Shown piece by piece: positions 1 to 64,000 of a stretch of DNA of 64,000 nucleotides. Positions within the stretch are counted from its first letter, which is position 1. Every line of letters starts with the position of its first letter. Position numbers and translations under genes: made by a program. The notes under the pieces were generated by a model. That model was not told the DNA's origin, made no database searches, and saw nothing but the letters and a program-made list of their open reading frames with translations. The DNA comes from an uncultured Pseudomonadota bacterium (GTDB taxonomy: Bacteria; Myxococcota_A; UBA796; GCA-2862545): the NCBI GenBank assembly GCA_913061235.1, contig CAJXTB010000018.1:62001-126000 (forward strand). Direction: 5' to 3'.

Positions 1-1100
1 GAAGTGCCTTCGTACAAAGTGGTGATGCGGGCGTCTCTGTACAAGCGCTCCACTTCGTATTCCTTGCTGAAGCCGTAGCCACCGAAGATCTGGATGGCCT
101 CGTACGCACAGAAGTTCGCGGTCTCTGTCGCTGCGAGCTTGGCCATGGAGCAGTAGTGACTGGCTTCCTTGCTGGCGCCTTGGTCCTTGAGGTGCGCTGC
201 CTTCCACGTCAACAGACGGGCTTGCTCAATACGCGTAGCCATGTCGGCAATCTTCCACTGAATCGCCTGGTGACGAGCAATGGGCTTGCCGAAGGTCTCA
301 CGCTGCTTGGCGTAGTCAACCGCGAGGTCGAGAGCGCGCTGAGCAATGCCGACACCTTGAGCCGCGATACCAATGCGACCGCCGTCCAGCGTAGCCATGG
401 CCACGGTGAAGCCCTGGTCTTCGGTGTGCAGTAGGTTCTCAGACGGAACGTGAACACCGTCGAAGTTGAGTGCGGAAGTGTGCGAGCACTTGATGCCCAT
501 CTTCTCTTCGACCTTACCGACCGAGTAGCCTTCGTAGTTGCTCTCGAGGATGAAGGCCGAGACAGCCTTGTGCCGCTTGGACGGGTCAGACGACGCATAG
601 GTGACAATGGTGTCAGCCTGCGGACCGTTCGTGATCCACATCTTGGTACCGTCGAGCACGTAGTCATCACCATCACGGGTGATCTTGGTCTTCTGTGCCC
701 CCGCGTCACTTCCCGCTTCGGGCTCGGTGAGTGCGTAGCAGCCCATCTTCTCGGCCGACGCCAAAGGCGGCAAGTACTTGAGCTTCTGGGCGTGAGTGCC
801 AAAGGCAAGGATGGGCCAAGACACCAAGCTGTTCTGGCAGCTCATGATGACGCCGACACCTGCATCTGCGTAACAAACTTCTTCGAGCGCCAAGATGTAG
901 CTGAAGATGTCCATTCCAGCACCGCCGTACTCCTCGGGAATGAACATGCCCATGAAGCCCATCTCGCCCAGCTGCGCGACGAGGTCGGCCGGGAATTGGT
1001 GGCTTTGGTCGCGTGCGGTTGCACCTGGCATGATCTCGTTGCGGGCAAAGTCACGTGCGAGCTCGCGAATCTGCTGGTGTTCGTCGGAAAGCGTGAACAT
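1..1100 (-). CDS. Acyl-CoA dehydrogenase, short/butyryl type (3' end cut by window edge)
   Basis: Flavoenzyme that oxidises an acyl-CoA to the trans-2-enoyl-CoA, the first step of beta-oxidation. The protein starts MFTLSDEHQQIRELARDFAR and carries the family signatures YALTEPEAGSD (substrate/FAD loop) and, at the window edge, IQIFGGYGF followed by TTLYEGT. Glu364 in that YEGT motif is at the position of the usual catalytic base of short- and medium-chain enzymes. The family is about 380 residues long, so only some 15 residues lie outside the window. The start is the ATG at 1100. The upstream crotonase and 3-hydroxyacyl-CoA dehydrogenase genes on the same strand supply the next two steps, so this is a beta-oxidation or butyryl-CoA cluster. 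A 343-base gap separates it from crotonase, so it may have its own promoter. Chain-length specificity is inferred only from the Glu position. Confidence 0.9.
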   Translation of the reverse strand, partial: MFTLSDEHQQIRELARDFARNEIMPGATARDQSHQFPADLVAQLGEMGFMGMFIPEEYGGAGMDIFSYILALEEVCYADAGVGVIMSCQNSLVSWPILAFGTHAQKLKYLPPLASAEKMGCYALTEPEAGSDAGAQKTKITRDGDDYVLDGTKMWITNGPQADTIVTYASSDPSKRHKAVSAFILESNYEGYSVGKVEEKMGIKCSHTSALNFDGVHVPSENLLHTEDQGFTVAMATLDGGRIGIAAQGVGIAQRALDLAVDYAKQRETFGKPIARHQAIQWKIADMATRIEQARLLTWKAAHLKDQGASKEASHYCSMAKLAATETANFCAYEAIQIFGGYGFSKEYEVERLYRDARITTLYEGT

Positions 1101-1443
1101 AGTGGACTCCATAGGGTTCTGGCGGCCTGTGTAACGTCCTTACCCGAGCGCTGAAATCGCACAATTCGCGGCACCCCCAAATGGGGTGAAGTGAGCCCGT
1201 CAAATCCCATTGCGGTTCGCCGCGTTCCGCACCGATATTCGTGGACATGCGGGCGGTCAGCTTGCGGCTCACAGCCATCACAGCGCGCACCGCAAGCGAC
1301 CCGAGTTCGGACAGCCGGAGAAGGTCTCCGCGCCGTAACGAACTCCCGAAACGAGAGCGTTGCGAGCCCTGATGGCCGACTGGTGACTACCCGAATGGCC
1401 AAAACCGTCGGCCCGCCAACGTCAGCGGGACGACGGCTCCAAG
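1101..1443. other. Intergenic stretch between crotonase and acyl-CoA dehydrogenase genes
   Basis: A 343-base gap with no convincing gene. The only structure seen is a perfect 6-bp hairpin (CACCCC at 1172-1177, GGGGTG at 1183-1188, 5-base loop). It has no T-run on either strand, so it does not look like an intrinsic terminator. The short reading frames here lack ribosome binding sites and family motifs. It probably holds the promoter or leader of the minus-strand acyl-CoA dehydrogenase. Confidence 0.5.
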
Positions 1444-2217
1444 CTACTGCCCGGTAAAGTCGGCAGCGCGCTTTCCAAGGAACGCGGCCATGCCTTCGCG
1501 TTGGTCGGCGGTGCTGAAGCACAGTGCGAACAAGCTTCGCTCTGCCTTGAGTCCCGCTTCCAGACTGACGTCTTCGTTCTCGATGAGAGCACGCTTAGCC
1601 AAGCGCACAGCCACCGGACCGTTCTTCGCGATGGTCTCTGCTGTCTCAATCGCAGCCTCAAGAACGTCGCCTTCGACTAGACGGGAGGCGATGCCCATCT
1701 GGACCGCTTCAGCGGCCTTGACCATGCGGCCTGTCAGGCAGAGGTCCATGGCCTTGGCCATTCCCACCCGGCGAATGAGTCGCTGCGTGCCACCGAATCC
1801 AGGGATGACGCCGAGCTTGACTTCAGGCTGGCCAAACAGAGCGCGCTCTCCCGCCAAGACGATGTCACAGCACATGGCGAGCTCACAGCCACCACCCAGT
1901 GCAAATCCGTTGACCGCAGCAATGATGGGCACCTGCAGACGGTTCATGGCTTCACCCATGTCTTGTCCCGAACCGGCGAAGGCTTCGGCCTCTAGAGGGT
2001 GCAGTTCCTGCATCGAGGCAATGTCTGCACCGGCGACAAACGCTTTGCCGCTACCGGTCAGAACCACGGCGCGAAGCTCGGTGTCCATGGACAGCTCACC
2101 AACGATCTCGTGCAAGGTGTCCATGACCTCTTGGTTGAGGGCATTGAGGGCCTTGGGCCGGTTGACGGTGAGGATTTCAATGGCGTCGCGGCGCTCACGA
2201 AGGATGACATCAGACAT
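1444..2217 (-). CDS. Enoyl-CoA hydratase (crotonase family)
   Basis: Hydrates trans-2-enoyl-CoA to 3-hydroxyacyl-CoA. The 257-residue length is normal for the family. The oxyanion-hole elements are present: AGAD at residues 62-65 and the GGG at 108-110. Both catalytic glutamates of true hydratases are conserved, Glu112 in GGGCELAM and Glu132 in FGQPEVKLG, with the 20-residue spacing of the rat enzyme (Glu144/Glu164). This argues for a real hydratase rather than an isomerase or dehalogenase relative. The ATG at 2217 follows a TGGAGTTCCC ribosome binding site. It lies 197 bases downstream of the 3-hydroxyacyl-CoA dehydrogenase gene on the same strand; the gap holds a repeated CTGAC element. Confidence 0.93.
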   Translation of the reverse strand: MSDVILRERRDAIEILTVNRPKALNALNQEVMDTLHEIVGELSMDTELRAVVLTGSGKAFVAGADIASMQELHPLEAEAFAGSGQDMGEAMNRLQVPIIAAVNGFALGGGCELAMCCDIVLAGERALFGQPEVKLGVIPGFGGTQRLIRRVGMAKAMDLCLTGRMVKAAEAVQMGIASRLVEGDVLEAAIETAETIAKNGPVAVRLAKRALIENEDVSLEAGLKAERSLFALCFSTADQREGMAAFLGKRAADFTGQ

Positions 2218-2256
2218 GGGAACTCCAGAAAAATATGCGACAGAACGTCGTTGTGC

Positions 2257-2395
2257 GGATGTCAGAGGTCAGACATCAAAGGTCAGAGCAGAAGTCGCCA
2301 GCGACTCCCGCGTCAGCGTACGTAGAGTTGTGAGAAATGTGCCCGGCGCAAGCCGGCCGTTCTGACATCTGTCTTCTGACATCTGACGTCCGGCC
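2257..2395. repeat. Intergenic inverted pair of GTCAGA / CTGACATCTGAC repeats
   Basis: The gap between two beta-oxidation genes holds two clusters of a short repeated word. At 2261-2287 the hexamer GTCAGA occurs three times. At 2361-2389 the opposite orientation occurs as CTGACATCTG then CTGACATCTGAC. The two clusters are near reverse complements, so a transcript could fold into a long imperfect stem of about 30 bp with a 65-base loop. A third copy in the plus orientation lies at about 29653-29686, next to other fatty-acid genes. This looks like a small interspersed repeat, perhaps REP-like. No function can be read from the sequence. Confidence 0.6.
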
Positions 2396-2414
2396 TGCCA
2401 CGCTTTTGGCACCA

Positions 2415-3260
2415 TCAGTACTGGTAGAAGCCACGACCTGACTTCTTACCCAACCAGCCCGCTTCCACGTACTTGGTCAGCAGCGGACACGGACGGTACT
2501 TCGAGTCACCGCCCATACCGTCGTGCAGCACCTTCATGATGGCCAGACACGTGTCTAGGCCAATGAAGTCTGCCAGGGTCAACGGGCCCATGGGCACGTT
2601 GGTACCGAGCTTCATGGCCGTGTCGATGTCTTCGACAGAGGCGATTCCTTCGTACACGGCGAAGACCGCCTCATTGATGTACGGCATCAGCACCCGATTG
2701 ACGATGAAACCGGGAATGTCACGCGACACAACCGTGGTCTTACCCATCTTTTCGGCAGCTGACTTCACAGTCTGCAAGACGTCGTCTGACGTAGCCAGAC
2801 CTGGAATAAGCTCCACCAGCTTCATGACCGGCACTGGGTTCATGAAGTGCATGCCGACCACATGGTCAGGGCGACTGGTTCGTGCCGCGATGGCTGTCAC
2901 GCTGATCGAGGATGTGTTCGTGGCCAGAATCGCGCCAGGCTTTGCGACGGCATCTAGCCCTTCGAAGATGCGGTACTTCAGCTCAACATTCTCGGTCGCC
3001 GCTTCAACGATGAGGTCGGCATCCGACAAGCCCGCCGTCTCTGTCGTTGTGACAATCTGCGCCAAGACCGCGTCGGCCTGCGCCTGGGTCATCCGCTCCT
3101 TCTTGACCTGACGAGCCAGGTTCTTGCCGATGGTCGCGAGAGCAGCTGTCAGAGCGTCTGCGGAGACGTCCTGAAGCACCACTTTGAATCCGGCTGCTGC
3201 CGCGACGTGCGCAATCCCATTGCCCATCTGTCCAGCACCAACCACGCCGATTACGTCCAT
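2415..3260 (-). CDS. 3-hydroxybutyryl-CoA / 3-hydroxyacyl-CoA dehydrogenase
   Basis: NAD-dependent oxidation of 3-hydroxyacyl-CoA to 3-ketoacyl-CoA. The 281-residue protein has the N-terminal Rossmann motif GAGQMG (residues 8-13), the TNTSSIS segment (active-site Ser near 117) and HFMNPVPVMKLVELI with the catalytic pair His138 and Glu150, 12 residues apart as in the family. The C-terminal dimerisation domain includes PGFIVNR and ends GRGFYQY. The ATG at 3260 is chosen over longer in-frame starts because a strong AGGAGGGA site lies just upstream. It is the first gene of the minus-strand beta-oxidation set and is divergent from the gene starting at 3336, with 75 bases between them that must hold both promoters. 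Confidence 0.93.
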   Translation of the reverse strand: MDVIGVVGAGQMGNGIAHVAAAAGFKVVLQDVSADALTAALATIGKNLARQVKKERMTQAQADAVLAQIVTTTETAGLSDADLIVEAATENVELKYRIFEGLDAVAKPGAILATNTSSISVTAIAARTSRPDHVVGMHFMNPVPVMKLVELIPGLATSDDVLQTVKSAAEKMGKTTVVSRDIPGFIVNRVLMPYINEAVFAVYEGIASVEDIDTAMKLGTNVPMGPLTLADFIGLDTCLAIMKVLHDGMGGDSKYRPCPLLTKYVEAGWLGKKSGRGFYQY

Positions 3261-3335
3261 TCGTCCCTCCTGCCTGTGTTTGAGCGGCCGAGCGGGTAAC
3301 ATCCGTCACGAACGGAAACAAACGAGGTGTTCGCC

Positions 3336-5165
3336 GTGCTCAACCTGCCAAAGTGGTGCCGAGTCCCCACTCCCTTTGTTGGCCGTGATCCCGTCGTTCA
3401 GCAAGCCCTAGAGGCGCTAAAGAGCGGGCACATCACACTTGTCGGCCCCCCTGGTGCGGGTTCGACAACCGTAGGCGGAGCCGTCCTATTCGCGGCGTCA
3501 GAACTTGGTATCGTTGCTGAGACCATCGCTGTGCGCGTGGACGGATGCACCAATGTGTCAGACCTCATCCGCGAGCTCGGCATCTCTCTCGGCCTGCCCA
3601 TGCCGGGCGACCCAAGCACCGTGCGAACGCGACTTCGCGAAGGAACGCGCGTTGGCATCCTCATCGACGATGGCGATCTAGCTTCCGAGGCTACCAATCA
3701 GATCTTGGCCATCACCGGCCCTTCGCTGGTCATCGTCACCGGACGTGAGACGGTTCTCGGAACCACAATCTATGTGGACCCTGTACACGACAGCTTGATG
3801 GCCCCCATTCTCCGCCAGGGAGTGCTCCCTAGCGACGTTCGCGGCCTGCCACTGCTCGCCGTCCTGCCACCGCCGACCGACCCCGTCGACCCGTGGTCCA
3901 CAATGCAGAACCTTCCCGCAGGATCTGAGCTGCTGGCCGACGTCCCTATGGGCCTCGATGACGAGGGCATGGAGTCCCCTGTCGAGCTGCGTCCGTACCT
4001 GCTTCCAGTCCACGGACGGTTGGTGTTCCGTCGTGCTGTTCGGGAGACCCTCGGGGCATCGCACCGCCCATCCGCAGAGACGCTGCGCGAGGTGGTCCAA
4101 GACCGACTGCCGGAGCTTCACCGCATCGCAGCAGACGTCGACCCCTTCCTGTCCCACGAAGACATTGTGCTTCTGCGAACCGCTGCCGAACAGATTCAAG
4201 AGCCCGACCTGCGCGCGCTGGCTGGTGCCGCCGCGAGTCGGATGATGATTCGCATGTTCCAGGCGCCCGATGCCCTAGCGCTGACCCAGGTCTTGCTCGC
4301 TATTCGGCTTCCTCCCACCGCAAAGGGGCTTCTGCGCTGGGTGCAGGGTGACGCACACATGGCTCTAGGCTCAGAAGTTGAAGCACAAGCAGCCTGGAAG
4401 GACGCCGAACGCGCACTCCAAGCCGCAAACCGCTCCGACGTCGCTGGCGCCCTCGCACGCGCCGTGGTCACCCGACTCATCGCTCGTGGAAACATGACGC
4501 TTCTGGAGCCGTGGATGGACGCTGTGAACGCCGTCCGTGACGGTCATGCTGACCGCTCTGCAAAGGCCGATGCCATTCGTATCACTGGAGACATCGCGCT
4601 TGCCGGCGGAGACCATGGGGCTGCGCAACAAGCCTACGCATCTGCACAACGGAGCCTTCTCGGTATGCAGCCACGGTTTTCCGTAGATGCCATCATCGCA
4701 CTGAGCGCAGCGATGGCCGCCATTGACGCGGGCAATCTGGATGGGGTCGACGAACGCATCAAAAAGACACAGCTCGAAGTACGCGGCCATCCACTTCTCC
4801 GCGCAGTCTGCGAGACCTTGCGAGGCGAAATCGCCCTAAGGGTGGGCAATGCCGACTTGGCCATGCAGTGCGCAGAGCGTGCTGGTGAGCGCTGGCGCTG
4901 GACGGGCTCGATGCATGGATTGTGTGTCAGCTACCGGATTCTCGGAGATGCGAAGGCCCTTCAAGGGCAGCGCGACCAGGCCATCACTCAGTGGCGTGAG
5001 TCCATCCGACTAGGCGTGCGAACCTTGGACCTGCCGGTCGTTCAGACCGCGCTTAAACGCATTGCTGCTGTCGAGCGTGACGAAGGCGTTGCGGGGCCAC
5101 ATGCGGATGAAGCCATCAAGCAAGCTGAGCTTGCAAAGAGCATCCAACCGCAGTCAACCGCATAG
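3336..5165 (+). CDS. STAND/AAA-like ATPase-fold protein with TPR-like tail; P-loop lysine missing
   Basis: A 609-residue protein of unknown role. The N-terminus (PTPFVGRDPVV, then HITLVGPPGAGST) matches the start of STAND/AAA signalling ATPases, and VGILIDDGD near residue 105 is a Walker B-like strand. The P-loop reads GPPGAGST, with Ser43 where the catalytic Lys should be, so ATP hydrolysis is doubtful. From about residue 270 onward it is an alanine-rich array of paired helices resembling tetratricopeptide repeats. GTG at 3336 is preferred because GAGGTG lies six bases upstream; a GTG at 3327 would add three residues. It may be a scaffold or sensor. No neighbour fixes a pathway; the next gene begins 40 bases downstream. 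Confidence 0.7.
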   Translation: MLNLPKWCRVPTPFVGRDPVVQQALEALKSGHITLVGPPGAGSTTVGGAVLFAASELGIVAETIAVRVDGCTNVSDLIRELGISLGLPMPGDPSTVRTRLREGTRVGILIDDGDLASEATNQILAITGPSLVIVTGRETVLGTTIYVDPVHDSLMAPILRQGVLPSDVRGLPLLAVLPPPTDPVDPWSTMQNLPAGSELLADVPMGLDDEGMESPVELRPYLLPVHGRLVFRRAVRETLGASHRPSAETLREVVQDRLPELHRIAADVDPFLSHEDIVLLRTAAEQIQEPDLRALAGAAASRMMIRMFQAPDALALTQVLLAIRLPPTAKGLLRWVQGDAHMALGSEVEAQAAWKDAERALQAANRSDVAGALARAVVTRLIARGNMTLLEPWMDAVNAVRDGHADRSAKADAIRITGDIALAGGDHGAAQQAYASAQRSLLGMQPRFSVDAIIALSAAMAAIDAGNLDGVDERIKKTQLEVRGHPLLRAVCETLRGEIALRVGNADLAMQCAERAGERWRWTGSMHGLCVSYRILGDAKALQGQRDQAITQWRESIRLGVRTLDLPVVQTALKRIAAVERDEGVAGPHADEAIKQAELAKSIQPQSTA

Positions 5166-5205
5166 ATGCCGTGCCAGTCCTAGGTTCTAGGGATAGCCTG
5201 GGCGC

Positions 5206-8200
5206 ATGCGAATCTCTTCCATTCTGCGTCTGTCGCCGCTTATCCTAGCTTCGGCTTGCCTTCTTGACTCCTCCTCACCTGATTTGGGCTCGTGCGCAGA
5301 GGACGCACAACCCGGTCAAAGCTACGGGGAGATCGGCATTGGGACCTGTTTAGCCGGTCCGGTGGACATGGAGTTTTTCGAAGCAGACGGCACTACTTGG
5401 CTTGCTGTCGCCAACGCCAATCCGAACGAGAACTTCTCAACCGGAAGCGTTGTCGTCATTGACTGGGCCAGTATCGACACGTCGGTTCGTCGCAATCAGA
5501 TGGGTGACCTGACGGCCCACGCGACCGCAACAGATGCTCTGGTCGCAGACATGGGCCTCATTGAGCGAGATGACGCCCGGCTGCTGCTCGTCTCCGACCG
5601 CCTCTCCGAAGGCACCATCACCCAAGCCGAAGACGACCGCGCCCTCGTCATCGACATCACCGACCCGAGCGCCATCGCTCCGTGGTCTCTCGGTGGTGAA
5701 GTCGAACTGCGCGAAGACCCCAGCTCCATCGCCATGGACCCCGAAGCTGGAATCGCGTTCGTCGCAAACCTCACCGACCGCTCCATCTCCGTCCTCGATA
5801 CCAACGCATCCCCCATTGTATCGCTGGACCTCGGCAGCCAAGCGAGCGTCACCCGCTCCCGCCTGTTCGACGTCGACCAGAGCGGCACGACTGCACGCGT
5901 CACCAGCATCGTCCTCAACGGCGAGCTGGTGCCGGACGAACGTTGGACACTCAACTGGGTCAACGGCACGAGCCGCCTGTTCTTCCCTGAAGACGACGGC
6001 CTCATTCGCTGGGTGGGTGGAGGCTTGACCTTCATCCAGAGCGGAATCGAGATTGAGCTGGACGCGAACGAAGCCCAGTTCGCCAACACAACAATACAAG
6101 ACCCAGCCTTCAGCAGCGTCAACAGTGCCGAGCTGTGGTTTGCCGATGACGCTGGACTGTGGTCCTCCAACCTCATCGACGTTGGCGCACTCTGGTCGAA
6201 TCCCAACTTCAAGCTCAGCGGCGGAGACGCAGACGCTTGGGACGCCATTGTTGGAGGCCCCTCTCGCGCAGACCTACCCGAGGGTGTAGCCGGCCTGTTC
6301 TTCGATGGCCGGGAGACCGCAGAGGGCCCGGCCAACATCGGACTCGCAGTCCGCGACAGCGTGGGTACCTGGCAGCCAAGCATCGACCCCGTCGTCCCCC
6401 TCGGAGACTTCGTCGGCGTCAGTCAGCCATGGGTCGTCGCGGACCCCTTCACTCGCAACTACCGCATGTGGATGACCGCAGACACAGGCACCAACCTGGT
6501 CGTTGCGGTGTCCGAGAGTGATGATGGAATCACCTGGACCACACCGCAGACGGTGCTGGATGCCGGCCTAAGTGCCCCGACCGTTCGCTACCAGAACGGC
6601 CGCTTTCGCATGATTGGTTCGCTTCAGACGGATGACGGCTACGTTCCCGCGAGCAGCAACTCCATCGACGGCGTCACATGGTCCACGCCAGCCGTCATCG
6701 CCGCGAGCCGAGTCACCGACACCCCCGCTCGCACGGCTCTGCAGGCGCAGACCACGGGTGGTTGGCGCTTGGAGGGCGATTCGACAGGTGCGCTCACGGA
6801 CATTGCCGTTGCCGGTAGCCAGTTCCTCCCGGATGCACTGTCCTTGACTCGCGGTCTGACCTTGCGCGTCAGCAACGGCCACCTCATCGCACCCAGCGAC
6901 ATTGACGACGACATCGCAAACATCGAGCCGGGCAGCGTGCTGACCGTTGATGGCGTTGAGCGCATGTACGCGACTGCACAGTCTGTCGATGGCGAGTTCT
7001 TCACCTTGGCCCTTGAGCAGACGGGCGACCGCTGGCTGCCCATCGCAACAGACTTGGTGGGCGCGGTTGAAGAGCCGTCGATGGTCGTAGTGCAAGACGG
7101 CAGCAGCTACCGAGCGTTCTACACAACCGTTGGAGCTGCCGGCAACTCGGTTCTTTCAACCGCAACCTCGTCAGACGGCCTGTCATTCACCGAAGAGACA
7201 ACCGACGGTCCGCCGCGGTTCCCGTTCAACCAGAACGGCATTGCCCCACACCACGCAAGCCCACTGCCGGACGGCGGCTGGCGAGTTTGGTACACCGGAT
7301 ACGACGGCTCACGTAGGCGTATTGGCGCCGCAGACACAGTGGACGGCGTCACGTTCACTCATGTTCCGGGAGACGGCGACGACTTCCAGCTTGGTCTTGG
7401 TAGTCCAGGCGACCTAGACGATGCCGGCGTCGAGGACCCCGTCACTGCGGTCATCGATGGCATCGAGCACCTCTGGTACACCGGCGATGCCAACGCCTCA
7501 CAGCAAGAAATCCTCCACGCACAACGCCCAGAGGGCTCAGTTGCGTGGACACGAGACGACGAGTCCATCGCCCTGCTCTTCCGCCTAGGTCGGACCTTCT
7601 CGGCGCGTGCGGTCTCCAATCCAGTCGTGACAGTCGACGGCAGCAATGTCCACGTCTTCTACAGCGGATTTGACGGCGAGCGGCAGCGCATTGGCGAGGC
7701 ACGCGGAGATGCCACGACCTGGTTCCCGATTCAGACCGTGCCCACCCCCGGCGACAACATCGTGTTCAGCACGGTAGCCGGCGGTGCAGACGCAGACGTC
7801 ATCCGCCTCAACCAAGCCATCGACGGGTTCACCGCCACAGGCTTGGGCGTGTCGAACATGACCTTCGACAACGACCGCGGCTTTTTGTATGTGACACAGC
7901 GGCGCAACGCGAACCAGCAGCCGTACATCCAAGTGTTCGATGTACGCGACGACTCCGAAGGTGCATTCCTCGACACCAACGCCTTCGACCTAGAGAGCGT
8001 TCTGGTGCTCGACCGCAACATCCCCGCAGCTGGCCTGCGCGATGTTGTTGTGGTTCCCGGCACCAACCGCATGTACGCGGCAGCCGAAAATCCAGACGCC
8101 GTTCTGGCCATCGACCTGTCGAGCGTGGTGGATGACAACATCAAAGACGTGGTCCATGACGCCCTCAACGCATCGATTCCGCTGCTCCGCATTGGTACCG

Positions 8201-8562
8201 CTGACCCCGGCCGCCCCTTTGCAGACGAAGACGCCGGAGCGGACACGGGTGCCGCCATTGCTGGCGCCGGCCTAGCCCTGGCCCAAGACGGAAAGACCCT
8301 GCTTGTCGCCCACTTCCGTGACAACAGCATTGTGGTCATCGACACCTCTCTCGGCGCTTGGGGCGAAGAAATTCGACGCATCCCGAACGTTGGAGAGAAC
8401 CCACACAAGATTGTGGTTAGCCCCGACGGCCGCTACGCCGTAGTGGCCAATTACCTTGGCGAGATTGACGAAACACGCGTCAGCAGCACCCTAGCGGTGA
8501 TTGATCTCGACCCCGAAAGTGCCCAGTACCTGGAGGTCGTCACATGGCTCGTCAACCGTTGA
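5206..8562 (+). CDS. Large secreted lipoprotein with beta-propeller repeats
   Basis: The 1118-residue protein starts with a signal peptide ending in a lipobox (ILASAC, Cys about residue 18), so it should be lipid-anchored. The middle, about residues 330-860, repeats WYTG / FYSG-type strands with D-G turns (VWYTGYDGSRRRIG, LWYTGDAN, VFYSGFDGERQRIG). These resemble the five-bladed propellers of the GH43/GH32/sialidase fold. The last ~250 residues carry YVTN-type propeller blades (LLVAHFRDNSIVVIDT, IVVSPDGRYAVVANY). No catalytic acid could be identified, so enzymatic activity is not claimed; a binding or surface-display role is as likely. It overlaps the next lipoprotein gene by 19 bases, so the two are almost certainly co-translated. 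Confidence 0.8.
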   Translation: MRISSILRLSPLILASACLLDSSSPDLGSCAEDAQPGQSYGEIGIGTCLAGPVDMEFFEADGTTWLAVANANPNENFSTGSVVVIDWASIDTSVRRNQMGDLTAHATATDALVADMGLIERDDARLLLVSDRLSEGTITQAEDDRALVIDITDPSAIAPWSLGGEVELREDPSSIAMDPEAGIAFVANLTDRSISVLDTNASPIVSLDLGSQASVTRSRLFDVDQSGTTARVTSIVLNGELVPDERWTLNWVNGTSRLFFPEDDGLIRWVGGGLTFIQSGIEIELDANEAQFANTTIQDPAFSSVNSAELWFADDAGLWSSNLIDVGALWSNPNFKLSGGDADAWDAIVGGPSRADLPEGVAGLFFDGRETAEGPANIGLAVRDSVGTWQPSIDPVVPLGDFVGVSQPWVVADPFTRNYRMWMTADTGTNLVVAVSESDDGITWTTPQTVLDAGLSAPTVRYQNGRFRMIGSLQTDDGYVPASSNSIDGVTWSTPAVIAASRVTDTPARTALQAQTTGGWRLEGDSTGALTDIAVAGSQFLPDALSLTRGLTLRVSNGHLIAPSDIDDDIANIEPGSVLTVDGVERMYATAQSVDGEFFTLALEQTGDRWLPIATDLVGAVEEPSMVVVQDGSSYRAFYTTVGAAGNSVLSTATSSDGLSFTEETTDGPPRFPFNQNGIAPHHASPLPDGGWRVWYTGYDGSRRRIGAADTVDGVTFTHVPGDGDDFQLGLGSPGDLDDAGVEDPVTAVIDGIEHLWYTGDANASQQEILHAQRPEGSVAWTRDDESIALLFRLGRTFSARAVSNPVVTVDGSNVHVFYSGFDGERQRIGEARGDATTWFPIQTVPTPGDNIVFSTVAGGADADVIRLNQAIDGFTATGLGVSNMTFDNDRGFLYVTQRRNANQQPYIQVFDVRDDSEGAFLDTNAFDLESVLVLDRNIPAAGLRDVVVVPGTNRMYAAAENPDAVLAIDLSSVVDDNIKDVVHDALNASIPLLRIGTADPGRPFADEDAGADTGAAIAGAGLALAQDGKTLLVAHFRDNSIVVIDTSLGAWGEEIRRIPNVGENPHKIVVSPDGRYAVVANYLGEIDETRVSSTLAVIDLDPESAQYLEVVTWLVNR

Positions 8563-10394
8563 GCCTGTTGGTCCTGGCCTTGATGGGATGTCCAAATCCC
8601 AACGAGTGGGATGGCACCTTCGACGTTCCACAAGCGCTGGACGTTGTGCCGGTGTCAGACGCCAGCCCGTTCAAGGAGCCAATCGGCTACGCCGCGAGTC
8701 TTCACGGTGGACGCATTGCCATCATGAACCTGCGCGAAGGCCGCTTCCTAGCGGACTCGCCAACGTCCAGCATTGTTCGAGCCTCACCCCTCGCGGCTGG
8801 AAACTCACGGGTACTGGGTTCAATCGCTGCGGTAACTCCAGGTGACGGAACCATCACTGTCTACGCAGCCGACCGCGCATTCAGTACACTCGTTCGCCTT
8901 CCGCATGTGGTCGCGGTGTCAGAGAGCGGCATCCCCGAGCGCACCGAGACCACCATCACCGAGCCCGAGTTCGTAGATGCCGACGGCTCGGGAGACGCCC
9001 CACGTCTGACCGAGCTCCGAGCGTTGACTGGCTTCGCTGCCACCGAGGACTGGACCGTTGAGTACGACGGAAACGAGTGGTTCGCCGTGGGGTCGCGTTC
9101 AGGACGCACAGAAGCCCGCACCGACGAAGACGGCGAGTTCTACGACACCGACGGTGGGCTGTCCTTCACCGTGGCTGGTACTGCGACGACCGGTGACCAC
9201 TTCACGATGTCCACCGACAATGGCTCCACCGAGATTGATGTCGGCGGCGTGCCACTGCACCTGGCCACCTCTCCCGACCAAAGCACAATCGCCATGATTC
9301 TGTCGCGCGCGGATGACCCGGCTGTTCTCGTGTGGCTCGACCCTATGACGGGCCAGGTGGACAAGGACGTCGTCCTCCCGGCAGATGCAACCCCCGTCCG
9401 CATGACCTGGTCGGGCGACGGCCGCTTGTTCGTTGCTGACGGCTCACGGTCCAGCTTCTGGGAGATTGTCCCCGGTGAAGACGACACCGTCATTGAGCAT
9501 GTATTGCCGTGGCCGGTGTCCGACATTGCCCCATTGCTTGGCCCCGACTCCAACACCGTCACCGTGGCGCCACTCAGCGGTACCAGTGTGTGGGTGTACG
9601 ACATGGATGCGGGCGCCCTTCGCGACCTCAATTCTCTCGAAGCCGGCGTAAACGGCCTAGAGATGCACTCCCTCATTCGTGGACTCGGCAGCATTGAGCA
9701 GCCCTTCTTGTGGCCCGAAGTCAACGACGACCAAGTTGGCTTGCGCGGCCGTGCAGTCGCTATCAGCCTGCATCGCGGTGCCATGGTCTTCTTGGGTGAA
9801 GACACCGGCTGCCTCATCCGTGACGGTCTAGGCCCACGCACGAGTGCAAGCACAACACTGACCGCAGGCCTCGACTATTCGTTTGCTCCCGGCGACATTG
9901 ATGGTGGCCCAGAGCTACAGCCAAACTCCACCAACACTCGGAGTGTTGTGGTCAATCGCTGTGGCGGTATTGCCATCAACGAGACGTGGAACCTCCGCTA
10001 CGACGCCAACCAAACCGGCTGGATTGTTGAGGGCACCGTCAGCGGGGTTCAAGACTCGCTCGCCTATGAAGACCGCCGCTACGTCTCCGACAACGGCGCG
10101 GTCAGCTTCGTTATCCAGTCTGGTATTCGCCCGTCCGAAGACGGCTGGCAGTTCCAGTTCGGCGTGAACAGTGGCCTTCTCGGAGTGACCGGTGACAGCA
10201 CTGGCGACGGCACCCGCGATGTGTCGTTCAGCCTTCCGGGCGACCCCATGGCCTACCGCGAAGTCAAGACCCTCACGGACAACCTGTGGCAGCCCGTTGT
10301 CGACCAGCCGTACGTGTTGGTTCCCGTGTCTGGCAGTGACTTGGTCGCCAAGATCGACCCTCTGACAGGCTTTGTCGAGGTTGCTTTCTGGTAG
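8544..10394 (+). CDS. Secreted lipoprotein, beta-propeller-like
   Basis: A 616-residue protein with a short signal peptide and lipobox LALMGC (Cys about residue 16). The body contains propeller-like strand repeats (VRMTWSGDGRLFVADGS, SGTSVWVYDMDAGALRDLNS, and a C-terminal YVLVPVSGSDLVAKIDPLTG). Two internal segments of about 100 residues are similar to each other: both have a WTVEYDGNEWFAVGSRSG / WNLRYDANQTGWIVEGTVSG core followed by a G-x-SF strand, which suggests an internal duplication. The ATG at 8544 lies inside the 3' end of the preceding lipoprotein gene and has its own GGAGG site, so translation is coupled. The pair probably forms a surface complex; function unknown. Confidence 0.8.
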   Translation: MARQPLSLLVLALMGCPNPNEWDGTFDVPQALDVVPVSDASPFKEPIGYAASLHGGRIAIMNLREGRFLADSPTSSIVRASPLAAGNSRVLGSIAAVTPGDGTITVYAADRAFSTLVRLPHVVAVSESGIPERTETTITEPEFVDADGSGDAPRLTELRALTGFAATEDWTVEYDGNEWFAVGSRSGRTEARTDEDGEFYDTDGGLSFTVAGTATTGDHFTMSTDNGSTEIDVGGVPLHLATSPDQSTIAMILSRADDPAVLVWLDPMTGQVDKDVVLPADATPVRMTWSGDGRLFVADGSRSSFWEIVPGEDDTVIEHVLPWPVSDIAPLLGPDSNTVTVAPLSGTSVWVYDMDAGALRDLNSLEAGVNGLEMHSLIRGLGSIEQPFLWPEVNDDQVGLRGRAVAISLHRGAMVFLGEDTGCLIRDGLGPRTSASTTLTAGLDYSFAPGDIDGGPELQPNSTNTRSVVVNRCGGIAINETWNLRYDANQTGWIVEGTVSGVQDSLAYEDRRYVSDNGAVSFVIQSGIRPSEDGWQFQFGVNSGLLGVTGDSTGDGTRDVSFSLPGDPMAYREVKTLTDNLWQPVVDQPYVLVPVSGSDLVAKIDPLTGFVEVAFW

Positions 10395-10410
10395 ACCCAG
10401 CGGCGGTCCT

Positions 10411-10896
10411 CTACAGGGCCCTTGGCTGAATCCACTCGCGTAGCGTCCACTCGCCCATCACCGCTTCACTCCACGTGGCAGCGGTAGACGTGAGCAGGAC
10501 CGCGTTGGCGGTGGTCATCTCAATCGGGGTGCCCGAGAACCAGCTGGCGGCGGCGGACCACCCAGGGTTGTGACCGAGGACCATCACAGTCGTCGACTCG
10601 TCGCCCAGCTCCGCCAGCACGGGCTGCAGCTGCCGAATGCCGGCGTGGTACAGCGCTCGAGTGAAACGAACCGTAGGCGGCGTGTCAAAGGCGACAGACA
10701 GCCGTTCATACGTCTCTGTGGTGCGCATGGAGTCACTGGACAAAACCGTGTCCGGCTGCCAGCCCAGCTCGACAAGACGCGCTCCCATACGCGGAGCGTC
10801 CGCACGCCCACGGGCATTCAGCGGACGACTGTGGTCGTCCAGCGCGTCCGAGTCCCAAGAACTCTTCGCATGACGCATGATGATCAGTCGGTACAT
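10411..10896 (-). CDS. SixA-type histidine phosphatase
   Basis: A 161-residue single-domain histidine phosphatase. The hallmark RHAKSSW with nucleophilic His9 is at the N-terminus, LNARGR supplies the conserved arginine, and GHNPGW holds the second active-site His109. Small size and the RHAKS variant are typical of SixA, which removes phosphate from the Hpt domain of histidine kinases in E. coli. Whether this copy acts on a phosphorelay or a small molecule cannot be told. The ATG at 10896 has a GGGGAG site upstream; a longer in-frame start would overlap the transporter gene. It follows the transporter by 16 bases, so they are likely one transcript. Confidence 0.88.
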   Translation of the reverse strand: MYRLIIMRHAKSSWDSDALDDHSRPLNARGRADAPRMGARLVELGWQPDTVLSSDSMRTTETYERLSVAFDTPPTVRFTRALYHAGIRQLQPVLAELGDESTTVMVLGHNPGWSAAASWFSGTPIEMTTANAVLLTSTAATWSEAVMGEWTLREWIQPRAL

Positions 10897-10912
10897 GGTT
10901 CTCCCCAGCTCA

Positions 10913-13111
10913 TCACACCAACCTGCCACGGAACGGTCCACCATTGCGAACCAAGATGGTTGGTGGCAGACCTTCAGTCATCTCAATCATGCGATTCGCG
11001 TAGCTACGCTCACTGCCAGCGTCGGGGAGCGTCATGCCCAAGAAGACAATCGATGCATCCGCACTGTACTGACGAATGACATCACGTAGGCTCTGGCCTT
11101 CTTCACGCAGTACCACCTCAAAACGGGCCGCAATGCGGATGTCGTCGAGCATAGCTGCGAGCTCGCGCTGACGAATGACAGCGTCTTCAGCGCTGTCGGC
11201 AATGGACTTCAATACAATCTTCAGGTCGCGATTCTCTCGGCTCCCGCTCAACAAGTGAGCGAGCAGCAGCATCAAGTCGCCGTTGTGTTCCTTACCGGCC
11301 CACCACACCACAATCTCCCGCTTGGCATCTTCTGCGATGGGAGCCGTTCGGTGAATGAGCGCACACTTGCCGAGCGCATCGAGCTTGCGAACCAAGGTCA
11401 GCATGCGTGCGAGTGACGCCGCATCATCTCCAGCCGGCCAGCCAAACATGGCCGTATTGGACTCAAGCCCAGCAAACCCGTTGGCCTGGGCGCACGTAAT
11501 GACACCCGCATGTAGGTCGGGAACCGTCGCCACTTCACAGAACGCCATCACGCCGTTGTCATCCAGCAGTTCCTGATGCTCGCGGGCAAGCGTGTGCGAC
11601 GGCGCGTGTTCATCGGCATCCCCCACCAGCAAGGTCATCACGGTGGTGATGCCACGGTGCTGGCCAAAGGCTTGCGCGAGGCGCACGGAGGCAATGCGTT
11701 CTTCAATATCCGTTGTGAAAACAAGGATATGCGGCCGCCAGTTGCGGGGTTCAAGGCGAGTATCGCGCAAGCGAATCAATGCGAAGCGGGCAGCAGTCAG
11801 CAGCATTCCGCCGCGCACATCGCCCCACGTGGCCTCTAGGGTTCGACGTGACAACACCACGTAGATGAGCGCCACAATGACCAGCGCGACAGCCGCACCG
11901 AGAGCGCTGATGGCGAACATTGCGATGATACAGCCCAGCCCCGCCAAGAAGGACGCCCACCACGGCACACGAATTCGAGGGCGGAAGCTGGGGTCCCCGA
12001 CGAGCTCTTCGAGTCCAGCGACAAGATTGAGGGTGCCGTACGTCGTCAGGAAGAACATGGTCAGAACCGTGGCGACGGTCTCCAGGTCGCCAAGCAGAAC
12101 CGCACCGAGAGCCACCGCAATCGACACGCGCAGGGCCCAGATAGGCTCCCCGGACTCTTCATCCACTTCGCCAAAAATCTGCGGCGCCAAGCGGTCTTGA
12201 GCAAGTGCCTGAAGGGTCCGTGGGGCCCCCAGAATCGACCCAAACGCACTCGACAAAATCGCGCCACACATGCCCGGAATGACGAGCAACGGAACCGCAG
12301 CAATGCTTGTCCAAACCTTCTCCGAGTCACCCTGAAGCAGCTCTGGAGACGAGTAGGCAAGAGCAAACGGAATAATCATGTAGACCACAAAGCCCACACC
12401 TACCGCAGACAACACGCCGCGCGGAATGGACTTGCCAGGGTCCTTGAGGTCTCCTGACAGGCTCACACCCGCCAAGATGCCAGTGACCGCCGGGAAGAAC
12501 ACCGCGAAAATCATGCCAACGGTCTGCTTGCCCTCGAGGTCACGCCACGGACCGAGGTTGTCGACCTGGATTTCGCCGCCCCACTCCACGCCCAGAAGCA
12601 TGGAGACGATGGACGCAATGATCAGGCCGAGCATGGGAAGCTGCAGCTTGAGAGTCAGCTCGGTGCTCTTGGCAGCGACCAAGCCGACAATCACCACCAG
12701 CACGGCAGCGATGAGCGGAATGGGCGCGTTGTCCCACCAACCGAACAGCACAACCGCCAGGCCGTAGCAGTACAGAGTCACCGAGAGCGCTTGGGACAAG
12801 TACAGCGGAATGCCAATGGCGCCGCCAACCTCAAGGCCGAGGGTACGGGAAATGAGGTAGTACGCACCGCCCACACCCACGCGCATATTCGTGGCCAGAG
12901 CAGACAAAGACAGCGACGTCACGAGCGTGATGAGGTGACTGAACACCACAATGCCAAGGGCACCGAGCAGTCCAGCCGTACCGACCACCCAGCCCAGCTT
13001 GAGGTACATAATGACCCCAAGAATGGTGAGAATGGTGGGCGTAAAGACACCGAGGAACGTTCCAAGACCTTGGCGTTCAGCGGGCTCTGGGGATGTGGGC
13101 ATCTCACTCAT
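10913..13111 (-). CDS. SLC12-type cation-chloride cotransporter / amino-acid permease homologue
   Basis: A 732-residue membrane protein with about 12 N-terminal transmembrane helices and a ~280-residue soluble C-terminal domain. Segments characteristic of eukaryotic cation-chloride cotransporters are present: TILGVIMYLKLGWVVG in TM1, VGGAYYLISRTLG in TM3, and FFPAVTGILAGVSLSGDLKDP. The C-terminal region (HILVFTTDIEERIASVRLAQAF) resembles the cytosolic domain of the SLC12 family, which has a universal-stress-protein-like fold. The substrate is unknown; K/Na with Cl, or amino acids, are the alternatives. Its ATG overlaps the stop codon of the upstream protease gene in an ATGA, and a SixA-like phosphatase gene follows. 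Confidence 0.85.
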   Translation of the reverse strand: MSEMPTSPEPAERQGLGTFLGVFTPTILTILGVIMYLKLGWVVGTAGLLGALGIVVFSHLITLVTSLSLSALATNMRVGVGGAYYLISRTLGLEVGGAIGIPLYLSQALSVTLYCYGLAVVLFGWWDNAPIPLIAAVLVVIVGLVAAKSTELTLKLQLPMLGLIIASIVSMLLGVEWGGEIQVDNLGPWRDLEGKQTVGMIFAVFFPAVTGILAGVSLSGDLKDPGKSIPRGVLSAVGVGFVVYMIIPFALAYSSPELLQGDSEKVWTSIAAVPLLVIPGMCGAILSSAFGSILGAPRTLQALAQDRLAPQIFGEVDEESGEPIWALRVSIAVALGAVLLGDLETVATVLTMFFLTTYGTLNLVAGLEELVGDPSFRPRIRVPWWASFLAGLGCIIAMFAISALGAAVALVIVALIYVVLSRRTLEATWGDVRGGMLLTAARFALIRLRDTRLEPRNWRPHILVFTTDIEERIASVRLAQAFGQHRGITTVMTLLVGDADEHAPSHTLAREHQELLDDNGVMAFCEVATVPDLHAGVITCAQANGFAGLESNTAMFGWPAGDDAASLARMLTLVRKLDALGKCALIHRTAPIAEDAKREIVVWWAGKEHNGDLMLLLAHLLSGSRENRDLKIVLKSIADSAEDAVIRQRELAAMLDDIRIAARFEVVLREEGQSLRDVIRQYSADASIVFLGMTLPDAGSERSYANRMIEMTEGLPPTILVRNGGPFRGRLV

Positions 13112-15927
13112 GGTGTGGGCTCCACGGCCGAGCGCGTCCAGGTGCCGCTCGCGTCACGCTCCAACAGCTGGGTAGGCCAGTAGTGAAGGTCTACACGAAG
13201 GGTCTCGACGGATTCACGTCCCTGACGATTGAGCAACAACAGCTGAACGCTGTCGTGGTCTTGCAGGTCTCGAACCGCCATCAAGAATGCGTCTAGGGTT
13301 GGCGTTGGAACACCATCAATGGACAACACCTGCCGGGTCGGGCGCAGGCCGTAGCGGTATGCGGGCGAGCCGTACCACAGCCACGTCAGGTACACGCCGC
13401 GCGGCACCTCTTGCTCTTGAATGGCGACGTCTACGTGCGGGTCATGAGCCACCAGTCCGGCGAAGCTCACCACGCGGTCGACACCGTCAACAGGCAGCTC
13501 CATGCCGCGAATGGTGAGGTCTTGCTCGGCACGGTCACGCAGAACGGTGAAGGTGATGTCTTCGCTGCACGACGCCGTGGACAAGCGCTCGACCTGGGTC
13601 ATTCGGGTCAACGCATCGTCGATACCCGCTCCGCGAACATGGGAGATGACGTCACCGCTGCGAAGTCCGGCGGCTTGGGCCGGCGAGCCACCGGTCACGC
13701 GGTTCACCTTGAGCAACACTCGGTCGATTGGAGAAGCCCGCAACACCGACATGGCAGCCGCATCGGACAGCCCGGTATCAACGGCATCTGCGAGGCTGAT
13801 GCCTCCGAACTCCACGCCAATGAAGCAGTACGGCTCCGGCTCGCCACCTTCTAGCAGCCAGTCGGGCCAGAACACAGTCGGCATGCCGTAAAAGCCACGG
13901 TCGTCTCCAGCCGGGTCATAAAAGCTCGACCACTGCGCGTACACGCGGCCCTTCTTGTCCGCAAGCACACCACCAAGGGTACCTCCGCCTTCCGTAATGT
14001 CGACAATCTCTACATTGATGTCGCGGAACCGCGGCGAGCCAGACGCGCCTACGTACAAGCTATCGACCTTGCTGACCGAGGTACGCGTCGCCAAGACGCG
14101 CTGGTCCGGCGCCAGACCGACCTGCCACACGTCTTGGCCTTCGTGAAGCGGCTCGTCCAACAAGGTCGCGGCTTGAATGGGCACATCTGTCACCAACGAC
14201 GGGTCGTAGCTGATGATGGCCATGTTGTGAATCGGATGTAGGTAGACCACTCGGCCTGGGACGCGCACGGTCCCCGCAAACGTAATCTCGATGTCCGCAA
14301 GGTTCACGGGCACCGTGTCCCGGTCGACCAATACCCAGCCGCGTTCAGCGTCTACAACCACTCCAGCACCCTGGTAGTTGAAGTCTTTCACACCGCTGAC
14401 GGGGTGCGGGATGTCGACGTCGACCATCACCAGAGATGGCGCCAAGCGGTCGCCCACCTTGGAGTCCGATGCGTACGGGAAGGCGCTTCCACGACGCTCT
14501 TCTGATGCCGCAGGAGCCTCTGGGCTCGGCGTACACGGCCAGTAGCCGCTGGTGTCGTCACGCTCGCAGCGCTGCATGGTGTACCAGGTGCGGTCCATCA
14601 CCACGACCTGAACAAACTGGCGATTGGGGTCTGACAACGGGTGGAACCGAACAGACACTCGCGCGCCTTGAGGCTTGCTCGCGAGTAGCCGTTCAACGTC
14701 GTCCAGGTCGGTCACGGCCTCGCCATCAATCGCGTCAATCATCGCGGTCTCTGGAATGCCTGCGCGACCGAGCAAGTAGCCCGACTGCACCACGTATACG
14801 CCCTGCACAGGTGTCGAGAAGTTGCGCGCCTGCTGGTAGGACAGCTCGTGAACCACGGAGCGACCGAACTCCAGGTACTCGTCCGGGGTGATGCTGTGTA
14901 GGTCCTGTACCGTCACTTGGACCGGAACGCGTGTACCGCGGCGCTCCACTACAATGTCCAGTGTCTCCCCTACGCTGTCATCCAAGGTGGCTTCCCACGG
15001 GACAAAGGTCTGAACCCTCTCACCGCCGATGGACACCACAATGTCGCCTGGCTGGAGTAGGCCATGAGCGGGGCCGTCAGGAACGGTGTTGCCAACGACC
15101 AACATTCCCGTACTTCCAGGGAACTCGTCCCGGAACGTGTCCTGTGTCTGCTGCGACAGGCCGAGGCGCTCGAGCTCTGGAAAGGACGTGTACTCTAGAG
15201 TGGTCTGAAGTGTTCCACGCGTCACCGGTTCGCCAGCTTGAATCAGCTCAAGTGCGCGCACTACGCGGTCTAAAGGAAGGTAGAAGCTGGACGCGGCCTG
15301 GCGACTTCCGCCCGCATTGAGTGCCACCGCATGCCCATTGATGTCGATGACCGGCGAGCCACTCGAACCCCCAGAGGTGCCGCTAGCTGCCTGCATGTAG
15401 AAGGTATTGAAGTCGTTGTAGGTGTCTCGTCCGTAGGACGGAGCCGGACGGTCGAGGCGGGACAGCGTTCCGTCCAAGATGCTGATCTTCTCGCCCGCGT
15501 CGTTGCCCACAACGCGGATGTTCAGTCCAACCCGCGCCGACTCGGGTGCCAGTGAGATTTCGCGGTGCGCCAGGTAGCGTAGTTCATCCGGGTCAAACCG
15601 ATAAAACCCGAAGTCATGAACGGGGTCTCGGTAGATGGGGTGCAAGTCCACTTCCGTTTCGTCAATAAACAGAGCGTCCGCAATCACCGGGCCCGCATGG
15701 ACCATATGCCTGTTGGTGAGCAAGATACCGCGCTCTGCATCTACCACGAAGCCCGTTCCGACACTGCTGCGCGCATTCTCGGTGTCGAAGTCCCGCGTTC
15801 CTGTCACACGAATGGCGACAATCGCAGGAACAACCTCGTCAAGTGTCGCCTCCCATCCATCTTGCGACTGGGCGTGAGCGGGAGACAGGGCGGCGAACAA
15901 CAATGGAAGGATTTGCATCCGCCGCAA
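13108..15927 (-). CDS. Double HtrA-type serine protease with PDZ domains, Nma111/Ynm3-like
   Basis: A 939-residue secreted protein with a signal peptide (cleavage after SPAHA). The first trypsin-like domain has a full triad: His74 in LTNRHMV, Asp105 in DPVHDFGFYRFD and Ser189 in GGSSGSPV. PDZ-like domains follow. A second protease-fold domain begins near residue 495 and has lost the triad: LVDRDTVP has Asp for His, HPIHNMAI has Asn for Asp, and GGTLGGVL has Gly for Ser. More PDZ-like segments end the protein. This two-protease layout, and wording such as IYRDPVHDFGF and GNDAGEKISIL, match fungal Nma111/Ynm3 rather than DegP. The longer TTG start at 15927 is used because it gives a basic n-region (MRR); an ATG at 15918 is possible. 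ATGA overlap with the transporter gene. Confidence 0.87.
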   Translation of the reverse strand: MRRMQILPLLFAALSPAHAQSQDGWEATLDEVVPAIVAIRVTGTRDFDTENARSSVGTGFVVDAERGILLTNRHMVHAGPVIADALFIDETEVDLHPIYRDPVHDFGFYRFDPDELRYLAHREISLAPESARVGLNIRVVGNDAGEKISILDGTLSRLDRPAPSYGRDTYNDFNTFYMQAASGTSGGSSGSPVIDINGHAVALNAGGSRQAASSFYLPLDRVVRALELIQAGEPVTRGTLQTTLEYTSFPELERLGLSQQTQDTFRDEFPGSTGMLVVGNTVPDGPAHGLLQPGDIVVSIGGERVQTFVPWEATLDDSVGETLDIVVERRGTRVPVQVTVQDLHSITPDEYLEFGRSVVHELSYQQARNFSTPVQGVYVVQSGYLLGRAGIPETAMIDAIDGEAVTDLDDVERLLASKPQGARVSVRFHPLSDPNRQFVQVVVMDRTWYTMQRCERDDTSGYWPCTPSPEAPAASEERRGSAFPYASDSKVGDRLAPSLVMVDVDIPHPVSGVKDFNYQGAGVVVDAERGWVLVDRDTVPVNLADIEITFAGTVRVPGRVVYLHPIHNMAIISYDPSLVTDVPIQAATLLDEPLHEGQDVWQVGLAPDQRVLATRTSVSKVDSLYVGASGSPRFRDINVEIVDITEGGGTLGGVLADKKGRVYAQWSSFYDPAGDDRGFYGMPTVFWPDWLLEGGEPEPYCFIGVEFGGISLADAVDTGLSDAAAMSVLRASPIDRVLLKVNRVTGGSPAQAAGLRSGDVISHVRGAGIDDALTRMTQVERLSTASCSEDITFTVLRDRAEQDLTIRGMELPVDGVDRVVSFAGLVAHDPHVDVAIQEQEVPRGVYLTWLWYGSPAYRYGLRPTRQVLSIDGVPTPTLDAFLMAVRDLQDHDSVQLLLLNRQGRESVETLRVDLHYWPTQLLERDASGTWTRSAVEPTP

Positions 15928-15974
15928 CTAACCGATTGTGAGCCGCAGCCGCCTCGCTTTGCTGCGCTGTGACT

Positions 15975-16901
15975 CTAACGGTCGGGGCGGGTCATCCCAC
16001 CGTCGCTAGAGCCGCTTCCCGACTCGCGGGTTGGCGTTGGCGGAGCCTCGTTTTGCGTCGGTGCCGTGACCGGACGAATTGGGCCGTCCCACAGGGTCTG
16101 TTCGGTGTTGTGTGGCAGGCGATTGCGTTCGTACCGCTTCTCGGCCTGGGGCATCCACTCACGCATGACGGCCTGACGGCGGGCGTTTGCCGGGTGAGTC
16201 GACAAGAACGCAGGCATCGCGCTCGGTCCGCTCGCTTCTTCCATGCGGTCCCAGATCTCAATGCCTTCACCCGGCGGATAGCCGGCACCGGACGCGTACA
16301 TCATGCCAATGATGTCCGCTTCGGACTCATGCTTGCGGCTGAAGGGCAAGATCACGCCGACCTCTGCGCCCAGACCAATCGCGCCAACAATCGCTGCCTT
16401 CTGCGCCGTGTTTAGGTCCGTTCCGCCCTGCAGGTACGCGGTCAGCGCGCCCAGACCGCCAATCAGTGTGAGTTGCTGGGTCATACGCTCACTGCCATGC
16501 TTTGCCGTCGCATGACCGACCTCGTGGCCCATGACGAAAGCCATTCCAGCCTCGTTTTCAAGGACAGGCAGGATGGCTGTGTAAAAGCCGATGTACCCGC
16601 CGGGCAGGCACCAAGCGTTGATGGCCTCGTCTTCAATGAGGGCGTAGCTCCAGTCATAGCCGGGCTCATTCGCAACGCTTGAGATGCGCCGACCGACCTG
16701 CGACAACATGTTCGCGTCCGTGCTGTCGCGCTGGACCGAAGCTCCCTGAAGCTGTTGGGTGTAGCTGGACTTGCCCATGTTGTTCATGATGCCTTCCGGC
16801 ACCAAGTTGTACTGCTTGCGCCCGGTGTACGGAACCTTGGCACACGCCCAGCCAATCATGGCAATTCCGACAGAACCAGCGACGATGCGCGCAACCTTCA
16901 T
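15975..16901 (-). CDS. M48-family zinc metalloprotease, lipoprotein
   Basis: A 308-residue outer-membrane or periplasmic protease. The signal peptide ends in a lipobox (IGWAC). The zinc site is HEVGH inside AFVMGHEVGHATAKHG, with the third ligand in KHESEADIIGMMY. LSTHPANARRQ near the C-terminus is a further conserved M48 segment. This layout matches the LoiP/YcaL/BepA type of quality-control proteases. The C-terminal 40 residues are Pro/Thr/Ser-rich and probably disordered. The ATG at 16901 has a GGAGG site; the reading frame extends upstream but has no better start. It sits just upstream of the HtrA-like protease gene on the same strand (47-base gap), which suggests a joint envelope protein-quality role. 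Confidence 0.92.
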   Translation of the reverse strand: MKVARIVAGSVGIAMIGWACAKVPYTGRKQYNLVPEGIMNNMGKSSYTQQLQGASVQRDSTDANMLSQVGRRISSVANEPGYDWSYALIEDEAINAWCLPGGYIGFYTAILPVLENEAGMAFVMGHEVGHATAKHGSERMTQQLTLIGGLGALTAYLQGGTDLNTAQKAAIVGAIGLGAEVGVILPFSRKHESEADIIGMMYASGAGYPPGEGIEIWDRMEEASGPSAMPAFLSTHPANARRQAVMREWMPQAEKRYERNRLPHNTEQTLWDGPIRPVTAPTQNEAPPTPTRESGSGSSDGGMTRPDR

Positions 16902-17394
16902 GAAGCCTCCAATATCGGCGGCATATCCCCAAGATTGCGCGGCGCCATTGTGGACGACCTGAAGACCGCCCTGCCCTGCACCGACGCAGCGCAGACGCCC
17001 CGGCACATCGCACACGGGAAATCTAAATAAGAGGCATTTCAGCTTCGCTTTCCTACCCACCACCTCCATACGAAGACCGGTGCCCCTCTGTGCTGTCCTG
17101 CTTCTTGCTCGCGACTTTCGCAGACAGATTCGGCGCGTAGTCTGACCCGAATCCGCTTTGCACGGTGAACCGCACAGCTCGGCCCCGCCCGCGACAACAG
17201 CTCATACGGAGACACTGCGGCTCACCCCACCAAACAAGCGCTCAAGTTGGTGGTGAAATCGGGGTGACACAGCGCACTGTGGTGGGTATGCCATTCACCA
17301 CAGATGTTGAGAAGGTGCTCAACGTAAGCGCGTCGCTCATCTCCACACTTTCTCAACAGTCGGTCCCTACATGGGATGGGCGGAGGAAACGATT
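16902..17394. other. Intergenic region between divergent M48 protease and MacA-like genes
   Basis: About 490 bases without a convincing gene. It must hold the promoters of both divergent operons. Apart from an inverted repeat at 17305-17358, described separately, no clear structure was found. Reading frames here lack ribosome binding sites and known motifs. Confidence 0.5.
17305..17358. promoter_or_regulatory. 13-bp inverted repeat upstream of the export operon
   Basis: The arm TGTTGAGAAGGTG (17305-17317) is repeated in inverse orientation as CACTTTCTCAACA (17346-17358) with one mismatch and a 28-base spacer, ending 36 bases before the GTG start of the MacA-like gene. It could be a two-site operator or a 5' leader hairpin. 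Which protein binds it is unknown. Confidence 0.45.
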
Positions 17395-18558
17395 GTGGCT
17401 GATACACCTGATACTCCGACGGCTGAAGACCTCGCGGTCATCGCACCGCCCAGAGGGCGTAAGTGGCTCTGGGCAGGCGCTGGTGTCGTAGCGATAGGCT
17501 CGGTATTGTGCGGTGCTTGGGCACTCAGTGGCTCCAGCATCTCAACCTATGAGACCGCGAGCGTTGAGCGAGGCACGCTGGAACAGCGAGTGACTGCAGT
17601 CGGTCAGCTCGAACCGCTCGAGAGCGTAGACATTGGCTCAGATCTGACCGGCCAAGTCGCCGAGGTTCTTGTTGACGAGAACGATGTCGTTCGTGCCGGA
17701 GACGTTCTCGCTCGCCTAGACCCAGGGCCGTTTGAGAATACGGTGGTTCAATCGCGAGCGGCCGTCGCCAGTGGCAATGCCGGTATTCGAAAGGCCCAGG
17801 TCGACCTGGAGCGAGCCCAGCAGGAACAGACCCGGTCGGAGACCCTGTTTGAACGAGGCGCACTGGCGCGTGCCACGCGAGATGAAGCGCGCCTTGCCGT
17901 CCAGTCTGCTCAAGCCATGCTCAGCTCGGCCATCTCGACGCGGGACCAAGCGAGGGCCACCTTAAAACAAACCAAAATGAACTTGGCAGACACCGTCATC
18001 ACCTCACCTATTGACGGTGTTGTGATTCGACGCGAGGTCGACACAGGGCAGACGGTGGTCAGCGCCATGTCTGCGACATCACTCTTTGAGGTCGCCTCGG
18101 ACTTGGCCGACCTAAAGGTGGAAGTCGATGTTGACGAAGCCGACGTCGGCGTTGTTCACGCCGGGCAGTCCGCGACCTTTACGGTGTCTGCGTGGCCAGA
18201 GATGTCGTTTGAGGCAACGGTCACGTCCGTCGACCTAGCAGCTGACTCTAGCTCGACAGTCGTGGTCTACGGAACCGAGCTGCGGGTTGACAATCATGAA
18301 GGCCTATTGCGGCCGGGAATGACCGTGACCGCTGAAATTCTCGTGAGCGAAGTCGCTGACGCCCTGCTCGTGCCAACTCTCGCCCTGCGCTACCGCCCCG
18401 AGAGTCAAGAGAGCCCCACCACCGACCACGTCTGGACGCTGACCGACGACAAGCTCTCCCCCGTTGAAGTGCGTGTTGGCGGTACGGATGGAGCGACCTC
18501 GGCGGTCTACGGAGACCTACCCATAGGCGCCATGGTGGTCATTGGAGGTGGCCAATGA
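17395..18558 (+). CDS. MacA-type periplasmic adaptor (HlyD/RND membrane-fusion protein)
   Basis: A 387-residue adaptor linking an inner-membrane ABC transporter to an outer-membrane channel. After one N-terminal membrane anchor (WLWAGAGVVAIGSVLCGAWAL), the lipoyl half-domain QLEPLESVDIGSDLTGQV is followed by an alpha-helical hairpin of about 90 residues and the second half-domain TVITSPIDGVVIRREVDTGQ. The beta-barrel (DLKVEVDVDEADVG) and membrane-proximal domain (LLVPTLALRYR) follow. The GTG at 17395 is preferred because GGAGG lies eight bases upstream; an ATG at 17371 would add eight residues. Its stop overlaps the ATP-binding gene in ATGA. No outer-membrane TolC-type gene is seen nearby. 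Confidence 0.92.
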   Translation: MADTPDTPTAEDLAVIAPPRGRKWLWAGAGVVAIGSVLCGAWALSGSSISTYETASVERGTLEQRVTAVGQLEPLESVDIGSDLTGQVAEVLVDENDVVRAGDVLARLDPGPFENTVVQSRAAVASGNAGIRKAQVDLERAQQEQTRSETLFERGALARATRDEARLAVQSAQAMLSSAISTRDQARATLKQTKMNLADTVITSPIDGVVIRREVDTGQTVVSAMSATSLFEVASDLADLKVEVDVDEADVGVVHAGQSATFTVSAWPEMSFEATVTSVDLAADSSSTVVVYGTELRVDNHEGLLRPGMTVTAEILVSEVADALLVPTLALRYRPESQESPTTDHVWTLTDDKLSPVEVRVGGTDGATSAVYGDLPIGAMVVIGGGQ

Positions 18559-19244
18559 GCCTGATTCGCCTTCGCGGCGTGTCGCGTCACTACGGACAGG
18601 GTGAAGCACTGGTGAAGGCCTTGGACCGCATTGACGTCGACATCAATGCGGGGGATTTTGTGTCGCTGATGGGCCCGTCAGGAAGTGGAAAGTCGACGGC
18701 CCTCAACGTCATGGGCTGCCTCGATGTTCCGACCGGCGGCAAGTACTGGTTCAAGGGTATTGAGACGACAACCCTCAACCGAAAGCAACGTGCGCGACTG
18801 CGGCGGGAATGGATTGGCTTTGTCTTCCAGGGCTACAACCTTCTCAAGCGAAGCTCGGCACTTGAAAATGTGGAACTCCCGTTGGTCTACCGAGGCATCG
18901 GCCGGGCTGCACGCTACAAACGAGCGATGGCGGCGCTGGAGCTCGTCGGGCTCAGCCACCGCGCCACACATCCTCCGTCCAAGCTGTCGGGTGGCCAGCA
19001 ACAACGAGTGGCTATCGCACGTGCCCTCGTGACCAATCCAGAGGTACTTCTGGCCGATGAACCTACGGGAAACCTCGATACGGCCAGAAGCCTGGCCATC
19101 ATGGAACTGCTGACCAAGCTCAACGCCGAGGGCCAGACCATTCTCATGGTGACCCACGAGGAAGACATGGCAGCCTACACACGGCGCATCCTTCACTTTC
19201 GTGACGGAAAGGTCGAGAACGACGAACGAAGAGCAGGTGCATAG
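18555..19244 (+). CDS. ABC transporter ATP-binding protein, MacB/LolD type
   Basis: A 229-residue ATPase with Walker [11 protein letters not shown]-loop VFQGYNLL, signature [15 protein letters not shown], Walker [13 protein letters not shown] and H-loop VTHE. The FQGYNLL and PTGNLD spelling is typical of the MacB/LolD/FtsE group. In this operon the ATPase and permease are separate proteins rather than fused as in E. coli MacB. It overlaps the adaptor gene by ATGA, and its stop codon shares one base with the GTG start of the permease gene. It powers export of an unknown substrate, such as a lipoprotein, peptide or drug. Confidence 0.95.
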
Positions 19245-20455
19245 TGGCTCGCTTTCTCAATGCCTTAGCCCTGGCGGTGACCGAGTTGAGCCGCAACTGG
19301 AGCCGCAGCGCCCTGACCTCTCTGGGCGTCCTCATTGGAGTGGCTGCGGTCATCGCCATGGTCGGTATTGGACGAGGGGCGACCCAGTCCATTGAAGACG
19401 ACCTTGCGTCGATGGGCACCAACTTGCTCATGGTCACGTCCGGAACCGGCGGAGGTCCACACGCACGCGTCGCGGCACCCGCTTTCGACATGAACGATGC
19501 TCGTGCCATTGAGCAGCAAGTCCCCTACGTCGTCGCCATTGCTCCCACCGTAAATGCGTCGACAACCGCAGTCAGCGCCGGTGTGGAGTGGCAGACCAAC
19601 ATCACCGGCTCCACGATTGGCTATCTATCAGTTGGCGACTGGGACATAGCCCAAGGGCGCGGCTTCACCGAAGGGGAAGAGCGTGCTGGTGCTGCAGTGT
19701 GTGTGATTGGCGACACCATTCGCGATGAGCTGTTCGACGGCCAAGACTTCATGGGCGAGGAGATTCGACTCGGCGCGGTCAGCTGCACCATCATCGGCCT
19801 GCTCGATGCCAAGGGCGAGAACACGATGGGCGGCGACCAAGACGACCTGATCTACGTGCCCATCACCTTCCTTCAGCGCCGCATCTCGGGCAGCGCAGAC
19901 ATCGCTGTCATCATGGTCTCAGTAGATGAGGTGTCCCATATGAGCGCTGCCCACGATGCCCTAGACCTGTTGCTTCGCGACCGCCGACACATCATCAGCG
20001 ACGACACGGTCAACTTCGAGGTGCGCGATACGCGTGAGATGGCCAGTATGGTAGGAGGAATCACCAATCTACTAACGGCTTTCCTCGCTGCTGTAGCCGG
20101 AGTAAGCCTTCTTGTGGGCGGTATTGGCATCATGAACATCATGCTTGTGTCCGTCACTGAGCGAACGCGGGAGATTGGCATTCGCATGTCGATTGGCGCG
20201 CTGGAAGGCGATGTGATGCTTCAGTTCTTAGTGGAAGCGGTCGTGCTGTCGCTTCTAGGCGGCGTTTCTGGCGTGATCTTGGGCCTCGGCCTGACCGCTG
20301 TAGGCTCATGGGCTCTCGACGTCCCCTTCGTAATCGAACCTCTGATTATCGGACTCGCTCTACTGTTCTCAGCACTCATGGGCGTGGGTTTTGGCTGGTG
20401 GCCAGCGCGACGGGCGGCCCGCTTGGAACCCATCGACGCGCTGCGCCATACTTAA
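19244..20455 (+). CDS. ABC transporter permease, MacB/FtsX type
   Basis: A 403-residue permease with the MacB topology: one N-terminal transmembrane helix (SALTSLGVLIGVAAVIAMVG), a periplasmic MacB_PCD domain of about 230 residues containing the typical FTEGEERAGAAVCVIGDTI segment, then three C-terminal helices of the FtsX domain with the signature GGIGIMNIMLVSVTERTREI and GWWPARRAARLEPIDALRHT. The start is GTG at 19244, overlapping the ATPase stop by one base. With the adaptor and ATPase it forms a mechanotransmission-type exporter for a periplasmic substrate. Confidence 0.95.
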   Translation: MARFLNALALAVTELSRNWSRSALTSLGVLIGVAAVIAMVGIGRGATQSIEDDLASMGTNLLMVTSGTGGGPHARVAAPAFDMNDARAIEQQVPYVVAIAPTVNASTTAVSAGVEWQTNITGSTIGYLSVGDWDIAQGRGFTEGEERAGAAVCVIGDTIRDELFDGQDFMGEEIRLGAVSCTIIGLLDAKGENTMGGDQDDLIYVPITFLQRRISGSADIAVIMVSVDEVSHMSAAHDALDLLLRDRRHIISDDTVNFEVRDTREMASMVGGITNLLTAFLAAVAGVSLLVGGIGIMNIMLVSVTERTREIGIRMSIGALEGDVMLQFLVEAVVLSLLGGVSGVILGLGLTAVGSWALDVPFVIEPLIIGLALLFSALMGVGFGWWPARRAARLEPIDALRHT

Positions 20456-20627
20456 GCACCCCTGGGTCATCGACAGCGGACTGAGCCGGCTCCACGGCAC
20501 GCCAGACCTCCACAGGCCACGGCGCTTCCGAAGGTAGGTCGTCATCACTGGGGGCCTTCCTACTACGCACGATTGTTCGCAACAGAGCCTCTCCTTGCGC
20601 TACACTTCGGCCTCTAGGGGAATCACG

Positions 20628-22079
20628 ATGCTTCGACTGATGATGGCCTGTCTACTCTCCATGCCTGCTGCTGCACTGGCTCAGGCGCCCGACCTCATCA
20701 CGTTCCAGGGTCGACTACTCGACAACTCCGGTGGCGCGGTTGAAGGCGAACACTCCATGGTGTTCTCTATCTACGCCTCAGCGGACGCCAACAACGCCCT
20801 GTGGACCGAGACCCACAGAGTCCAGCTAGCCCGAGGCACCTTCGCGGTTTCCCTTGGAGCCCTGTCGGACCTCGACAACGCAACGCTCGGAGACGGCGAC
20901 CGCTGGCTCGGCATGCGAATCGCCGGCGAAGACGAGATGTCCCCTCGCTCCCGCCTAGGCACCGTCCCTTACGCTTTGTACGCCACCGACTCCGCAAGTG
21001 TTGGCGGCAAGACAGCGTCTACCCTCACCATCGACGCTGTCACCGCAGTGATGGACCACGTGCGCACCCGCGAGCTGGAAGTGGGCGCCTTGGCTATCAA
21101 CGGTGCGGGAACAGTCATCAACGAAGATGGCAACTGGATTGGCTCCCCAACCGGACTCGTCGGCCCACAAGGCCCTATTGGCCTGCAGGGTGACACTGGC
21201 GCACGGGGCCTAGCAGGCTCCCAAGGGGAAACTGGCGCACGAGGCCCGACTGGCGCTGCGGGTGCAGCAGGCTCAACCGGTGACCGAGGACCTGCCGGTG
21301 CGACGGGCTCACGAGGACCCACTGGCGCTACCGGTGCAGCAGGCTCAACCGGAGCACGAGGACCCACTGGCGCTACCGGTGCAGCAGGCTCAAACGGAGC
21401 GCGAGGCCCCACAGGCGCTACCGGTGCAGCAGGCTCAAACGGAGCGCGTGGACCCACTGGCGCTACCGGTGCAGCAGGCCCAAACGGAGCGCGTGGACCC
21501 ACTGGCGCTACCGGCGCAGCAGGCTCAAACGGAGCACGAGGACCCACTGGCGCTACGGGTGCAGCAGGCTCAAACGGAGCGCGTGGACCCACTGGGGCAA
21601 CAGGAGCGCGCGGTGCAACGGGTCCGCAAGGTCCTTCGGGAAGCGTTTTGGTAGCGACTATCGACGTCAACAACGAGTCCCAGACGTCGCAGTACCGCTG
21701 CTCAACCTACAACGTCAGCGCAGCCTGCGGCGACGCCGATGGGTGCACAATTCGGATGATTATGGACCACAAGACCGACGGGAGCGACATGGTCCGGGTC
21801 ATCGACGAGCACATCTACATGGAGAACTCCAGCACGTACGGCAACCGGTCGAGCAACGGGCGCTACGGTTGGACTCGGCAGGGCGGCGGCGGCGACCACA
21901 GCTGGATTAGCGGAAACGGCAGCAAAGCAACAATTGCCGAGCCTTGGGGTTGGGGTTGGATTTTCACCTATGGGCACTCCAACTGTCCCCAGTACGGCTC
22001 CCACACAAACCTGCCAACGGGAACCTTTGGCTTCATGAGCCACCCTGCCGTTCGGACCCGGTTCCAGATCTTCGACTAG
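20628..22079 (+). CDS. Secreted protein with collagen-like Gly-X-Y domain
   Basis: A 483-residue exported protein; signal peptide cleaved after AAALA. The N-terminal ~140 residues ([13 protein letters not shown] to [12 protein letters not shown]) are a module often found at the head of deltaproteobacterial surface proteins. Then comes an uninterrupted Gly-X-Y tract of about 160 residues (21153-21641) with Pro and Thr common at X and Y, built largely of 15-residue repeats. A C-terminal domain of about 145 residues with Cys pairs and many Trp/Gly ends in TRFQIFD. Bacterial collagen-like proteins form trimers without hydroxyproline. The ATG at 20628 has an AGGGG site. The gene stands alone between divergent or convergent neighbours; a stalk or fibre on the cell surface is inferred. 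Confidence 0.85.
21315..21584 (+). repeat. Six tandem 45-bp repeats encoding collagen-like Gly-X-Y units
   Basis: Six consecutive 45-base units (starting 21315, 21360, 21405, 21450, 21495, 21540) encode [15 protein letters not shown]. Changes are Ser-Thr for Ser-Asn in unit one and Pro-Asn in unit four. A partial seventh unit follows. The near-identity of the DNA suggests recent slippage or recombination and possible copy-number variation between strains. Confidence 0.9.
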
Positions 22080-22139
22080 GCCGGCGCGGTTCTTGTGGGT
22101 CGACCTACTGGCAGGCCCATTCGTACGTGTAGATCACAA

Positions 22140-22194
22140 GACCTCGGTTGGACTCCACCCAGCGAAATTCGACCTGGGCCAACCGACCGAGGTC
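22140..22194. repeat. Long imperfect hairpin between convergent genes
   Basis: GACCTCGGTTGG at 22140-22151 pairs with CCAACCGACCGAGGTC at 22179-22194 (4-base bulge), enclosing a second stem CCCAG/CTGGG (22158-22162 and 22174-22178). There is no T-run, so it is not a standard intrinsic terminator, but it lies between two converging genes (stops at 22079 and 22366) and may end or stabilise both transcripts. The rest of the 286-base gap holds nothing recognisable. Confidence 0.5.
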
Positions 22195-22365
22195 GAGACA
22201 CACGCTTACGCCCAGCTCATCCGGTGCTGAAGCACAACCAGCAGCCAATCTTGCCGCCAGTGCAAAACTGCGCATACCAAGCTCAACAGGCCATTACAGC
22301 CGGAAAACCCTGCCTAGCTGACTGTCATCGTAGAACGTAGTCAAGATGACCGAGCGCAGCAGGCG

Positions 22366-23271
22366 CTACTCACATGTCCAGGTCAGCACAATCTCACTTG
22401 ACCGCTCGAAATTTGTGTACTCACGTCGCCTGCGTATCAGGCGTCCTTCGGAGTCCAGGTCGTTCAAGTCGACGATGTCCCACTCGCCGTTGCCGTTCAG
22501 GTCGAATGAATGAGTCTGACTCAAGTCGCCAACCTGTAGCTGTTCGGCGAACACCAATGTATCTGTCGAGTCGTACTCTTGGTACGCCACCACGCGTTCG
22601 TTGCGGTTTGGCTCCAAAGTACCGTCTGTGAACAGCACCTCTCGCGTGACAAGCGCGCCGTCTCCATCCAAAGAGCGCTTGACCTCGCGGTGAAGGCCAT
22701 CTTCATCACTGTGCTCATGCTCAATGCGCGAGCTCACAGCGCCATCATTGGTGTACACAGCGAGGTCCCGGTATTTTCCAGTCCACTCCGTCTGAAGTTC
22801 CGAGACCCGGAAAGGCTGACCAGACGTCCAGCTCGTTACGGATGACTCAACGCGGCCCCGTCTCATCTCGTACGAACGAACAGCGTCCACAGTGCCATCG
22901 AAGTCCGTGTCAAACGACGCCTCAAACGCTGAACATCCGTCCCAAGTGGCCGTTGCTTCTCCCCCGTCATTGCGCCACGCTGTGTTTCGCGCGCGCTCAT
23001 CGTATTCGGCCCAATACGACTCCACACCGTTGAACTGCTGCGACGTCAACAAGCCCCACTCGTTGTACTCACCCGACTCCGCATACTGGTCTCGCTCGTC
23101 GACCGCCAAGACAGTCTCAAGGACATAGGTACAGTTCGAATATTCACGAAGCGGCTCAACATATGCGCAGATACCGCCGGGCAAAGCGTCCTGAACGGCG
23201 TTGCAACTGAGAGAGAACGCAGCGATTACAAACGGAGAAAAACGTCGTAGCGTCACAGGCACCTCTGGCAT
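22366..23271 (-). CDS. Lipoprotein of unknown function, paralogue of the next gene
   Basis: A 301-residue protein with a signal peptide and lipobox (FSLSC). After the Cys it reads NAVQDALPGGICAYVEP, which closely matches FQDAVPGGVCSWVER in the neighbouring gene, and both end in a WxCE tetrapeptide (WTCE here, WVCE there). The body is rich in YDE, EYD and T-x-Trp strands resembling short RHS/YD-type beta repeats (VVAYQEYDSTDTLVF, ERVVAYQEYD). Conserved cysteines suggest two disulfides. It lies 75 bases downstream of its paralogue on the same strand. The ATG at 23271 has no clear ribosome binding site; a GTG at 23256 with AGAGG upstream may be the real start and still leaves a complete signal peptide. 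No function can be assigned. Confidence 0.75.
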   Translation of the reverse strand: MPEVPVTLRRFSPFVIAAFSLSCNAVQDALPGGICAYVEPLREYSNCTYVLETVLAVDERDQYAESGEYNEWGLLTSQQFNGVESYWAEYDERARNTAWRNDGGEATATWDGCSAFEASFDTDFDGTVDAVRSYEMRRGRVESSVTSWTSGQPFRVSELQTEWTGKYRDLAVYTNDGAVSSRIEHEHSDEDGLHREVKRSLDGDGALVTREVLFTDGTLEPNRNERVVAYQEYDSTDTLVFAEQLQVGDLSQTHSFDLNGNGEWDIVDLNDLDSEGRLIRRRREYTNFERSSEIVLTWTCE

Positions 23272-23346
23272 GGCAAAGGAGACTACCTACCAGGTTGACA
23301 GGAGCAAGCCAACCGCACGTTGGTCAAGTTCCAGCGATTGATACGC

Positions 23347-24225
23347 CTATTCGCACACCCAGGTGTGAGTACGTACAAAGTCGAAGTCGCCGTCTTCCTC
23401 AACGCTGACCCGTTCCGTTCGGGTGCGGCGCCCCTCGTCATCCAGGGTGACGTCATCTGTGTAGTCGAGCTGCCCATCGCCATCTTCGTCAACCTCAATG
23501 GCAATGCTCGTTTCGGTGTACACAGCCGTGGAGAACGAATCCAGCTCGTCCTCTCTATCGTACTCTTCAAGGCGGATAACGCGCTCATCGTCATCATAGA
23601 CGGTCACCGTCCGGGAAAACTGGGAACCGTCCGGGTATTCCAGCACCTCTTGCACTTGGGTGTTTCCGCCAACTTCAGAGTACGTGAACTCCGTTCGTTG
23701 TTGGAGTTCTCCGTCGTTACGCACGTCAATGCGGACCAAGTCACTGCCATTGTACACCGTGTCATACTCTTGGACGGCGTAACTGACAGCAGCAGGGTCC
23801 GTCAGCACGTAGCTTTCAAACTCTCCATCTCTGAAAGTGAAGCTTCCGTCTCGGCGAAGCCCACCTTCGGGTTGAACCGAAAACGTCCCCGCAAAGCACC
23901 CGTCCCAGACACGTGTCTGGAACTCACCAGACGGCCGAGAGAGCTCAACAATTCGGCCTCGGTCATCCCGCTCCAGCTCAAAGACTCCCCCCAGAGCAGC
24001 CCGACCGGTAATCTCACGAAACGACAACAAACCGAACGCGCCAAACTCGGTACGCGTGTCGTAGTCGTTGGCCGAAGTAGACGATTCAATCGTTACAGTC
24101 GACTCCGCGCAGTTCTCACGAGCCGAATCACGCTCCACCCAAGAGCAAACGCCACCGGGAACCGCGTCTTGAAAGAATGTACAGCTACCGAGACCGAACA
24201 AACACAACGACAACCACAACCGCAT
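23347..24225 (-). CDS. Lipoprotein of unknown function, paralogue of the next gene
   Basis: A 292-residue lipoprotein (lipobox GLGSC, Cys about residue 15) followed by FFQDAVPGGVCSWVER. The region from about 60 onward is made of short strand repeats with acidic turns (TVTVYDDDERVIRLEEYDRE), in register with the neighbouring paralogue; the last residues are HTWVCE. It contains one DEDGDGQLDYTDD acidic loop that could bind calcium. The ATG at 24225 has AGGAG upstream. It is the first gene of a two-gene minus-strand unit produced by tandem duplication and is divergent from the FadN-like gene. Surface exposure and a structural role are inferred only from lipidation and the repeats. Confidence 0.77.
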   Translation of the reverse strand: MRLWLSLCLFGLGSCTFFQDAVPGGVCSWVERDSARENCAESTVTIESSTSANDYDTRTEFGAFGLLSFREITGRAALGGVFELERDDRGRIVELSRPSGEFQTRVWDGCFAGTFSVQPEGGLRRDGSFTFRDGEFESYVLTDPAAVSYAVQEYDTVYNGSDLVRIDVRNDGELQQRTEFTYSEVGGNTQVQEVLEYPDGSQFSRTVTVYDDDERVIRLEEYDREDELDSFSTAVYTETSIAIEVDEDGDGQLDYTDDVTLDDEGRRTRTERVSVEEDGDFDFVRTHTWVCE

Positions 24226-24555
24226 CCGTGACTCCTACGCAGTTGTGCAGGTATCTAGCTGTTCAACTTGGTCAAGTGAACACTAGCAGTCTCCCGCACG
24301 AACACGCGGTGAGCAGCTGGATAGACCTCCTCAAGCGGCGCCCAAGCGCAGTTCAGCTTGGCGCTCACCGTTCGCCAGAGGAACGCACGAGAACACGACT
24401 GCGGTCTTCGTGCCCCCCACGAACACAGCGACGTCACCGACGTTGTGACAATGAATGAATCTTCATTCAGTGACGCAGAGCAGTCGTTGGGATACCGCTC
24501 GGGCCTTGTTATCCAGCGCGTTCTCGCGAGCGCGCGCACCCCCGGAGAATGGACT
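24226..24555. other. Divergent promoter region of lipoprotein and fatty-acid oxidation genes
   Basis: A 330-base gap between divergent genes. It contains a near-consensus FadR-type palindrome at 24452-24469, described separately. No small gene with a good ribosome binding site was seen. The in-frame extension of the FadN-like reading frame into this region has no family similarity and is not taken as coding. Confidence 0.6.
24452..24469. promoter_or_regulatory. FadR (TetR-type) operator-like palindrome upstream of the FadN-like gene
   Basis: TGAATGAATCTTCATTCA is a perfect palindrome with 8-bp arms and a 2-base centre. It matches the binding consensus recalled for the TetR-family FadR (YsiA) of Bacillus, TGAATGAMTANTCATTCA, at 17 of 18 positions. 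That repressor is released by long-chain acyl-CoA and controls beta-oxidation genes. The site lies 87 bases upstream of the ATG at 24556, a normal operator position. No FadR gene is in the window. Confidence 0.72.
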
Positions 24556-26940
24556 ATGTCCCGACCGATTCGCCGCGTTGCAGTTCTTGGCGCAGGCATC
24601 ATGGGCACTGGCATTGCCGCCCACCTCGCAAACGCTGGTATTGACAGCGTCTTGTACGACATTGTGCCGAAGGACGCGCCTGCTGGCGACTCCAAGGCCC
24701 GTACCAAGTACGCAATTGACGCCATTGCAGCTGCAACGAAGAGCAAGCCCGCGAGCTTCTTCGACACCGCTGCTGCCTCCCGGATCACGCCGGCCAACTA
24801 CGAAGACCACGCAGACCTGCTCGCAGACTGCGACTGGGTCATCGAAGTGGTGGTTGAGCGCTTGGACATCAAGCACAAGATGTACAAGTGGGTCGCGGAC
24901 CACGCACCCGCGCACGCCATCCTGTCGTCCAACACGTCCGGCATTCCGCTGTCCGACCTGACGAGCGACATGTCTGACGACATGAAGTCCCGCTTCCTCA
25001 TCACCCACTTCTTCAACCCAGTGCGCTACATGCGTCTTCTGGAGTTGGTGACGGGCCCAACAACCAGCCAGGACGCCGCAAATGCCGTCGCTGAGTTCGG
25101 CGCTAAGGCTCTGGGCAAGGGCATTGTTTGGGGCAAGGACACGCCGAACTTCGTCGCCAATCGCATTGGCCTGTACGGCATCTCCAGCGTGCTCCACCAC
25201 ATGGATGACGTCGGACTCAACATCACCGAGGTCGACTCCATCTTCGGCGCCGCAATGGGCCGCGCCAAGTCCGCCGTGTTCCGCACAGGCGATGTTGTCG
25301 GCATCGACACACTCGTTCACACCTTCGAGAACGTGTACGACGGCGCACTAGACGACGAAGAGCGCGACCGTTTCGTGCCCCCCGCCTACATCAAGAAGCT
25401 CGTCGAGTCCGGCGCTACGGGTGAAAAGGCCGGCGTTGGCTTCTACAAGAAGACCAAGGTCGACGGCAAGCGTGTCATCAAGGCCCTCAATCCCGCCACT
25501 GGCGAGTACGAAGCCCAAGAGAAGACCCGTTTCCCGAGCATCGGCAAGGCTCGCGGCAAGGACACCTCGGCTGAGAAGATTGAGGCCATTGTCTACGGAG
25601 ACGACAAGGCGAGCCAAATCGCCTGGAAGGTCACCGTTGACACCCTCATCTACAGCGCCAACCGCATTCCCGAGATTGCTGACGACATCGTCAACCTCGA
25701 CCGTGGAATGAAGTGGGGCTTCGGCTGGGACCTCGGTCCCTTCGAGACCTGGGACGCAATCGGCGTTGCCAAGTCCATTGAGAAGATGGAAGCCGAAGGC
25801 CGCACAGTTCCGAGCTGGGTCAAGGACATGGTCGCAAGTGGCCGTGAGTCTTTCTACGCCCGCAACGACGCTGGCGCGATGACCTACTACGGACGCGACG
25901 GCAAGATTGTCACCGTCCCCCGCCCAGCCGACCACTTCATCGTGGACGACGCTCGCGCAGCCAAGTCACCGCTCAAGACCAACCCGTCTGCCAGCCTGCA
26001 CGACATTGGCGACGACATCCTGCTGCTCGAGTTCCACAGCAAGATGAACGCCATTGATGAGCAAATCATCGACACCTACGAGTACGCACTCGACCAGCTC
26101 GATGCTGGCGAGTTCGCGGGCCTCGTAGTCGGCAACCAGGACGGCAAGGCCTTCTGTGCCGGCGCCAATGTCCTGATGATTCTCATGGGCGCCATGCAAG
26201 GCGAGTGGGATGCGATGGAAGCACAGGTTGCTCGTCTGCAGAACCTCATGCAGCGCGCCAAGTACAGCAACGCTCCCGTCGTTACAGCCCCCTACGGCTT
26301 GACTCTGGGCGGCGGTGCCGAGATTGCCATGCACTCGGCCGCTACCCGTGCCAACGGCGAACTCTACATGGGCCTCGTTGAAGCCGGTGTCGGCCTCATT
26401 CCTGGAGCCGGTGGCTGTAAGGAAATGGTCGTTCGCTACCTAGGAGACATTCCTAAGGGCGTCGCTTACGACCCGAATCCCTACGTTCAGAAGGTCTTTG
26501 AGCACATTGGCATGGCAAAGATTGCCACCAGTGCTGAAGAAGCGCGTCAGATGGGCTTCTTGCGCCCAACAGACGTCCTGTCCCTGGACATCGACGCACT
26601 CATCCACGACGCCAAGCAGACCGCTATCGGCCTCGTCGCTGGTGGATACAAAGCTCCGGCCAAGCGCACCGTGAAGCTGCCCGGCAAGAGTGGCGCTGCA
26701 GCTATCGAGGCCTTCCTCGACCAGATGCACAGTGGTGGCTACGCAACCGACCACGACGTAACTGTTGGCTCAAAGCTGGCATACGTCCTGACCGGTGGCG
26801 ACATTCCAAGCAACTCCTGGGTGACCGAGCAACAGCTGCTCGACGTCGAACGTGAGGCCTTCCTCTCGCTCGCCGGTGAAGCCAAGAGCCAAGCACGGAT
26901 GACGCATATGCTCCAGAAGGGCCGTCCCCTCCGCAACTAG
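24556..26940 (+). CDS. fadN: 3-hydroxyacyl-CoA dehydrogenase / enoyl-CoA hydratase, FadN (YusL) type
   Basis: A 794-residue bifunctional beta-oxidation enzyme. Unlike E. coli FadB, the NAD-dependent dehydrogenase comes first: Rossmann motif VLGAGIMGTGIA (residues 10-21), SSNTSGIPLSDL, and HFFNPVRYMRLLELV with the His/Glu pair. The crotonase domain is at the C-terminus, with AFCAGANV (oxyanion loop), LGGGAEIAMH and YMGLVEAGVGLIPGAGG carrying the two Glu positions. This order and length match Bacillus FadN. The ATG at 24556 has GGAG eight bases upstream. Thiolase follows 77 bases later, giving the FadN-FadA arrangement. Regulation by an acyl-CoA-responsive FadR is suggested by the palindrome upstream. 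Confidence 0.93.
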   Translation: MSRPIRRVAVLGAGIMGTGIAAHLANAGIDSVLYDIVPKDAPAGDSKARTKYAIDAIAAATKSKPASFFDTAAASRITPANYEDHADLLADCDWVIEVVVERLDIKHKMYKWVADHAPAHAILSSNTSGIPLSDLTSDMSDDMKSRFLITHFFNPVRYMRLLELVTGPTTSQDAANAVAEFGAKALGKGIVWGKDTPNFVANRIGLYGISSVLHHMDDVGLNITEVDSIFGAAMGRAKSAVFRTGDVVGIDTLVHTFENVYDGALDDEERDRFVPPAYIKKLVESGATGEKAGVGFYKKTKVDGKRVIKALNPATGEYEAQEKTRFPSIGKARGKDTSAEKIEAIVYGDDKASQIAWKVTVDTLIYSANRIPEIADDIVNLDRGMKWGFGWDLGPFETWDAIGVAKSIEKMEAEGRTVPSWVKDMVASGRESFYARNDAGAMTYYGRDGKIVTVPRPADHFIVDDARAAKSPLKTNPSASLHDIGDDILLLEFHSKMNAIDEQIIDTYEYALDQLDAGEFAGLVVGNQDGKAFCAGANVLMILMGAMQGEWDAMEAQVARLQNLMQRAKYSNAPVVTAPYGLTLGGGAEIAMHSAATRANGELYMGLVEAGVGLIPGAGGCKEMVVRYLGDIPKGVAYDPNPYVQKVFEHIGMAKIATSAEEARQMGFLRPTDVLSLDIDALIHDAKQTAIGLVAGGYKAPAKRTVKLPGKSGAAAIEAFLDQMHSGGYATDHDVTVGSKLAYVLTGGDIPSNSWVTEQQLLDVEREAFLSLAGEAKSQARMTHMLQKGRPLRN

Positions 26941-26952
26941 TTCGCAACGCAC

Positions 26953-26979
26953 GGAGGCCAGGCACTTCTGCCGGCCTCT
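26953..26979 (+). terminator. Strong intercistronic hairpin between fadN- and thiolase-type genes
   Basis: GAGGCC (26954-26959) pairs with GGCCTC (26973-26978), with an inner GGCA/TGCC stem, one bulged A and a 4-base loop. It lies 14 bases after the upstream stop codon. The sequence after it is T-rich but not a pure T-run, so it may be a partial terminator or an RNA-stabilising hairpin that sets the ratio of the two enzymes. Confidence 0.5.
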
Positions 26980-27017
26980 CTCCACGATTTCAAATTTTCT
27001 AGAACCAGGAATCCATC

Positions 27018-28184
27018 ATGAGTGACGTCGTAATCGTCAGCGCCGCGCGTACTGCCATTGGCAAGGCCAAGCGCGGAAGCTTCAAGGATACTCGCCCGGA
27101 CACCCTCATTGGTCTCGCCGTCAAAGAAGCGGTCGAGCGCAGTGGTGTCAACCCAGAAGACATTGATGACCTGATTATCGGTACCGCTACGCCGGAAGCC
27201 GAACAGGGCATGAATATCGCTCGCATCGCCGGCATGTACGCGGGTCTTCCCGACTCCGTGCCCGGCCTGACCATCAACCGTTTCTGTAGCTCAGGCTTGC
27301 AGTCCATCGCCCAAGGTGCAGCAAGCATCATGGCCGGTTGGCAGAAGGTCGTGGTTGCCGGTGGCGTTGAGTCTATGACTCAGATTGCCATGGGCGGTCA
27401 GAAGCCTTCGCCGAACCCCGAGCTCATGGCACGCCGCCCTGCCGCGTACACCCCCATGGGTATCACCGCAGAAAACGTGGCTGACCGCTTGGACGTCTCC
27501 CGCGAGGCCCAAGACGCATTTGCGCTTGAGTCCAACCTGCGCGCCGCCAAGGCAATCGCCGCCGGCACCTTTAAGGACGAGATTTTCCCAGTGGAAACTC
27601 GCGTCTACAAAGACGGGACCTGGCATGACATCACCATGGACACCGATGAGGGCCCCCGTGCCAGCTCGACCATGGAAGGTCTTGGCAAGCTTCGCGCTGT
27701 CTTCAAGGCAGGTGGCTCGGTCACCGCTGGCAACAGCTCGCAGATGAGTGACGGTGCTGCGGCAGTCGTCATCGCTGACGCGGACTACGCCAAGGAGAAC
27801 AACCTCCCTGTTCTCGGCATTCTCAAGTCCTACCAGGTCGTGGGTGTTGACCCAGAGATCATGGGTGTTGGACCTCGTTACGCCATTCCAAAGGCTGTTG
27901 AAGCCTGCGGTTTGACCATCGAGGACATTGGCTTGTTCGAGATCAATGAAGCCTTCGCAAGCCAGGCTGTCTACTGCGCCCGCGAGCTGGGCCTGGACCT
28001 GGCCAAGGTCAACCCGAACGGCGGCGCTATCGCCCTGGGTCACCCACTCGGCTGCACAGGCGCTAAGCTCACCACAACACTGCTGTACGAAATGAAGCGC
28101 CAGAACGTCAAGTACGGCGTGGTCTCCATGTGCATTGGTGGCGGCATGGGTGCCGCGGCTGTGTTCGAGAATCCAGACGCGTAG
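27018..28184 (+). CDS. fadA: Acetyl-CoA acyltransferase (3-ketoacyl-CoA thiolase)
   Basis: Cleaves 3-ketoacyl-CoA with CoA to give acetyl-CoA and a shortened acyl-CoA. The 388-residue length is typical. All thiolase signatures are present: the acyl-accepting Cys90 in NRFCSSGLQ, NEAFASQA, the active-site His342 in GHPLGCTGA, and Cys372 in CIGGGMGAA. It follows the FadN-like gene by 77 bases and is followed by an intrinsic terminator and then an acyl-CoA dehydrogenase gene, so this block covers the whole beta-oxidation spiral. The substrate chain length is probably medium to long, inferred from the pairing with FadN. Confidence 0.95.
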   Translation: MSDVVIVSAARTAIGKAKRGSFKDTRPDTLIGLAVKEAVERSGVNPEDIDDLIIGTATPEAEQGMNIARIAGMYAGLPDSVPGLTINRFCSSGLQSIAQGAASIMAGWQKVVVAGGVESMTQIAMGGQKPSPNPELMARRPAAYTPMGITAENVADRLDVSREAQDAFALESNLRAAKAIAAGTFKDEIFPVETRVYKDGTWHDITMDTDEGPRASSTMEGLGKLRAVFKAGGSVTAGNSSQMSDGAAAVVIADADYAKENNLPVLGILKSYQVVGVDPEIMGVGPRYAIPKAVEACGLTIEDIGLFEINEAFASQAVYCARELGLDLAKVNPNGGAIALGHPLGCTGAKLTTTLLYEMKRQNVKYGVVSMCIGGGMGAAAVFENPDA

Positions 28185-28202
28185 CTCGGCTACACCGCTC
28201 TG

Positions 28203-28241
28203 ACGCGTCGCTCTCTGCTTGAGAGCGGCGCGTTGTTGTTT
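28203..28241 (+). terminator. Intrinsic terminator after the thiolase gene
   Basis: A 13-bp stem (28203-28215 with 28221-28233, one G-T pair, 5-base loop) is followed by TTGTTGTTT. It starts 18 bases after the thiolase stop codon. It marks the end of the fadN-fadA unit and separates it from the acyl-CoA dehydrogenase gene at 28380. Confidence 0.82.
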
Positions 28242-28379
28242 GTGGGGCCGCATTGTTGAGGCGCTGCGGAAACGCACCTGGGTTTTTGTGCGTTCGCCGT
28301 GCAGCGCCCCCTGCACAAGCTTCATCTTGTTCGGCCGCGTACCCGTCGCGATACGTGCTCACCTGCCTCGGAGACCGTG

Positions 28380-29540
28380 ATGACCAGCCCACTCACCTCG
28401 CTGACCGCTCGCTACTTGACCGACGAACACGATGCCTTCCGTGCCATGTGCCGTCGCTTCACCGAGTCTGTGCTCATTCCCGGTATCCAGCAGTGGGAGG
28501 AGGACGAGTTCACTCCCAAGGACATCTGGAGGCAAGCAGGCGATGCCGGCATGCTCGGCCCCACGCTTCCAGCCGAGCTCGGCGGCGGTGGCGGCGACGC
28601 GTTGCATGCGCTGGTGTGGACGGAAGAGGTCATGCGCTGTGGCAGCGGCGGCCTGCTGAGCGGCTTGGGCTCCCTGGAGATTGCCCTTCCCGCCATTGTT
28701 CACCTGGGAACGCCGGAGCAACAAGAGCGCTGGGTACGCCCCGTCACGAGCGGCCAGCGGGTTGCAGCACTCGGCATTACCGAGCCGTCTGCTGGAAGCG
28801 ACGTCGCCGGCTTGCGAACACGCGCGGTGCGAGAGGGCGACGACTACGTCATCAACGGCAGCAAGACCTTCATCACATCCGGGATTCACGCCGACCAAGT
28901 CACCGTGCTTGCCCGCACAAGTGACGACCGTCACGGTGGCCTGACCTTCTTTGTAGTACAGACCGACAGCCCAGGCTTTTCGGTCAGCAAGGCGCTCAAG
29001 AAGACCGGCTGGCGCGCGTCAGACACCGCAGAGCTGTCCTTCGATGACGTGCGTGTTCCCGTCGCCAACCGCATTGGCGCAGAAGGCACCGGCTTCGTTC
29101 AGCTCATGCGTACGTTTGAGGGCGAGCGTTTGGCGTTGGCCGCACAAGGCTGTGCGATTGCCCAGATCTGCTACGAAGATGCCCTGTCTTACGCCCGCCA
29201 GCGTACGGCATTCGGGAAGACACTGACGGGGTTTCAGGTCACACGCCACAAGCTCGCGACCATGGCGACACGAGTGGTGACCGCCAAGGCTCTGACCTAC
29301 GCGGTTGCCGAGCAGATGCGCCAAGGAATCGCCTGCCCGGTCGAAGCCGCCATGGCCAAGAACACGGCCGCCGACATTGCCATGACCGTGAGCTACGACG
29401 CCGTTCAGATTCTCGGCGGTGCCGGATACATGCGAGAGACCCGAGTCGAGCGCCTCTCTCGTGACGCCCGCCTGCTGCCGATCGGTGGCGGCACAAGCGA
29501 GGTCATGAACGAGATTATTGGAAAGGGGCTTGGGCTGTAG
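28380..29540 (+). CDS. Acyl-CoA dehydrogenase, long-chain/isovaleryl-like active site
   Basis: A 386-residue FAD enzyme for the first beta-oxidation step. Family motifs include LGITEPSAGSD, KTFITSG and RQRTAFGKTLTGFQ. The C-terminal loop reads IGGGTSEVMNEIIG, so the Glu used as catalytic base in short- and medium-chain enzymes is Gly here. Glu249 in FEGERLALA sits where long-chain and isovaleryl-CoA dehydrogenases keep their base, so the enzyme should be active on long or branched acyl-CoAs. The ATG at 28380 has a GGAG site. It follows the thiolase terminator, so it probably has its own promoter. It differs clearly from the acyl-CoA dehydrogenase at the left edge of the window. Confidence 0.92.
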   Translation: MTSPLTSLTARYLTDEHDAFRAMCRRFTESVLIPGIQQWEEDEFTPKDIWRQAGDAGMLGPTLPAELGGGGGDALHALVWTEEVMRCGSGGLLSGLGSLEIALPAIVHLGTPEQQERWVRPVTSGQRVAALGITEPSAGSDVAGLRTRAVREGDDYVINGSKTFITSGIHADQVTVLARTSDDRHGGLTFFVVQTDSPGFSVSKALKKTGWRASDTAELSFDDVRVPVANRIGAEGTGFVQLMRTFEGERLALAAQGCAIAQICYEDALSYARQRTAFGKTLTGFQVTRHKLATMATRVVTAKALTYAVAEQMRQGIACPVEAAMAKNTAADIAMTVSYDAVQILGGAGYMRETRVERLSRDARLLPIGGGTSEVMNEIIGKGLGL

Positions 29541-29652
29541 TTCGCCCGAGTCACTGGCCACCACTCACCTCAAACAGCCCCGTCCGAGGGGTTCCGCTGT
29601 CCCAAAGACGATGCCAAACCGCAGACGCCCCCTCGCTGTCGCCGAAGGCGTC

Positions 29653-29686
29653 CGCTCTGACCTCTGATAGCTGACCTCTGACTTCC
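29653..29686 (+). repeat. Third copy of the CTGACCTCTGA interspersed repeat
   Basis: TCTGACCTCTGATAGCTGAC continuing into CTCTGACTT repeats the word found twice at 2257-2395. Again it lies in a gap next to a fatty-acid oxidation gene, here downstream of an acyl-CoA dehydrogenase and between it and the convergent MopE-like gene. The remainder of this 203-base gap shows nothing recognisable. Confidence 0.55.
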
Positions 29687-29743
29687 CGAACTACCGAGAA
29701 TCTAGGCACAACCAACAGTCAGCCCCCGTCCAGAAAGCCAACG

Positions 29744-30148
29744 CTACCGAGCTGAGCTGCTGTCCGAGTCTGTTTCCGAGTCCGAGTCCGCATCTGTCCC
29801 ACTGTCAGCGTCCGAGTCGCAGTCGACGTCCTCAGCGTCAATGGCGCCATCACAGTCGTTGTCGACGCCGTCGTCGCACAGCTCAATCGCTCCCTCGTTG
29901 ATGGCCGGGTTGGTGTCGTCGCAGTCGTAGCCGGTGCTGTCAAAGCACTCGGTGAATCCGTCGCTGTCGTCGTCGTTCAGGTCATCCCCGCTGCACGGCG
30001 GCTGACCGTAGCAAGCAGACAATACAAACGGAGTTGCGACGGTCGCTCCCGCAAGAGCAATCCACTTTGCAGACAAGCGCACGCCGCAGAATGGGCAGGC
30101 GTTGGCAATGGGTAATAGCGGACGTTTACAGGACGAACAGGACTTCAT
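29744..30148 (-). CDS. Zinc-ribbon / TM / MopE-type calcium-loop protein (short paralogue)
   Basis: A 134-residue protein with three parts: a CxxC-CxxC zinc ribbon (Cys4, Cys7, Cys18, Cys21), a hydrophobic segment about 28-46 ending FVLSAC, and an acidic Cys-containing domain with MopE-type loops (DDDSDGFTEC, DCDDTNPAINEG, DNDCDGAID). The tail is a run of Asp/Ser/Thr dipeptides. The first ~50 residues are nearly identical in layout to the paralogue encoded upstream. The LSAC could be a lipobox, but its position at residue 46 behind a zinc ribbon is unusual. The ATG at 30148 has GAGGG upstream. It is the last gene after the radical SAM gene and the larger paralogue, and a maturation link is proposed in the findings. 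Function unknown. Confidence 0.8.
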   Translation of the reverse strand: MKSCSSCKRPLLPIANACPFCGVRLSAKWIALAGATVATPFVLSACYGQPPCSGDDLNDDDSDGFTECFDSTGYDCDDTNPAINEGAIELCDDGVDNDCDGAIDAEDVDCDSDADSGTDADSDSETDSDSSSAR

Positions 30149-30261
30149 AGCAACCCTCAATGTATGGCTTTCAGCCTACACCAGTCTTGCGTAGGCCACA
30201 ACACTGTCGGGGTGAACCGCCCCAAGCATGCGCTGTGCTGACGCCCCCGCCGACGGCGTCA

Positions 30262-31110
30262 CTAGTCGCAGGGGTCGTCAGTTCCCGATTGTGTACACGT
30301 AAGGACGACCAATGCGCTCGCCGTCTGTGCATTCTGGACGTCTACGGCCACCGGCTGTGCCCCCCATGTGCGTGCGCCGTCCGTGGATTGCGCTTGAACC
30401 GCGACAGTCCACGCCCCACTCCGCAGCTGGGCCACAACCACATCTGCATCCGTACAGGCCACATCAAACGCGCTGACAGGCTCTGGCCCGTCTACAGAAA
30501 CCTGAAGGGTGGTCACGCCCGCTGTGGCGCAGTCCACGCCAGAGTCCAGGCCGTCAAAGTGAACCGCTAGCGCAATGTCGCCAGCATCGGCTCCGACGCT
30601 GTCCGAGTCTGAGTCCATCTCCGTGTCGACATCGGCATCGCAGTCGGGGTCGTCAAAGTCAATAAGGCCGTCGCAGTCGTCATCGAAGCCATCGCCGCAC
30701 TCAACCTCGACTCCAGGCTCCGCGGCAAGCTCGTCGACCTCCCCATCGCAGTCGTCATCAAGGCCATTGCCGCAGACCTCGGGCTGGTCGGTACTCGAGG
30801 AGATGCCATCACAGTTGTTGTCGATGCCGTCGTCGCAGACCTCTTCCTGGCCCGGGTTGATGTTCGGGTCCGTGTCATCGCAGTCGTCATTCCACCCACC
30901 ACCAAAGCCATCTTCGCAGGTACGGAACCCATCTCCGTCGCGGTCAACGGTCTCACAAGGCGGAAGGCCGTAGCAGGCGGACAGGACGAACGGAGCCACA
31001 ACAGCCCCCGCGGCGACCGTCAGCCAGCCGGCGGTCAGCCTCACCCCACAAAAAGGGCAAGAGCGTGCAACAGCCAAGAGTGGACGTTGGCATTTCGAAC
31101 AAGGTTTCAT
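30262..31110 (-). CDS. Zinc-ribbon / TM / MopE-type calcium-loop protein (long paralogue)
   Basis: A 282-residue paralogue of the next gene. Residues 1-52 repeat its layout residue for residue: zinc ribbon Cys4/7/18/21, hydrophobic segment to FVLSAC at 46, then YGLPPC. Several MopE-type loops follow (DRDGDGFRTCEDG, DDCDDTDPNINPGQEEVC, DNNCDG, DDDCDGEVD, DDDCDGLID), then an Asp/Ser run and a C-terminal beta-rich domain of about 95 residues with two or three Cys. The loops should bind calcium; MopE of Methylococcus is a copper-binding relative. The ATG at 31110 lies 76 bases after the radical SAM gene stop. The cytosolic zinc ribbon with an exported acidic domain is an unusual combination. Confidence 0.82.
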   Translation of the reverse strand: MKPCSKCQRPLLAVARSCPFCGVRLTAGWLTVAAGAVVAPFVLSACYGLPPCETVDRDGDGFRTCEDGFGGGWNDDCDDTDPNINPGQEEVCDDGIDNNCDGISSSTDQPEVCGNGLDDDCDGEVDELAAEPGVEVECGDGFDDDCDGLIDFDDPDCDADVDTEMDSDSDSVGADAGDIALAVHFDGLDSGVDCATAGVTTLQVSVDGPEPVSAFDVACTDADVVVAQLRSGAWTVAVQAQSTDGARTWGAQPVAVDVQNAQTASALVVLTCTQSGTDDPCD

Positions 31111-31185
31111 GACGTCTCCGACGGTGCCCAAGGGCACTGTACGCTAGCGTGCCCCGCAGCCGCAGCCCCGCGTAAGCGAGTGAAA

Positions 31186-32352
31186 TCACTCTTGGATGGG
31201 CTCCTCTAGCAACCTGAACTTGCCGAAGTCGAACGGCTGGCCGGGCCCCTTCTCCACGCGCTCAACAACCTCACGAATGCCCTGGTCACGCAGTAGGTCG
31301 GCGCGGTGAAAGCAGTAGGGCATGTTGCCGCGCTTGCCCAGAAGCGTGTGCGCAGTCCAAGAGCAGCCGCCACGGCAGACATCGGCGTAGTAGCAGGTCT
31401 TACAGTGTCCCCACAGCTCATCCGTGGTCCGGTCGCGCGCGAAGCGAAGCTCAGCGGTGTTGTCCCACAGGTCCTTCAGGGAACGCTCGCGGACGTTGCC
31501 TCCGACGTACGGGGCGCTCGGTAGCGACGGACAGCCCTTGATGTCGCCGTTGCTCTCAATGCCCAGCGAGTAGCGTCCGGCGACGCACCCTTGAAAGAAG
31601 TGGCCGCCGCGAAGGTCCGCTTCGTGGGGGCCGAAGTAGCCGAGGTTGTTCGCCGCTGTCACCGACACACCGCGCTCACGGCCAATCTTCGCCATTGCCG
31701 CGAGCCGCGGAACAAGCTCCAGCATGTCGTAGGGTTGAAGCAAGCGCTCCGGCATGTCCGCTGCACGTCCCATCGGACCGGTGATCTGGACCTGCCAAGC
31801 GGCAACTCCTGCGTCGAAGAGAGCCTCAGCGAGCGGCTCAATCTCGGGCATATTGAGACGATTGAACTGCGTATTGGCAGATATGGTCATCCCCGCTTCA
31901 CGCCCGTGAGCAATGGCATTCATGGCCGCCTTGTACGACCCGCGCATGTTGCGCAGCAGGTCGTGGGTCGCCTCAAGACCGTCGATGGACAGGCTCATCT
32001 GCGACAGACCGGCATCCGCGGCACGTCGAGCCATCGCAGCGGTCACACCTCGACCACCGGTGGTCATGCCGCAGTGAATGCCGTGGGCCGCGACCATTGA
32101 GATGATGTCGAGCCAGTCCGGATGCAGATACGCCTCGCCGCCAATGAAGACGACCTCCCGCGTGCCCATGTCCGCCAGCTGCTGGGCGACGTCGCGCATC
32201 TCGTCCATGGACAGTTCTTCGTGCCGAGGACGCCCCGCACGCGACCCACAGTGGGAGCAGGCAAGGTCGCATTTCAGCGTGAGCTCCCACACTACGTAGG
32301 CAGGAGCAAAGTCATCTTTCGTGGTGGCCGTACGGCGATTGGGAGCGGGCAT
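31186..32352 (-). CDS. Radical SAM / SPASM-domain enzyme (possible peptide maturase)
   Basis: A 388-residue radical S-adenosylmethionine enzyme. The [4Fe-4S] motif is CDLACSHC (Cys28, 32, 35), followed by GGEAYLHPDW. The C-terminal SPASM domain has the complete seven-cysteine pattern (Cys256, 274, 317, 320, 326, 330, 347), enough for two auxiliary clusters. SPASM enzymes mostly modify ribosomal peptides or proteins (anaerobic sulfatase maturases, PqqE, sactipeptide synthases). The two genes downstream on the same strand encode paralogous MopE-like proteins, which are candidate substrates. The ATG at 32352 is chosen; a GTG at 32382 is also possible, and neither has a strong ribosome binding site. 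Substrate and chemistry are unproven. Confidence 0.88.
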   Translation of the reverse strand: MPAPNRRTATTKDDFAPAYVVWELTLKCDLACSHCGSRAGRPRHEELSMDEMRDVAQQLADMGTREVVFIGGEAYLHPDWLDIISMVAAHGIHCGMTTGGRGVTAAMARRAADAGLSQMSLSIDGLEATHDLLRNMRGSYKAAMNAIAHGREAGMTISANTQFNRLNMPEIEPLAEALFDAGVAAWQVQITGPMGRAADMPERLLQPYDMLELVPRLAAMAKIGRERGVSVTAANNLGYFGPHEADLRGGHFFQGCVAGRYSLGIESNGDIKGCPSLPSAPYVGGNVRERSLKDLWDNTAELRFARDRTTDELWGHCKTCYYADVCRGGCSWTAHTLLGKRGNMPYCFHRADLLRDQGIREVVERVEKGPGQPFDFGKFRLLEEPIQE

Positions 32353-32413
32353 GCCGCAGTGTACCCCAAACTGCTGGGGCACTCAGCGATCTGCACGGTC
32401 CATCAGACGTACG

Positions 32414-33094
32414 CTAGTTGTCGCCGCCAGTCTGTAGACGCAAGATGTCGCTCAATTCGACGGGAATACCGTTGACGGACGGACGCGGATTGCCCGATGT
32501 GTAGTCCATCTCGTCGACAACACCGACCAAGCGCTCTTCGATGTACACCTCGTTGCCGTCGACATCTGTACCCGTCACCGAGAAGCTGTACTCGCCTTCC
32601 GGCAGACGGTCGCCATCAATGCCACGACCATCCCAGTTCACCGTGCCCTCACCGGCTGCGATGTTTCCGACCTCAATGGTGTCGACCACGTTTCCAGTCT
32701 CGTCCATGACGCGAACGGTGACGGCACCCGCAGCAGCTTTGGCGTCATAGTGAAGCGCTTGGTCTCCCTCGCCACTGTACGAGAATCGATCGCTCGCGGC
32801 GGTCACTTCGGTGCCGAGCAAGTTGGCCATGGAGGAACTGTTGAGGGCGGCAATGCCGTACGTCTGTTCTTGCATCAGGTCACGCATTCCCATCAGCTGC
32901 TCCACACTTGTGAACTGTGCGAGCTGAGCAATGAAGTCCTCATTGGACATGGGATTGGCGGGGTCCTGATTCTGTAATTGAGTGGTCAACAGGCTGAGAA
33001 AGGCATCTTGACCAAGCTCAGTGTCTCCTCCAGCTGGCGTGGCTGGGGCGTCAGACGCGAACAGGGCGGAAGAGGGTCCGGCGATGGGGTCCAT
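32414..33094 (-). CDS. flgD: Flagellar hook-capping protein FlgD
   Basis: A 226-residue scaffold that caps the growing flagellar hook. The conserved N-terminal region LGQDAFLSLLTTQLQNQDPANPMSNEDFIAQLAQFTSVEQL is unmistakable, allowing 'QDAFLSLLTTQLQNQDP' and 'NPMSNEDFIAQLAQFTS' as hallmarks. The C-terminal half is the Ig-like/tudor hook-cap domain (VRVMDETGNVVDTIEVG, GTVNWDGRGIDGDRLPEGEY). The ATG at 33094 has GGAGA upstream. It follows the FliK-like gene by 18 bases. The hook gene flgE, which normally follows, is absent; the next gene on this strand is the radical SAM gene. Confidence 0.93.
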   Translation of the reverse strand: MDPIAGPSSALFASDAPATPAGGDTELGQDAFLSLLTTQLQNQDPANPMSNEDFIAQLAQFTSVEQLMGMRDLMQEQTYGIAALNSSSMANLLGTEVTAASDRFSYSGEGDQALHYDAKAAAGAVTVRVMDETGNVVDTIEVGNIAAGEGTVNWDGRGIDGDRLPEGEYSFSVTGTDVDGNEVYIEERLVGVVDEMDYTSGNPRPSVNGIPVELSDILRLQTGGDN

Positions 33095-33112
33095 GAGAAA
33101 TCTCCGAGAGAG

Positions 33113-34396
33113 TTAGAGCAGCGCGCCGCGACGAGAGTCGCGACGCTCTTGGTGCTTGTGCTGACGCCGTCGATGACGGCGCTCCGCTTGGTCTTGTTCT
33201 GATCGTTCAAACTGGCCTAAGTCGTAGCCACCGCGCTTCAGGGACTCGCGCAGTTCGGCCTGGACACCCTTCATCACGGGCTTGACGGCATCCGCGCCGA
33301 GCAGGGCAACATCCACTTCGCCATCTACGGTCCGGACTTCGACAGCCAGGTCGTCGTCAATGTCGACTCGGACCACGTCTAGGTCCAGCGCAGCCACCGG
33401 TAGTTCTGGGGTGTCGACAGGTATGCTGGTGTCTACGGATGTGTTGGTATCCATGCTTTCTAGCGTGTCTACCGAGACAAGAACCGGCTCAGCGAGCGGC
33501 ATCGCATCGAGTGTGCGCTGCTGAATGGGGTCTACGCGCTTGAGTGGTACGGGCGCGTCGAGGTCGTGCTGTACCTCAACGGAGCCGTCACTCTCCAAGT
33601 CATCGAAGGCGACGTCGTGGGCCATCGATTCTTCGACTGAAGTGGGGACTAACGCTTGCGAAACCTGAACAATTCGAGACGAACGAACTGGCTCGACGGC
33701 AGCGAAACCAGCCACGCGTACGTCAAAGGTCTCGGCATCTGATGCGATTGTAGTCGCGGCACCCGACGCATCCGCTGAACTAGGTACGCCCTGGGCACTG
33801 AGCTCAACGGGTGGAACGTACATCGATTCCGTCACGCGGGTGAGTGCTGGGTCCAGGGAGAACTGCGGAGCCGCACTGGATATCTGCTCGCGGGCGTCGT
33901 CTTTCGGCGCGTCAGCAGCCGCGGCTGGCTGAACGCTGGTTCGTGGAGGCGGAGTCCACTGAATGGAGGCCATGAAGACATGACGGGCATCATCCAGCTC
34001 GACCAGCGCTGCGGTGTCGGGCGAGAAGACGGTCTCCGAAGGCCGTGAATCGGCTTGCTCCAACGTCGCCACCGGCTCGTTCTGACGTGTGAAGTCGCCA
34101 ACCATTCCGGCGGAACCGGTCGACTCACTAGACGTAAGGTGTTCTACAGCGTCCGCTGCGACGACGGTTGGCTCACCAACTACCGTTGGCTTTTCCGGCA
34201 AAAACCTTTGCGACTCCTTGGTAATGGAAGCATTCAAATCCGGGTTCTCTGCCAGAAGCTCTTGTGAGACTTCGGCCAGGAGTCCGTCAAACGACGCGAA
34301 CGCAGTCGGCGCAGTGGAGGGTGCAGACGGTGCGGACTCCCCGACCCCTTTGGGCAGGTCGGTGAAGTGGGCACTCAATGCCAACGCAACTGTCAC
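33113..34396 (-). CDS. fliK: Flagellar hook-length control protein (FliK-like)
   Basis: A 427-residue protein with a low-complexity Ser/Ala/Thr/Val-rich first two thirds and a C-terminal domain of the Flg_hook type (LDLDVVRVDIDDDLAVEVRTV, VKPVMKGVQAELRESLKRGGYDLGQF) before a basic tail. FliK measures hook length and switches export from hook to filament subunits. Identification rests on the C-terminal domain, the disordered N-terminal part and the place between MotE-like and FlgD genes. The GTG start at 34396 overlaps the previous stop in GTGA. Confidence 0.8.
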   Translation of the reverse strand: MTVALALSAHFTDLPKGVGESAPSAPSTAPTAFASFDGLLAEVSQELLAENPDLNASITKESQRFLPEKPTVVGEPTVVAADAVEHLTSSESTGSAGMVGDFTRQNEPVATLEQADSRPSETVFSPDTAALVELDDARHVFMASIQWTPPPRTSVQPAAAADAPKDDAREQISSAAPQFSLDPALTRVTESMYVPPVELSAQGVPSSADASGAATTIASDAETFDVRVAGFAAVEPVRSSRIVQVSQALVPTSVEESMAHDVAFDDLESDGSVEVQHDLDAPVPLKRVDPIQQRTLDAMPLAEPVLVSVDTLESMDTNTSVDTSIPVDTPELPVAALDLDVVRVDIDDDLAVEVRTVDGEVDVALLGADAVKPVMKGVQAELRESLKRGGYDLGQFERSEQDQAERRHRRRQHKHQERRDSRRGALL

Positions 34397-34938
34397 AAGC
34401 CCTCCGGGCGGTCAATGGGAGCCGCTAGAAGCTCTGCGAGGTCTGCTGCCTTTGAAGGGTCCATCTTGGCCAGTGCTTTTCCCGCTTTTGCTGGAGACAT
34501 TCGTCGCAGAACCTCCACAGCAAGCTCGGGACTCGTCTCCGAGAGCAGCGGTGCGGCCTGAGCGTCCCTCATAGACTCGACCCGTCGAACGAGGTCTACA
34601 ACACGGGCTTCTCGTGCTTCATCCATTCCATCCAAGAGTCCGGAGATCTCGGTCCGCAGCGATTCAAGTCGCTCAAGGCGAGATTCCAAGTCGGACTGCA
34701 CACCCGTCAACGCACTCTCTTGCTCTACGATTCCCCGTTCCCGACGGTCGAGCTCACGGGACCTCTGTTCCAGCTGCTCGGCAAGCTCGGTCAGCTCTCG
34801 CGCGGTTCCCCATGGGACTTCAGACCGTGTCGCAGAGGGACCAGTGCCGGATGCATTCGGTCCACCAAAGGCAGCGCCGCTCACCACAACAATGGCAAGC
34901 ACGACCGCTAGCCGGCCCCAGCGGCGAAAACGGCTCAT
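34393..34938 (-). CDS. MotE-like flagellar chaperone
   Basis: A 181-residue protein with an N-terminal membrane segment (LAVVLAIVVVSGAAFGG), a long coiled coil (about 50-115) and a C-terminal helical domain of the MgtE-N/FliG-like type (SPELAVEVLRRMSPAKAGKALAKMDPSKAADLAELL). This is the layout of MotE, the chaperone of the stator protein MotC in alphaproteobacteria, and of YlxF-like proteins encoded beside FliJ in many bacteria. The ATG overlaps the FliJ stop codon in ATGA, so translation is coupled. The exact role in this organism is inferred. Confidence 0.82.
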   Translation of the reverse strand: MSRFRRWGRLAVVLAIVVVSGAAFGGPNASGTGPSATRSEVPWGTARELTELAEQLEQRSRELDRRERGIVEQESALTGVQSDLESRLERLESLRTEISGLLDGMDEAREARVVDLVRRVESMRDAQAAPLLSETSPELAVEVLRRMSPAKAGKALAKMDPSKAADLAELLAAPIDRPEGL

Positions 34939-35354
34939 GACTCACCTCTCAGCCAGCCAGTTCGGGCCATCTCGTCGAGCTCAGACTGCTCCTTTTTCAT
35001 GGCTTCGGCCCGTCGTCTCTCTTGGCGTCGCTCAAACAAGCGCTCGGCAACCTTCTGTTCGGTCTCTCGCTGGCGACACAGCGCGTCGTGTTCTTCTACT
35101 TGTTTGTCCAAGCGCTGAACATCCATGGCCACAGCCCGACGTTTCATCTCGCCGTTCAAGACAAAGGCTCCTCGTCCAACCGCTTCTTCGCCAGTCCGAG
35201 AGTGTCCGGTGTAGGCATCACGGACACGCGATGCCCACTCCTGTTCAAGGTCAGCCGCGGCATTTCGCTCGGTCTGAACCTTGGCACGCTCAGCCAGAGC
35301 GAGTTTCGCTTGTAGAGCCCGAAGGCGGGCAATGCGCGCCACAACGTCTTTCAT
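34935..35354 (-). CDS. fliJ: Flagellar export chaperone FliJ
   Basis: A 139-residue, almost fully helical, charged protein forming a coiled coil, as expected for FliJ, which links the FliI ATPase to the export gate and recycles chaperones. The N-terminal heptads (VVARIARLRALQAKLALAERA) and the central basic/acidic coil match the family. The ATG at 35354 has a GGAG site; a longer frame upstream lacks family character. It heads the four-gene minus-strand flagellar unit (fliJ, MotE-like, fliK, flgD). FliI, which usually precedes FliJ, is not here; the gene upstream is a divergent receiver. Confidence 0.82.
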   Translation of the reverse strand: MKDVVARIARLRALQAKLALAERAKVQTERNAAADLEQEWASRVRDAYTGHSRTGEEAVGRGAFVLNGEMKRRAVAMDVQRLDKQVEEHDALCRQRETEQKVAERLFERRQERRRAEAMKKEQSELDEMARTGWLRGES

Positions 35355-35446
35355 GACAACTCCGATGATGGACCATCGGAATCGCAGACTGGGACTTAAG
35401 AAATCCCGCATGTCCACCGACAGACTGGGTGGAGCCACATCAGTCT

Positions 35447-35812
35447 ATGCACGTTCTCATTGTCGATGACAGCCGCGCCATGCGCCTCTACATCCGTAGA
35501 GCACTTCGCCGCATGGACGTCACCGCTATCTGTGTGACCGAAGCCACAGACCCCATGCATGCATGGCGACTGATGCGGACAACTGCCTTTGACTTGGTCC
35601 TGTCGGACTGGAACATGCCACAGATGACCGGCTTGGAACTCCTCAAGCGACTTCGACGCTCCGGCGTAAAGACTCCATTCGGGTTCATCTCCGTGGAGGT
35701 CTCAAACGCGTCCTCCGATGCGGCACGTGACGCAGGTGCTGAGTTCCTACTCAACAAGCCCTTCAGCCAATCTGCTTTCAACGCCGCCATTGTGCCGCTC
35801 ACCTCCGCATGA
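35447..35812 (+). CDS. CheY-like single-domain response regulator
   Basis: A 121-residue receiver domain. The acidic pair is in VLIVDDSRAMR, the phospho-acceptor Asp is in DLVLSDWNMPQMTGLELL, and the conserved Lys is in LLNKPFSQ. With no output domain it should act by protein-protein contact, as CheY does at the flagellar switch. The ATG at 35447 is chosen because the receiver fold begins there; a GTG six codons upstream is possible. Its stop overlaps the next start in ATGA, beginning a tightly coupled three-gene unit. Divergent from the flagellar unit with 92 bases between. Confidence 0.92.
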   Translation: MHVLIVDDSRAMRLYIRRALRRMDVTAICVTEATDPMHAWRLMRTTAFDLVLSDWNMPQMTGLELLKRLRRSGVKTPFGFISVEVSNASSDAARDAGAEFLLNKPFSQSAFNAAIVPLTSA

Positions 35813-36285
35813 GTAAACGCCTTCAGTCCCTCTCGGAGATCAGCGAGCTACTCGCTACGTTGTTCGACCGCGACCTACACGTAAAGCAGGTGGACGGTGT
35901 GGGCGGGCCCGCAGGCGCCATTGCCTGCTACCGATACGCCAACAATGGACTCGCTGGCGCTCTGTGGGTGGACCCTGTGTTTGCGCTGGCGACCACATGT
36001 AGCCTCTCCCTCATGGAGCCAGACCAGGCCATGAAGCGCGTGGAAGAGGACCGGTTCCTCCCCAGAGATTGGCACAACAACTTTCGTGAAATCGCCAACA
36101 TCTGTTGCCGGTTCTTCGCGGCCCCAGAAGCACCGCGGGTGGTCCTCGACCACGTGTGGATTGCTCCAGACAACCCTCCTCAAACACTGATGAACGACAT
36201 GCACACGCTGCTAGAACACCGCATCCTACGCGTTGACTTTGGGGAATTCGGCATTGGCCACCTGCATGCGGTGGCGACTGCATGA
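35809..36285 (+). CDS. Putative CheX/CheC-like protein with ExxN motif
   Basis: A 158-residue protein not recognised with certainty. Around residues 87-101 it reads DWHNNFREIANICCRF, where Glu94-x-x-Asn97 matches the catalytic ExxN of CheX/CheC/FliY-type CheY phosphatases, in which a helix carries the GExxN signature. The protein is of CheX size and is encoded between a CheY-like receiver and a CheA-like kinase with ATGA overlaps on both sides. I therefore infer dephosphorylation of the neighbouring receiver. Only this one motif and the context support the assignment; sequence outside it was not matched. Confidence 0.6.
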   Translation: MSKRLQSLSEISELLATLFDRDLHVKQVDGVGGPAGAIACYRYANNGLAGALWVDPVFALATTCSLSLMEPDQAMKRVEEDRFLPRDWHNNFREIANICCRFFAAPEAPRVVLDHVWIAPDNPPQTLMNDMHTLLEHRILRVDFGEFGIGHLHAVATA

Positions 36286-37202
36286 CCGCTCTACTCGACC
36301 GTCTGTGGCGGGTGGACGGCTTTCAAGACTTTGCCGTTGAGCTGGCCATCGCTCGACGCCAGCTGCAGGCCATCATCCTTGCCAACGAAGATGCCTACCC
36401 CCCCATTCAGCAACGTCGCGAAGCACATGAGTCGTACAGACGGCTGGTCTGTCGCGCAGAAGCCCTCAAACTCTGGGGAGTCTGTGAGGTCCTACAGACG
36501 GTCTGCCATCTGTTGGACCCAGACCGCATCCATCCTGGAAGTGGCGCGGAGTACGGACGCCGCGTCTTCGCCATCGGCAACGCCCTGGACCGCATCACGC
36601 GTGACGTGGCCATGACGGTCTCACAGTCCAGCGAATGGGTCCCGCCACCGCTGGTTGAGGGTGACAGTCATCAAGCAGACTCGGCCCTACTGCTCGAAAA
36701 CGGTGCACGAGCGGCCATGGACATGGCACGCCGCCTCGGACGACTCATTCGCGTTCGCGTCGACCAAAGCCCGGTGACAGTTCCATCTCTCCTGCTCCCG
36801 GTATTTCATCGCATGGCGCTACAGCTTGCTCGAAACGCTGTGGTCCACGGTATCGAAGACACTCTGGACCGACGGGCATCCGGCAAGCCGGCAGCAGCCG
36901 TCATCAACATGGCGGTCCGAACCGAAGGAACGCTCGCCGTTCTACACGTCAAGGATGATGGACGGGGCATTGATGTCGATGCCGCACGAGCCCCGCAAGC
37001 GGCAACACCAAGCCAGCTCTGGCAGGCCATTGCCGCACCCGGCTTCTCCACCGCTGGTGACGATGTCCGTTCGTACGCCGGGCGAGGCGTTGGGTTGACC
37101 ACCATCCAGAACATTCTCGAACGCTTGGGCGGCCATGCCGAAGCTCGAACATGGGCCGGACACGGGACTCACATCCGCCTGTGCCTTCCCACAGAGTCGT
37201 AG
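36282..37202 (+). CDS. CheA-type histidine-kinase catalytic domain protein, reduced
   Basis: A 306-residue protein whose last 140 residues form a HATPase of CheA type: N-box LARNAVVHGIED (Asn185, His189), G1 box DDGRGID (225-231), APGFSTAGDDV and G2 box GRGVGL (267-272). The PGFSTA and HGIED wording is specific to CheA. The first ~130 residues are helical but lack the HxxKG phospho-site of a P1/Hpt domain, and there is no CheW-like P5 domain. His49 in EAHESYRR could be a remnant. It therefore either phosphorylates the neighbouring receiver unconventionally or serves as a sensor ATPase. ATGA overlap with the CheX-like gene. Confidence 0.78.
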   Translation: MTALLDRLWRVDGFQDFAVELAIARRQLQAIILANEDAYPPIQQRREAHESYRRLVCRAEALKLWGVCEVLQTVCHLLDPDRIHPGSGAEYGRRVFAIGNALDRITRDVAMTVSQSSEWVPPPLVEGDSHQADSALLLENGARAAMDMARRLGRLIRVRVDQSPVTVPSLLLPVFHRMALQLARNAVVHGIEDTLDRRASGKPAAAVINMAVRTEGTLAVLHVKDDGRGIDVDAARAPQAATPSQLWQAIAAPGFSTAGDDVRSYAGRGVGLTTIQNILERLGGHAEARTWAGHGTHIRLCLPTES

Positions 37203-37292
37203 TTCACCGGGTCCCTCGCAAAAAACCACTTTACTCGTCCCCTACTCCGTCCGAACAACAAGCAATAGCCGACGCCCCTCCCTGGAGTCACC

Positions 37293-38348
37293 ATGCACGC
37301 CCACGCCACAACCCACGATGTCCTGCCCGACGCCGCGAAGACCATTGTGTTGTCTTTCAATGCGCAATGGCGTGACCGTGCCACCCGCATTCTTGAGGCG
37401 GATGGTCACGCCATCGTGGTCTGTGAAGCCGCGACGCCAGAGACGGTGTTCACCTACCTAAAGAACAACTCGGTGAGCGCCATTGTGGTCGACCCGTACG
37501 CGCTACAAGACAGGTGCTCCGACACCATCCGAGCGTGGACTCGGCAGGACCCTGTTGCGGTCATTGTGGCCTCGCAGACTCCGGCAATGGCCATCGAAGC
37601 TCTGAGTGCTGGCGCCATCATCGCGACCCCAGCACCCGACTCAGACGACCTTGGCGCGCCAAACGCAGACCAACTGCGCAAAGCCGTCGCACTGTCGTTG
37701 ACCAGTCGGGCCGTCTACCGTCCGCCAACCTCCCTGCACACTCTGCCTGACCTCCCTTTCGCACGTGCCGAGCAGCGGACCATCGCCATTGTCGGCGGAG
37801 TGGGTGGCGCTGCGGGTCTTGAGTCACTCATCGCCCACTTGCCACCTTCTGTACCAGGAATCGTGGCAATGCTCGACATCCATCCGTCTTGGCTCGATGC
37901 ACTCGCTGCTCGCCTGGACCGCGTAGGTGTGCTCGACGTCACAGTCGGTGCGGATGGAGACATGCTGCGTCCTGGCACAGTGTGCCTGACACCCACCGAC
38001 CGCCAGGTCACCGTGGCACGCAGCGCAGACGGACAGTTCATCCTGCAAGTGGGCGAACGCCTCACCGCGCCGCCGTCACCAGAAGCGTTCCTCCGCTCCA
38101 TCGGCGCCAACGCGCGTTCGAGCGCACTTGGCGTACTTCTGGGTAGCCATGATGAGGGAGCAGCACGCGGTCTACAGATCGTGGCCGAGAATGGCGGGCG
38201 AATCTTGGTCGAGGACCCCGAAACGGCCGTCGCAAGCCCTGCCGGAGCGTTCGCACTTCGCGAAGGAATCGTCAGCGAAGCCACCGAACTACGGCGTCTT
38301 CCATGGCGAATCCTTGAAGAAGCACTGACGAGCGTCTTCGACAAGTAG
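37293..38348 (+). CDS. CheB-like protein with receiver-like and degenerate methylesterase domains
   Basis: A 351-residue protein arranged as CheB: a receiver-like domain (about 15-115, Asp67 in AIVVDPYAL) and a CheB methylesterase-like domain (about 160-345). Conserved framework segments are LLGSHDEGAARGLQIVAENGG and RPGTVCLTPTDRQVTV. The nucleophile loop reads IAIVGGVGG instead of IAIGASTGG, so the catalytic Ser is Gly169. The His position (TQHMPP in CheB) reads as Asp, and the catalytic Asp position as Glu in my alignment. It is unlikely to be an active methylesterase and may be a binding or regulatory protein. The ATG at 37293 has GGAG upstream; it lies 90 bases after the CheA-like gene. 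Confidence 0.75.
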   Translation: MHAHATTHDVLPDAAKTIVLSFNAQWRDRATRILEADGHAIVVCEAATPETVFTYLKNNSVSAIVVDPYALQDRCSDTIRAWTRQDPVAVIVASQTPAMAIEALSAGAIIATPAPDSDDLGAPNADQLRKAVALSLTSRAVYRPPTSLHTLPDLPFARAEQRTIAIVGGVGGAAGLESLIAHLPPSVPGIVAMLDIHPSWLDALAARLDRVGVLDVTVGADGDMLRPGTVCLTPTDRQVTVARSADGQFILQVGERLTAPPSPEAFLRSIGANARSSALGVLLGSHDEGAARGLQIVAENGGRILVEDPETAVASPAGAFALREGIVSEATELRRLPWRILEEALTSVFDK

Positions 38349-38350
38349 AC

Positions 38351-38372
38351 TCAGCGGGCGAGGTCCCGCTGA
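38351..38372 (+). terminator. GC-rich hairpin after the CheB-like gene
   Basis: TCAGCGGG (38351-38358) and CCCGCTGA (38365-38372) form a perfect 8-bp stem with a 6-base loop, two bases after the stop codon. It has no T-run, so it may be a weak or factor-dependent terminator, or an RNA-end stabiliser. Confidence 0.45.
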
Positions 38373-38404
38373 CATCTCCACTACCGCCCCTGTACACCGA
38401 GTGG

Positions 38405-39448
38405 ATGCGCCAAGCCCTAGACGAGGCTGTACCGTCCACTGAGGCTCGAGCTACTTGCAGTGCATGCGCCATGTGCGACGGTCCAACATCACCGCCACGG
38501 GCCGTTGCTGCATTCTCACCGTCGGTCACGTGCTGCACGTATATCCCCACTCTGTCGAATATCGCAGTTGGACGTATCTTATTGGGCGACGACTCCCTTG
38601 GAGGTCGCAGCTCAGTTGTAGCACGCATCGGCCGCCACGACGCCGTGACCCCAGTCGGGCTGGGCTGGCCACATGCACAGGGCGAGCTGTACAAAGACTC
38701 GCAAGCACACTTTGGGCGACATGAGGGCCTGCGCTGCCCCCACTTCGTCACGACAGAACAAGGCGGACGCTGCGGAATCTGGCGCGACCGCAACGCGACC
38801 TGCGCCACATGGTTCTGCAAACACGACCGCGGAGAGGCCGGCCGGCGGGTGTGGATGGCGATTCGTGACCTCTTGGGTACAGTCGACGGCCAGCTCGCCT
38901 GGCACGCACTCGACGCTCTAGGAATCTCTGAGGAGCGTCGCGAACGCCTTGTGCCTCGGGCAGGCTTGCTTCGCGGCTACGACCTTGTTGATGGTCACCG
39001 GGGCCCACCAAAAATTGCAGACCGCAAGGCGGTGTGGGGTCGTTGGTACGGTCGCGAGACAGCATTCTACGAAGCATGCGCACAGCTCGTTGACGGCTAC
39101 AGCTGGGACGACATCCGACGCATCGTTGGGCGAACACTCGACGCCCCACTTGCAGCCGTCACAGAAGCCATCCGTGCACTACGCCCCCGGCCGCTACCCA
39201 CAGCACCGGTCCAAGGGAAGCTCACCCGACACGAGCATACCGACGGGAAAACACTGGTCAGCGGGTACTCTACCTACGACTCATTGGTTCTCAGCACCGA
39301 GCAGAGCGACGCGCTGAACCTGTTCGATGGCGCGCCTCTGCCATTGGTTCGCCACCGTCTACAGGAGATTGGCCTGACCATCGACGATGCCACACTTCAG
39401 CAGTGGCTCGATGCCGAGCTGCTTCTGCCGAGCAAAGACACACGCTAG
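38405..39448 (+). CDS. Cys-rich protein of unknown function
   Basis: A 347-residue protein with nine cysteines in its first 140 residues: Cys18, 21 and 24 (TCSACAMC), Cys43 and 44 (SVTCCTYIP), Cys111, 123, 133 and 138 (LRCPHF, GRCGIW, ATCATWFCKH). The pattern resembles YkgJ-like zinc or iron-sulfur cysteine clusters, and the Cys-x9-12 spacing around RCPHF...CGIW...C suggests metal binding. The last 200 residues are helical with no recognised motif. No signal peptide, so cytosolic. It lies in the chemotaxis-like region, 56 bases after the CheB-like gene, and converges on the HDOD gene with only 4 bases between the stops. I do not recognise the family. Confidence 0.72.
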   Translation: MRQALDEAVPSTEARATCSACAMCDGPTSPPRAVAAFSPSVTCCTYIPTLSNIAVGRILLGDDSLGGRSSVVARIGRHDAVTPVGLGWPHAQGELYKDSQAHFGRHEGLRCPHFVTTEQGGRCGIWRDRNATCATWFCKHDRGEAGRRVWMAIRDLLGTVDGQLAWHALDALGISEERRERLVPRAGLLRGYDLVDGHRGPPKIADRKAVWGRWYGRETAFYEACAQLVDGYSWDDIRRIVGRTLDAPLAAVTEAIRALRPRPLPTAPVQGKLTRHEHTDGKTLVSGYSTYDSLVLSTEQSDALNLFDGAPLPLVRHRLQEIGLTIDDATLQQWLDAELLLPSKDTR

Positions 39449-39452
39449 AGCG

Positions 39453-40310
39453 CTAGCCTGCGAGCAATCCTTCGATCTGTTGGACCTTCGATTCTACGCT
39501 GAGCAGCAACTTGTCGACGTCACTGCGGTCGAGAACCAAAGACGGCAGCGGCTGATTTGTCATGCGGTAGAGCATGCCGTCCACACCGAGGCCGCGACCC
39601 GTCAGGTAGGCCAACGTATCGGCGGCGTGAATGACCTGGACCAAGGCAGAATTCGAACGAGCATCGTCGGGCCGATGGTGGAACCGAATGGCGTCCACCA
39701 AAGACGACGGAAGGCCCCAAGCCTCTGCAACGCGCGCGCCAAGCTCCGCATGGTCAATCCCCAGTAACAGCCGCTCAATGGCGTCAAAACTAAGGTCCTG
39801 GCGGGACTCCAGCGTGTCGTTTAGCCGCCGGCCAAGACTCATCAGAGCCCCGCTCGCAACCAGCTTTCCTACGTCTACCCAAAGTCCTGCCGTGTAGGCC
39901 ATAGGGGCTGAGACCTTCGCGCGTACAGCCAAGGCTTCCGCCAACAAGCCAACACGAATGCTGTGGTCCCAGAGGGCATCAACGTCCATGCCGTAGCCGT
40001 CTAGACGCTCTAGGCTAATCGTGCGCATTCCGCGAGCGGTGACGGCACGAAGCAGCCATGCTTCGCCCAGAATCGACAGTGCCTCGTCAGCGGTCTCAAC
40101 CGGCGCACTGCGCTGCCGAACCATGCCAGAGTTGGCCATTCGTAGAGCATCAGCCACCAAACCCGGCTCCGAGCGGACAATCTCTGAGACCTGCCGGCGT
40201 GAGTGGTTGGGGTCGGCAATGGCCGCGAGTAGTCGAAGGACGGCCCTCGGAATCGACGGGAGCTCGACACCATCTTCGAGGGCATCAACAACATCCTGGG
40301 CACCAATCAT
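39453..40310 (-). CDS. HDOD-domain signalling protein
   Basis: A 285-residue HDOD protein (a metal-free relative of HD phosphohydrolases). Recognised by LPSIPRAVLRLLAAIADPNHSRRQVSEIV at the start, the SEPGLVADALRMANSGM segment, the ALSILGEAWLLRAV helix and FHHRPDD near the end. HDOD proteins of myxobacteria and Xanthomonas take part in signalling, motility and cyclic-dinucleotide control, but the biochemical activity is generally unknown. Its start overlaps the CheD-like gene stop in ATGA, so the two are co-translated. A second HDOD gene occurs at 53285. Confidence 0.88.
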   Translation of the reverse strand: MIGAQDVVDALEDGVELPSIPRAVLRLLAAIADPNHSRRQVSEIVRSEPGLVADALRMANSGMVRQRSAPVETADEALSILGEAWLLRAVTARGMRTISLERLDGYGMDVDALWDHSIRVGLLAEALAVRAKVSAPMAYTAGLWVDVGKLVASGALMSLGRRLNDTLESRQDLSFDAIERLLLGIDHAELGARVAEAWGLPSSLVDAIRFHHRPDDARSNSALVQVIHAADTLAYLTGRGLGVDGMLYRMTNQPLPSLVLDRSDVDKLLLSVESKVQQIEGLLAG

Positions 40311-40849
40311 GGCTGACCTCCACTCATCACTACCAACAACTGCCCGTGCATCGCTTGATGTACATGTCGGGCTCTTGACCCGCCAAGATGGCGGGACCGA
40401 ACCACAAGACCATTGGCCGTCAACATTACTTCGACCGCCCGAACGAGGCGCAATGGGCCGTCGTAGGTTGGATGGTTGCTCATCAAGCTACTGCCACCAA
40501 CTAGCTGAACCTGAACATCTGCAGGCGCGACATTAAGCTCGCCAAGGACCCGAACCAGCTCGGCAATCCCGCGGTCTGCGAACGCAAACGGCATGGTCTG
40601 GCCAAGGGCTAGGTGATGACGTGCCGCTGGATAGGCGACGTGCAGAAGCCCCGAGATCGACAGACCCGGAACGTGAAAGCACACAACGACGGTCGAGCCA
40701 ACGGCCCGACACGTGAGTGCAGGCCCAGAGTTGATCAAGGCCAGCTCACCAACCTGCACACCCCGACTGGCAATGTCCCTCAGGAAACCCGTCCAATGGG
40801 CCCGGATGGGCTGCTTTGGCAGATGAGTAACCGGCATATTGGACGTCAT
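40307..40849 (-). CDS. CheD-like protein lacking the catalytic cysteine
   Basis: A 180-residue protein with the CheD fold signature: VGELALI, AVGSTVVVCFHVPGL, SGLLHVAYPA, FADRGIAELVRVL, VQLVGGSSL and a GGSRARHVH segment near the end. CheD deamidates chemoreceptor glutamines using Cys and His in GSC and AH. Here GSC is GST (Thr53), while the His (His70) is kept, so deamidase activity is doubtful. CheD also binds CheC to stimulate phosphatase activity, a role that could survive. The ATG at 40849 is preferred because GGAGG lies eight bases upstream. It overlaps the HDOD start. Confidence 0.78.
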   Translation of the reverse strand: MTSNMPVTHLPKQPIRAHWTGFLRDIASRGVQVGELALINSGPALTCRAVGSTVVVCFHVPGLSISGLLHVAYPAARHHLALGQTMPFAFADRGIAELVRVLGELNVAPADVQVQLVGGSSLMSNHPTYDGPLRLVRAVEVMLTANGLVVRSRHLGGSRARHVHQAMHGQLLVVMSGGQP

Positions 40850-40919
40850 CGTTCGGGCCTCCGCCCCTTCTATCGGTTGGAAGAGGCCGTTCATGAAGCG
40901 TTTTCTAGTACTTGCGTGG

Positions 40920-43900
40920 CTACTGACTCGGCAGCTCGGCCTGCTCTGGAACACGCGAGTCTTCTGGCTCTTCATCCGACCGAAGTACGGTGAACTCCAC
41001 ACGACGGTTCGCACGGTCGGACAACGGGTCTTCGTGTGGGAGAAGCGGCCGGTCGAAGCCGTAGCCCTTGGCAATCAGTCGGTACTCGTCAATACCAGCA
41101 CTCGACAGCCAGTCCATGACGGACTCTGCCCGTCGCTGGGACAAGCGCGCGTTGTAGCCACGAGGTCCGTTGTCGTTGGTGTGTCCTTCAATGAGCAGGT
41201 GCTCCACCTCAGGATGCTCGTGCAGAATGTCCGCGACCGCAGACAACACCGCAGAGCTTGAATCCAGGCGAATCTGGTCGGAGTTCTCATAGAAGAAGAT
41301 GCTCTCGTGGACCACGATTCTGTCGCGCTCCAGAGTCGCCAGAACGGGCTCAACCTCAACGGGCTCGGGCTCTGGACAGGTCAGGTCACATACCGGCAGC
41401 TCGGGAAGTGGCGGCGGCGGCAACACGACCGACTCAGGACGGCGATTGACACGTCCGACGGCAACAAATCCCCGCCAGGCGGAGGCACCTGGAGCATCCG
41501 ACAGCCCGGCACCTGCACCGACCGAGACCCACCATCCCGTCTTGGTACGCATACGAACAGCAGCGGTCGCTTCCACCGGCAGCTCAACGACACCGGTACT
41601 GCCCTGGCTCACCAGCTCCCCTTGCAGCGCAAAGGCCGAGGTGATGTCGAGTCGTGTGGAGACACCAAACACAGGTGAGACACCCACATTCAAGTTTCGC
41701 TCTGTCCGACGCGGCGCAACGCGAAGTCCGGCATTCGCAGAGACGGAGACAGGCCCAACGGACCATCCAGTGACCGCCATCAAGCCGCCTGCCGCGGTCG
41801 GCGCTCCAACGTAGCGCTTGGAGGTACCCGTCGGAATCCACAGACTTGGCACGACCGCCAAGCCAGGACGGCCACCACGTGCGCGCCACACCCCAAAGCG
41901 AGCTCCAAGGCGTAGGTCTCCCATCGCAGGAGTCATGCCACGTCGGTCCGACAAGACTGGGTGCAGCGGTAGCTCCGCGTCGAAGCGAATCGCATCCGAC
42001 ACGGCCAAGGACACCATCAGATCAGTGGTCAATAGGCCACTAATCACAGGTGAGTCGCCATCCGGGCGGCGCTCAACCAACGGCTGGCTCGCGCAGTCTG
42101 TGATGAGGGCTGCCGACCAGGTCCCTGCATCGGACGGCTCAATCGGCTCAACACGCAAGCCCTGGCCATCCGCGCGGTGCACGGTCATGCCGTGGCTATC
42201 TAGTCCGTCCGCGGCAAGGGCTGCCGGAGCTCCCAGCAAGAAGCCAGCCAACCAGCGCCGCCGTCCCAGGAGCAATCCGACGAGTGGCAGCAAGAAGGCA
42301 GCCGAGCGGTTTCCACTCGACCCACAACCACCACCGCCAAAGTCACCGTGGTACCAGGCGTAGTCTTCGACGCCATCGAAGTCCAGGTCCCGTTCGCCTT
42401 CGTCGGCGTCCAAGAAGCCATCCCCGTCGGAGTCGGTGTCGAGTGCATTGGGCACGCGGTCACCATCAATGTCGGTCTCCGGCACGCCGTCCCCATCCGG
42501 GTCAACGGTCCACTCGTTGAGCGACGGGATTCCGTCATCGTCATCATCCGTGTCCAGAGCGTCGACGACGCCGTCACCATCTGTGTCTAGGCGGTCGCGG
42601 TAGTTCTCGTTCTCTTTGCCATCTGGCTGGCCATCGCCATCCGAGTCGGGGTTGCGCGGGTCGGTGCCCAGACGCCATTCCTCGTAGTCCATCAGCCCAT
42701 CGGCATCGGGGTCGATGTCCTCGGCAAATCCGTCACAGTCGTCATCGCGGCCGTTGATCTGCTCGCGAGCATTCGGGTGGACACGTGCGCGGGTGTCGTC
42801 GCAGTCATCACCACCAAAGGCCACAGCGTCGTAGCCATCAAAGTCGGCGTCGTAGTCACTCCACCCATTGCAGTTGCTGTCCAGGCCATCGTAGGGCTCA
42901 TCGCGGGCAGCCGGGTTGATGGTGGCGTCGTCGTCGTTGCAGTCACGTCCTCCGGCACTCACAACATCGAATCCGTCGCGGTCCACGTCAAAGTCAGACA
43001 GGCCGTCGCAGTTGCTATCGAGGCCATCATACGGCGTATCCGGCGCACCTGGGAAGACACTAGCCGTGGCATCGTCGCAGTCCAGGCCCCCCACTTGGCT
43101 CGCTACAAATCCGTCGCCATCCACGTCAACAACGTCGCTTCCGGTGCAGTCTTGGTCAATGCCGTCATACGGTACTTCAATGGACAACGGATGCACGGTC
43201 GCGTCGTAGTCATTGCAGTCCGACCCTCCGGCATCCATCGCATCAAAGCCATCGCGGTCCGCGTCGCCGTCGCTCCAGCCATCACAGTCCGAGTCGACAC
43301 CGTCGTAGGGGGCGTCCGTGGCCCCCGGGCGGATTCCTGGGTCGAGGTCGTCACAGTCGGCACCACCAAAGGCATCCCAGTCAAAGCCATCGAGGTCTTG
43401 GTCAAAGTCGGAGCGCAGGTCACAGTTGCTGTCGATGCCGTCGTACCAGAGGTCCACGGCGTCTGGGTTGATGGTGTCGGCGTTGTCATTGCAGTCGGGT
43501 CCGCCCACATCAATGGCGTTGAACCCGTCGCCGTCGCGGTCAATGAGGTCCTCGCCGTCGCAGTCTTGGTCGATGCCGTCGTACGGAATCTCGGTGGCAC
43601 CCGGAGCAATGGACCGGTCGGTATCGTCGCAGTCGATGTGGTCGAAGAAGCCGTCGCCGTCAAGGTCGACAACCGCGGCATCGGGGCCACCATAGGCTCC
43701 GATATCGCTGATGCTTCCATCCACATCTAGGATTCCTGGTGCGCCAGAATCCAAAAGTGGGCTGCCGATGCGCAGGTGCAGGTCATCATCACCGGTGTCG
43801 CCGTCCAAGGTCAGCTGACGTAGCTGTGGGTCCACGGTGAGGTTGCCAGAGATAGCGCCAGGCTCGCTCCAAGAGCCCACCCAATCACCGCCAGCGTTGT

Positions 43901-45803
43901 CCCAGACATCGTTGTAGAAGCGGTCGGCCCCCAACACAGCAAGGGCATCGGCATACAGCCCGCCACCGTCTGCGGCATGCGCAAACAGGCCGTTTATCAG
44001 GCGAATCGGTGCGTTTGTGACGTGAACATGCCCGCCGTCAACCGCCGCTCCATTTCCAATGAAGGTGGTGTTGATGACATCACACAGCGGCGTTGTGTCA
44101 AAGGCCATACCGCCACCGTTGTGACCCGTGTTCTCTTGAACCACAGTGTTCCGGTGTGCACAGCCATTGACGGTCAAGCGTTCCCGCCAACCGCCGCCGG
44201 TTCCGCCGGCTTCGTTCGTAGACAGGGTCATGCGGACCGTCTGCACACTCTCGGCATCTTCGATGTACGCCCCACCACCGTCTGCCGTTGCGCGGTTTGT
44301 GGTCAGCTCGGAGTCTGTGACAACCAACGCTCCTGACCGACGCACCAGAAGGCCTCCGCCATCCGCTCCGGCCGTATTGTCGTCGAAGAGGCTGCCAACA
44401 ATGGTCAGTGAGCCTTGTGTTCCAGTCGGCAGCCAGGCCAGACCCCCACCGCCGCCTGCACGGGCACGGTTTCGTCGCAACACACCGTTGGTGAGCGTTG
44501 CCGTCGTTCCGGCGCCAATAACCATGGCGCCACCATCGCTCGTGGTCGCCTCGTTGCCATCAAAGGTGCTGCCTTGAATGACGATAGTGCTGTCAATCCG
44601 AAACAGAGCGAGCGCGCCTCCGGCTCCCGTTGCTCGGTTGGCCAAGAAGGAGACGTTGCGGAGGTCGACCACCATGCCTTGAACCGCGTGCACGGCGCCA
44701 CCGTCGGAGCTCGACACGTTGTTGGACCACGTTCCGCCGTCGACAACCAAGGCCGACGTGCCAGTCATATGGACCCCGCCGCCGTCCGACGACCGGTTGT
44801 CGTCCAGTGATGTGCCAGTGAGAACAGCCCGGGTAGCGCCAGACAGGGCCAGCCCACCGCCGACGCCTGTGGTCACATTGCTCTCAAGCGTGACATCCGT
44901 GAGCTCGGCGCGACTGGTTCCAGTGAGCGCGATGCCTGCTCCCATGCCAGCCGTGTTGTCGCGAATGGCGGTCCCTGCGAGGCGAACGAGGGAGGCTCCT
45001 TCCGCGAAGATTGCACCCCCTCCTGTCAAGCCCAGACCCGAGCCAGTCGAGTTGCCAACCAACTCGCCGCCCACCAAGTCGACCGTCGCGTCACGCGTGA
45101 GCAAGAGGGCCGCGCCAGGCGTGCGGTCGCCTACGGTGTCGCGGATGACGAGGCCCGAACCGTCAAGGGTGCCTCCCGACACGTGAATGCCACCGCCCGC
45201 GTTTGAGGCAGTGGTCTGGAGAAGCTGTACATCATCCACGGTAATGTCGGCGTCATACACCATGATGCCGCCGCCAAAGGCGCCATCAGCACCAAAGATG
45301 TCTACGTTCGACAGCTCGAGCCATGAACCTTCGTAGGCGTACAAGGCACCGCCACGGCGCCCAGCGCTGCCGGAGATCACCACCGACTGTAGTGTTGCGA
45401 CGCCGCCGCGCACGCGAACGGCACCGCCGTCCATGGTGCCTGCAACACCGCTGTCTTCGATGCGGACGTCTCGCAGCTCGAGAGTACCTGTCACAATATC
45501 GGCAGCTCGAGCCTGTGTCGGCCGGATGGTGAAGCCCTCCATCAAGATGGACTCACCAAGGGTCGCTTGAAGGGCTGTCTGTGATGTCGGAGGCTCAAGA
45601 ATGGTTAGCGTTGCGCCAGCCATTCCGACAAACTCAAGGCTCTTTCCAAGCGGCCGAATGGCCTCCGCATAGGTACCGGCGGCAACCTCAATGCGGTCGC
45701 CGTCACTCGCTGCAAGTACAGCGGCTTGAACAGTTGAATGCTCGCCGCTCGGCCCAACGGTGAGCGTGGCGGCGGCGGCTGTGGCAAAGGGGAGGAACCA
45801 CAT
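40920..45803 (-). CDS. 1627-residue surface protein: beta-helix, MopE and TSP3 repeats, internal sorting signal, OmpA domain
   Basis: Order of parts: a short signal peptide ([12 protein letters not shown]); a parallel beta-helix of many short Val/Gly/Asn repeats (about 20-700); seven MopE-type repeats of about 46 residues (711-1030); thrombospondin type-3 loops (1031-1150); [11 protein letters not shown] with Cys1160, then a hydrophobic stretch with GRRR, the usual makeup of a MYXO-CTERM tail. Normally that would be the C-terminus, but the frame continues through an ALAAD signal-like stretch into a beta-barrel domain (about 1200-1450) and an OmpA peptidoglycan-binding domain ([13 protein letters not shown] to [11 protein letters not shown]). 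There is no stop codon in the frame. It could be one multidomain outer-membrane protein, or a precursor cut at the internal signal. No ribosome binding site is evident at the ATG. Confidence 0.88.
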
Positions 45804-45827
45804 AGCGCTAACCTAGGGAATTGGGGA

Positions 45828-46922
45828 TCAACCCGGGTTAGACTCAAACGCGAATCGCCACGAAACCAAGCCCGACACATCGGGGGCAAAGCGCCAGCGA
45901 CGGATTCGCTCGGACATGCAGCGCACCGCGATTTCGTCGCCGAGCGTGTCATCACCTACGGCCAAGGAGTTGACGCGTCCGAGGTGAATATTCCACTCAA
46001 ACTCTACGTTCCCCCCCGAATCTGCGTCGAATTCAAGGGCGTTTTCGTAGCACTGTACGAGCTGGCTAAGTCGCCCAGTGACGGCAGGCCCGACCGTTTC
46101 GGGGTCTCCCTCACTCAACTCGACATAGACGCGATTTTGTGCGACCGCAGGCTCACGAAGTCCCATGTCTATACTCGCCACACTCGGTGTCGGAGCTGCC
46201 GGCATGGGTGCCGTGTGTAGGACTGCCGACACCAGGACTGGAGTAGGCGCCTGAACGTCCTCCGTGGGCTCATCAACCGCCACAACGGATTCGACCGCAG
46301 GCGATGGCTCCGGCTCAATAGCGGGCGGTTCAAGGGCTGGAAGGTTCGGTTCCGGCACCCCCAACCAAAGGGATGGGACCTCCGACACAGCCTCTGCGTC
46401 GGCCACACTTGCCAATTCGTCATACGAAGTGTCGATACTCTCGCCGGGTTCCATCTCCCAAGAGATCGGAGCCACCACGAAGGCCGCTGCAAGCGCATTC
46501 GCTTCTTCTCTCCAGGGCTCTTGCGCTCCAGCCCACTGGCGAATGCCCTCAACTGAACCACGTTGTCGCAGATACGACAGAGCGTCCGCTCGCGCCTCTT
46601 CATCGAATCGACCGTGAAGCAAGTCGTCGACTAACGAAACTTCGAGGTCGATATATTGCCGCTGTGCGTACTCGCCAATTCGGATTTCTGCCGTCCGGTC
46701 AGGATGGTGCCAGGACAACGAATTTGGAATCGGAGTCGGCAGTTCTGCTCGGTCTAGAGCCACGGGCAGAATCGCTAAGCCAATGCCGAAGACAACTCCT
46801 CCGAGCAGAGGACCAGCGGAGCCAAGGGACCATTGCACTTCAGAAGCAATGGGTTGCGGACGGTTTTCGTCAGATTTCGGGGTATCTGGCACGGGGACTC
46901 CCAGCGTGAGTACCCCTCTCAT
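45828..46922 (-). CDS. AgmX/PglI C-terminal-domain envelope protein
   Basis: A 364-residue protein with one N-terminal transmembrane helix (about 40-62, LLGGVVFGIGLAILPVAL), a long linker rich in Pro, Glu and Ala (about 140-250) and a C-terminal domain of about 100 residues (LSQLVQCYENALEFD to EIAVRCMSERIRRWRFAP). That domain matches the AgmX/PglI C-terminal family, found on TonB-like proteins in Myxococcus, where AgmX belongs to the adventurous gliding machinery. A Pro/Glu linker across the periplasm is TonB-like. The ATG at 46922 is used; a GTG at 46892 preceded by GGGAG would give 354 residues. Divergent from the XRE regulator. It sits 24 bases upstream of the large OmpA fusion on the same strand. 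Confidence 0.75.
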   Translation of the reverse strand: MRGVLTLGVPVPDTPKSDENRPQPIASEVQWSLGSAGPLLGGVVFGIGLAILPVALDRAELPTPIPNSLSWHHPDRTAEIRIGEYAQRQYIDLEVSLVDDLLHGRFDEEARADALSYLRQRGSVEGIRQWAGAQEPWREEANALAAAFVVAPISWEMEPGESIDTSYDELASVADAEAVSEVPSLWLGVPEPNLPALEPPAIEPEPSPAVESVVAVDEPTEDVQAPTPVLVSAVLHTAPMPAAPTPSVASIDMGLREPAVAQNRVYVELSEGDPETVGPAVTGRLSQLVQCYENALEFDADSGGNVEFEWNIHLGRVNSLAVGDDTLGDEIAVRCMSERIRRWRFAPDVSGLVSWRFAFESNPG

Positions 46923-47016
46923 CGGATCGAATCGCGAACTCCAAAGCACAATCTTCGCAGAACAATTCTATTATGTCGGTTGCGTCGCCAAGCGGTAGGC
47001 GGATACGCGCCACAAC

Positions 47017-47418
47017 ATGAATGCACGAGACATCGCACGCAAGTTGCGTGACCTTCGCATAGACCGCGGAATGAGCCAAGCGCAGATTGGCTCGGCCCTC
47101 GACCTATCGGCGTCGCAAGTCTCCCGTATCGAGAGTGGCAAACGCGGCTTGTCGATTGAGCAACTTGGGCCCTGGGCACGCGTCTTGGGCGTACGGGCCG
47201 AGTTGATTCTGTGGCAGCCGGGCGAGCAAGTGGGCGGGCTTGACACGATTGCTGGCCACGTAGACGCGGAGGGCATGGCTCTTCTGCGACAGGTCGCAGG
47301 CTCGGTTCCGCACATGACGCCGCCAGCTCGGGCTGCTCTGTCTTTGGTTCTACAGCTCTGGCGCGCAGAGAGTCTCGGAAACGAAGCGGACGCCTCAGAG
47401 CCCACTACGTTCACCTAG
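47017..47418 (+). CDS. XRE-family transcriptional regulator
   Basis: A 133-residue DNA-binding protein with an N-terminal lambda-repressor-like helix-turn-helix (ARKLRDLRIDRGMSQAQIG, then LDLSASQVSRIESGKR). The remaining ~70 residues are helical and may mediate dimerisation or sensing, with no known effector domain. It is divergent from the AgmX-type gene at a distance of 94 bases, so it may regulate that gene, the OmpA fusion behind it, or itself. The ATG at 47017 lacks a strong ribosome binding site. Confidence 0.88.
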   Translation: MNARDIARKLRDLRIDRGMSQAQIGSALDLSASQVSRIESGKRGLSIEQLGPWARVLGVRAELILWQPGEQVGGLDTIAGHVDAEGMALLRQVAGSVPHMTPPARAALSLVLQLWRAESLGNEADASEPTTFT

Positions 47419-47440
47419 AGTGATGCGTCGCAGCGGCGTT

Positions 47441-48022
47441 CTACTCCACCCGAATCATTCCGCTCCGTCCAACGCGTCCGTCGGTCCAGGCATCGATGAC
47501 GGCGACACCCGCGGATACACCAACCACGCGTCCTGCTTCGTCGACTCGAAGCACTTCGGGGTCTGACGACGTCCACACGGCGGTCTGCGTGACGTCATCC
47601 ACGCTAAAATCGAGTCGGTAGGCCACAGCCCGCATTCGGACCGCATCCCCAGCTGACATGTGAACTGGCGCACCATCTACGCGCATGGAGCCAACCGGGC
47701 TTCCTGTCACCTCCACCCGGATCGGAGAGCCAGAGACCCCATCGCGCACAGGTCGAACCGTGCCCATGCCTTCGCTGACAGCAACGAGCGTCCCGCCGTA
47801 CTCAATGCTGAGAAAGTCGGCAGCCGCCCCTTCGAAGACCAGGTCGTCTACCCCGAGATGAATCGCTTCTCCACGGCGCATAGAGATGGACGACGGCAGC
47901 TCAGTGGCGATGTCACGGACAACCGCGCGAACGTCATCCGGCGCACCGAATGCTGGAGCGACAGGAACGAGAATAGTGCACAACCAGAGCCAAAAGGAGC
48001 GGGTGCGAGAAGGGCGTGCCAT
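47441..48022 (-). CDS. Secreted protein with Ig-like (Big2-type) domain
   Basis: A 193-residue exported protein: signal peptide with cleavage after VAPAFGA, then a beta-rich region of about 75 residues and a C-terminal bacterial Ig-like domain (VWTSSDPEVLRVDEAGRVVG, VSAGVAVIDAWTDG). Big2 domains occur in adhesins and pilus-like proteins. It is the third gene of a minus-strand set with a pilus-chaperone-like protein, and 12 bases separate it from that gene, so it may be a client or a co-structural subunit. The ATG at 48022 has TGGAGTTCCC upstream. The exact function is unknown. Confidence 0.8.
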   Translation of the reverse strand: MARPSRTRSFWLWLCTILVPVAPAFGAPDDVRAVVRDIATELPSSISMRRGEAIHLGVDDLVFEGAAADFLSIEYGGTLVAVSEGMGTVRPVRDGVSGSPIRVEVTGSPVGSMRVDGAPVHMSAGDAVRMRAVAYRLDFSVDDVTQTAVWTSSDPEVLRVDEAGRVVGVSAGVAVIDAWTDGRVGRSGMIRVE

Positions 48023-48034
48023 GGGAACTCCAGA

Positions 48035-48811
48035 CTATGGAAGGGCTAAACTGACGGCATCGAGGGGGTCATGGGCAACGAAGAACTCGTGGACGGGAAT
48101 GGATGTGTCGCCGTTGATGATCAACGCACCCAACAGCTCGTAGCGGCCGGGTGCTAGGTCGCCGGGCCCCTCGACATGCATGACGCGCTCTTGCCCCGGC
48201 ATGAGGAAGCGACGGTCCGTGTCGGTGAAGGTTGCCACCGAGCCGTCTTGGCTGCGAACGGCACCGCTAAAGACGGCCTGCGCATGGGAGGCACCCGTGT
48301 TCGCAAGACTCAAGTCTACGCGAAGAGTCGAGTCCTCATCACTGACGAAGGAATCGACGCGATTGATGTCGACAGTCGGCTGCCCGTTAGCGACCAACAC
48401 TGGCACTGCAATGCGCGAGGTTGTGACCAAGCTACCGTCGTTGATGAGGTCTGGAATGACCTCTTCGATGAAGACCACACCGTAGCTGGCCCCCTCACCC
48501 GTCTGTGGAACGTGGATCTGGACTGGAACGCGACTTGGCTCTGACGCATCGACCCAGACGGTCTCCGCATCCACCATCAGCTCCGCCGAGCGCTCCGACG
48601 TACCCGTCTCAGAGAATGCTGATTTTCCGTCGACCCAGGTCCAGTCACCCGTGTACACCCGGACTTGCCGCGCTCCGCGTCCAGACATTCCAATGGTGAG
48701 CATCTGAGTCACCGTGGTTCCCGGCGTCGCAGCCACATCAAGCCACGCCGGCGACACCGACAGTTCATCGGCCTGAGCGACCAAGCTGGTCAACAGAAGA
48801 AGGAATGACAT
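48035..48811 (-). CDS. Pilus-chaperone-like (PapD-type fold) periplasmic protein
   Basis: A 258-residue exported protein with a signal peptide (cleavage near VAQADE). It has the two-Ig-domain look of fimbrial chaperones: LSVSPAWLDVAATPGTTVTQMLTIG, then QVRVYTGDWTWVDGKSAF, SRVPVQIHVPQTGEGASYGVVFIEE and a second beta domain. The DW-x-DGK and VxIxVP strand pattern recalls archaic or sigma-type chaperone-usher chaperones, but no usher is present in the window. The ATG at 48811 overlaps the preceding stop codon by one base. The partners are probably the genes on either side. The fold assignment is by pattern only. Confidence 0.7.
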   Translation of the reverse strand: MSFLLLLTSLVAQADELSVSPAWLDVAATPGTTVTQMLTIGMSGRGARQVRVYTGDWTWVDGKSAFSETGTSERSAELMVDAETVWVDASEPSRVPVQIHVPQTGEGASYGVVFIEEVIPDLINDGSLVTTSRIAVPVLVANGQPTVDINRVDSFVSDEDSTLRVDLSLANTGASHAQAVFSGAVRSQDGSVATFTDTDRRFLMPGQERVMHVEGPGDLAPGRYELLGALIINGDTSIPVHEFFVAHDPLDAVSLALP

Positions 48812-49431
48812 CACAACAACTCCGGAGCAGCAGTGAGAACGTAGGTAGCGGAGACACGTCCCTGCTGGGCTTGGTCTGGCACGTGAAGCACCAGTGAAAC
48901 GGGGGTCTGCTCGCCGCCGTCGCAGCTAGTGGACGTCCGCTCCAAGGCAAACGCCCCTGTCGCAACCGCCGACTGGGACCGTCGAAACACACCGTCCGAC
49001 AGCCTTGAACACGAAAAACCGAAGGTGACGTCGTCTGAAACAGTACCGGACGAGGAGATGTGAAGCTCTCCGCCGACCCCGCCAGAGAATCGCGTCTGCG
49101 CGTGAAGGTCGGCAACATAGAACGCACCGCCATCATCTGCGCGCTCGATGACGCGGCCTGTGAGTGGCCGACGGCCTTCAGAGTTCACCGGTCCCAGATT
49201 CACGAATCCCGTTCCGCGGCGCCCCGGCGTCATGTGCGTGTCACCCACGCCAGAGATGCGAATCGAGGTCGTGCCCACAACGGTTGCCGATAGGCGCACC
49301 GAAACAGACGCCGAAGACGACCCATCCGAGCTCGCAGATACACCACTTTGACCACGGGGGTTGATTGAATCCCGAGGCACTGCAAGCGCTAAGCCAGGGG
49401 CAAACAGTGTAATCAGCAGTGTGCGGCGCAT
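48811..49431 (-). CDS. Secreted beta-rich subunit-like protein
   Basis: A 206-residue exported protein with signal peptide cleavage after APGLALA. It is Ser/Thr/Gly/Val-rich and beta-predicted, and has two cysteines near residues 140-170 (FGFSCSRL and TSTSCDGG) that could form one disulfide. Size, composition and single disulfide resemble pilus or spore-coat subunits, which suits the chaperone-like gene that follows. The ATG at 49431 has GGAG upstream. It is the first of the three-gene unit. No specific family was recognised, so the subunit role is inferred from context. Confidence 0.72.
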   Translation of the reverse strand: MRRTLLITLFAPGLALAVPRDSINPRGQSGVSASSDGSSSASVSVRLSATVVGTTSIRISGVGDTHMTPGRRGTGFVNLGPVNSEGRRPLTGRVIERADDGGAFYVADLHAQTRFSGGVGGELHISSSGTVSDDVTFGFSCSRLSDGVFRRSQSAVATGAFALERTSTSCDGGEQTPVSLVLHVPDQAQQGRVSATYVLTAAPELL

Positions 49432-49487
49432 TGGAACTCCGGTACTACCGGTTCAACGGTCCTCCGCGCGGAGAATGTAAGGACGTT

Positions 49488-51974
49488 CTACGGAAGGCTG
49501 CGCACCAAGCGGAAACCAACTGCCGCATCTGCTTGTTCTTGACGAAGTGCTCGCCGTGAGCCCACACGCGCATCTTTGGCTTCATCGCGGAACGAGCCAC
49601 CACGAACGACCCGCCGCACCGGAGCATCGTCCGCGGAACCCGCAACGTACCCGCCGACAGAAGCAGGGTCACTGACCCATACATCATCACACCATTCAGA
49701 GACGTTTCCAGCGCAGCCGCGAACCCCATACGGGCTCACATCAAGCGCAAAGGTGTCAATCCCAACGGGTTCGTGGGCAACATCCATGGTTGCTGCCGCC
49801 CCCCAAGCTGGAAGTCGTCCCCAAGGGTAAGCGCGACCGTCTACTCCTCGTGCCGCCTTTTCCCACTCGAGCTCACGCGGCAATCGCCACGGCGCTCCGG
49901 TCCTCTCTGCAACCCAGCTTGCATAGGCCTGGGCAGCGATGAACGATACCCGCGTCACGGGCAGGTCTTCCATCTCGGAATCTTGCACGTTGAATCCATG
50001 GACCCCGCGAGCCAGTGCCGCGCGACTGCCCCGGGTCAGCTCACTCGCCCACCGCACAGCATCCATTTCGCGTCCCGACTCCACCATAGACGACAAGAAC
50101 ACCGCAAACTGCGTCAAGGTGACCACATCAGGCTGCACCACAAATCCGTCTACCCAGACGTCACGCGTACCCGCTCCGGTCTGTGAGTCCGCCCCCGCTC
50201 GGAAGGGTCCGGGAGCAACGTACACGCCGCCGCGACAGTCCAGCGTGACATCAATCGGAGGAGCAGACCGTCCATCCGGTCCGCGTCCATCCCAAAATCC
50301 AAGGCGGTCAATGCGCACGGGTAACAACGCCTCCCGCCCACCGGCCTGGACACGCACAAGCCAGCTGCCAACGTCCAGCTCAACGGCAAGGTGATTGCCG
50401 GCTCCTAGAGCACGCTCTTCCCCTATTCGTCCGTCGCGGCCGTCCACATCCATCCGAGCAAGAAAGACACCTGTGGGAGACGGACGACACACAACAGACA
50501 AGTATCCAGTACCCGCCAGATACCCGGCTTGTTCACCACGGTCGTGTGTCTTCAAGGACTCAAGAAGCTTGTCAGCGCGCCGGTCATGACGACGAACGGC
50601 CCGCTCATGTGCCTTGCGATAAAACTCAGCTAGCGCTGCATGGCCTCCGGCCAAGTCGGGAACTTGTGCGATTGCACCACGCACCAGCGCCACGGCCTCC
50701 TGCTCCAGCGAATCGATACTGTGCACCAATTGTTCCGCATCATCGGACAGTCGGTTGAGGGCATCCACATCCGTGCACCCCGATTGGACGACGAGGGCCG
50801 CGCGCTGGGAGCGCACATGGTGGAGCCGGGTCCGCGAGACCTCGGCTACCCCAAATAGCTCAGTGGCGTGGGCCACAGCGACTTCCGCGCGTTCACGAAC
50901 CTGTTCGCCACTGAGCCACTCGGCGAGGTCAATGATGAACTCCCCGGCATCCGAATAGCGGTCTTCTGGCAGCGGCTGCAGTGCACGCTGAGCAATGTCG
51001 GCCAACCCAGGCGGCGCGGAAATAGGTGGACACGATTCGGTGTCCTCACCTCCCAAGATGCGACGGGCTTCACTGGGCGAATACGGTGGGCGACCAATGA
51101 GAATCTCGTACAGCATAGCGCCCAGGGCGTATACATCAGCTTCAGGGCCCACATCCGAGAACTTCCCAGCGGCCTGTTCCGGAGGCATGTAGCAAGGCGT
51201 ACCCGCTACTGTACCCAGCTGCGTCTTCAAGCCGGCATCCATAGAGCGGTTGGTGACAATCGGTTCGGGGTCTTCGCGCTCCTCATCCGCCATGACCTTC
51301 GCCAGTCCCCAGTCCAGGACCAAGACCTCACCAAAGCTACCGACCATTACATTGTCAGGCTTTAGGTCTCGGTGCAGCACACCTCGAGAGTGTGCATACG
51401 CCACTGCTTCTGCAGCCTTGCGAAACAAGCCAACGACATGCGGCAGTGAGTAGGCGTCATCACCCTTGTGGAAGGCACGCAGCACGTCGCGTAGCGTGTC
51501 GCCGCGAACTTCCTTCATCGTAAAGAAGAAGCGCCTATCTGGCAGAACTCCCAGCTCATGGATGGGAATGATACTCGGATGGGTGAGCTGGGCTGCTGCC
51601 TGTGCTTCCGCGATGAACCGGGCCAGCAAGCGACGGTTGCTGGTCAGAGACCCGCGCACAACCTTCATCGCTACAGTCCGATTGAGGTCACGGTCGCGAA
51701 CGCGCCGCACCTCGCCCATCATGCCTCGCCCAATCAGACCCAAATCTTCATAGCGGAAGGACGGGTCGTCGGGGATGGGGCTCTCGTCCTCTCCAACAGG
51801 AACCACATGTCGTACTTCGGCGGACGCTTGGACAAACGACGGGATGGATCCGTAGCTCACACCGTCGCCGAACAAGCGCGTTTCCATATCGTCGGGTTCA
51901 AGAATACTCGTTCCGGACTCGCTCATCGCAAGAACCGTCGCAAACCCATCATCAATCCTGGAGTCGCGTGACAT
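49488..51974 (-). CDS. Ser/Thr protein kinase fused to a sulfatase-modifying-factor (FGE) domain
   Basis: An 828-residue protein. The kinase domain occupies about residues 75-365, with IGRGMMGEV (P-loop), Lys104 in VAMKVV, HRDLKPDN (Asp203, Asn208), DWG (Asp221) and a PPEQ activation-segment end; all catalytic residues are present. A linker with coiled-coil and TPR-like helices follows. The C-terminal ~230 residues form an FGE/sulfatase-modifying-factor domain (VTRVSFIAAQAYASWVAERTG, WRLPRELEWEKAARG, GCAGNVSEWCDDVW, VVRGGSF, VGFRLVRS). Kinase-FGE fusions occur in Planctomycetes and Myxobacteria, where the FGE-fold domain usually acts as a recognition module. The Cys pair of true FGE was not confirmed. 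The ATG at 51974 has a GGAGG site. No membrane segment is evident. Confidence 0.9.
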   Translation of the reverse strand: MSRDSRIDDGFATVLAMSESGTSILEPDDMETRLFGDGVSYGSIPSFVQASAEVRHVVPVGEDESPIPDDPSFRYEDLGLIGRGMMGEVRRVRDRDLNRTVAMKVVRGSLTSNRRLLARFIAEAQAAAQLTHPSIIPIHELGVLPDRRFFFTMKEVRGDTLRDVLRAFHKGDDAYSLPHVVGLFRKAAEAVAYAHSRGVLHRDLKPDNVMVGSFGEVLVLDWGLAKVMADEEREDPEPIVTNRSMDAGLKTQLGTVAGTPCYMPPEQAAGKFSDVGPEADVYALGAMLYEILIGRPPYSPSEARRILGGEDTESCPPISAPPGLADIAQRALQPLPEDRYSDAGEFIIDLAEWLSGEQVRERAEVAVAHATELFGVAEVSRTRLHHVRSQRAALVVQSGCTDVDALNRLSDDAEQLVHSIDSLEQEAVALVRGAIAQVPDLAGGHAALAEFYRKAHERAVRRHDRRADKLLESLKTHDRGEQAGYLAGTGYLSVVCRPSPTGVFLARMDVDGRDGRIGEERALGAGNHLAVELDVGSWLVRVQAGGREALLPVRIDRLGFWDGRGPDGRSAPPIDVTLDCRGGVYVAPGPFRAGADSQTGAGTRDVWVDGFVVQPDVVTLTQFAVFLSSMVESGREMDAVRWASELTRGSRAALARGVHGFNVQDSEMEDLPVTRVSFIAAQAYASWVAERTGAPWRLPRELEWEKAARGVDGRAYPWGRLPAWGAAATMDVAHEPVGIDTFALDVSPYGVRGCAGNVSEWCDDVWVSDPASVGGYVAGSADDAPVRRVVRGGSFRDEAKDARVGSRRALRQEQADAAVGFRLVRSLP

Positions 51975-52086
51975 GGTCAGCCTCCGCGGGACTGTAGATG
52001 CCCGCACTGAACTGCCAATCGTCTCCAGGTCGCTGAACTTTACTAGACGTCCAAAAAAACTGTCGTCAGTACAGAGGCCCCAGACG

Positions 52087-52266
52087 CTACCCTTCGCGTG
52101 AGCGCAACTCGGCTGCCCGGACCTTGATCAAGGCGGCTGCCAACACCAACTCGACTTCCGTCATCTCACCGATTTCCTTTTTCCACCGAGCCATTCTCGC
52201 TGTTGCCGGCTCAATATTGTGGATAACCAAACCGCCCTCAAGGTCGCGGGCTTTCGATTGGGACAT
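52087..52266 (-). CDS. Small protein of unknown function (59 aa)
   Basis: A 59-residue protein (starts MSQSKARDLE, ends VRAAELRSREG) with charged helical character from residue 20 onward. It is supported by an ATG at 52266 with CGGAG seven bases upstream and a normal stop; the longer frame upstream has no family similarity. No motif was recognised. It lies between the kinase-FGE gene (same strand, 112 bases downstream) and the channel gene (divergent). It could be a small regulator or accessory. Confidence 0.6.
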   Translation of the reverse strand: MSQSKARDLEGGLVIHNIEPATARMARWKKEIGEMTEVELVLAAALIKVRAAELRSREG

Positions 52267-52352
52267 ACAAAACTCCGTATAGAGGAACCGAGTATACCAC
52301 TCCAAACCTAAAGCAGAGCAGCGAAGGCACCGATGGGCCCCCCGGAGGTCCT

Positions 52353-53285
52353 GTGACCGCACCCCTCGCCCATGCAAACCCTGCCCCCGTCCCGTCGGAT
52401 GGCCTCTTTCCCGGAGCCAACCTGGCCGGTCGGGACCTGTCCGGCCAGAGCCTACGCGGCCGGGATCTATCGGGTGTAAACCTGCGCGGAGCCAAGCTTT
52501 GTGCGTGTGACCTGTCCGGCGCTGAGCTGATGGGAGCCGACCTGACGGGAGCCGACCTTCGAGATGCCACACTCGTCCGAACGGGACTGGCAATGACCAC
52601 TCTGGATGGTGCGCAATGCACCCAAGCGAATTTCACCGAAGCCTCGCTGACCAAAGCGTCCTTACGAGGAATCGATGCGGACCTGGCCTGCTTTGATGGC
52701 GCCCGCCTAATGGACGCAAACCTGTGCGAAGGGTCGTTCAACACCGCTTCGTTCGTTGGCAGCACCCTACTCAACTGCGACATTCACCGGGCGAGCTTTC
52801 GCGACAGTGCATTCGACAATGCCAAGATTCGCGGCCTGCGCAACTTTGGAAGCTCGACCTGGGTCCACGCTGACCTCCGCACCGCCGACCTGTCGTCCGC
52901 CCAGCTCCTCGCACGCCATGCCTCCGACCAGAACTTTCTGTGGGAGTTCAGACGTCGAAGCCGTACCTCCGAGGCGCTCTACGCTCTGTGGTGGGTCACG
53001 TCCGACTGTGGTCGCAGCTTCACCCGATGGGGACTCATCACGGCGTTGTTGGCCGTGTGTTTCGCCGGACTGTACCGGGTGGTTGGTGTCGACTTCGGCG
53101 CGAACGAGACGGTACTAAGTCCCCTGTATTTCAGCGTCGTCACCCTCACAACGCTCGGGTACGGCGACATTCTGCCGACCACAATGGCAGGACAGATCGC
53201 AGTGATGGTCGAGACCGTGCTCGGCTACGTCATGCTCGGCGGCCTACTGGCGATGTTCTCCTCAACTGTTGCCCGGAGGTCTTGA
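52353..53285 (+). CDS. Pentapeptide-repeat protein fused to a two-TM potassium channel pore
   Basis: A 310-residue protein. Residues about 18-185 form a pentapeptide-repeat right-handed beta-helix (A[ND]L.G pattern: GANLAG, RDLSG, ANLCEG and so on). From about 222 there are two transmembrane helices flanking a pore loop with the K+ selectivity filter TTLGYGD (266-272), as in ion-channel family 2. The soluble helix would be a cytoplasmic regulatory or scaffold domain. GTG at 52353 has GGAGG upstream. Its stop codon overlaps the next ATG by one base, so the HDOD gene is co-translated. A K+ or small-cation channel is expected; gating input is unknown. Confidence 0.88.
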   Translation: MTAPLAHANPAPVPSDGLFPGANLAGRDLSGQSLRGRDLSGVNLRGAKLCACDLSGAELMGADLTGADLRDATLVRTGLAMTTLDGAQCTQANFTEASLTKASLRGIDADLACFDGARLMDANLCEGSFNTASFVGSTLLNCDIHRASFRDSAFDNAKIRGLRNFGSSTWVHADLRTADLSSAQLLARHASDQNFLWEFRRRSRTSEALYALWWVTSDCGRSFTRWGLITALLAVCFAGLYRVVGVDFGANETVLSPLYFSVVTLTTLGYGDILPTTMAGQIAVMVETVLGYVMLGGLLAMFSSTVARRS

Positions 53286-54115
53286 TGTTTGCGACCGTGA
53301 AGAACTGGTTCGCCGGTACGCCTGAACAACGACTCATGCGGGTCTTGGGAGAGGCCCCAATCCCAATTCTTCGACACTCGGCAATGGCCGTACTCACGCT
53401 GCTACGCGACCCCGAGCAGGGCATGCCCGAAATCGCCAAAGCCGTCAGCCAAGACGCAGCCCTGTCGGTGGCTGTGCTGCGGCAGGCCAACAGTCCCGCC
53501 GCCGGACTACGTCGCGCCGTCCCCAACGTGCAGCACGCTGTGTCGCTCCTAGGACGTGCAACCCTCGAGAGTATTGTGGTCACTGAGATGGTGCGCGACG
53601 CCGTACCCACACAGTCTGCACCAGGCTACCAACCACAGCGTTTCTGGGCGGCTGCGTCTCGTCGAAGCAACATTGCGCGGGAGCTCGCGAGCATCCTAGA
53701 CCCCGGAAACGCCATGGTCGCGTCCACAGCGTCACTCCTGCAGGACATCGCGGTCCCTCTGTTGGTTCACCGCCAGCGCGACCACTACGCCCCGGTCCTA
53801 CAGCGCTGGCACTCAGACGGTGGCGACCTGTCCGAACGGGAACGGGACACCTTCGGTTGGGACCACTCCAACGTAGGCGAGTGGCTGTGCAAGGCGTGGA
53901 AGCTCCCCGTGGAGCTGACCGAGCTCATCGGTGCCCACCACTCCCCTGAGACCTGCTCCGCTCCTGTCGCCCTGGTCGCAGCCCTCGGAGAAGAGCCGAG
54001 TGACGACGACATCGACCGATTGGTGACTCTAGGAGAGCAACGGTGCAACACCCCGCCGGAGGTCATTATCAGGGCACTGCGCTTAGGCGATACGCCCCTA
54101 GAGGGCGCGGCTTAG
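53285..54115 (+). CDS. HDOD-domain protein, co-translated with the channel
   Basis: A 276-residue HDOD protein: PIPILRHSAMAVLTLLRDPEQGMPEIAKAVSQDAALSVAVLRQANSPAAG is the diagnostic start, LLGRATLESIVV the helix, and GWDHSNVGEWLCKAWKLPVELTELIGAHHSPE the C-terminal half. The true HD pair is degenerate, as in the family. The ATG at 53285 shares one base with the channel stop codon, a clear sign of a joint function, perhaps control of channel activity or sensing of ion flux. The upstream in-frame extension is the out-of-frame shadow of the channel gene and is not used. Confidence 0.88.
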   Translation: MFATVKNWFAGTPEQRLMRVLGEAPIPILRHSAMAVLTLLRDPEQGMPEIAKAVSQDAALSVAVLRQANSPAAGLRRAVPNVQHAVSLLGRATLESIVVTEMVRDAVPTQSAPGYQPQRFWAAASRRSNIARELASILDPGNAMVASTASLLQDIAVPLLVHRQRDHYAPVLQRWHSDGGDLSERERDTFGWDHSNVGEWLCKAWKLPVELTELIGAHHSPETCSAPVALVAALGEEPSDDDIDRLVTLGEQRCNTPPEVIIRALRLGDTPLEGAA

Positions 54116-54182
54116 CGGTTGTAGCGAGCGAGCAGGTTACGCAGGACGGGCCCACACATGTCGGGCTCAACGCGAGAAAACC

Positions 54183-54665
54183 ATGCGCCACTCCATTGCC
54201 GTCCTGCTCCTTCTTCCCTTCTTGATGCCCGCCTGCACCAAGAGCAGCGCTCCAGTCGATGCTCCACCAAGCGATATCGAACAAACGGTCGATATGGCGC
54301 GGGAAACCGCAGCGGTAGAAGCCGAAATTCCCGGCCCCGATGGAAGCATTACCGCTCTCGCCGCCAGCGCCGGTCTGACCGCGACGTCGTGCGAAACGGC
54401 CGATGACTGCGCAATCAGCTGTATCAATGATGGGTCGTGCTGCGGCCAGCTGTGCGGATGCTCCAATGTGTACAACGTCGCCTTCTTAGAGACGCTCGAA
54501 GCCCAGCACGCGGCCTCGTGTCCTGGAGCGCGTTGCCCCATCGCTAGCTGCATGCCACCTGACGAGACCCCAGTGGCTGTGTGCAATGCCGGACAGTGCG
54601 CCGTACAAATGCGCCCCCTCGTCGGCGTTCCCAACCGCGACTGGCAGCCGCCTACACCAGACTAG
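54183..54665 (+). CDS. Small Cys-rich lipoprotein of unknown function
   Basis: A 160-residue lipoprotein with lipobox LMPAC (Cys about residue 18). The C-terminal half carries some eleven Cys in a pattern CETADDCAISCIND, GSCCGQLCGCSNV, and CPGARCPIASCMPPDE; the dense cysteines suggest several disulfides. A conserved short Cys-rich domain of this kind is common in Myxococcota surface lipoproteins. The ATG at 54183 lacks a clear ribosome binding site. It converges on the PrsW-like gene with a 4-base overlap of the stop codons (54662-54665). No function assigned. Confidence 0.75.
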   Translation: MRHSIAVLLLLPFLMPACTKSSAPVDAPPSDIEQTVDMARETAAVEAEIPGPDGSITALAASAGLTATSCETADDCAISCINDGSCCGQLCGCSNVYNVAFLETLEAQHAASCPGARCPIASCMPPDETPVAVCNAGQCAVQMRPLVGVPNRDWQPPTPD

Positions 54666-55807
54666 CGTCGCAGCTTACGCAAGAGCCCACGCAACCGCAC
54701 CACATCGTCGTCTTCATGGAGCGGCCAGGCAAAGGCACCACGCGTGTGGTGCCACTTGGCGAAGGCCAGTTCAATCAGAAGCCGCTCTTGTTGCCGACGT
54801 CGCCACCACAGCGACGGGCCACCACGGAAGACCCGCACGGCACCATTGACCATCCGACGCCGAGCCGGTGCAATCTCCCCACGAAGTGCCTCTGGCATGA
54901 CGTCTTCGCCTTCCGAGTCCAAGAAGTCGTGAATGAGGACGTCCTCATGACGAAGCGCAATCAACACCACGCCGCCCAACAAGATGAGAAACGGTACCTG
55001 GAGCAGCCCCACTGCCAGCGGCACGCCCACCACAAAGGAAGCGAGCTCAGTGCTGGTGCTCAGTCCAATGACAATACCGGCGAAGCTGTTCCAGGCAAAG
55101 TGCGCGAAGATGGCGAGGCACAGGAATAGCGGCGGCATGAACCAGCGCATGACGCCTCGACGCATGACCCGCCACAGACCGAATCCGAGCCCCGTCAAGC
55201 CCGTGTACGCGGCATGACTCGCAATGCCATTGAGAAGCCCGCGTACATAGGCGAGCTTCAGCATTCCCAGCGGCCCCTCTTCCATGCCCACGCCCACGTA
55301 GTAGGAGACGTTCTCGAACCAGGCGAACCCAAGTCCAACAATGGCGCCGTACAAGATGCCGTCCAGCACATTGTCGAAGTGATGTCGGAAGGCAATCACT
55401 ATGACCAACAGCGCGGCCGCTTTGGTCGTCTCTTCAACCGGTGGAGCCGCCAACGATGCGGTGAGCTGGTCGGCAAGCACCGGAATCACCGCTCCAAACA
55501 CGGACCCCGCCGCAGTATTGAAGATGATGGATATGCTGGTCGCGACCAAAGCCCCCCACAAGAAGGTCGCCACCAACAACCACAGCGGCTCGGGCTCATT
55601 GCGGTCGACGAGCTTGAGCACCACCGCGTAGGGCAGCGTGAAGAAGGTCGCGAGTAGGAATGCGAAGACAGTGTGGCCAGGCTGCATCATCACCATCGCC
55701 AGGCTCTCGAGCCCTGTGCAGAAGGCACCAAAGCCGAAAGCGCCGAGCACAAATCCAAGACAACCCAGTCGAAGCCACAGCGGGTCTCGACGAGACGTAC
55801 TCACCAT
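54662..55807 (-). CDS. PrsW-type intramembrane glutamic protease homologue
   Basis: A 381-residue integral membrane protein with about eight transmembrane helices. Signature elements of the PrsW family are present: PPVEETTKA with the double Glu, [33 protein letters not shown] and HFAWN, each contributing Glu, Asp, Asn or His near the membrane. PrsW of Bacillus cleaves the anti-sigma factor RsiW; here the substrate is unknown. The C-terminal ~90 residues are soluble and basic. The ATG at 55807 is chosen because GGAGG lies five bases upstream (an ATG at 55819 would add four residues). Divergent from the adenosylhomocysteinase gene, with 142 bases between. Confidence 0.88.
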
Positions 55808-55908
55808 CCACACCTCCATCGACGCAACCGTAGCAAAGTGCTGCGCCGCACGAGCAGGGGTTGGCGAGTTCTTTGTTTCGCGTTACACGCTTAGCCTAAT
55901 CATCCATC

Positions 55909-55925
55909 CATCCGATAAACGGATG
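55909..55925. promoter_or_regulatory. Small inverted repeat in the leader of the adenosylhomocysteinase gene
   Basis: CATCCG (55909-55914) and CGGATG (55920-55925) form a perfect 6-bp repeat with a 5-base spacer, preceded by CATCCATC tandem copies. It ends 24 bases before the ATG of the adenosylhomocysteinase gene. It may be an operator or a leader hairpin. It does not match the known SAH riboswitch core, which I looked for here. Confidence 0.35.
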
Positions 55926-55949
55926 AAACACTTACCCCCAGAGGTTCTC

Positions 55950-57488
<1,539 letters not shown>

Positions 57489-57512
57489 GCGCGTAGGGCC
57501 AAGGCCTTCATG

Positions 57513-57548
57513 AGAGCCGAGTTCCACTAGGAGCTCGGCTCTTTTTTT
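57513..57548 (+). terminator. Strong intrinsic terminator after ahcY
   Basis: A 13-bp stem (57513-57525 with 57530-57542, one G-T pair, loop of four bases) is followed by six T residues (57543-57548). It begins 25 bases after the ahcY stop codon. It lies between converging genes and may also help end the minus-strand transcript of the next gene. Confidence 0.93.
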
Positions 57549-57578
57549 GTGCGCCGCTCTCGACCATTCAAGCTGCCT

Positions 57579-59396
57579 TCAGCGGCGGCGACGGCGACCA
57601 AAGATGAGGAAAAGCGCTGGCCAAGAGAGGAACAGCGGTGCTGGAACGGTGCTGCATCCACCTGTCGGTTGGATGTCCAACGATGCGGTGTCATCTGCAT
57701 CACCGGGGTCAATATCGAAGGTGCCTTCATCCTCCAAGATACTATCCGTCCCTGGTTCCGTGTCCGCGTCGTCCGTATCGAGGTCGTCCACATCCGCTTG
57801 TTCGACCAACAAGGACAACTGTACGACATCTGTTCGAGACCACTCATCCGTCGCCTGGACGCGCACGTCAAACTCACCGGCCTGGTCGGGTATCCCGGAT
57901 AGCTGTCCCGCCACAAGTGACAGTCCACTCGGCAGTCCGTCCATGGTCGTCGTCCATTCCGACTGCCCTACCGGAGCACTGTACGCGTCTCCAACAACCC
58001 CAACCGGAAGTGCAAGCGCGCTCAAGTCAGGGGCGTCGACCCAAGCCGCACCCCCTGTGACACGTCCAGACTGCACGACAGTCATGACGTCGCCCGAACA
58101 CAGGTACTCAATAGCGTCTGCCGAACGCCCCAATGCATGACGGCTGACCGTTCCGTTCCCGTCTACAGCTAGCCATGCGCCCCATGGCAGACCCACTAAC
58201 CATCGTTCGCCGCACGCAACCGGTGTTGTCGTGGGTGCCAGCTCGCCAACAGGCCACACCCCAAGGGCCTGCCAGCCGCCGGCGGCTCTTCCCCGCCACA
58301 ATGACACATGCGCACCGGTCGACGTAGAGGCCACATTCGCCCACAGAAAACCGCCGTCTGCAGAAACGCCAACACGGTCGTGCTGCCCGACAGCCTGGGG
58401 AATGGCAGGGGCTGGAACGGTCGTCCAAGACACACCCGAATCGCTGCTGAAGCCGAGCTCGGGCTGACGCAGCGTGGCGTTCCACAAGCGCCAAACCGCA
58501 TGCGTGCCGGACGCTGCCAATCCCTCGGGCTCTGCACCGCTCGGCACGACCCGGTCATAGACCCCGACCTGGTCAACCTGCTCAAGCGTTGCGGTTTCGT
58601 CGTCCACAACCAACAGACCGCTGTCCAGCGCAACCGCATGCACATTGCTCGTGGACCACGCAACATCAACGAGTTGCCACGCATCCAGCGGCGTCCAACA
58701 CGACAAGGCGTCATCCGTCCACGCCCACAAGGTGTCGCCGCCGTACGAAGCCCCTGTCAGTCCTACCAAGCCTTCGCCTGTCACCGACCAAGAAACGCCA
58801 TCCGTGGACGATGAGAGACCCAGCTCACCCACCGACAAGAAGCCCGTTGGCGTGCCAATGACAGCTCCCCCTTCGGTCCACGATGCAGTCTGGGAGGCAG
58901 CATCGAGTGGATGCCCCGGCGAATCCACGTACACAGTCGATGTTGCAGTAGCCGAGAGTAGCTCGCCGGTCAGCCCAGTGGTTCCAAGACTCCACAGCAG
59001 CGCCTGAGGACCCGAAGCATCCAGCGGCACGCGAATGTCCATGCTCACTACGCCTGCCGAGGCGTCTCCCCAGTCTTCAGCCCCCGCGTGCGTCCAACAA
59101 GACCACACAATGTCCGGCCGAACACCGAACTGAATCGCCGCTTGTGGGTCTTCGAGTGCAGTACCGGAGAGGTCATCCGCTCCAGATGCGGAGCCCGTGT
59201 AGCTGGCCCCTTCGACACTCCATCCAGCAGGCAACCCAGCACAGACAGCCGCTGCCCCACTCACCGTGCCGCCGCCACTCAGGCGCAGCGTGACACCAAG
59301 TAAGCCACCCGCTTCTACGTGACTCGCATGCTCAACAGCATCAAACGCGCACCCTGCTAGGCCAACACAGAGCGACGCTATGATCGACTTGTTCAT
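57579..59396 (-). CDS. Surface protein with N-terminal lipobox, Ig-like domain and MYXO-CTERM-like tail
   Basis: A 605-residue protein. The signal peptide ends in a lipobox (VGLAGCAFD, Cys about residue 16). The middle, about 200-480, resembles a beta-propeller (repeated GSAWRL and DGGFLWA strands, Ser/Thr/Gly turns). An Ig-like putative-Ig (He_PIG) segment (LPSGLSLVAGQLSGIPDQAGEF) is followed by an acidic Asp/Glu linker. The C-terminus is TGGCSTVPAPLFLSW...FGRRRRR: a Cys, a transmembrane helix and Arg run, as in MYXO-CTERM/GlyGly-type sorting signals. Having both a lipobox and a C-terminal sorting tail is unusual. The ATG at 59396 has GGGGGAG upstream. Function unknown; surface display inferred. 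Confidence 0.82.
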   Translation of the reverse strand: MNKSIIASLCVGLAGCAFDAVEHASHVEAGGLLGVTLRLSGGGTVSGAAAVCAGLPAGWSVEGASYTGSASGADDLSGTALEDPQAAIQFGVRPDIVWSCWTHAGAEDWGDASAGVVSMDIRVPLDASGPQALLWSLGTTGLTGELLSATATSTVYVDSPGHPLDAASQTASWTEGGAVIGTPTGFLSVGELGLSSSTDGVSWSVTGEGLVGLTGASYGGDTLWAWTDDALSCWTPLDAWQLVDVAWSTSNVHAVALDSGLLVVDDETATLEQVDQVGVYDRVVPSGAEPEGLAASGTHAVWRLWNATLRQPELGFSSDSGVSWTTVPAPAIPQAVGQHDRVGVSADGGFLWANVASTSTGAHVSLWRGRAAGGWQALGVWPVGELAPTTTPVACGERWLVGLPWGAWLAVDGNGTVSRHALGRSADAIEYLCSGDVMTVVQSGRVTGGAAWVDAPDLSALALPVGVVGDAYSAPVGQSEWTTTMDGLPSGLSLVAGQLSGIPDQAGEFDVRVQATDEWSRTDVVQLSLLVEQADVDDLDTDDADTEPGTDSILEDEGTFDIDPGDADDTASLDIQPTGGCSTVPAPLFLSWPALFLIFGRRRRR

Positions 59397-59475
59397 TCGG
59401 CTCCCCCGCCGCCCCAACTCTAACCCGCATGTCACAGTCCATGACAAGCTGGGGATGGAGGGACTTGGACAACCG

Positions 59476-61077
59476 CTACCCGGCAGACTTGCCCTTCTTT
59501 TCGCGGTCGAACCACTGAAGATACTCGTCGATGGTTCCGCCGTAGTCGATCAAGGTCCCGGGATTCGGGTAAGCCCAGACACGGTTTGCCCGACTCGCAA
59601 GCTCACGGTCGTGCGTGACGTAGATGAGCGTTCCCTGGTACCGGTCAATGGAATCGGCCAGAGCGCTAATACTCTCCAAGTCCAGATGGTCAGTCGGTTC
59701 ATCCAAAATCAGCGTGTTGTATTCCATGAGAATCAGCTTGCAGAGCACCAACCGCGCCCCTTCGCCACCGGACAACGTACCGGTAGGCTTGCCTCCGTCG
59801 GTGCCGCTGAACAGCATCCGACCGAGAACTGCACGGACCTGCTGTTCGCCTACTTCCGGACGCTGGCTGAACAGCCACTCATACACCGTGGAGCCGGCGC
59901 CAATCTGGTCCCGATGGTCGTGGCCGAAGTAGCCGATGGACGTGTTGTGTCCCCAGCGAATCGGCCCGTCATGCTGGTCGACCGCTTCGAGTACGGTCTT
60001 TACGAGAGTGGTCTTGCCAACACCGTTACGCCCGATGACTGCGACCTTGTCTCCGCGGTACAAGTGCGTGCCGAAGTTTTCAAAAATGACTTGGTCACCA
60101 AAGGACTTCGAGATGGGCTCAACGCTCAACACATCGCGGCCTGAGGGCTCGCCAACTTCAAAATTTATGAAAGGACGCGAGATGTTGCTGCGCTTGATTT
60201 CGTCAGGCCGTAGCTTCTCAATTTGCTTCTGACGTGAACGCGTCTGTGATGCACGGCTACCCGCACCAAACCGCTGAATGAAGCCCTGGAGTTGTTCGAT
60301 TTTCTTCGCGCGGTCGCCCGACTGCTTCTCTTGCCGCGTGTGAATCTGGGCCTTTTGCCGCACCATCTCATCGTAGTTGCCGGGATACGTGATGATAGTG
60401 TGGTAGTCGATATCTGCGATTTGGTCGCACACGGCATTGAGGAAGCGACGGTCATGACTGATGACCACCAACACGCCGCGGTAGGACAACAGAAAGTCCT
60501 CCAACCATCGAATGGACTCAAGGTCCAAGTGGTTGGTCGGTTCATCGAGCAACAGCGCATCGGGCTTGCCGAACAGCGCCTGCGCCACCATGGCCCGGAC
60601 CTTCAAGCCTGGAGTGAGGTCGCCTAGGCGTTTTTCATGCAGCGACTCCTCTACACCCAGACCATCTAGAAGCTGCGCAGCTTCAGGCTCAGCTGTGTAG
60701 CCGTCCTCTTCCATGACCACCATTTCGAGCTCACCAAGGCGCTCGCCGTCCGAGTCGGTCAGCTCCTCCTTGGCGTACAAGCGCTCACGCTCATCCAACG
60801 CTGCCCACAGGCGTTTGTTGCCCATAATGGCCACGTCGATGACACGATGGTCGTCGTAAGCGAAGTGGTCCTGACGGAGCCAAGCGGTGCGTTCCGGCAG
60901 CGATACGTGACCTTTGTCGGTCTCTTCCGCGCCAATCAGCAGCTTCATAAACGTTGACTTACCGGCACCATTAGGACCAGTCAGACCGTAGTTATTTCCA
61001 GGGGAAAACGCGACGTTCACATCTTCAAACAAGACGCGCCCACCGTACCCCTTGGTGACATCACTGACAGTAATCAT
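59476..61077 (-). CDS. ABC-F family ATPase (YbiT-like)
   Basis: A 533-residue soluble protein of two ABC ATPase domains without transmembrane parts. Domain 1 has GPNGAGKST and LLLDEPTNHLDLESI; its signature is LTPGLKVR. Domain 2 has GRNGVGKTT, LSGGEGARLVL and LILDEPTDHLDLESI. Between them lies the arm/linker, rich in charged residues (RQEKQSGDRAKKIEQLQGF). This is the YbiT/EttA type of ABC-F protein, which binds the ribosome E site and affects translation. The ATG at 61077 has GGAG six bases upstream; the longer in-frame extension is not family-like. Which ribosomal state it acts on is not determined. Confidence 0.94.
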   Translation of the reverse strand: MITVSDVTKGYGGRVLFEDVNVAFSPGNNYGLTGPNGAGKSTFMKLLIGAEETDKGHVSLPERTAWLRQDHFAYDDHRVIDVAIMGNKRLWAALDERERLYAKEELTDSDGERLGELEMVVMEEDGYTAEPEAAQLLDGLGVEESLHEKRLGDLTPGLKVRAMVAQALFGKPDALLLDEPTNHLDLESIRWLEDFLLSYRGVLVVISHDRRFLNAVCDQIADIDYHTIITYPGNYDEMVRQKAQIHTRQEKQSGDRAKKIEQLQGFIQRFGAGSRASQTRSRQKQIEKLRPDEIKRSNISRPFINFEVGEPSGRDVLSVEPISKSFGDQVIFENFGTHLYRGDKVAVIGRNGVGKTTLVKTVLEAVDQHDGPIRWGHNTSIGYFGHDHRDQIGAGSTVYEWLFSQRPEVGEQQVRAVLGRMLFSGTDGGKPTGTLSGGEGARLVLCKLILMEYNTLILDEPTDHLDLESISALADSIDRYQGTLIYVTHDRELASRANRVWAYPNPGTLIDYGGTIDEYLQWFDREKKGKSAG

Positions 61078-61266
61078 CGTTCGCTCCAAGACCGAGGACG
61101 CGCCCGATAGCGCGACACGTCGCGTCCGACCACCGTTGGAATCATGCCGAAACAATCCCTGGGGAGACTCGGACGAACGCTGGGAAATGAACCTATGTCC
61201 AGCAGGTAGATGATCCGACGGGCAAACTCCGGTACTCTCCAATTCCTCCAAGGATACCCGTCACTC

Positions 61267-62592
61267 ATGAGTGGACTGTTCGAGCTCCTCGAATTTACGA
61301 CATCTGACGACTACAGCTTCACCGTGAACGCGCGCGACAGGGGTGCACTGGCTGGCCGTCGGACAAGCCTGAAGGTGCTGAAGGACGGCCAGCTGACGCC
61401 AGACATGGTGAGCCGCATGCGTGACGAAGCACGAGTGCTCTCTCGTCTCCGCCACCCAAGCATGGTCCATCTGTTCAACTTGCACAGCTACCGTGGCAGG
61501 CCGGTCTTAGAGATGGAGTTCTTGCGCGGCTTGTCAAGCGCAGAGCTGATCTCTACCCACCCCAACGGGCTGCCAGCAGAGGTTGCCATCAAAGTCGCTC
61601 GCGGGGTCTCTGGAGCACTGGACGCCGCCTACAATCGTCCCGTAGGGCCGAGCGACCAACCCATGCGCATCGTCCACCGCAACGTAAGCCTGCCAAACAT
61701 CTTGGTCACCGTTGGTGGAGCGGTGAAGCTCATCGACTTCATCATGGCAAAAGGGTCCTTCACCGACCGCATGGCCATCAGCTTCGTCGCCCCCGCCACA
61801 GCGCGCGGCTACCCTGCGCCGGAGCTGGCAGAGAACAGTGCTCGGGCGACCGAAGAAGTCGATGTCTACAGCCTCGGGCATGTCCTGCACCACTTGCTGA
61901 CGGGCACTCGCATGAACCTCATCGGTGTCGAAGAGAGCCATGAACGAGATGCTGCATCTCACCTTGACAACCTGGTGATTGGCGACCTCCCAGCAGACCT
62001 AGCGCAACGCGTCATTACTCTCGTTCGACGTATGATTTCGTTCCAGCCGACGAAGCGCCCTACCCACCGCGAGGTCGTCAGTGAACTCTCGGACATTATT
62101 AAGCACGCAGGATTCGGCGCAGACCTCGCCAGATTCGCGGAAGACGTGGTCGCACCGCAGTACGCAGACCGCGAATTGGTGCCTCCGTCACACCATGCGC
62201 AGTGGCGAGAAGCCTCCTTCTTAGAGGAGCAGCAGCCAGACATCCCAGACCTTGACGCCGCCATCACGCCAGCTATCGCAGAGCAACGCATGCGCGACAT
62301 CGTCAAGAATAACGGATGGTCCAAACGAATCGGAGAGATTCAGGACCTCGTCATCGCCAGCGGATACCGCCCGGACGAGCCTTTCCTGCCCGTACTGGAC
62401 AAAGCACTGTCGCCAAGCTGGAAGTTCTGGGAACGTTCGCCTGAGGCAGATGACATCTGTGCTGCACTCGCTATGGTCGTCCAGTCTGGATCACCCGAAG
62501 TACTGGCCCGAGCCCGAGCCCTACTCCAGCACGGCAGCACCGACGTTCGACGCGCCGCCGAGTTCGTTGTCGCACAATACGAAGACATGTAG
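61267..62592 (+). CDS. Ser/Thr protein kinase homologue, predicted pseudokinase
   Basis: A 441-residue protein with a protein-kinase-like fold (about 5-290). The beta-3 Lys is Lys36 (SLKVL). The catalytic loop reads VHRNVSLPNIL, so the proton-accepting Asp of HRD is Asn139, and DFG reads DFI (Asp157-Ile159); a metal-binding Asp is kept. Loss of the catalytic Asp suggests a pseudokinase that can bind but not transfer phosphate, though some kinases with HRN remain active. The remaining 150 residues form a helical tail with repeat-like segments. The start at 61267 is chosen for sequence match; an ATG at 61210 adds 19 residues. Divergent from the ABC-F gene. Confidence 0.8.
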   Translation: MSGLFELLEFTTSDDYSFTVNARDRGALAGRRTSLKVLKDGQLTPDMVSRMRDEARVLSRLRHPSMVHLFNLHSYRGRPVLEMEFLRGLSSAELISTHPNGLPAEVAIKVARGVSGALDAAYNRPVGPSDQPMRIVHRNVSLPNILVTVGGAVKLIDFIMAKGSFTDRMAISFVAPATARGYPAPELAENSARATEEVDVYSLGHVLHHLLTGTRMNLIGVEESHERDAASHLDNLVIGDLPADLAQRVITLVRRMISFQPTKRPTHREVVSELSDIIKHAGFGADLARFAEDVVAPQYADRELVPPSHHAQWREASFLEEQQPDIPDLDAAITPAIAEQRMRDIVKNNGWSKRIGEIQDLVIASGYRPDEPFLPVLDKALSPSWKFWERSPEADDICAALAMVVQSGSPEVLARARALLQHGSTDVRRAAEFVVAQYEDM

Positions 62593-62748
62593 CCGTCAGT
62601 CTTCGCTGACAGTTGTCGGCGGAAACACGGCAGGTCCAGCCCACAGCACCACCAAACGCCCAAAATCGCTTGGCATAGCTCTTGCTTTCCCCAGCTATGA
62701 GAGCCCCGGCGCCCATCACCCTGCTCGGGCTACTCGATGGGGTGAACC

Positions 62749-63378
62749 ATGTCTCGCTTTCTCGTAGTTGTTGTTGCCGCCACGACCTTTGCCTCTGCAG
62801 CGGCGGCCGAACCGAGCGATATCAGCACGCACAGACTCTCAGCGGTCACCGTGTCCCCACCGCTTCCATCCGACGCAAGCGTCACTGTTCGTTCTTCCAA
62901 CCGAGAACAAACGTCTCACTTCCCACGTTGTCGCCTGTCGCCCGACGAGGTCGCTGCCCCTGAAACCGGTGGCCAGTACCTCATTCGACGCCACCCAGGC
63001 CAGCCCACCGTGTCCATGACGCTATTGCACCCGCTGTCGACACCCACCTGGGTCACACCGATGGCTCAGCAACTTGCACAGCTCGATGAAGACACCGTCG
63101 ACAATGAAGCGGTCGGTATCACTCTATTGCTTGCCAACGAGACGGCCATCGAGTTTGTCGACGTTGGACTAGAGGTAGGGAGTGCCCAAGAAGGCATGGT
63201 TCGGGCAAGAACACATGTCCGCTTGCCAAGACAGGTCATCGACGCCCTAGCAGCATCCCCCGTTGTTCAAGTCACATGGACGCTCAACGGAGTCGACTAC
63301 CCGTCCAGCCTGTCCCACCATCAAGGCCAACGGTGGTACCAGCAACCCTTTGCGTGCATCGCAGCCGAATTGCTTTGA
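62749..63378 (+). CDS. Secreted protein of unknown function
   Basis: A 209-residue exported protein with a clean signal peptide (cleavage after SAAAA). The mature part is beta-rich with no recognised motif; Cys near residues 61 and 204 could form one disulfide. The ATG at 62749 has GGGGTG upstream. It stands alone after the pseudokinase gene (156-base gap) and before a 522-base region with no gene. Confidence 0.7.
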   Translation: MSRFLVVVVAATTFASAAAAEPSDISTHRLSAVTVSPPLPSDASVTVRSSNREQTSHFPRCRLSPDEVAAPETGGQYLIRRHPGQPTVSMTLLHPLSTPTWVTPMAQQLAQLDEDTVDNEAVGITLLLANETAIEFVDVGLEVGSAQEGMVRARTHVRLPRQVIDALAASPVVQVTWTLNGVDYPSSLSHHQGQRWYQQPFACIAAELL

Positions 63379-63900
63379 CGGGTGTGGCACGCTCAAGGTC
63401 ACCGCCAGACCCCCAGTACTTCGGGTTGGTGCCGCCCATGCAAACTGTCGCCCCCTCTCGTAGACTCCTGTTTATCAACCACACGTGATGTGAGGTAATC
63501 CGTCGGGGAGTAAAGCCACGACCCGTCGTTCGATTCAGACTGCTCGTCACACAACCGAAGGCTCGCCAAAAACAACGCGCTGAGGCAGAATATCTACTGC
63601 AGCACATTCCCACTGTTGCCCCAGTCTGAGCCGCTCACGCCCGCACTCGAACCACGCAACCCGCAGGTCAACCTGTTCGGGAAACACCGGAAGACCGGTT
63701 TAGCAGCCTGTGTCTAGGCAATTACATCACGAAGCAGCAAGGCGAGCCCAGTCCTTCCAAGGTCTACTCGACGAGTTCTCGGACAGCGTAAGTCAGGTAA
63801 TCAGCCAAGATACCCAGCCTAAGCCCCCACTCTGAGACGCTAACTATCTCGATGTAAAGTCGAGTTCTTCACCCATAGCCAGAGGAAGGCGGGAGTCCCC
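63379..63900. other. Long intergenic region with no gene seen
   Basis: A 522-base region between a secreted-protein gene and the gene cut by the window edge. Reading frames on both strands lack ribosome binding sites and motifs. No tRNA-like cloverleaf or known RNA element was recognised. A small or non-coding RNA cannot be excluded by eye. Confidence 0.45.
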
Positions 63901-64000
63901 ATGGTGAGGGTCAAGCAGGTAGACGGTGTCGTGTGCACCGTGGACACGCGAATGGTGTGGCGTACAGCCAAGGCCAATCGCATTGACCGCGAAGCCTGCG
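63901..64000 (+). CDS. Start of a gene cut by the right window edge
   Basis: An ATG at 63901 preceded by GGGAG (five bases upstream) opens a frame that runs to the edge (33 codons, MVRVKQVDGVVCTVDTRMVW and on) with no stop. The piece is too short to place in a family. The good ribosome binding site makes a real start likely. Confidence 0.55.
   Translation, partial: MVRVKQVDGVVCTVDTRMVWRTAKANRIDREAC

Follow-up and report, generated by a model that had tools for sequence, protein, structure and literature searches.

Bacterial chemotaxis of the Bacillus subtilis/Thermotoga maritima type is the closest described relative of the locus analyzed here, and the two share homologous CheY, CheB, and CheD proteins, the P4 ATPase domain of CheA, and a phosphatase candidate of the CheX fold. 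The locus differs in that its host genome lacks a receptor, CheW, CheR, and the kinase P5 domain, while its CheB and CheD lack catalytic residues and the P1-like domain of its kinase has no His at the usual site. In B. subtilis, CheD matters more as a binding protein than as a deamidase, and its binding is tuned by CheY-P via CheC (PMC3513319), which offers a parallel for a CheD that acts mainly by binding alongside a CheC-type phosphatase. However, CheD in that system is an active enzyme and the end target is a receptor, whereas our genome has no receptor and the CheD partner would be a CheX-type protein bearing one ExxN motif. Bipartite CheA proteins are also known, as are Hpt/P1-like domains without the His, such as those of CheA3 (PMC10782961). 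CheA3 and CheA4 of Rhodobacter sphaeroides resemble the kinase described below in being CheAs reduced by domains, with His-less P1-like domains in CheA3, but both have retained a CheW/P5 domain and operate at a cluster of receptors. The CheY-like Cle proteins of Caulobacter provide a precedent for acting on the motor without passing through the receptor pathway (PMC5677366); c-di-GMP tunes them via an Arg-rich extension at their C terminus, whereas the CheY-like protein of our locus ends directly after its receiver domain.

Layout of the chemotaxis-like cluster

The cluster lies within a stretch of 64,000 nucleotides that was analyzed as a whole (here, the window) and comprises seven genes, p1 to p7, beside divergently transcribed flagellar genes:

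Flagellar genes, divergent, 32414..35438, reverse strand: FlgD (32414-33094), FliK-like, MgtE_N/FliG_M-like, and FliJ-like
p1, 35447..35812, forward strand: CheY-like single receiver (Response_reg, 5e-23), phosphorylation residues intact
p2, 35809..36285, forward strand: CheX/CheC/FliM-fold protein with one ExxN motif (E94, N97), predicted CheY-P phosphatase
p3, 36282..37202, forward strand: reduced CheA with a likely P1-like bundle and an intact P4 ATPase (HATPase_c, 4.5e-12)
p4, 37293..38348, forward strand: CheB-like pseudoenzyme (CheB_methylest, 1e-21)
p5, 38405..39448, forward strand: Cys-rich protein with 8 invariant cysteines, a neighbor probably outside the system
p6, 39453..40310, reverse strand: HDOD-domain protein (HDOD, 4e-40)
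p7, 40307..40849, reverse strand: CheD-like protein with Cys replaced by Thr53 (CheD, PF03975, 5e-8)

On re-reading the coordinates, the seven genes, their frames, and their ATGA overlaps (p1/p2 at 35809-35812, p2/p3 at 36282-36285, and p7/p6 at 40307-40310) were all as first described. The likely start of p1 is the ATG at 35447, with a GTG at 35429 also possible. Pfam matches were obtained for p1, p3, p4, p6, and p7, and neither p2 nor p5 matched any model in Pfam or NCBIfam. Among the upstream flagellar genes, the Pfam match to FlgD was strong (2.7e-21) and those to FliJ (0.013) and FliK (0.045) were weak. A scan for promoters and terminators returned nothing beyond chance level. The genes on the far side of the cluster from the flagellar unit are not motility genes.

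CheB-like, CheD-like, and neighboring proteins

The substitutions first reported for the CheB-like protein (Ser to Gly169) and the CheD-like protein (Cys to Thr53) were upheld against relatives and PDB sequences, and the losses proved to have been understated. The Ser, His, and Asp of the CheB triad are each found in 88/88 other CheBs, and the corresponding residues of p4 are Gly169, Asp195, and Glu288, the third position being alignment dependent (Gly289 in another alignment). In the receiver domain of p4, the acidic pair and the Lys are gone, and an Asp remains at the phosphorylation position. Altogether, p4 retains 3 of 10 fully invariant CheB residues, and it matches 6ymz and 1a2o over residues 22 to 343, spanning both the receiver and the catalytic domain (E of 6e-16). 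The position occupied by Thr53 in p7 is Cys in 40 of 41 relatives, while His70, the counterpart of a His found in all 41, is kept; p7 matches T. maritima CheD (2f9z) over 148 residues with an E of 4.6e-9. Given the B. subtilis precedent, it is plausible that the CheB-like and CheD-like enzymes now serve as binding proteins. A search of the literature for catalytically dead CheB returned nothing specific.

The HDOD protein, p6, matches HDOD proteins of che clusters at 1e-31 to 1e-39 (compared to 2.6e-11 for the next HDOD protein of the host), and it is related in sequence to the HDOD gene of the complete che clusters in this order. The Cys-rich p5 had been counted as part of the chemotaxis unit, a view that does not fit its distribution: its relatives form an order-wide family (19 of 63 genomes), including FlhA-free genomes such as G001, and no che genes were present in the flanks that were fetched.

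The CheY-CheX pair

The residues D7, D8, D54, and K104 are kept in p1 and are invariant in the p1 alignment. The adjoining p2 had been described as CheX-like, and sequence searches did not recover this relationship: none of the 46 members of the p2 family matches PF13690 or the NCBIfam CheX model (E of 0.1), a sequence profile searched against PDB sequences found no CheX, and a CheX profile scan of genome contigs had too few conserved columns. The fold was settled by structure instead. An AlphaFold model of p2 (pLDDT of 92 from 46 sequences) matched the FliM middle domain, CheX, CheC, and FliY at Z scores of 10 to 13 in Foldseek and VIA-align comparisons; 38 chains reached a Z score of at least 8, and the best unrelated fold reached 3.3. 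In its modeled structure, p2 is a protein of the CheX/CheC/FliM fold, and this comparison, together with E94 and N97, which alone are invariant across the family, bears out the CheX-like description. CheX-type ExxN proteins dephosphorylate CheY-P.

We scanned 84,980 species, kept the closest 80 relatives of p1, and found a p2 homolog no more than 2 kb away in 77 of these named loci. The pair occurs in Planctomycetota, Actinobacteria, Proteobacteria, Acidobacteria, and Myxococcota. Within 6 kb of the 80 p1 relatives, CheB-like genes were present at 64 loci and CheR-like genes likewise at 64. No plasmid records were found for p2 relatives. CheY-CheX is apparently a widespread module that is not modeled by Pfam or NCBIfam.

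A reduced CheA-type kinase

The C-terminal half of p3 is a P4 ATPase with N, G1, F, and G2 boxes, and it keeps 14/14 positions that are fully invariant in an alignment of ~80 CheA-type kinases. The main change in P4 is in the N box, where a His found in 78 of 80 kinases is replaced by Gln181. The protein was first described as a CheA-type ATPase without a P1 phosphorylation site or a P5 domain. There is indeed no P5, and the protein stops where P4 stops; P2 is also missing, and P3 was undetected. By our reading, the position equivalent to the P1 phosphorylation site is not a His, with His49, a few residues away, remaining as a possible acceptor. Rather than lacking P1 altogether, the protein is predicted to carry a P1-like domain without the site. 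In a single-sequence model, the N-terminal half of p3 is a four-helix bundle (pLDDT of 56 to 85 over residues 11 to 110; the P4 half of the model was poor and was left unused), and this bundle (approximately residues 6 to 111) most closely matches in structure the CheA P1 domain from T. maritima, 1tqg, with a Z score of 12.5, an rmsd of 2.7, and 103 of 105 residues aligned. Searches of the p3 N terminus with Pfam, a local P1 profile, hmmsearch, and hhalign gave no Hpt or P1 sequence match. Since four-helix bundles are a common fold, the modeled N-terminal half is likely, short of certain, to be a P1-like domain.

The origin of p3 is harder to place. No close relatives were found in 84,980 species. 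We considered whether p3 descends from the Hpt-HATPase kinases without P5 that the host also encodes (contigs C16 and C4) and rejected the idea, as the tree groups p3 with P5-bearing CheAs, a placement that is unsure given that the long branch of the p3 P4 domain (2.07) lies beside another long branch. Short CheA-like proteins in genomes G030, G056, G059, and G026 were likewise rejected as instances of the same system, their neighbors being unrelated.

Receptor side and flagellar motor of the host

The host genome (G000; 7.18 Mb in 72 contigs) is 99% complete, so that the absence of CheW, CheR, and receptor genes, first noted for the window, could be extended to the whole genome. There were no matches to the MCP domain PF00015, which was found in seven control genomes, to the CheW/P5 coupling domain PF01584, or to CheR PF01739. 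The genome encodes six Hpt domains, two of them stand-alone on contig C38 beside a hybrid kinase. The motor genes are present: a MotA-MotB-FliL-FliM-FliN-FliP-FliQ-FliR-FlhB operon is intact on contig C3, and FlhA was also found. FliM was missed by Pfam and recovered with an order-specific profile; in this order, FliM lacks the usual N-terminal CheY-docking motif.

Related clusters in the order

The original prediction treated the seven genes as one unit whose order might recur in other Myxococcota. Using p3 and p7 as queries against 379 Myxococcota genomes, we found neither the full gene set nor an ortholog of the p3 N terminus, and the unit as a whole is therefore not supported. Three of its parts are conserved: the CheY-CheX pair, the overlap of CheD with HDOD, and the adjacency of CheB and HDOD. 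Two genomes of the same family carry complete clusters, G019 with CheY-CheX (fused), CheD, CheY, CheA, CheW, MCP, CheR, CheB, and HDOD (L041) and G010 with MCP-CheR-CheB-HDOD-CheYX (L054), and CheB adjoins HDOD in both. In G035, a CheR-CheD-HDOD-CheY cluster (L043) has the same 4-base ATGA overlap between CheD and HDOD as the window. Given these shared parts, the genes in the window correspond to the chemotaxis cluster of this order, HDOD included, minus its receptor side.

Flagella without chemoreceptors recur in the order: in a set of 38 genomes searched for both CheB and MCP, 12 of the 21 FlhA-positive members have no MCP. Within that set, a CheB-like match without any MCP was confined to the host. 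In G012, a flagellated member of a sister genus that also has no MCP, CheY-CheX adjoins a lone P1 domain with its His (L039); this genome is 77% complete, and no CheA P4 match was reported in it at an E of 1e-12. The lone P1 with a His mirrors the P4 without a P1 His in the window.

Maintenance or decay of the cluster

Loss of conserved residues has been uneven across the cluster. As noted above, P4 keeps 14 of 14 fully invariant positions compared to 3 of 10 in CheB, a difference with a hypergeometric probability that we estimate at 3.5e-4. All frames in the cluster are open, with a gene-like codon composition. Of the conserved CheB positions, 62% are changed in p4, and this value served as the end point of neutral simulations, each of which was halted once that share of codons encoded a different residue. 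By then, the p4 frame had acquired a mean of 8 to 13 stops, and 0 of 400 runs were stop-free; at half that change, 1 to 6% of the p4 runs were stop-free. The corresponding result for p7 was weaker than that for p4, with a 1 to 5% probability of no stop. The simulation, together with the pattern in which the phosphotransfer parts were selectively spared, favors maintenance over drift. Judged from these sequences, the cluster has apparently been stripped of its receptor side and maintained by selection.

The main competing view is that chemotaxis disappeared along with the receptors and that the cluster is drifting toward pseudogenes, either inert or with only CheY-CheX still acting. The frequency of flagellated, MCP-free genomes in the order is consistent with such a relic, as is the long branch of the P4 domain, and the absence of both CheB and CheD from the other MCP-free genomes means that the host could represent a late stage of loss. 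However, the esterase site has been erased and the ATP site, CheY, and the ExxN site have been spared, and neither the gene-like composition of the open frames nor the stop-free p4 is expected of a drifting cluster. We consider decay unlikely, and it retains an appreciable share of the probability because a close relative with an orthologous cluster was not found.

A putative receptor-free control module

We favor, at a probability of roughly 58%, the interpretation that this is a former chemotaxis cluster without MCP, CheW, CheR, and kinase P5 that now forms a receptor-free control module around CheY. Counted in its favor are a genome free of MCP, CheW, and CheR with a full motor operon, the selective erosion, the stop-free p4 frame, the complete clusters of G019 and G010, the retention of CheY-CheX in G012, the presence of the pair in 77 of 80 loci, and the predominance of binding over deamidation in B. 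subtilis CheD. Counted against it are the N-box change to Gln181, the failure to find a phospho-acceptor His for the p3 P4 domain or an orthologous cluster in the genomes searched, the missing docking motif of FliM, and the weaker simulation outcomes for p7 and at half the change for p4. The receptor-free signaling device of the original prediction survives in its Che folds and families, the absence of receptors, the selective loss of residues, and the presence of a motor, and not as a unit of seven genes. The input to such a module cannot be a chemoreceptor of known kind.

We can sketch how this module might operate. CheY would be phosphorylated with the help of P4, via either an atypical acceptor or an Hpt from another locus, and p2 would dephosphorylate CheY-P, which in turn would govern the flagellar motor, in its rotation or its speed. 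This output is putative, given that the usual CheY-docking motif is missing from FliM. The proteins p4, p6, and p7 may bind and regulate the CheY/CheX/kinase core, as B. subtilis CheD does with CheC. A more specific version, in which noncatalytic CheB and CheD regulate a CheY/CheX/P4 core and this core sets motor behavior by an internal cue, with an unusual or distant acceptor for P4, is tentative, and we would give it somewhat less than even odds.

It is also conceivable that the kinase is bipartite, with an active p3 P4 domain phosphorylating a distant stand-alone Hpt in a working phosphorelay. The intact P4 invariants, the two stand-alone Hpt genes on C38, the mirror-image arrangement in G012, and the documented bipartite CheA proteins (PMC10782961) are all compatible with this arrangement, but both Hpts adjoin their own hybrid kinase rather than the che genes, and we regard it as quite improbable. 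Very improbable, in our estimation, is a use outside motility, in which the module steers gene expression, the envelope, or c-di-GMP and the flagellar neighborhood is incidental. Chemosensory systems with alternative cellular functions offer a parallel, the canonical CheY-docking peptide is missing from FliM, and the genes that flank its far end are unrelated to motility; against this, divergent flagellar genes lie directly upstream, and p1-type CheY proteins pair with CheX at loci where CheB and CheR are mostly present too.

If the receptor-free module is real, adaptation enzymes of chemotaxis can survive receptor loss as pseudoenzymes, and control by CheY can be detached from receptors and rewired. 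The question of binding versus catalysis in CheD and CheB, raised in B. subtilis, would become testable, and p2 represents a widespread family of CheX-fold CheY partners that has no Pfam or NCBIfam model.

In 77 of the 80 loci with the closest relatives of the CheY-like receiver (L220-L299), drawn from several phyla, CheY is directly followed by a member of the CheX-fold family, in which ExxN is invariant. No Pfam or NCBIfam model matched this family.

Window 35809-36285 (+), CheX-fold ExxN protein (family loci L220-L299)
L039:8165-8596, stand-alone P1/Hpt gene of G012
L205:2229-4496 and L207:3873-5483, Hpt-HATPase kinases of the window's own genome
L305 (G000:C3:90796-91599), FliM of the window's own genome

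In G012, a flagellated sister genus lacking chemoreceptors, the stand-alone P1/Hpt gene adjoins the CheY-CheX pair divergently. Both Hpt-HATPase kinases have a CheA-like ATPase without a CheW domain, and one carries a DAHL domain. Within the window's order, the FliM N-terminus lacks the CheY-docking motif LSxxExDAL (L305, L155, L157-L160, L300-L309), even where the genome has chemoreceptors; FliM proteins of neighboring families in the same class carry it N-terminally (L151-L153, L156).

Window 31186-32382, radical SAM/SPASM protein, adjoining FlgD in the flagellar group
Window 34393-34938, MgtE_N/FliG_M-like protein
Window 38405-39448 (+) and L202:17104-18279, Cys-rich protein family

The MgtE_N/FliG_M-like protein, flanked by FliJ-like and FliK-like genes, is perhaps a MotE-type chaperone. 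The Cys-rich family, which has a paralogue on the same contig, is widespread across the order, has eight invariant cysteines and no family model, and possibly comprises metal or Fe-S proteins.
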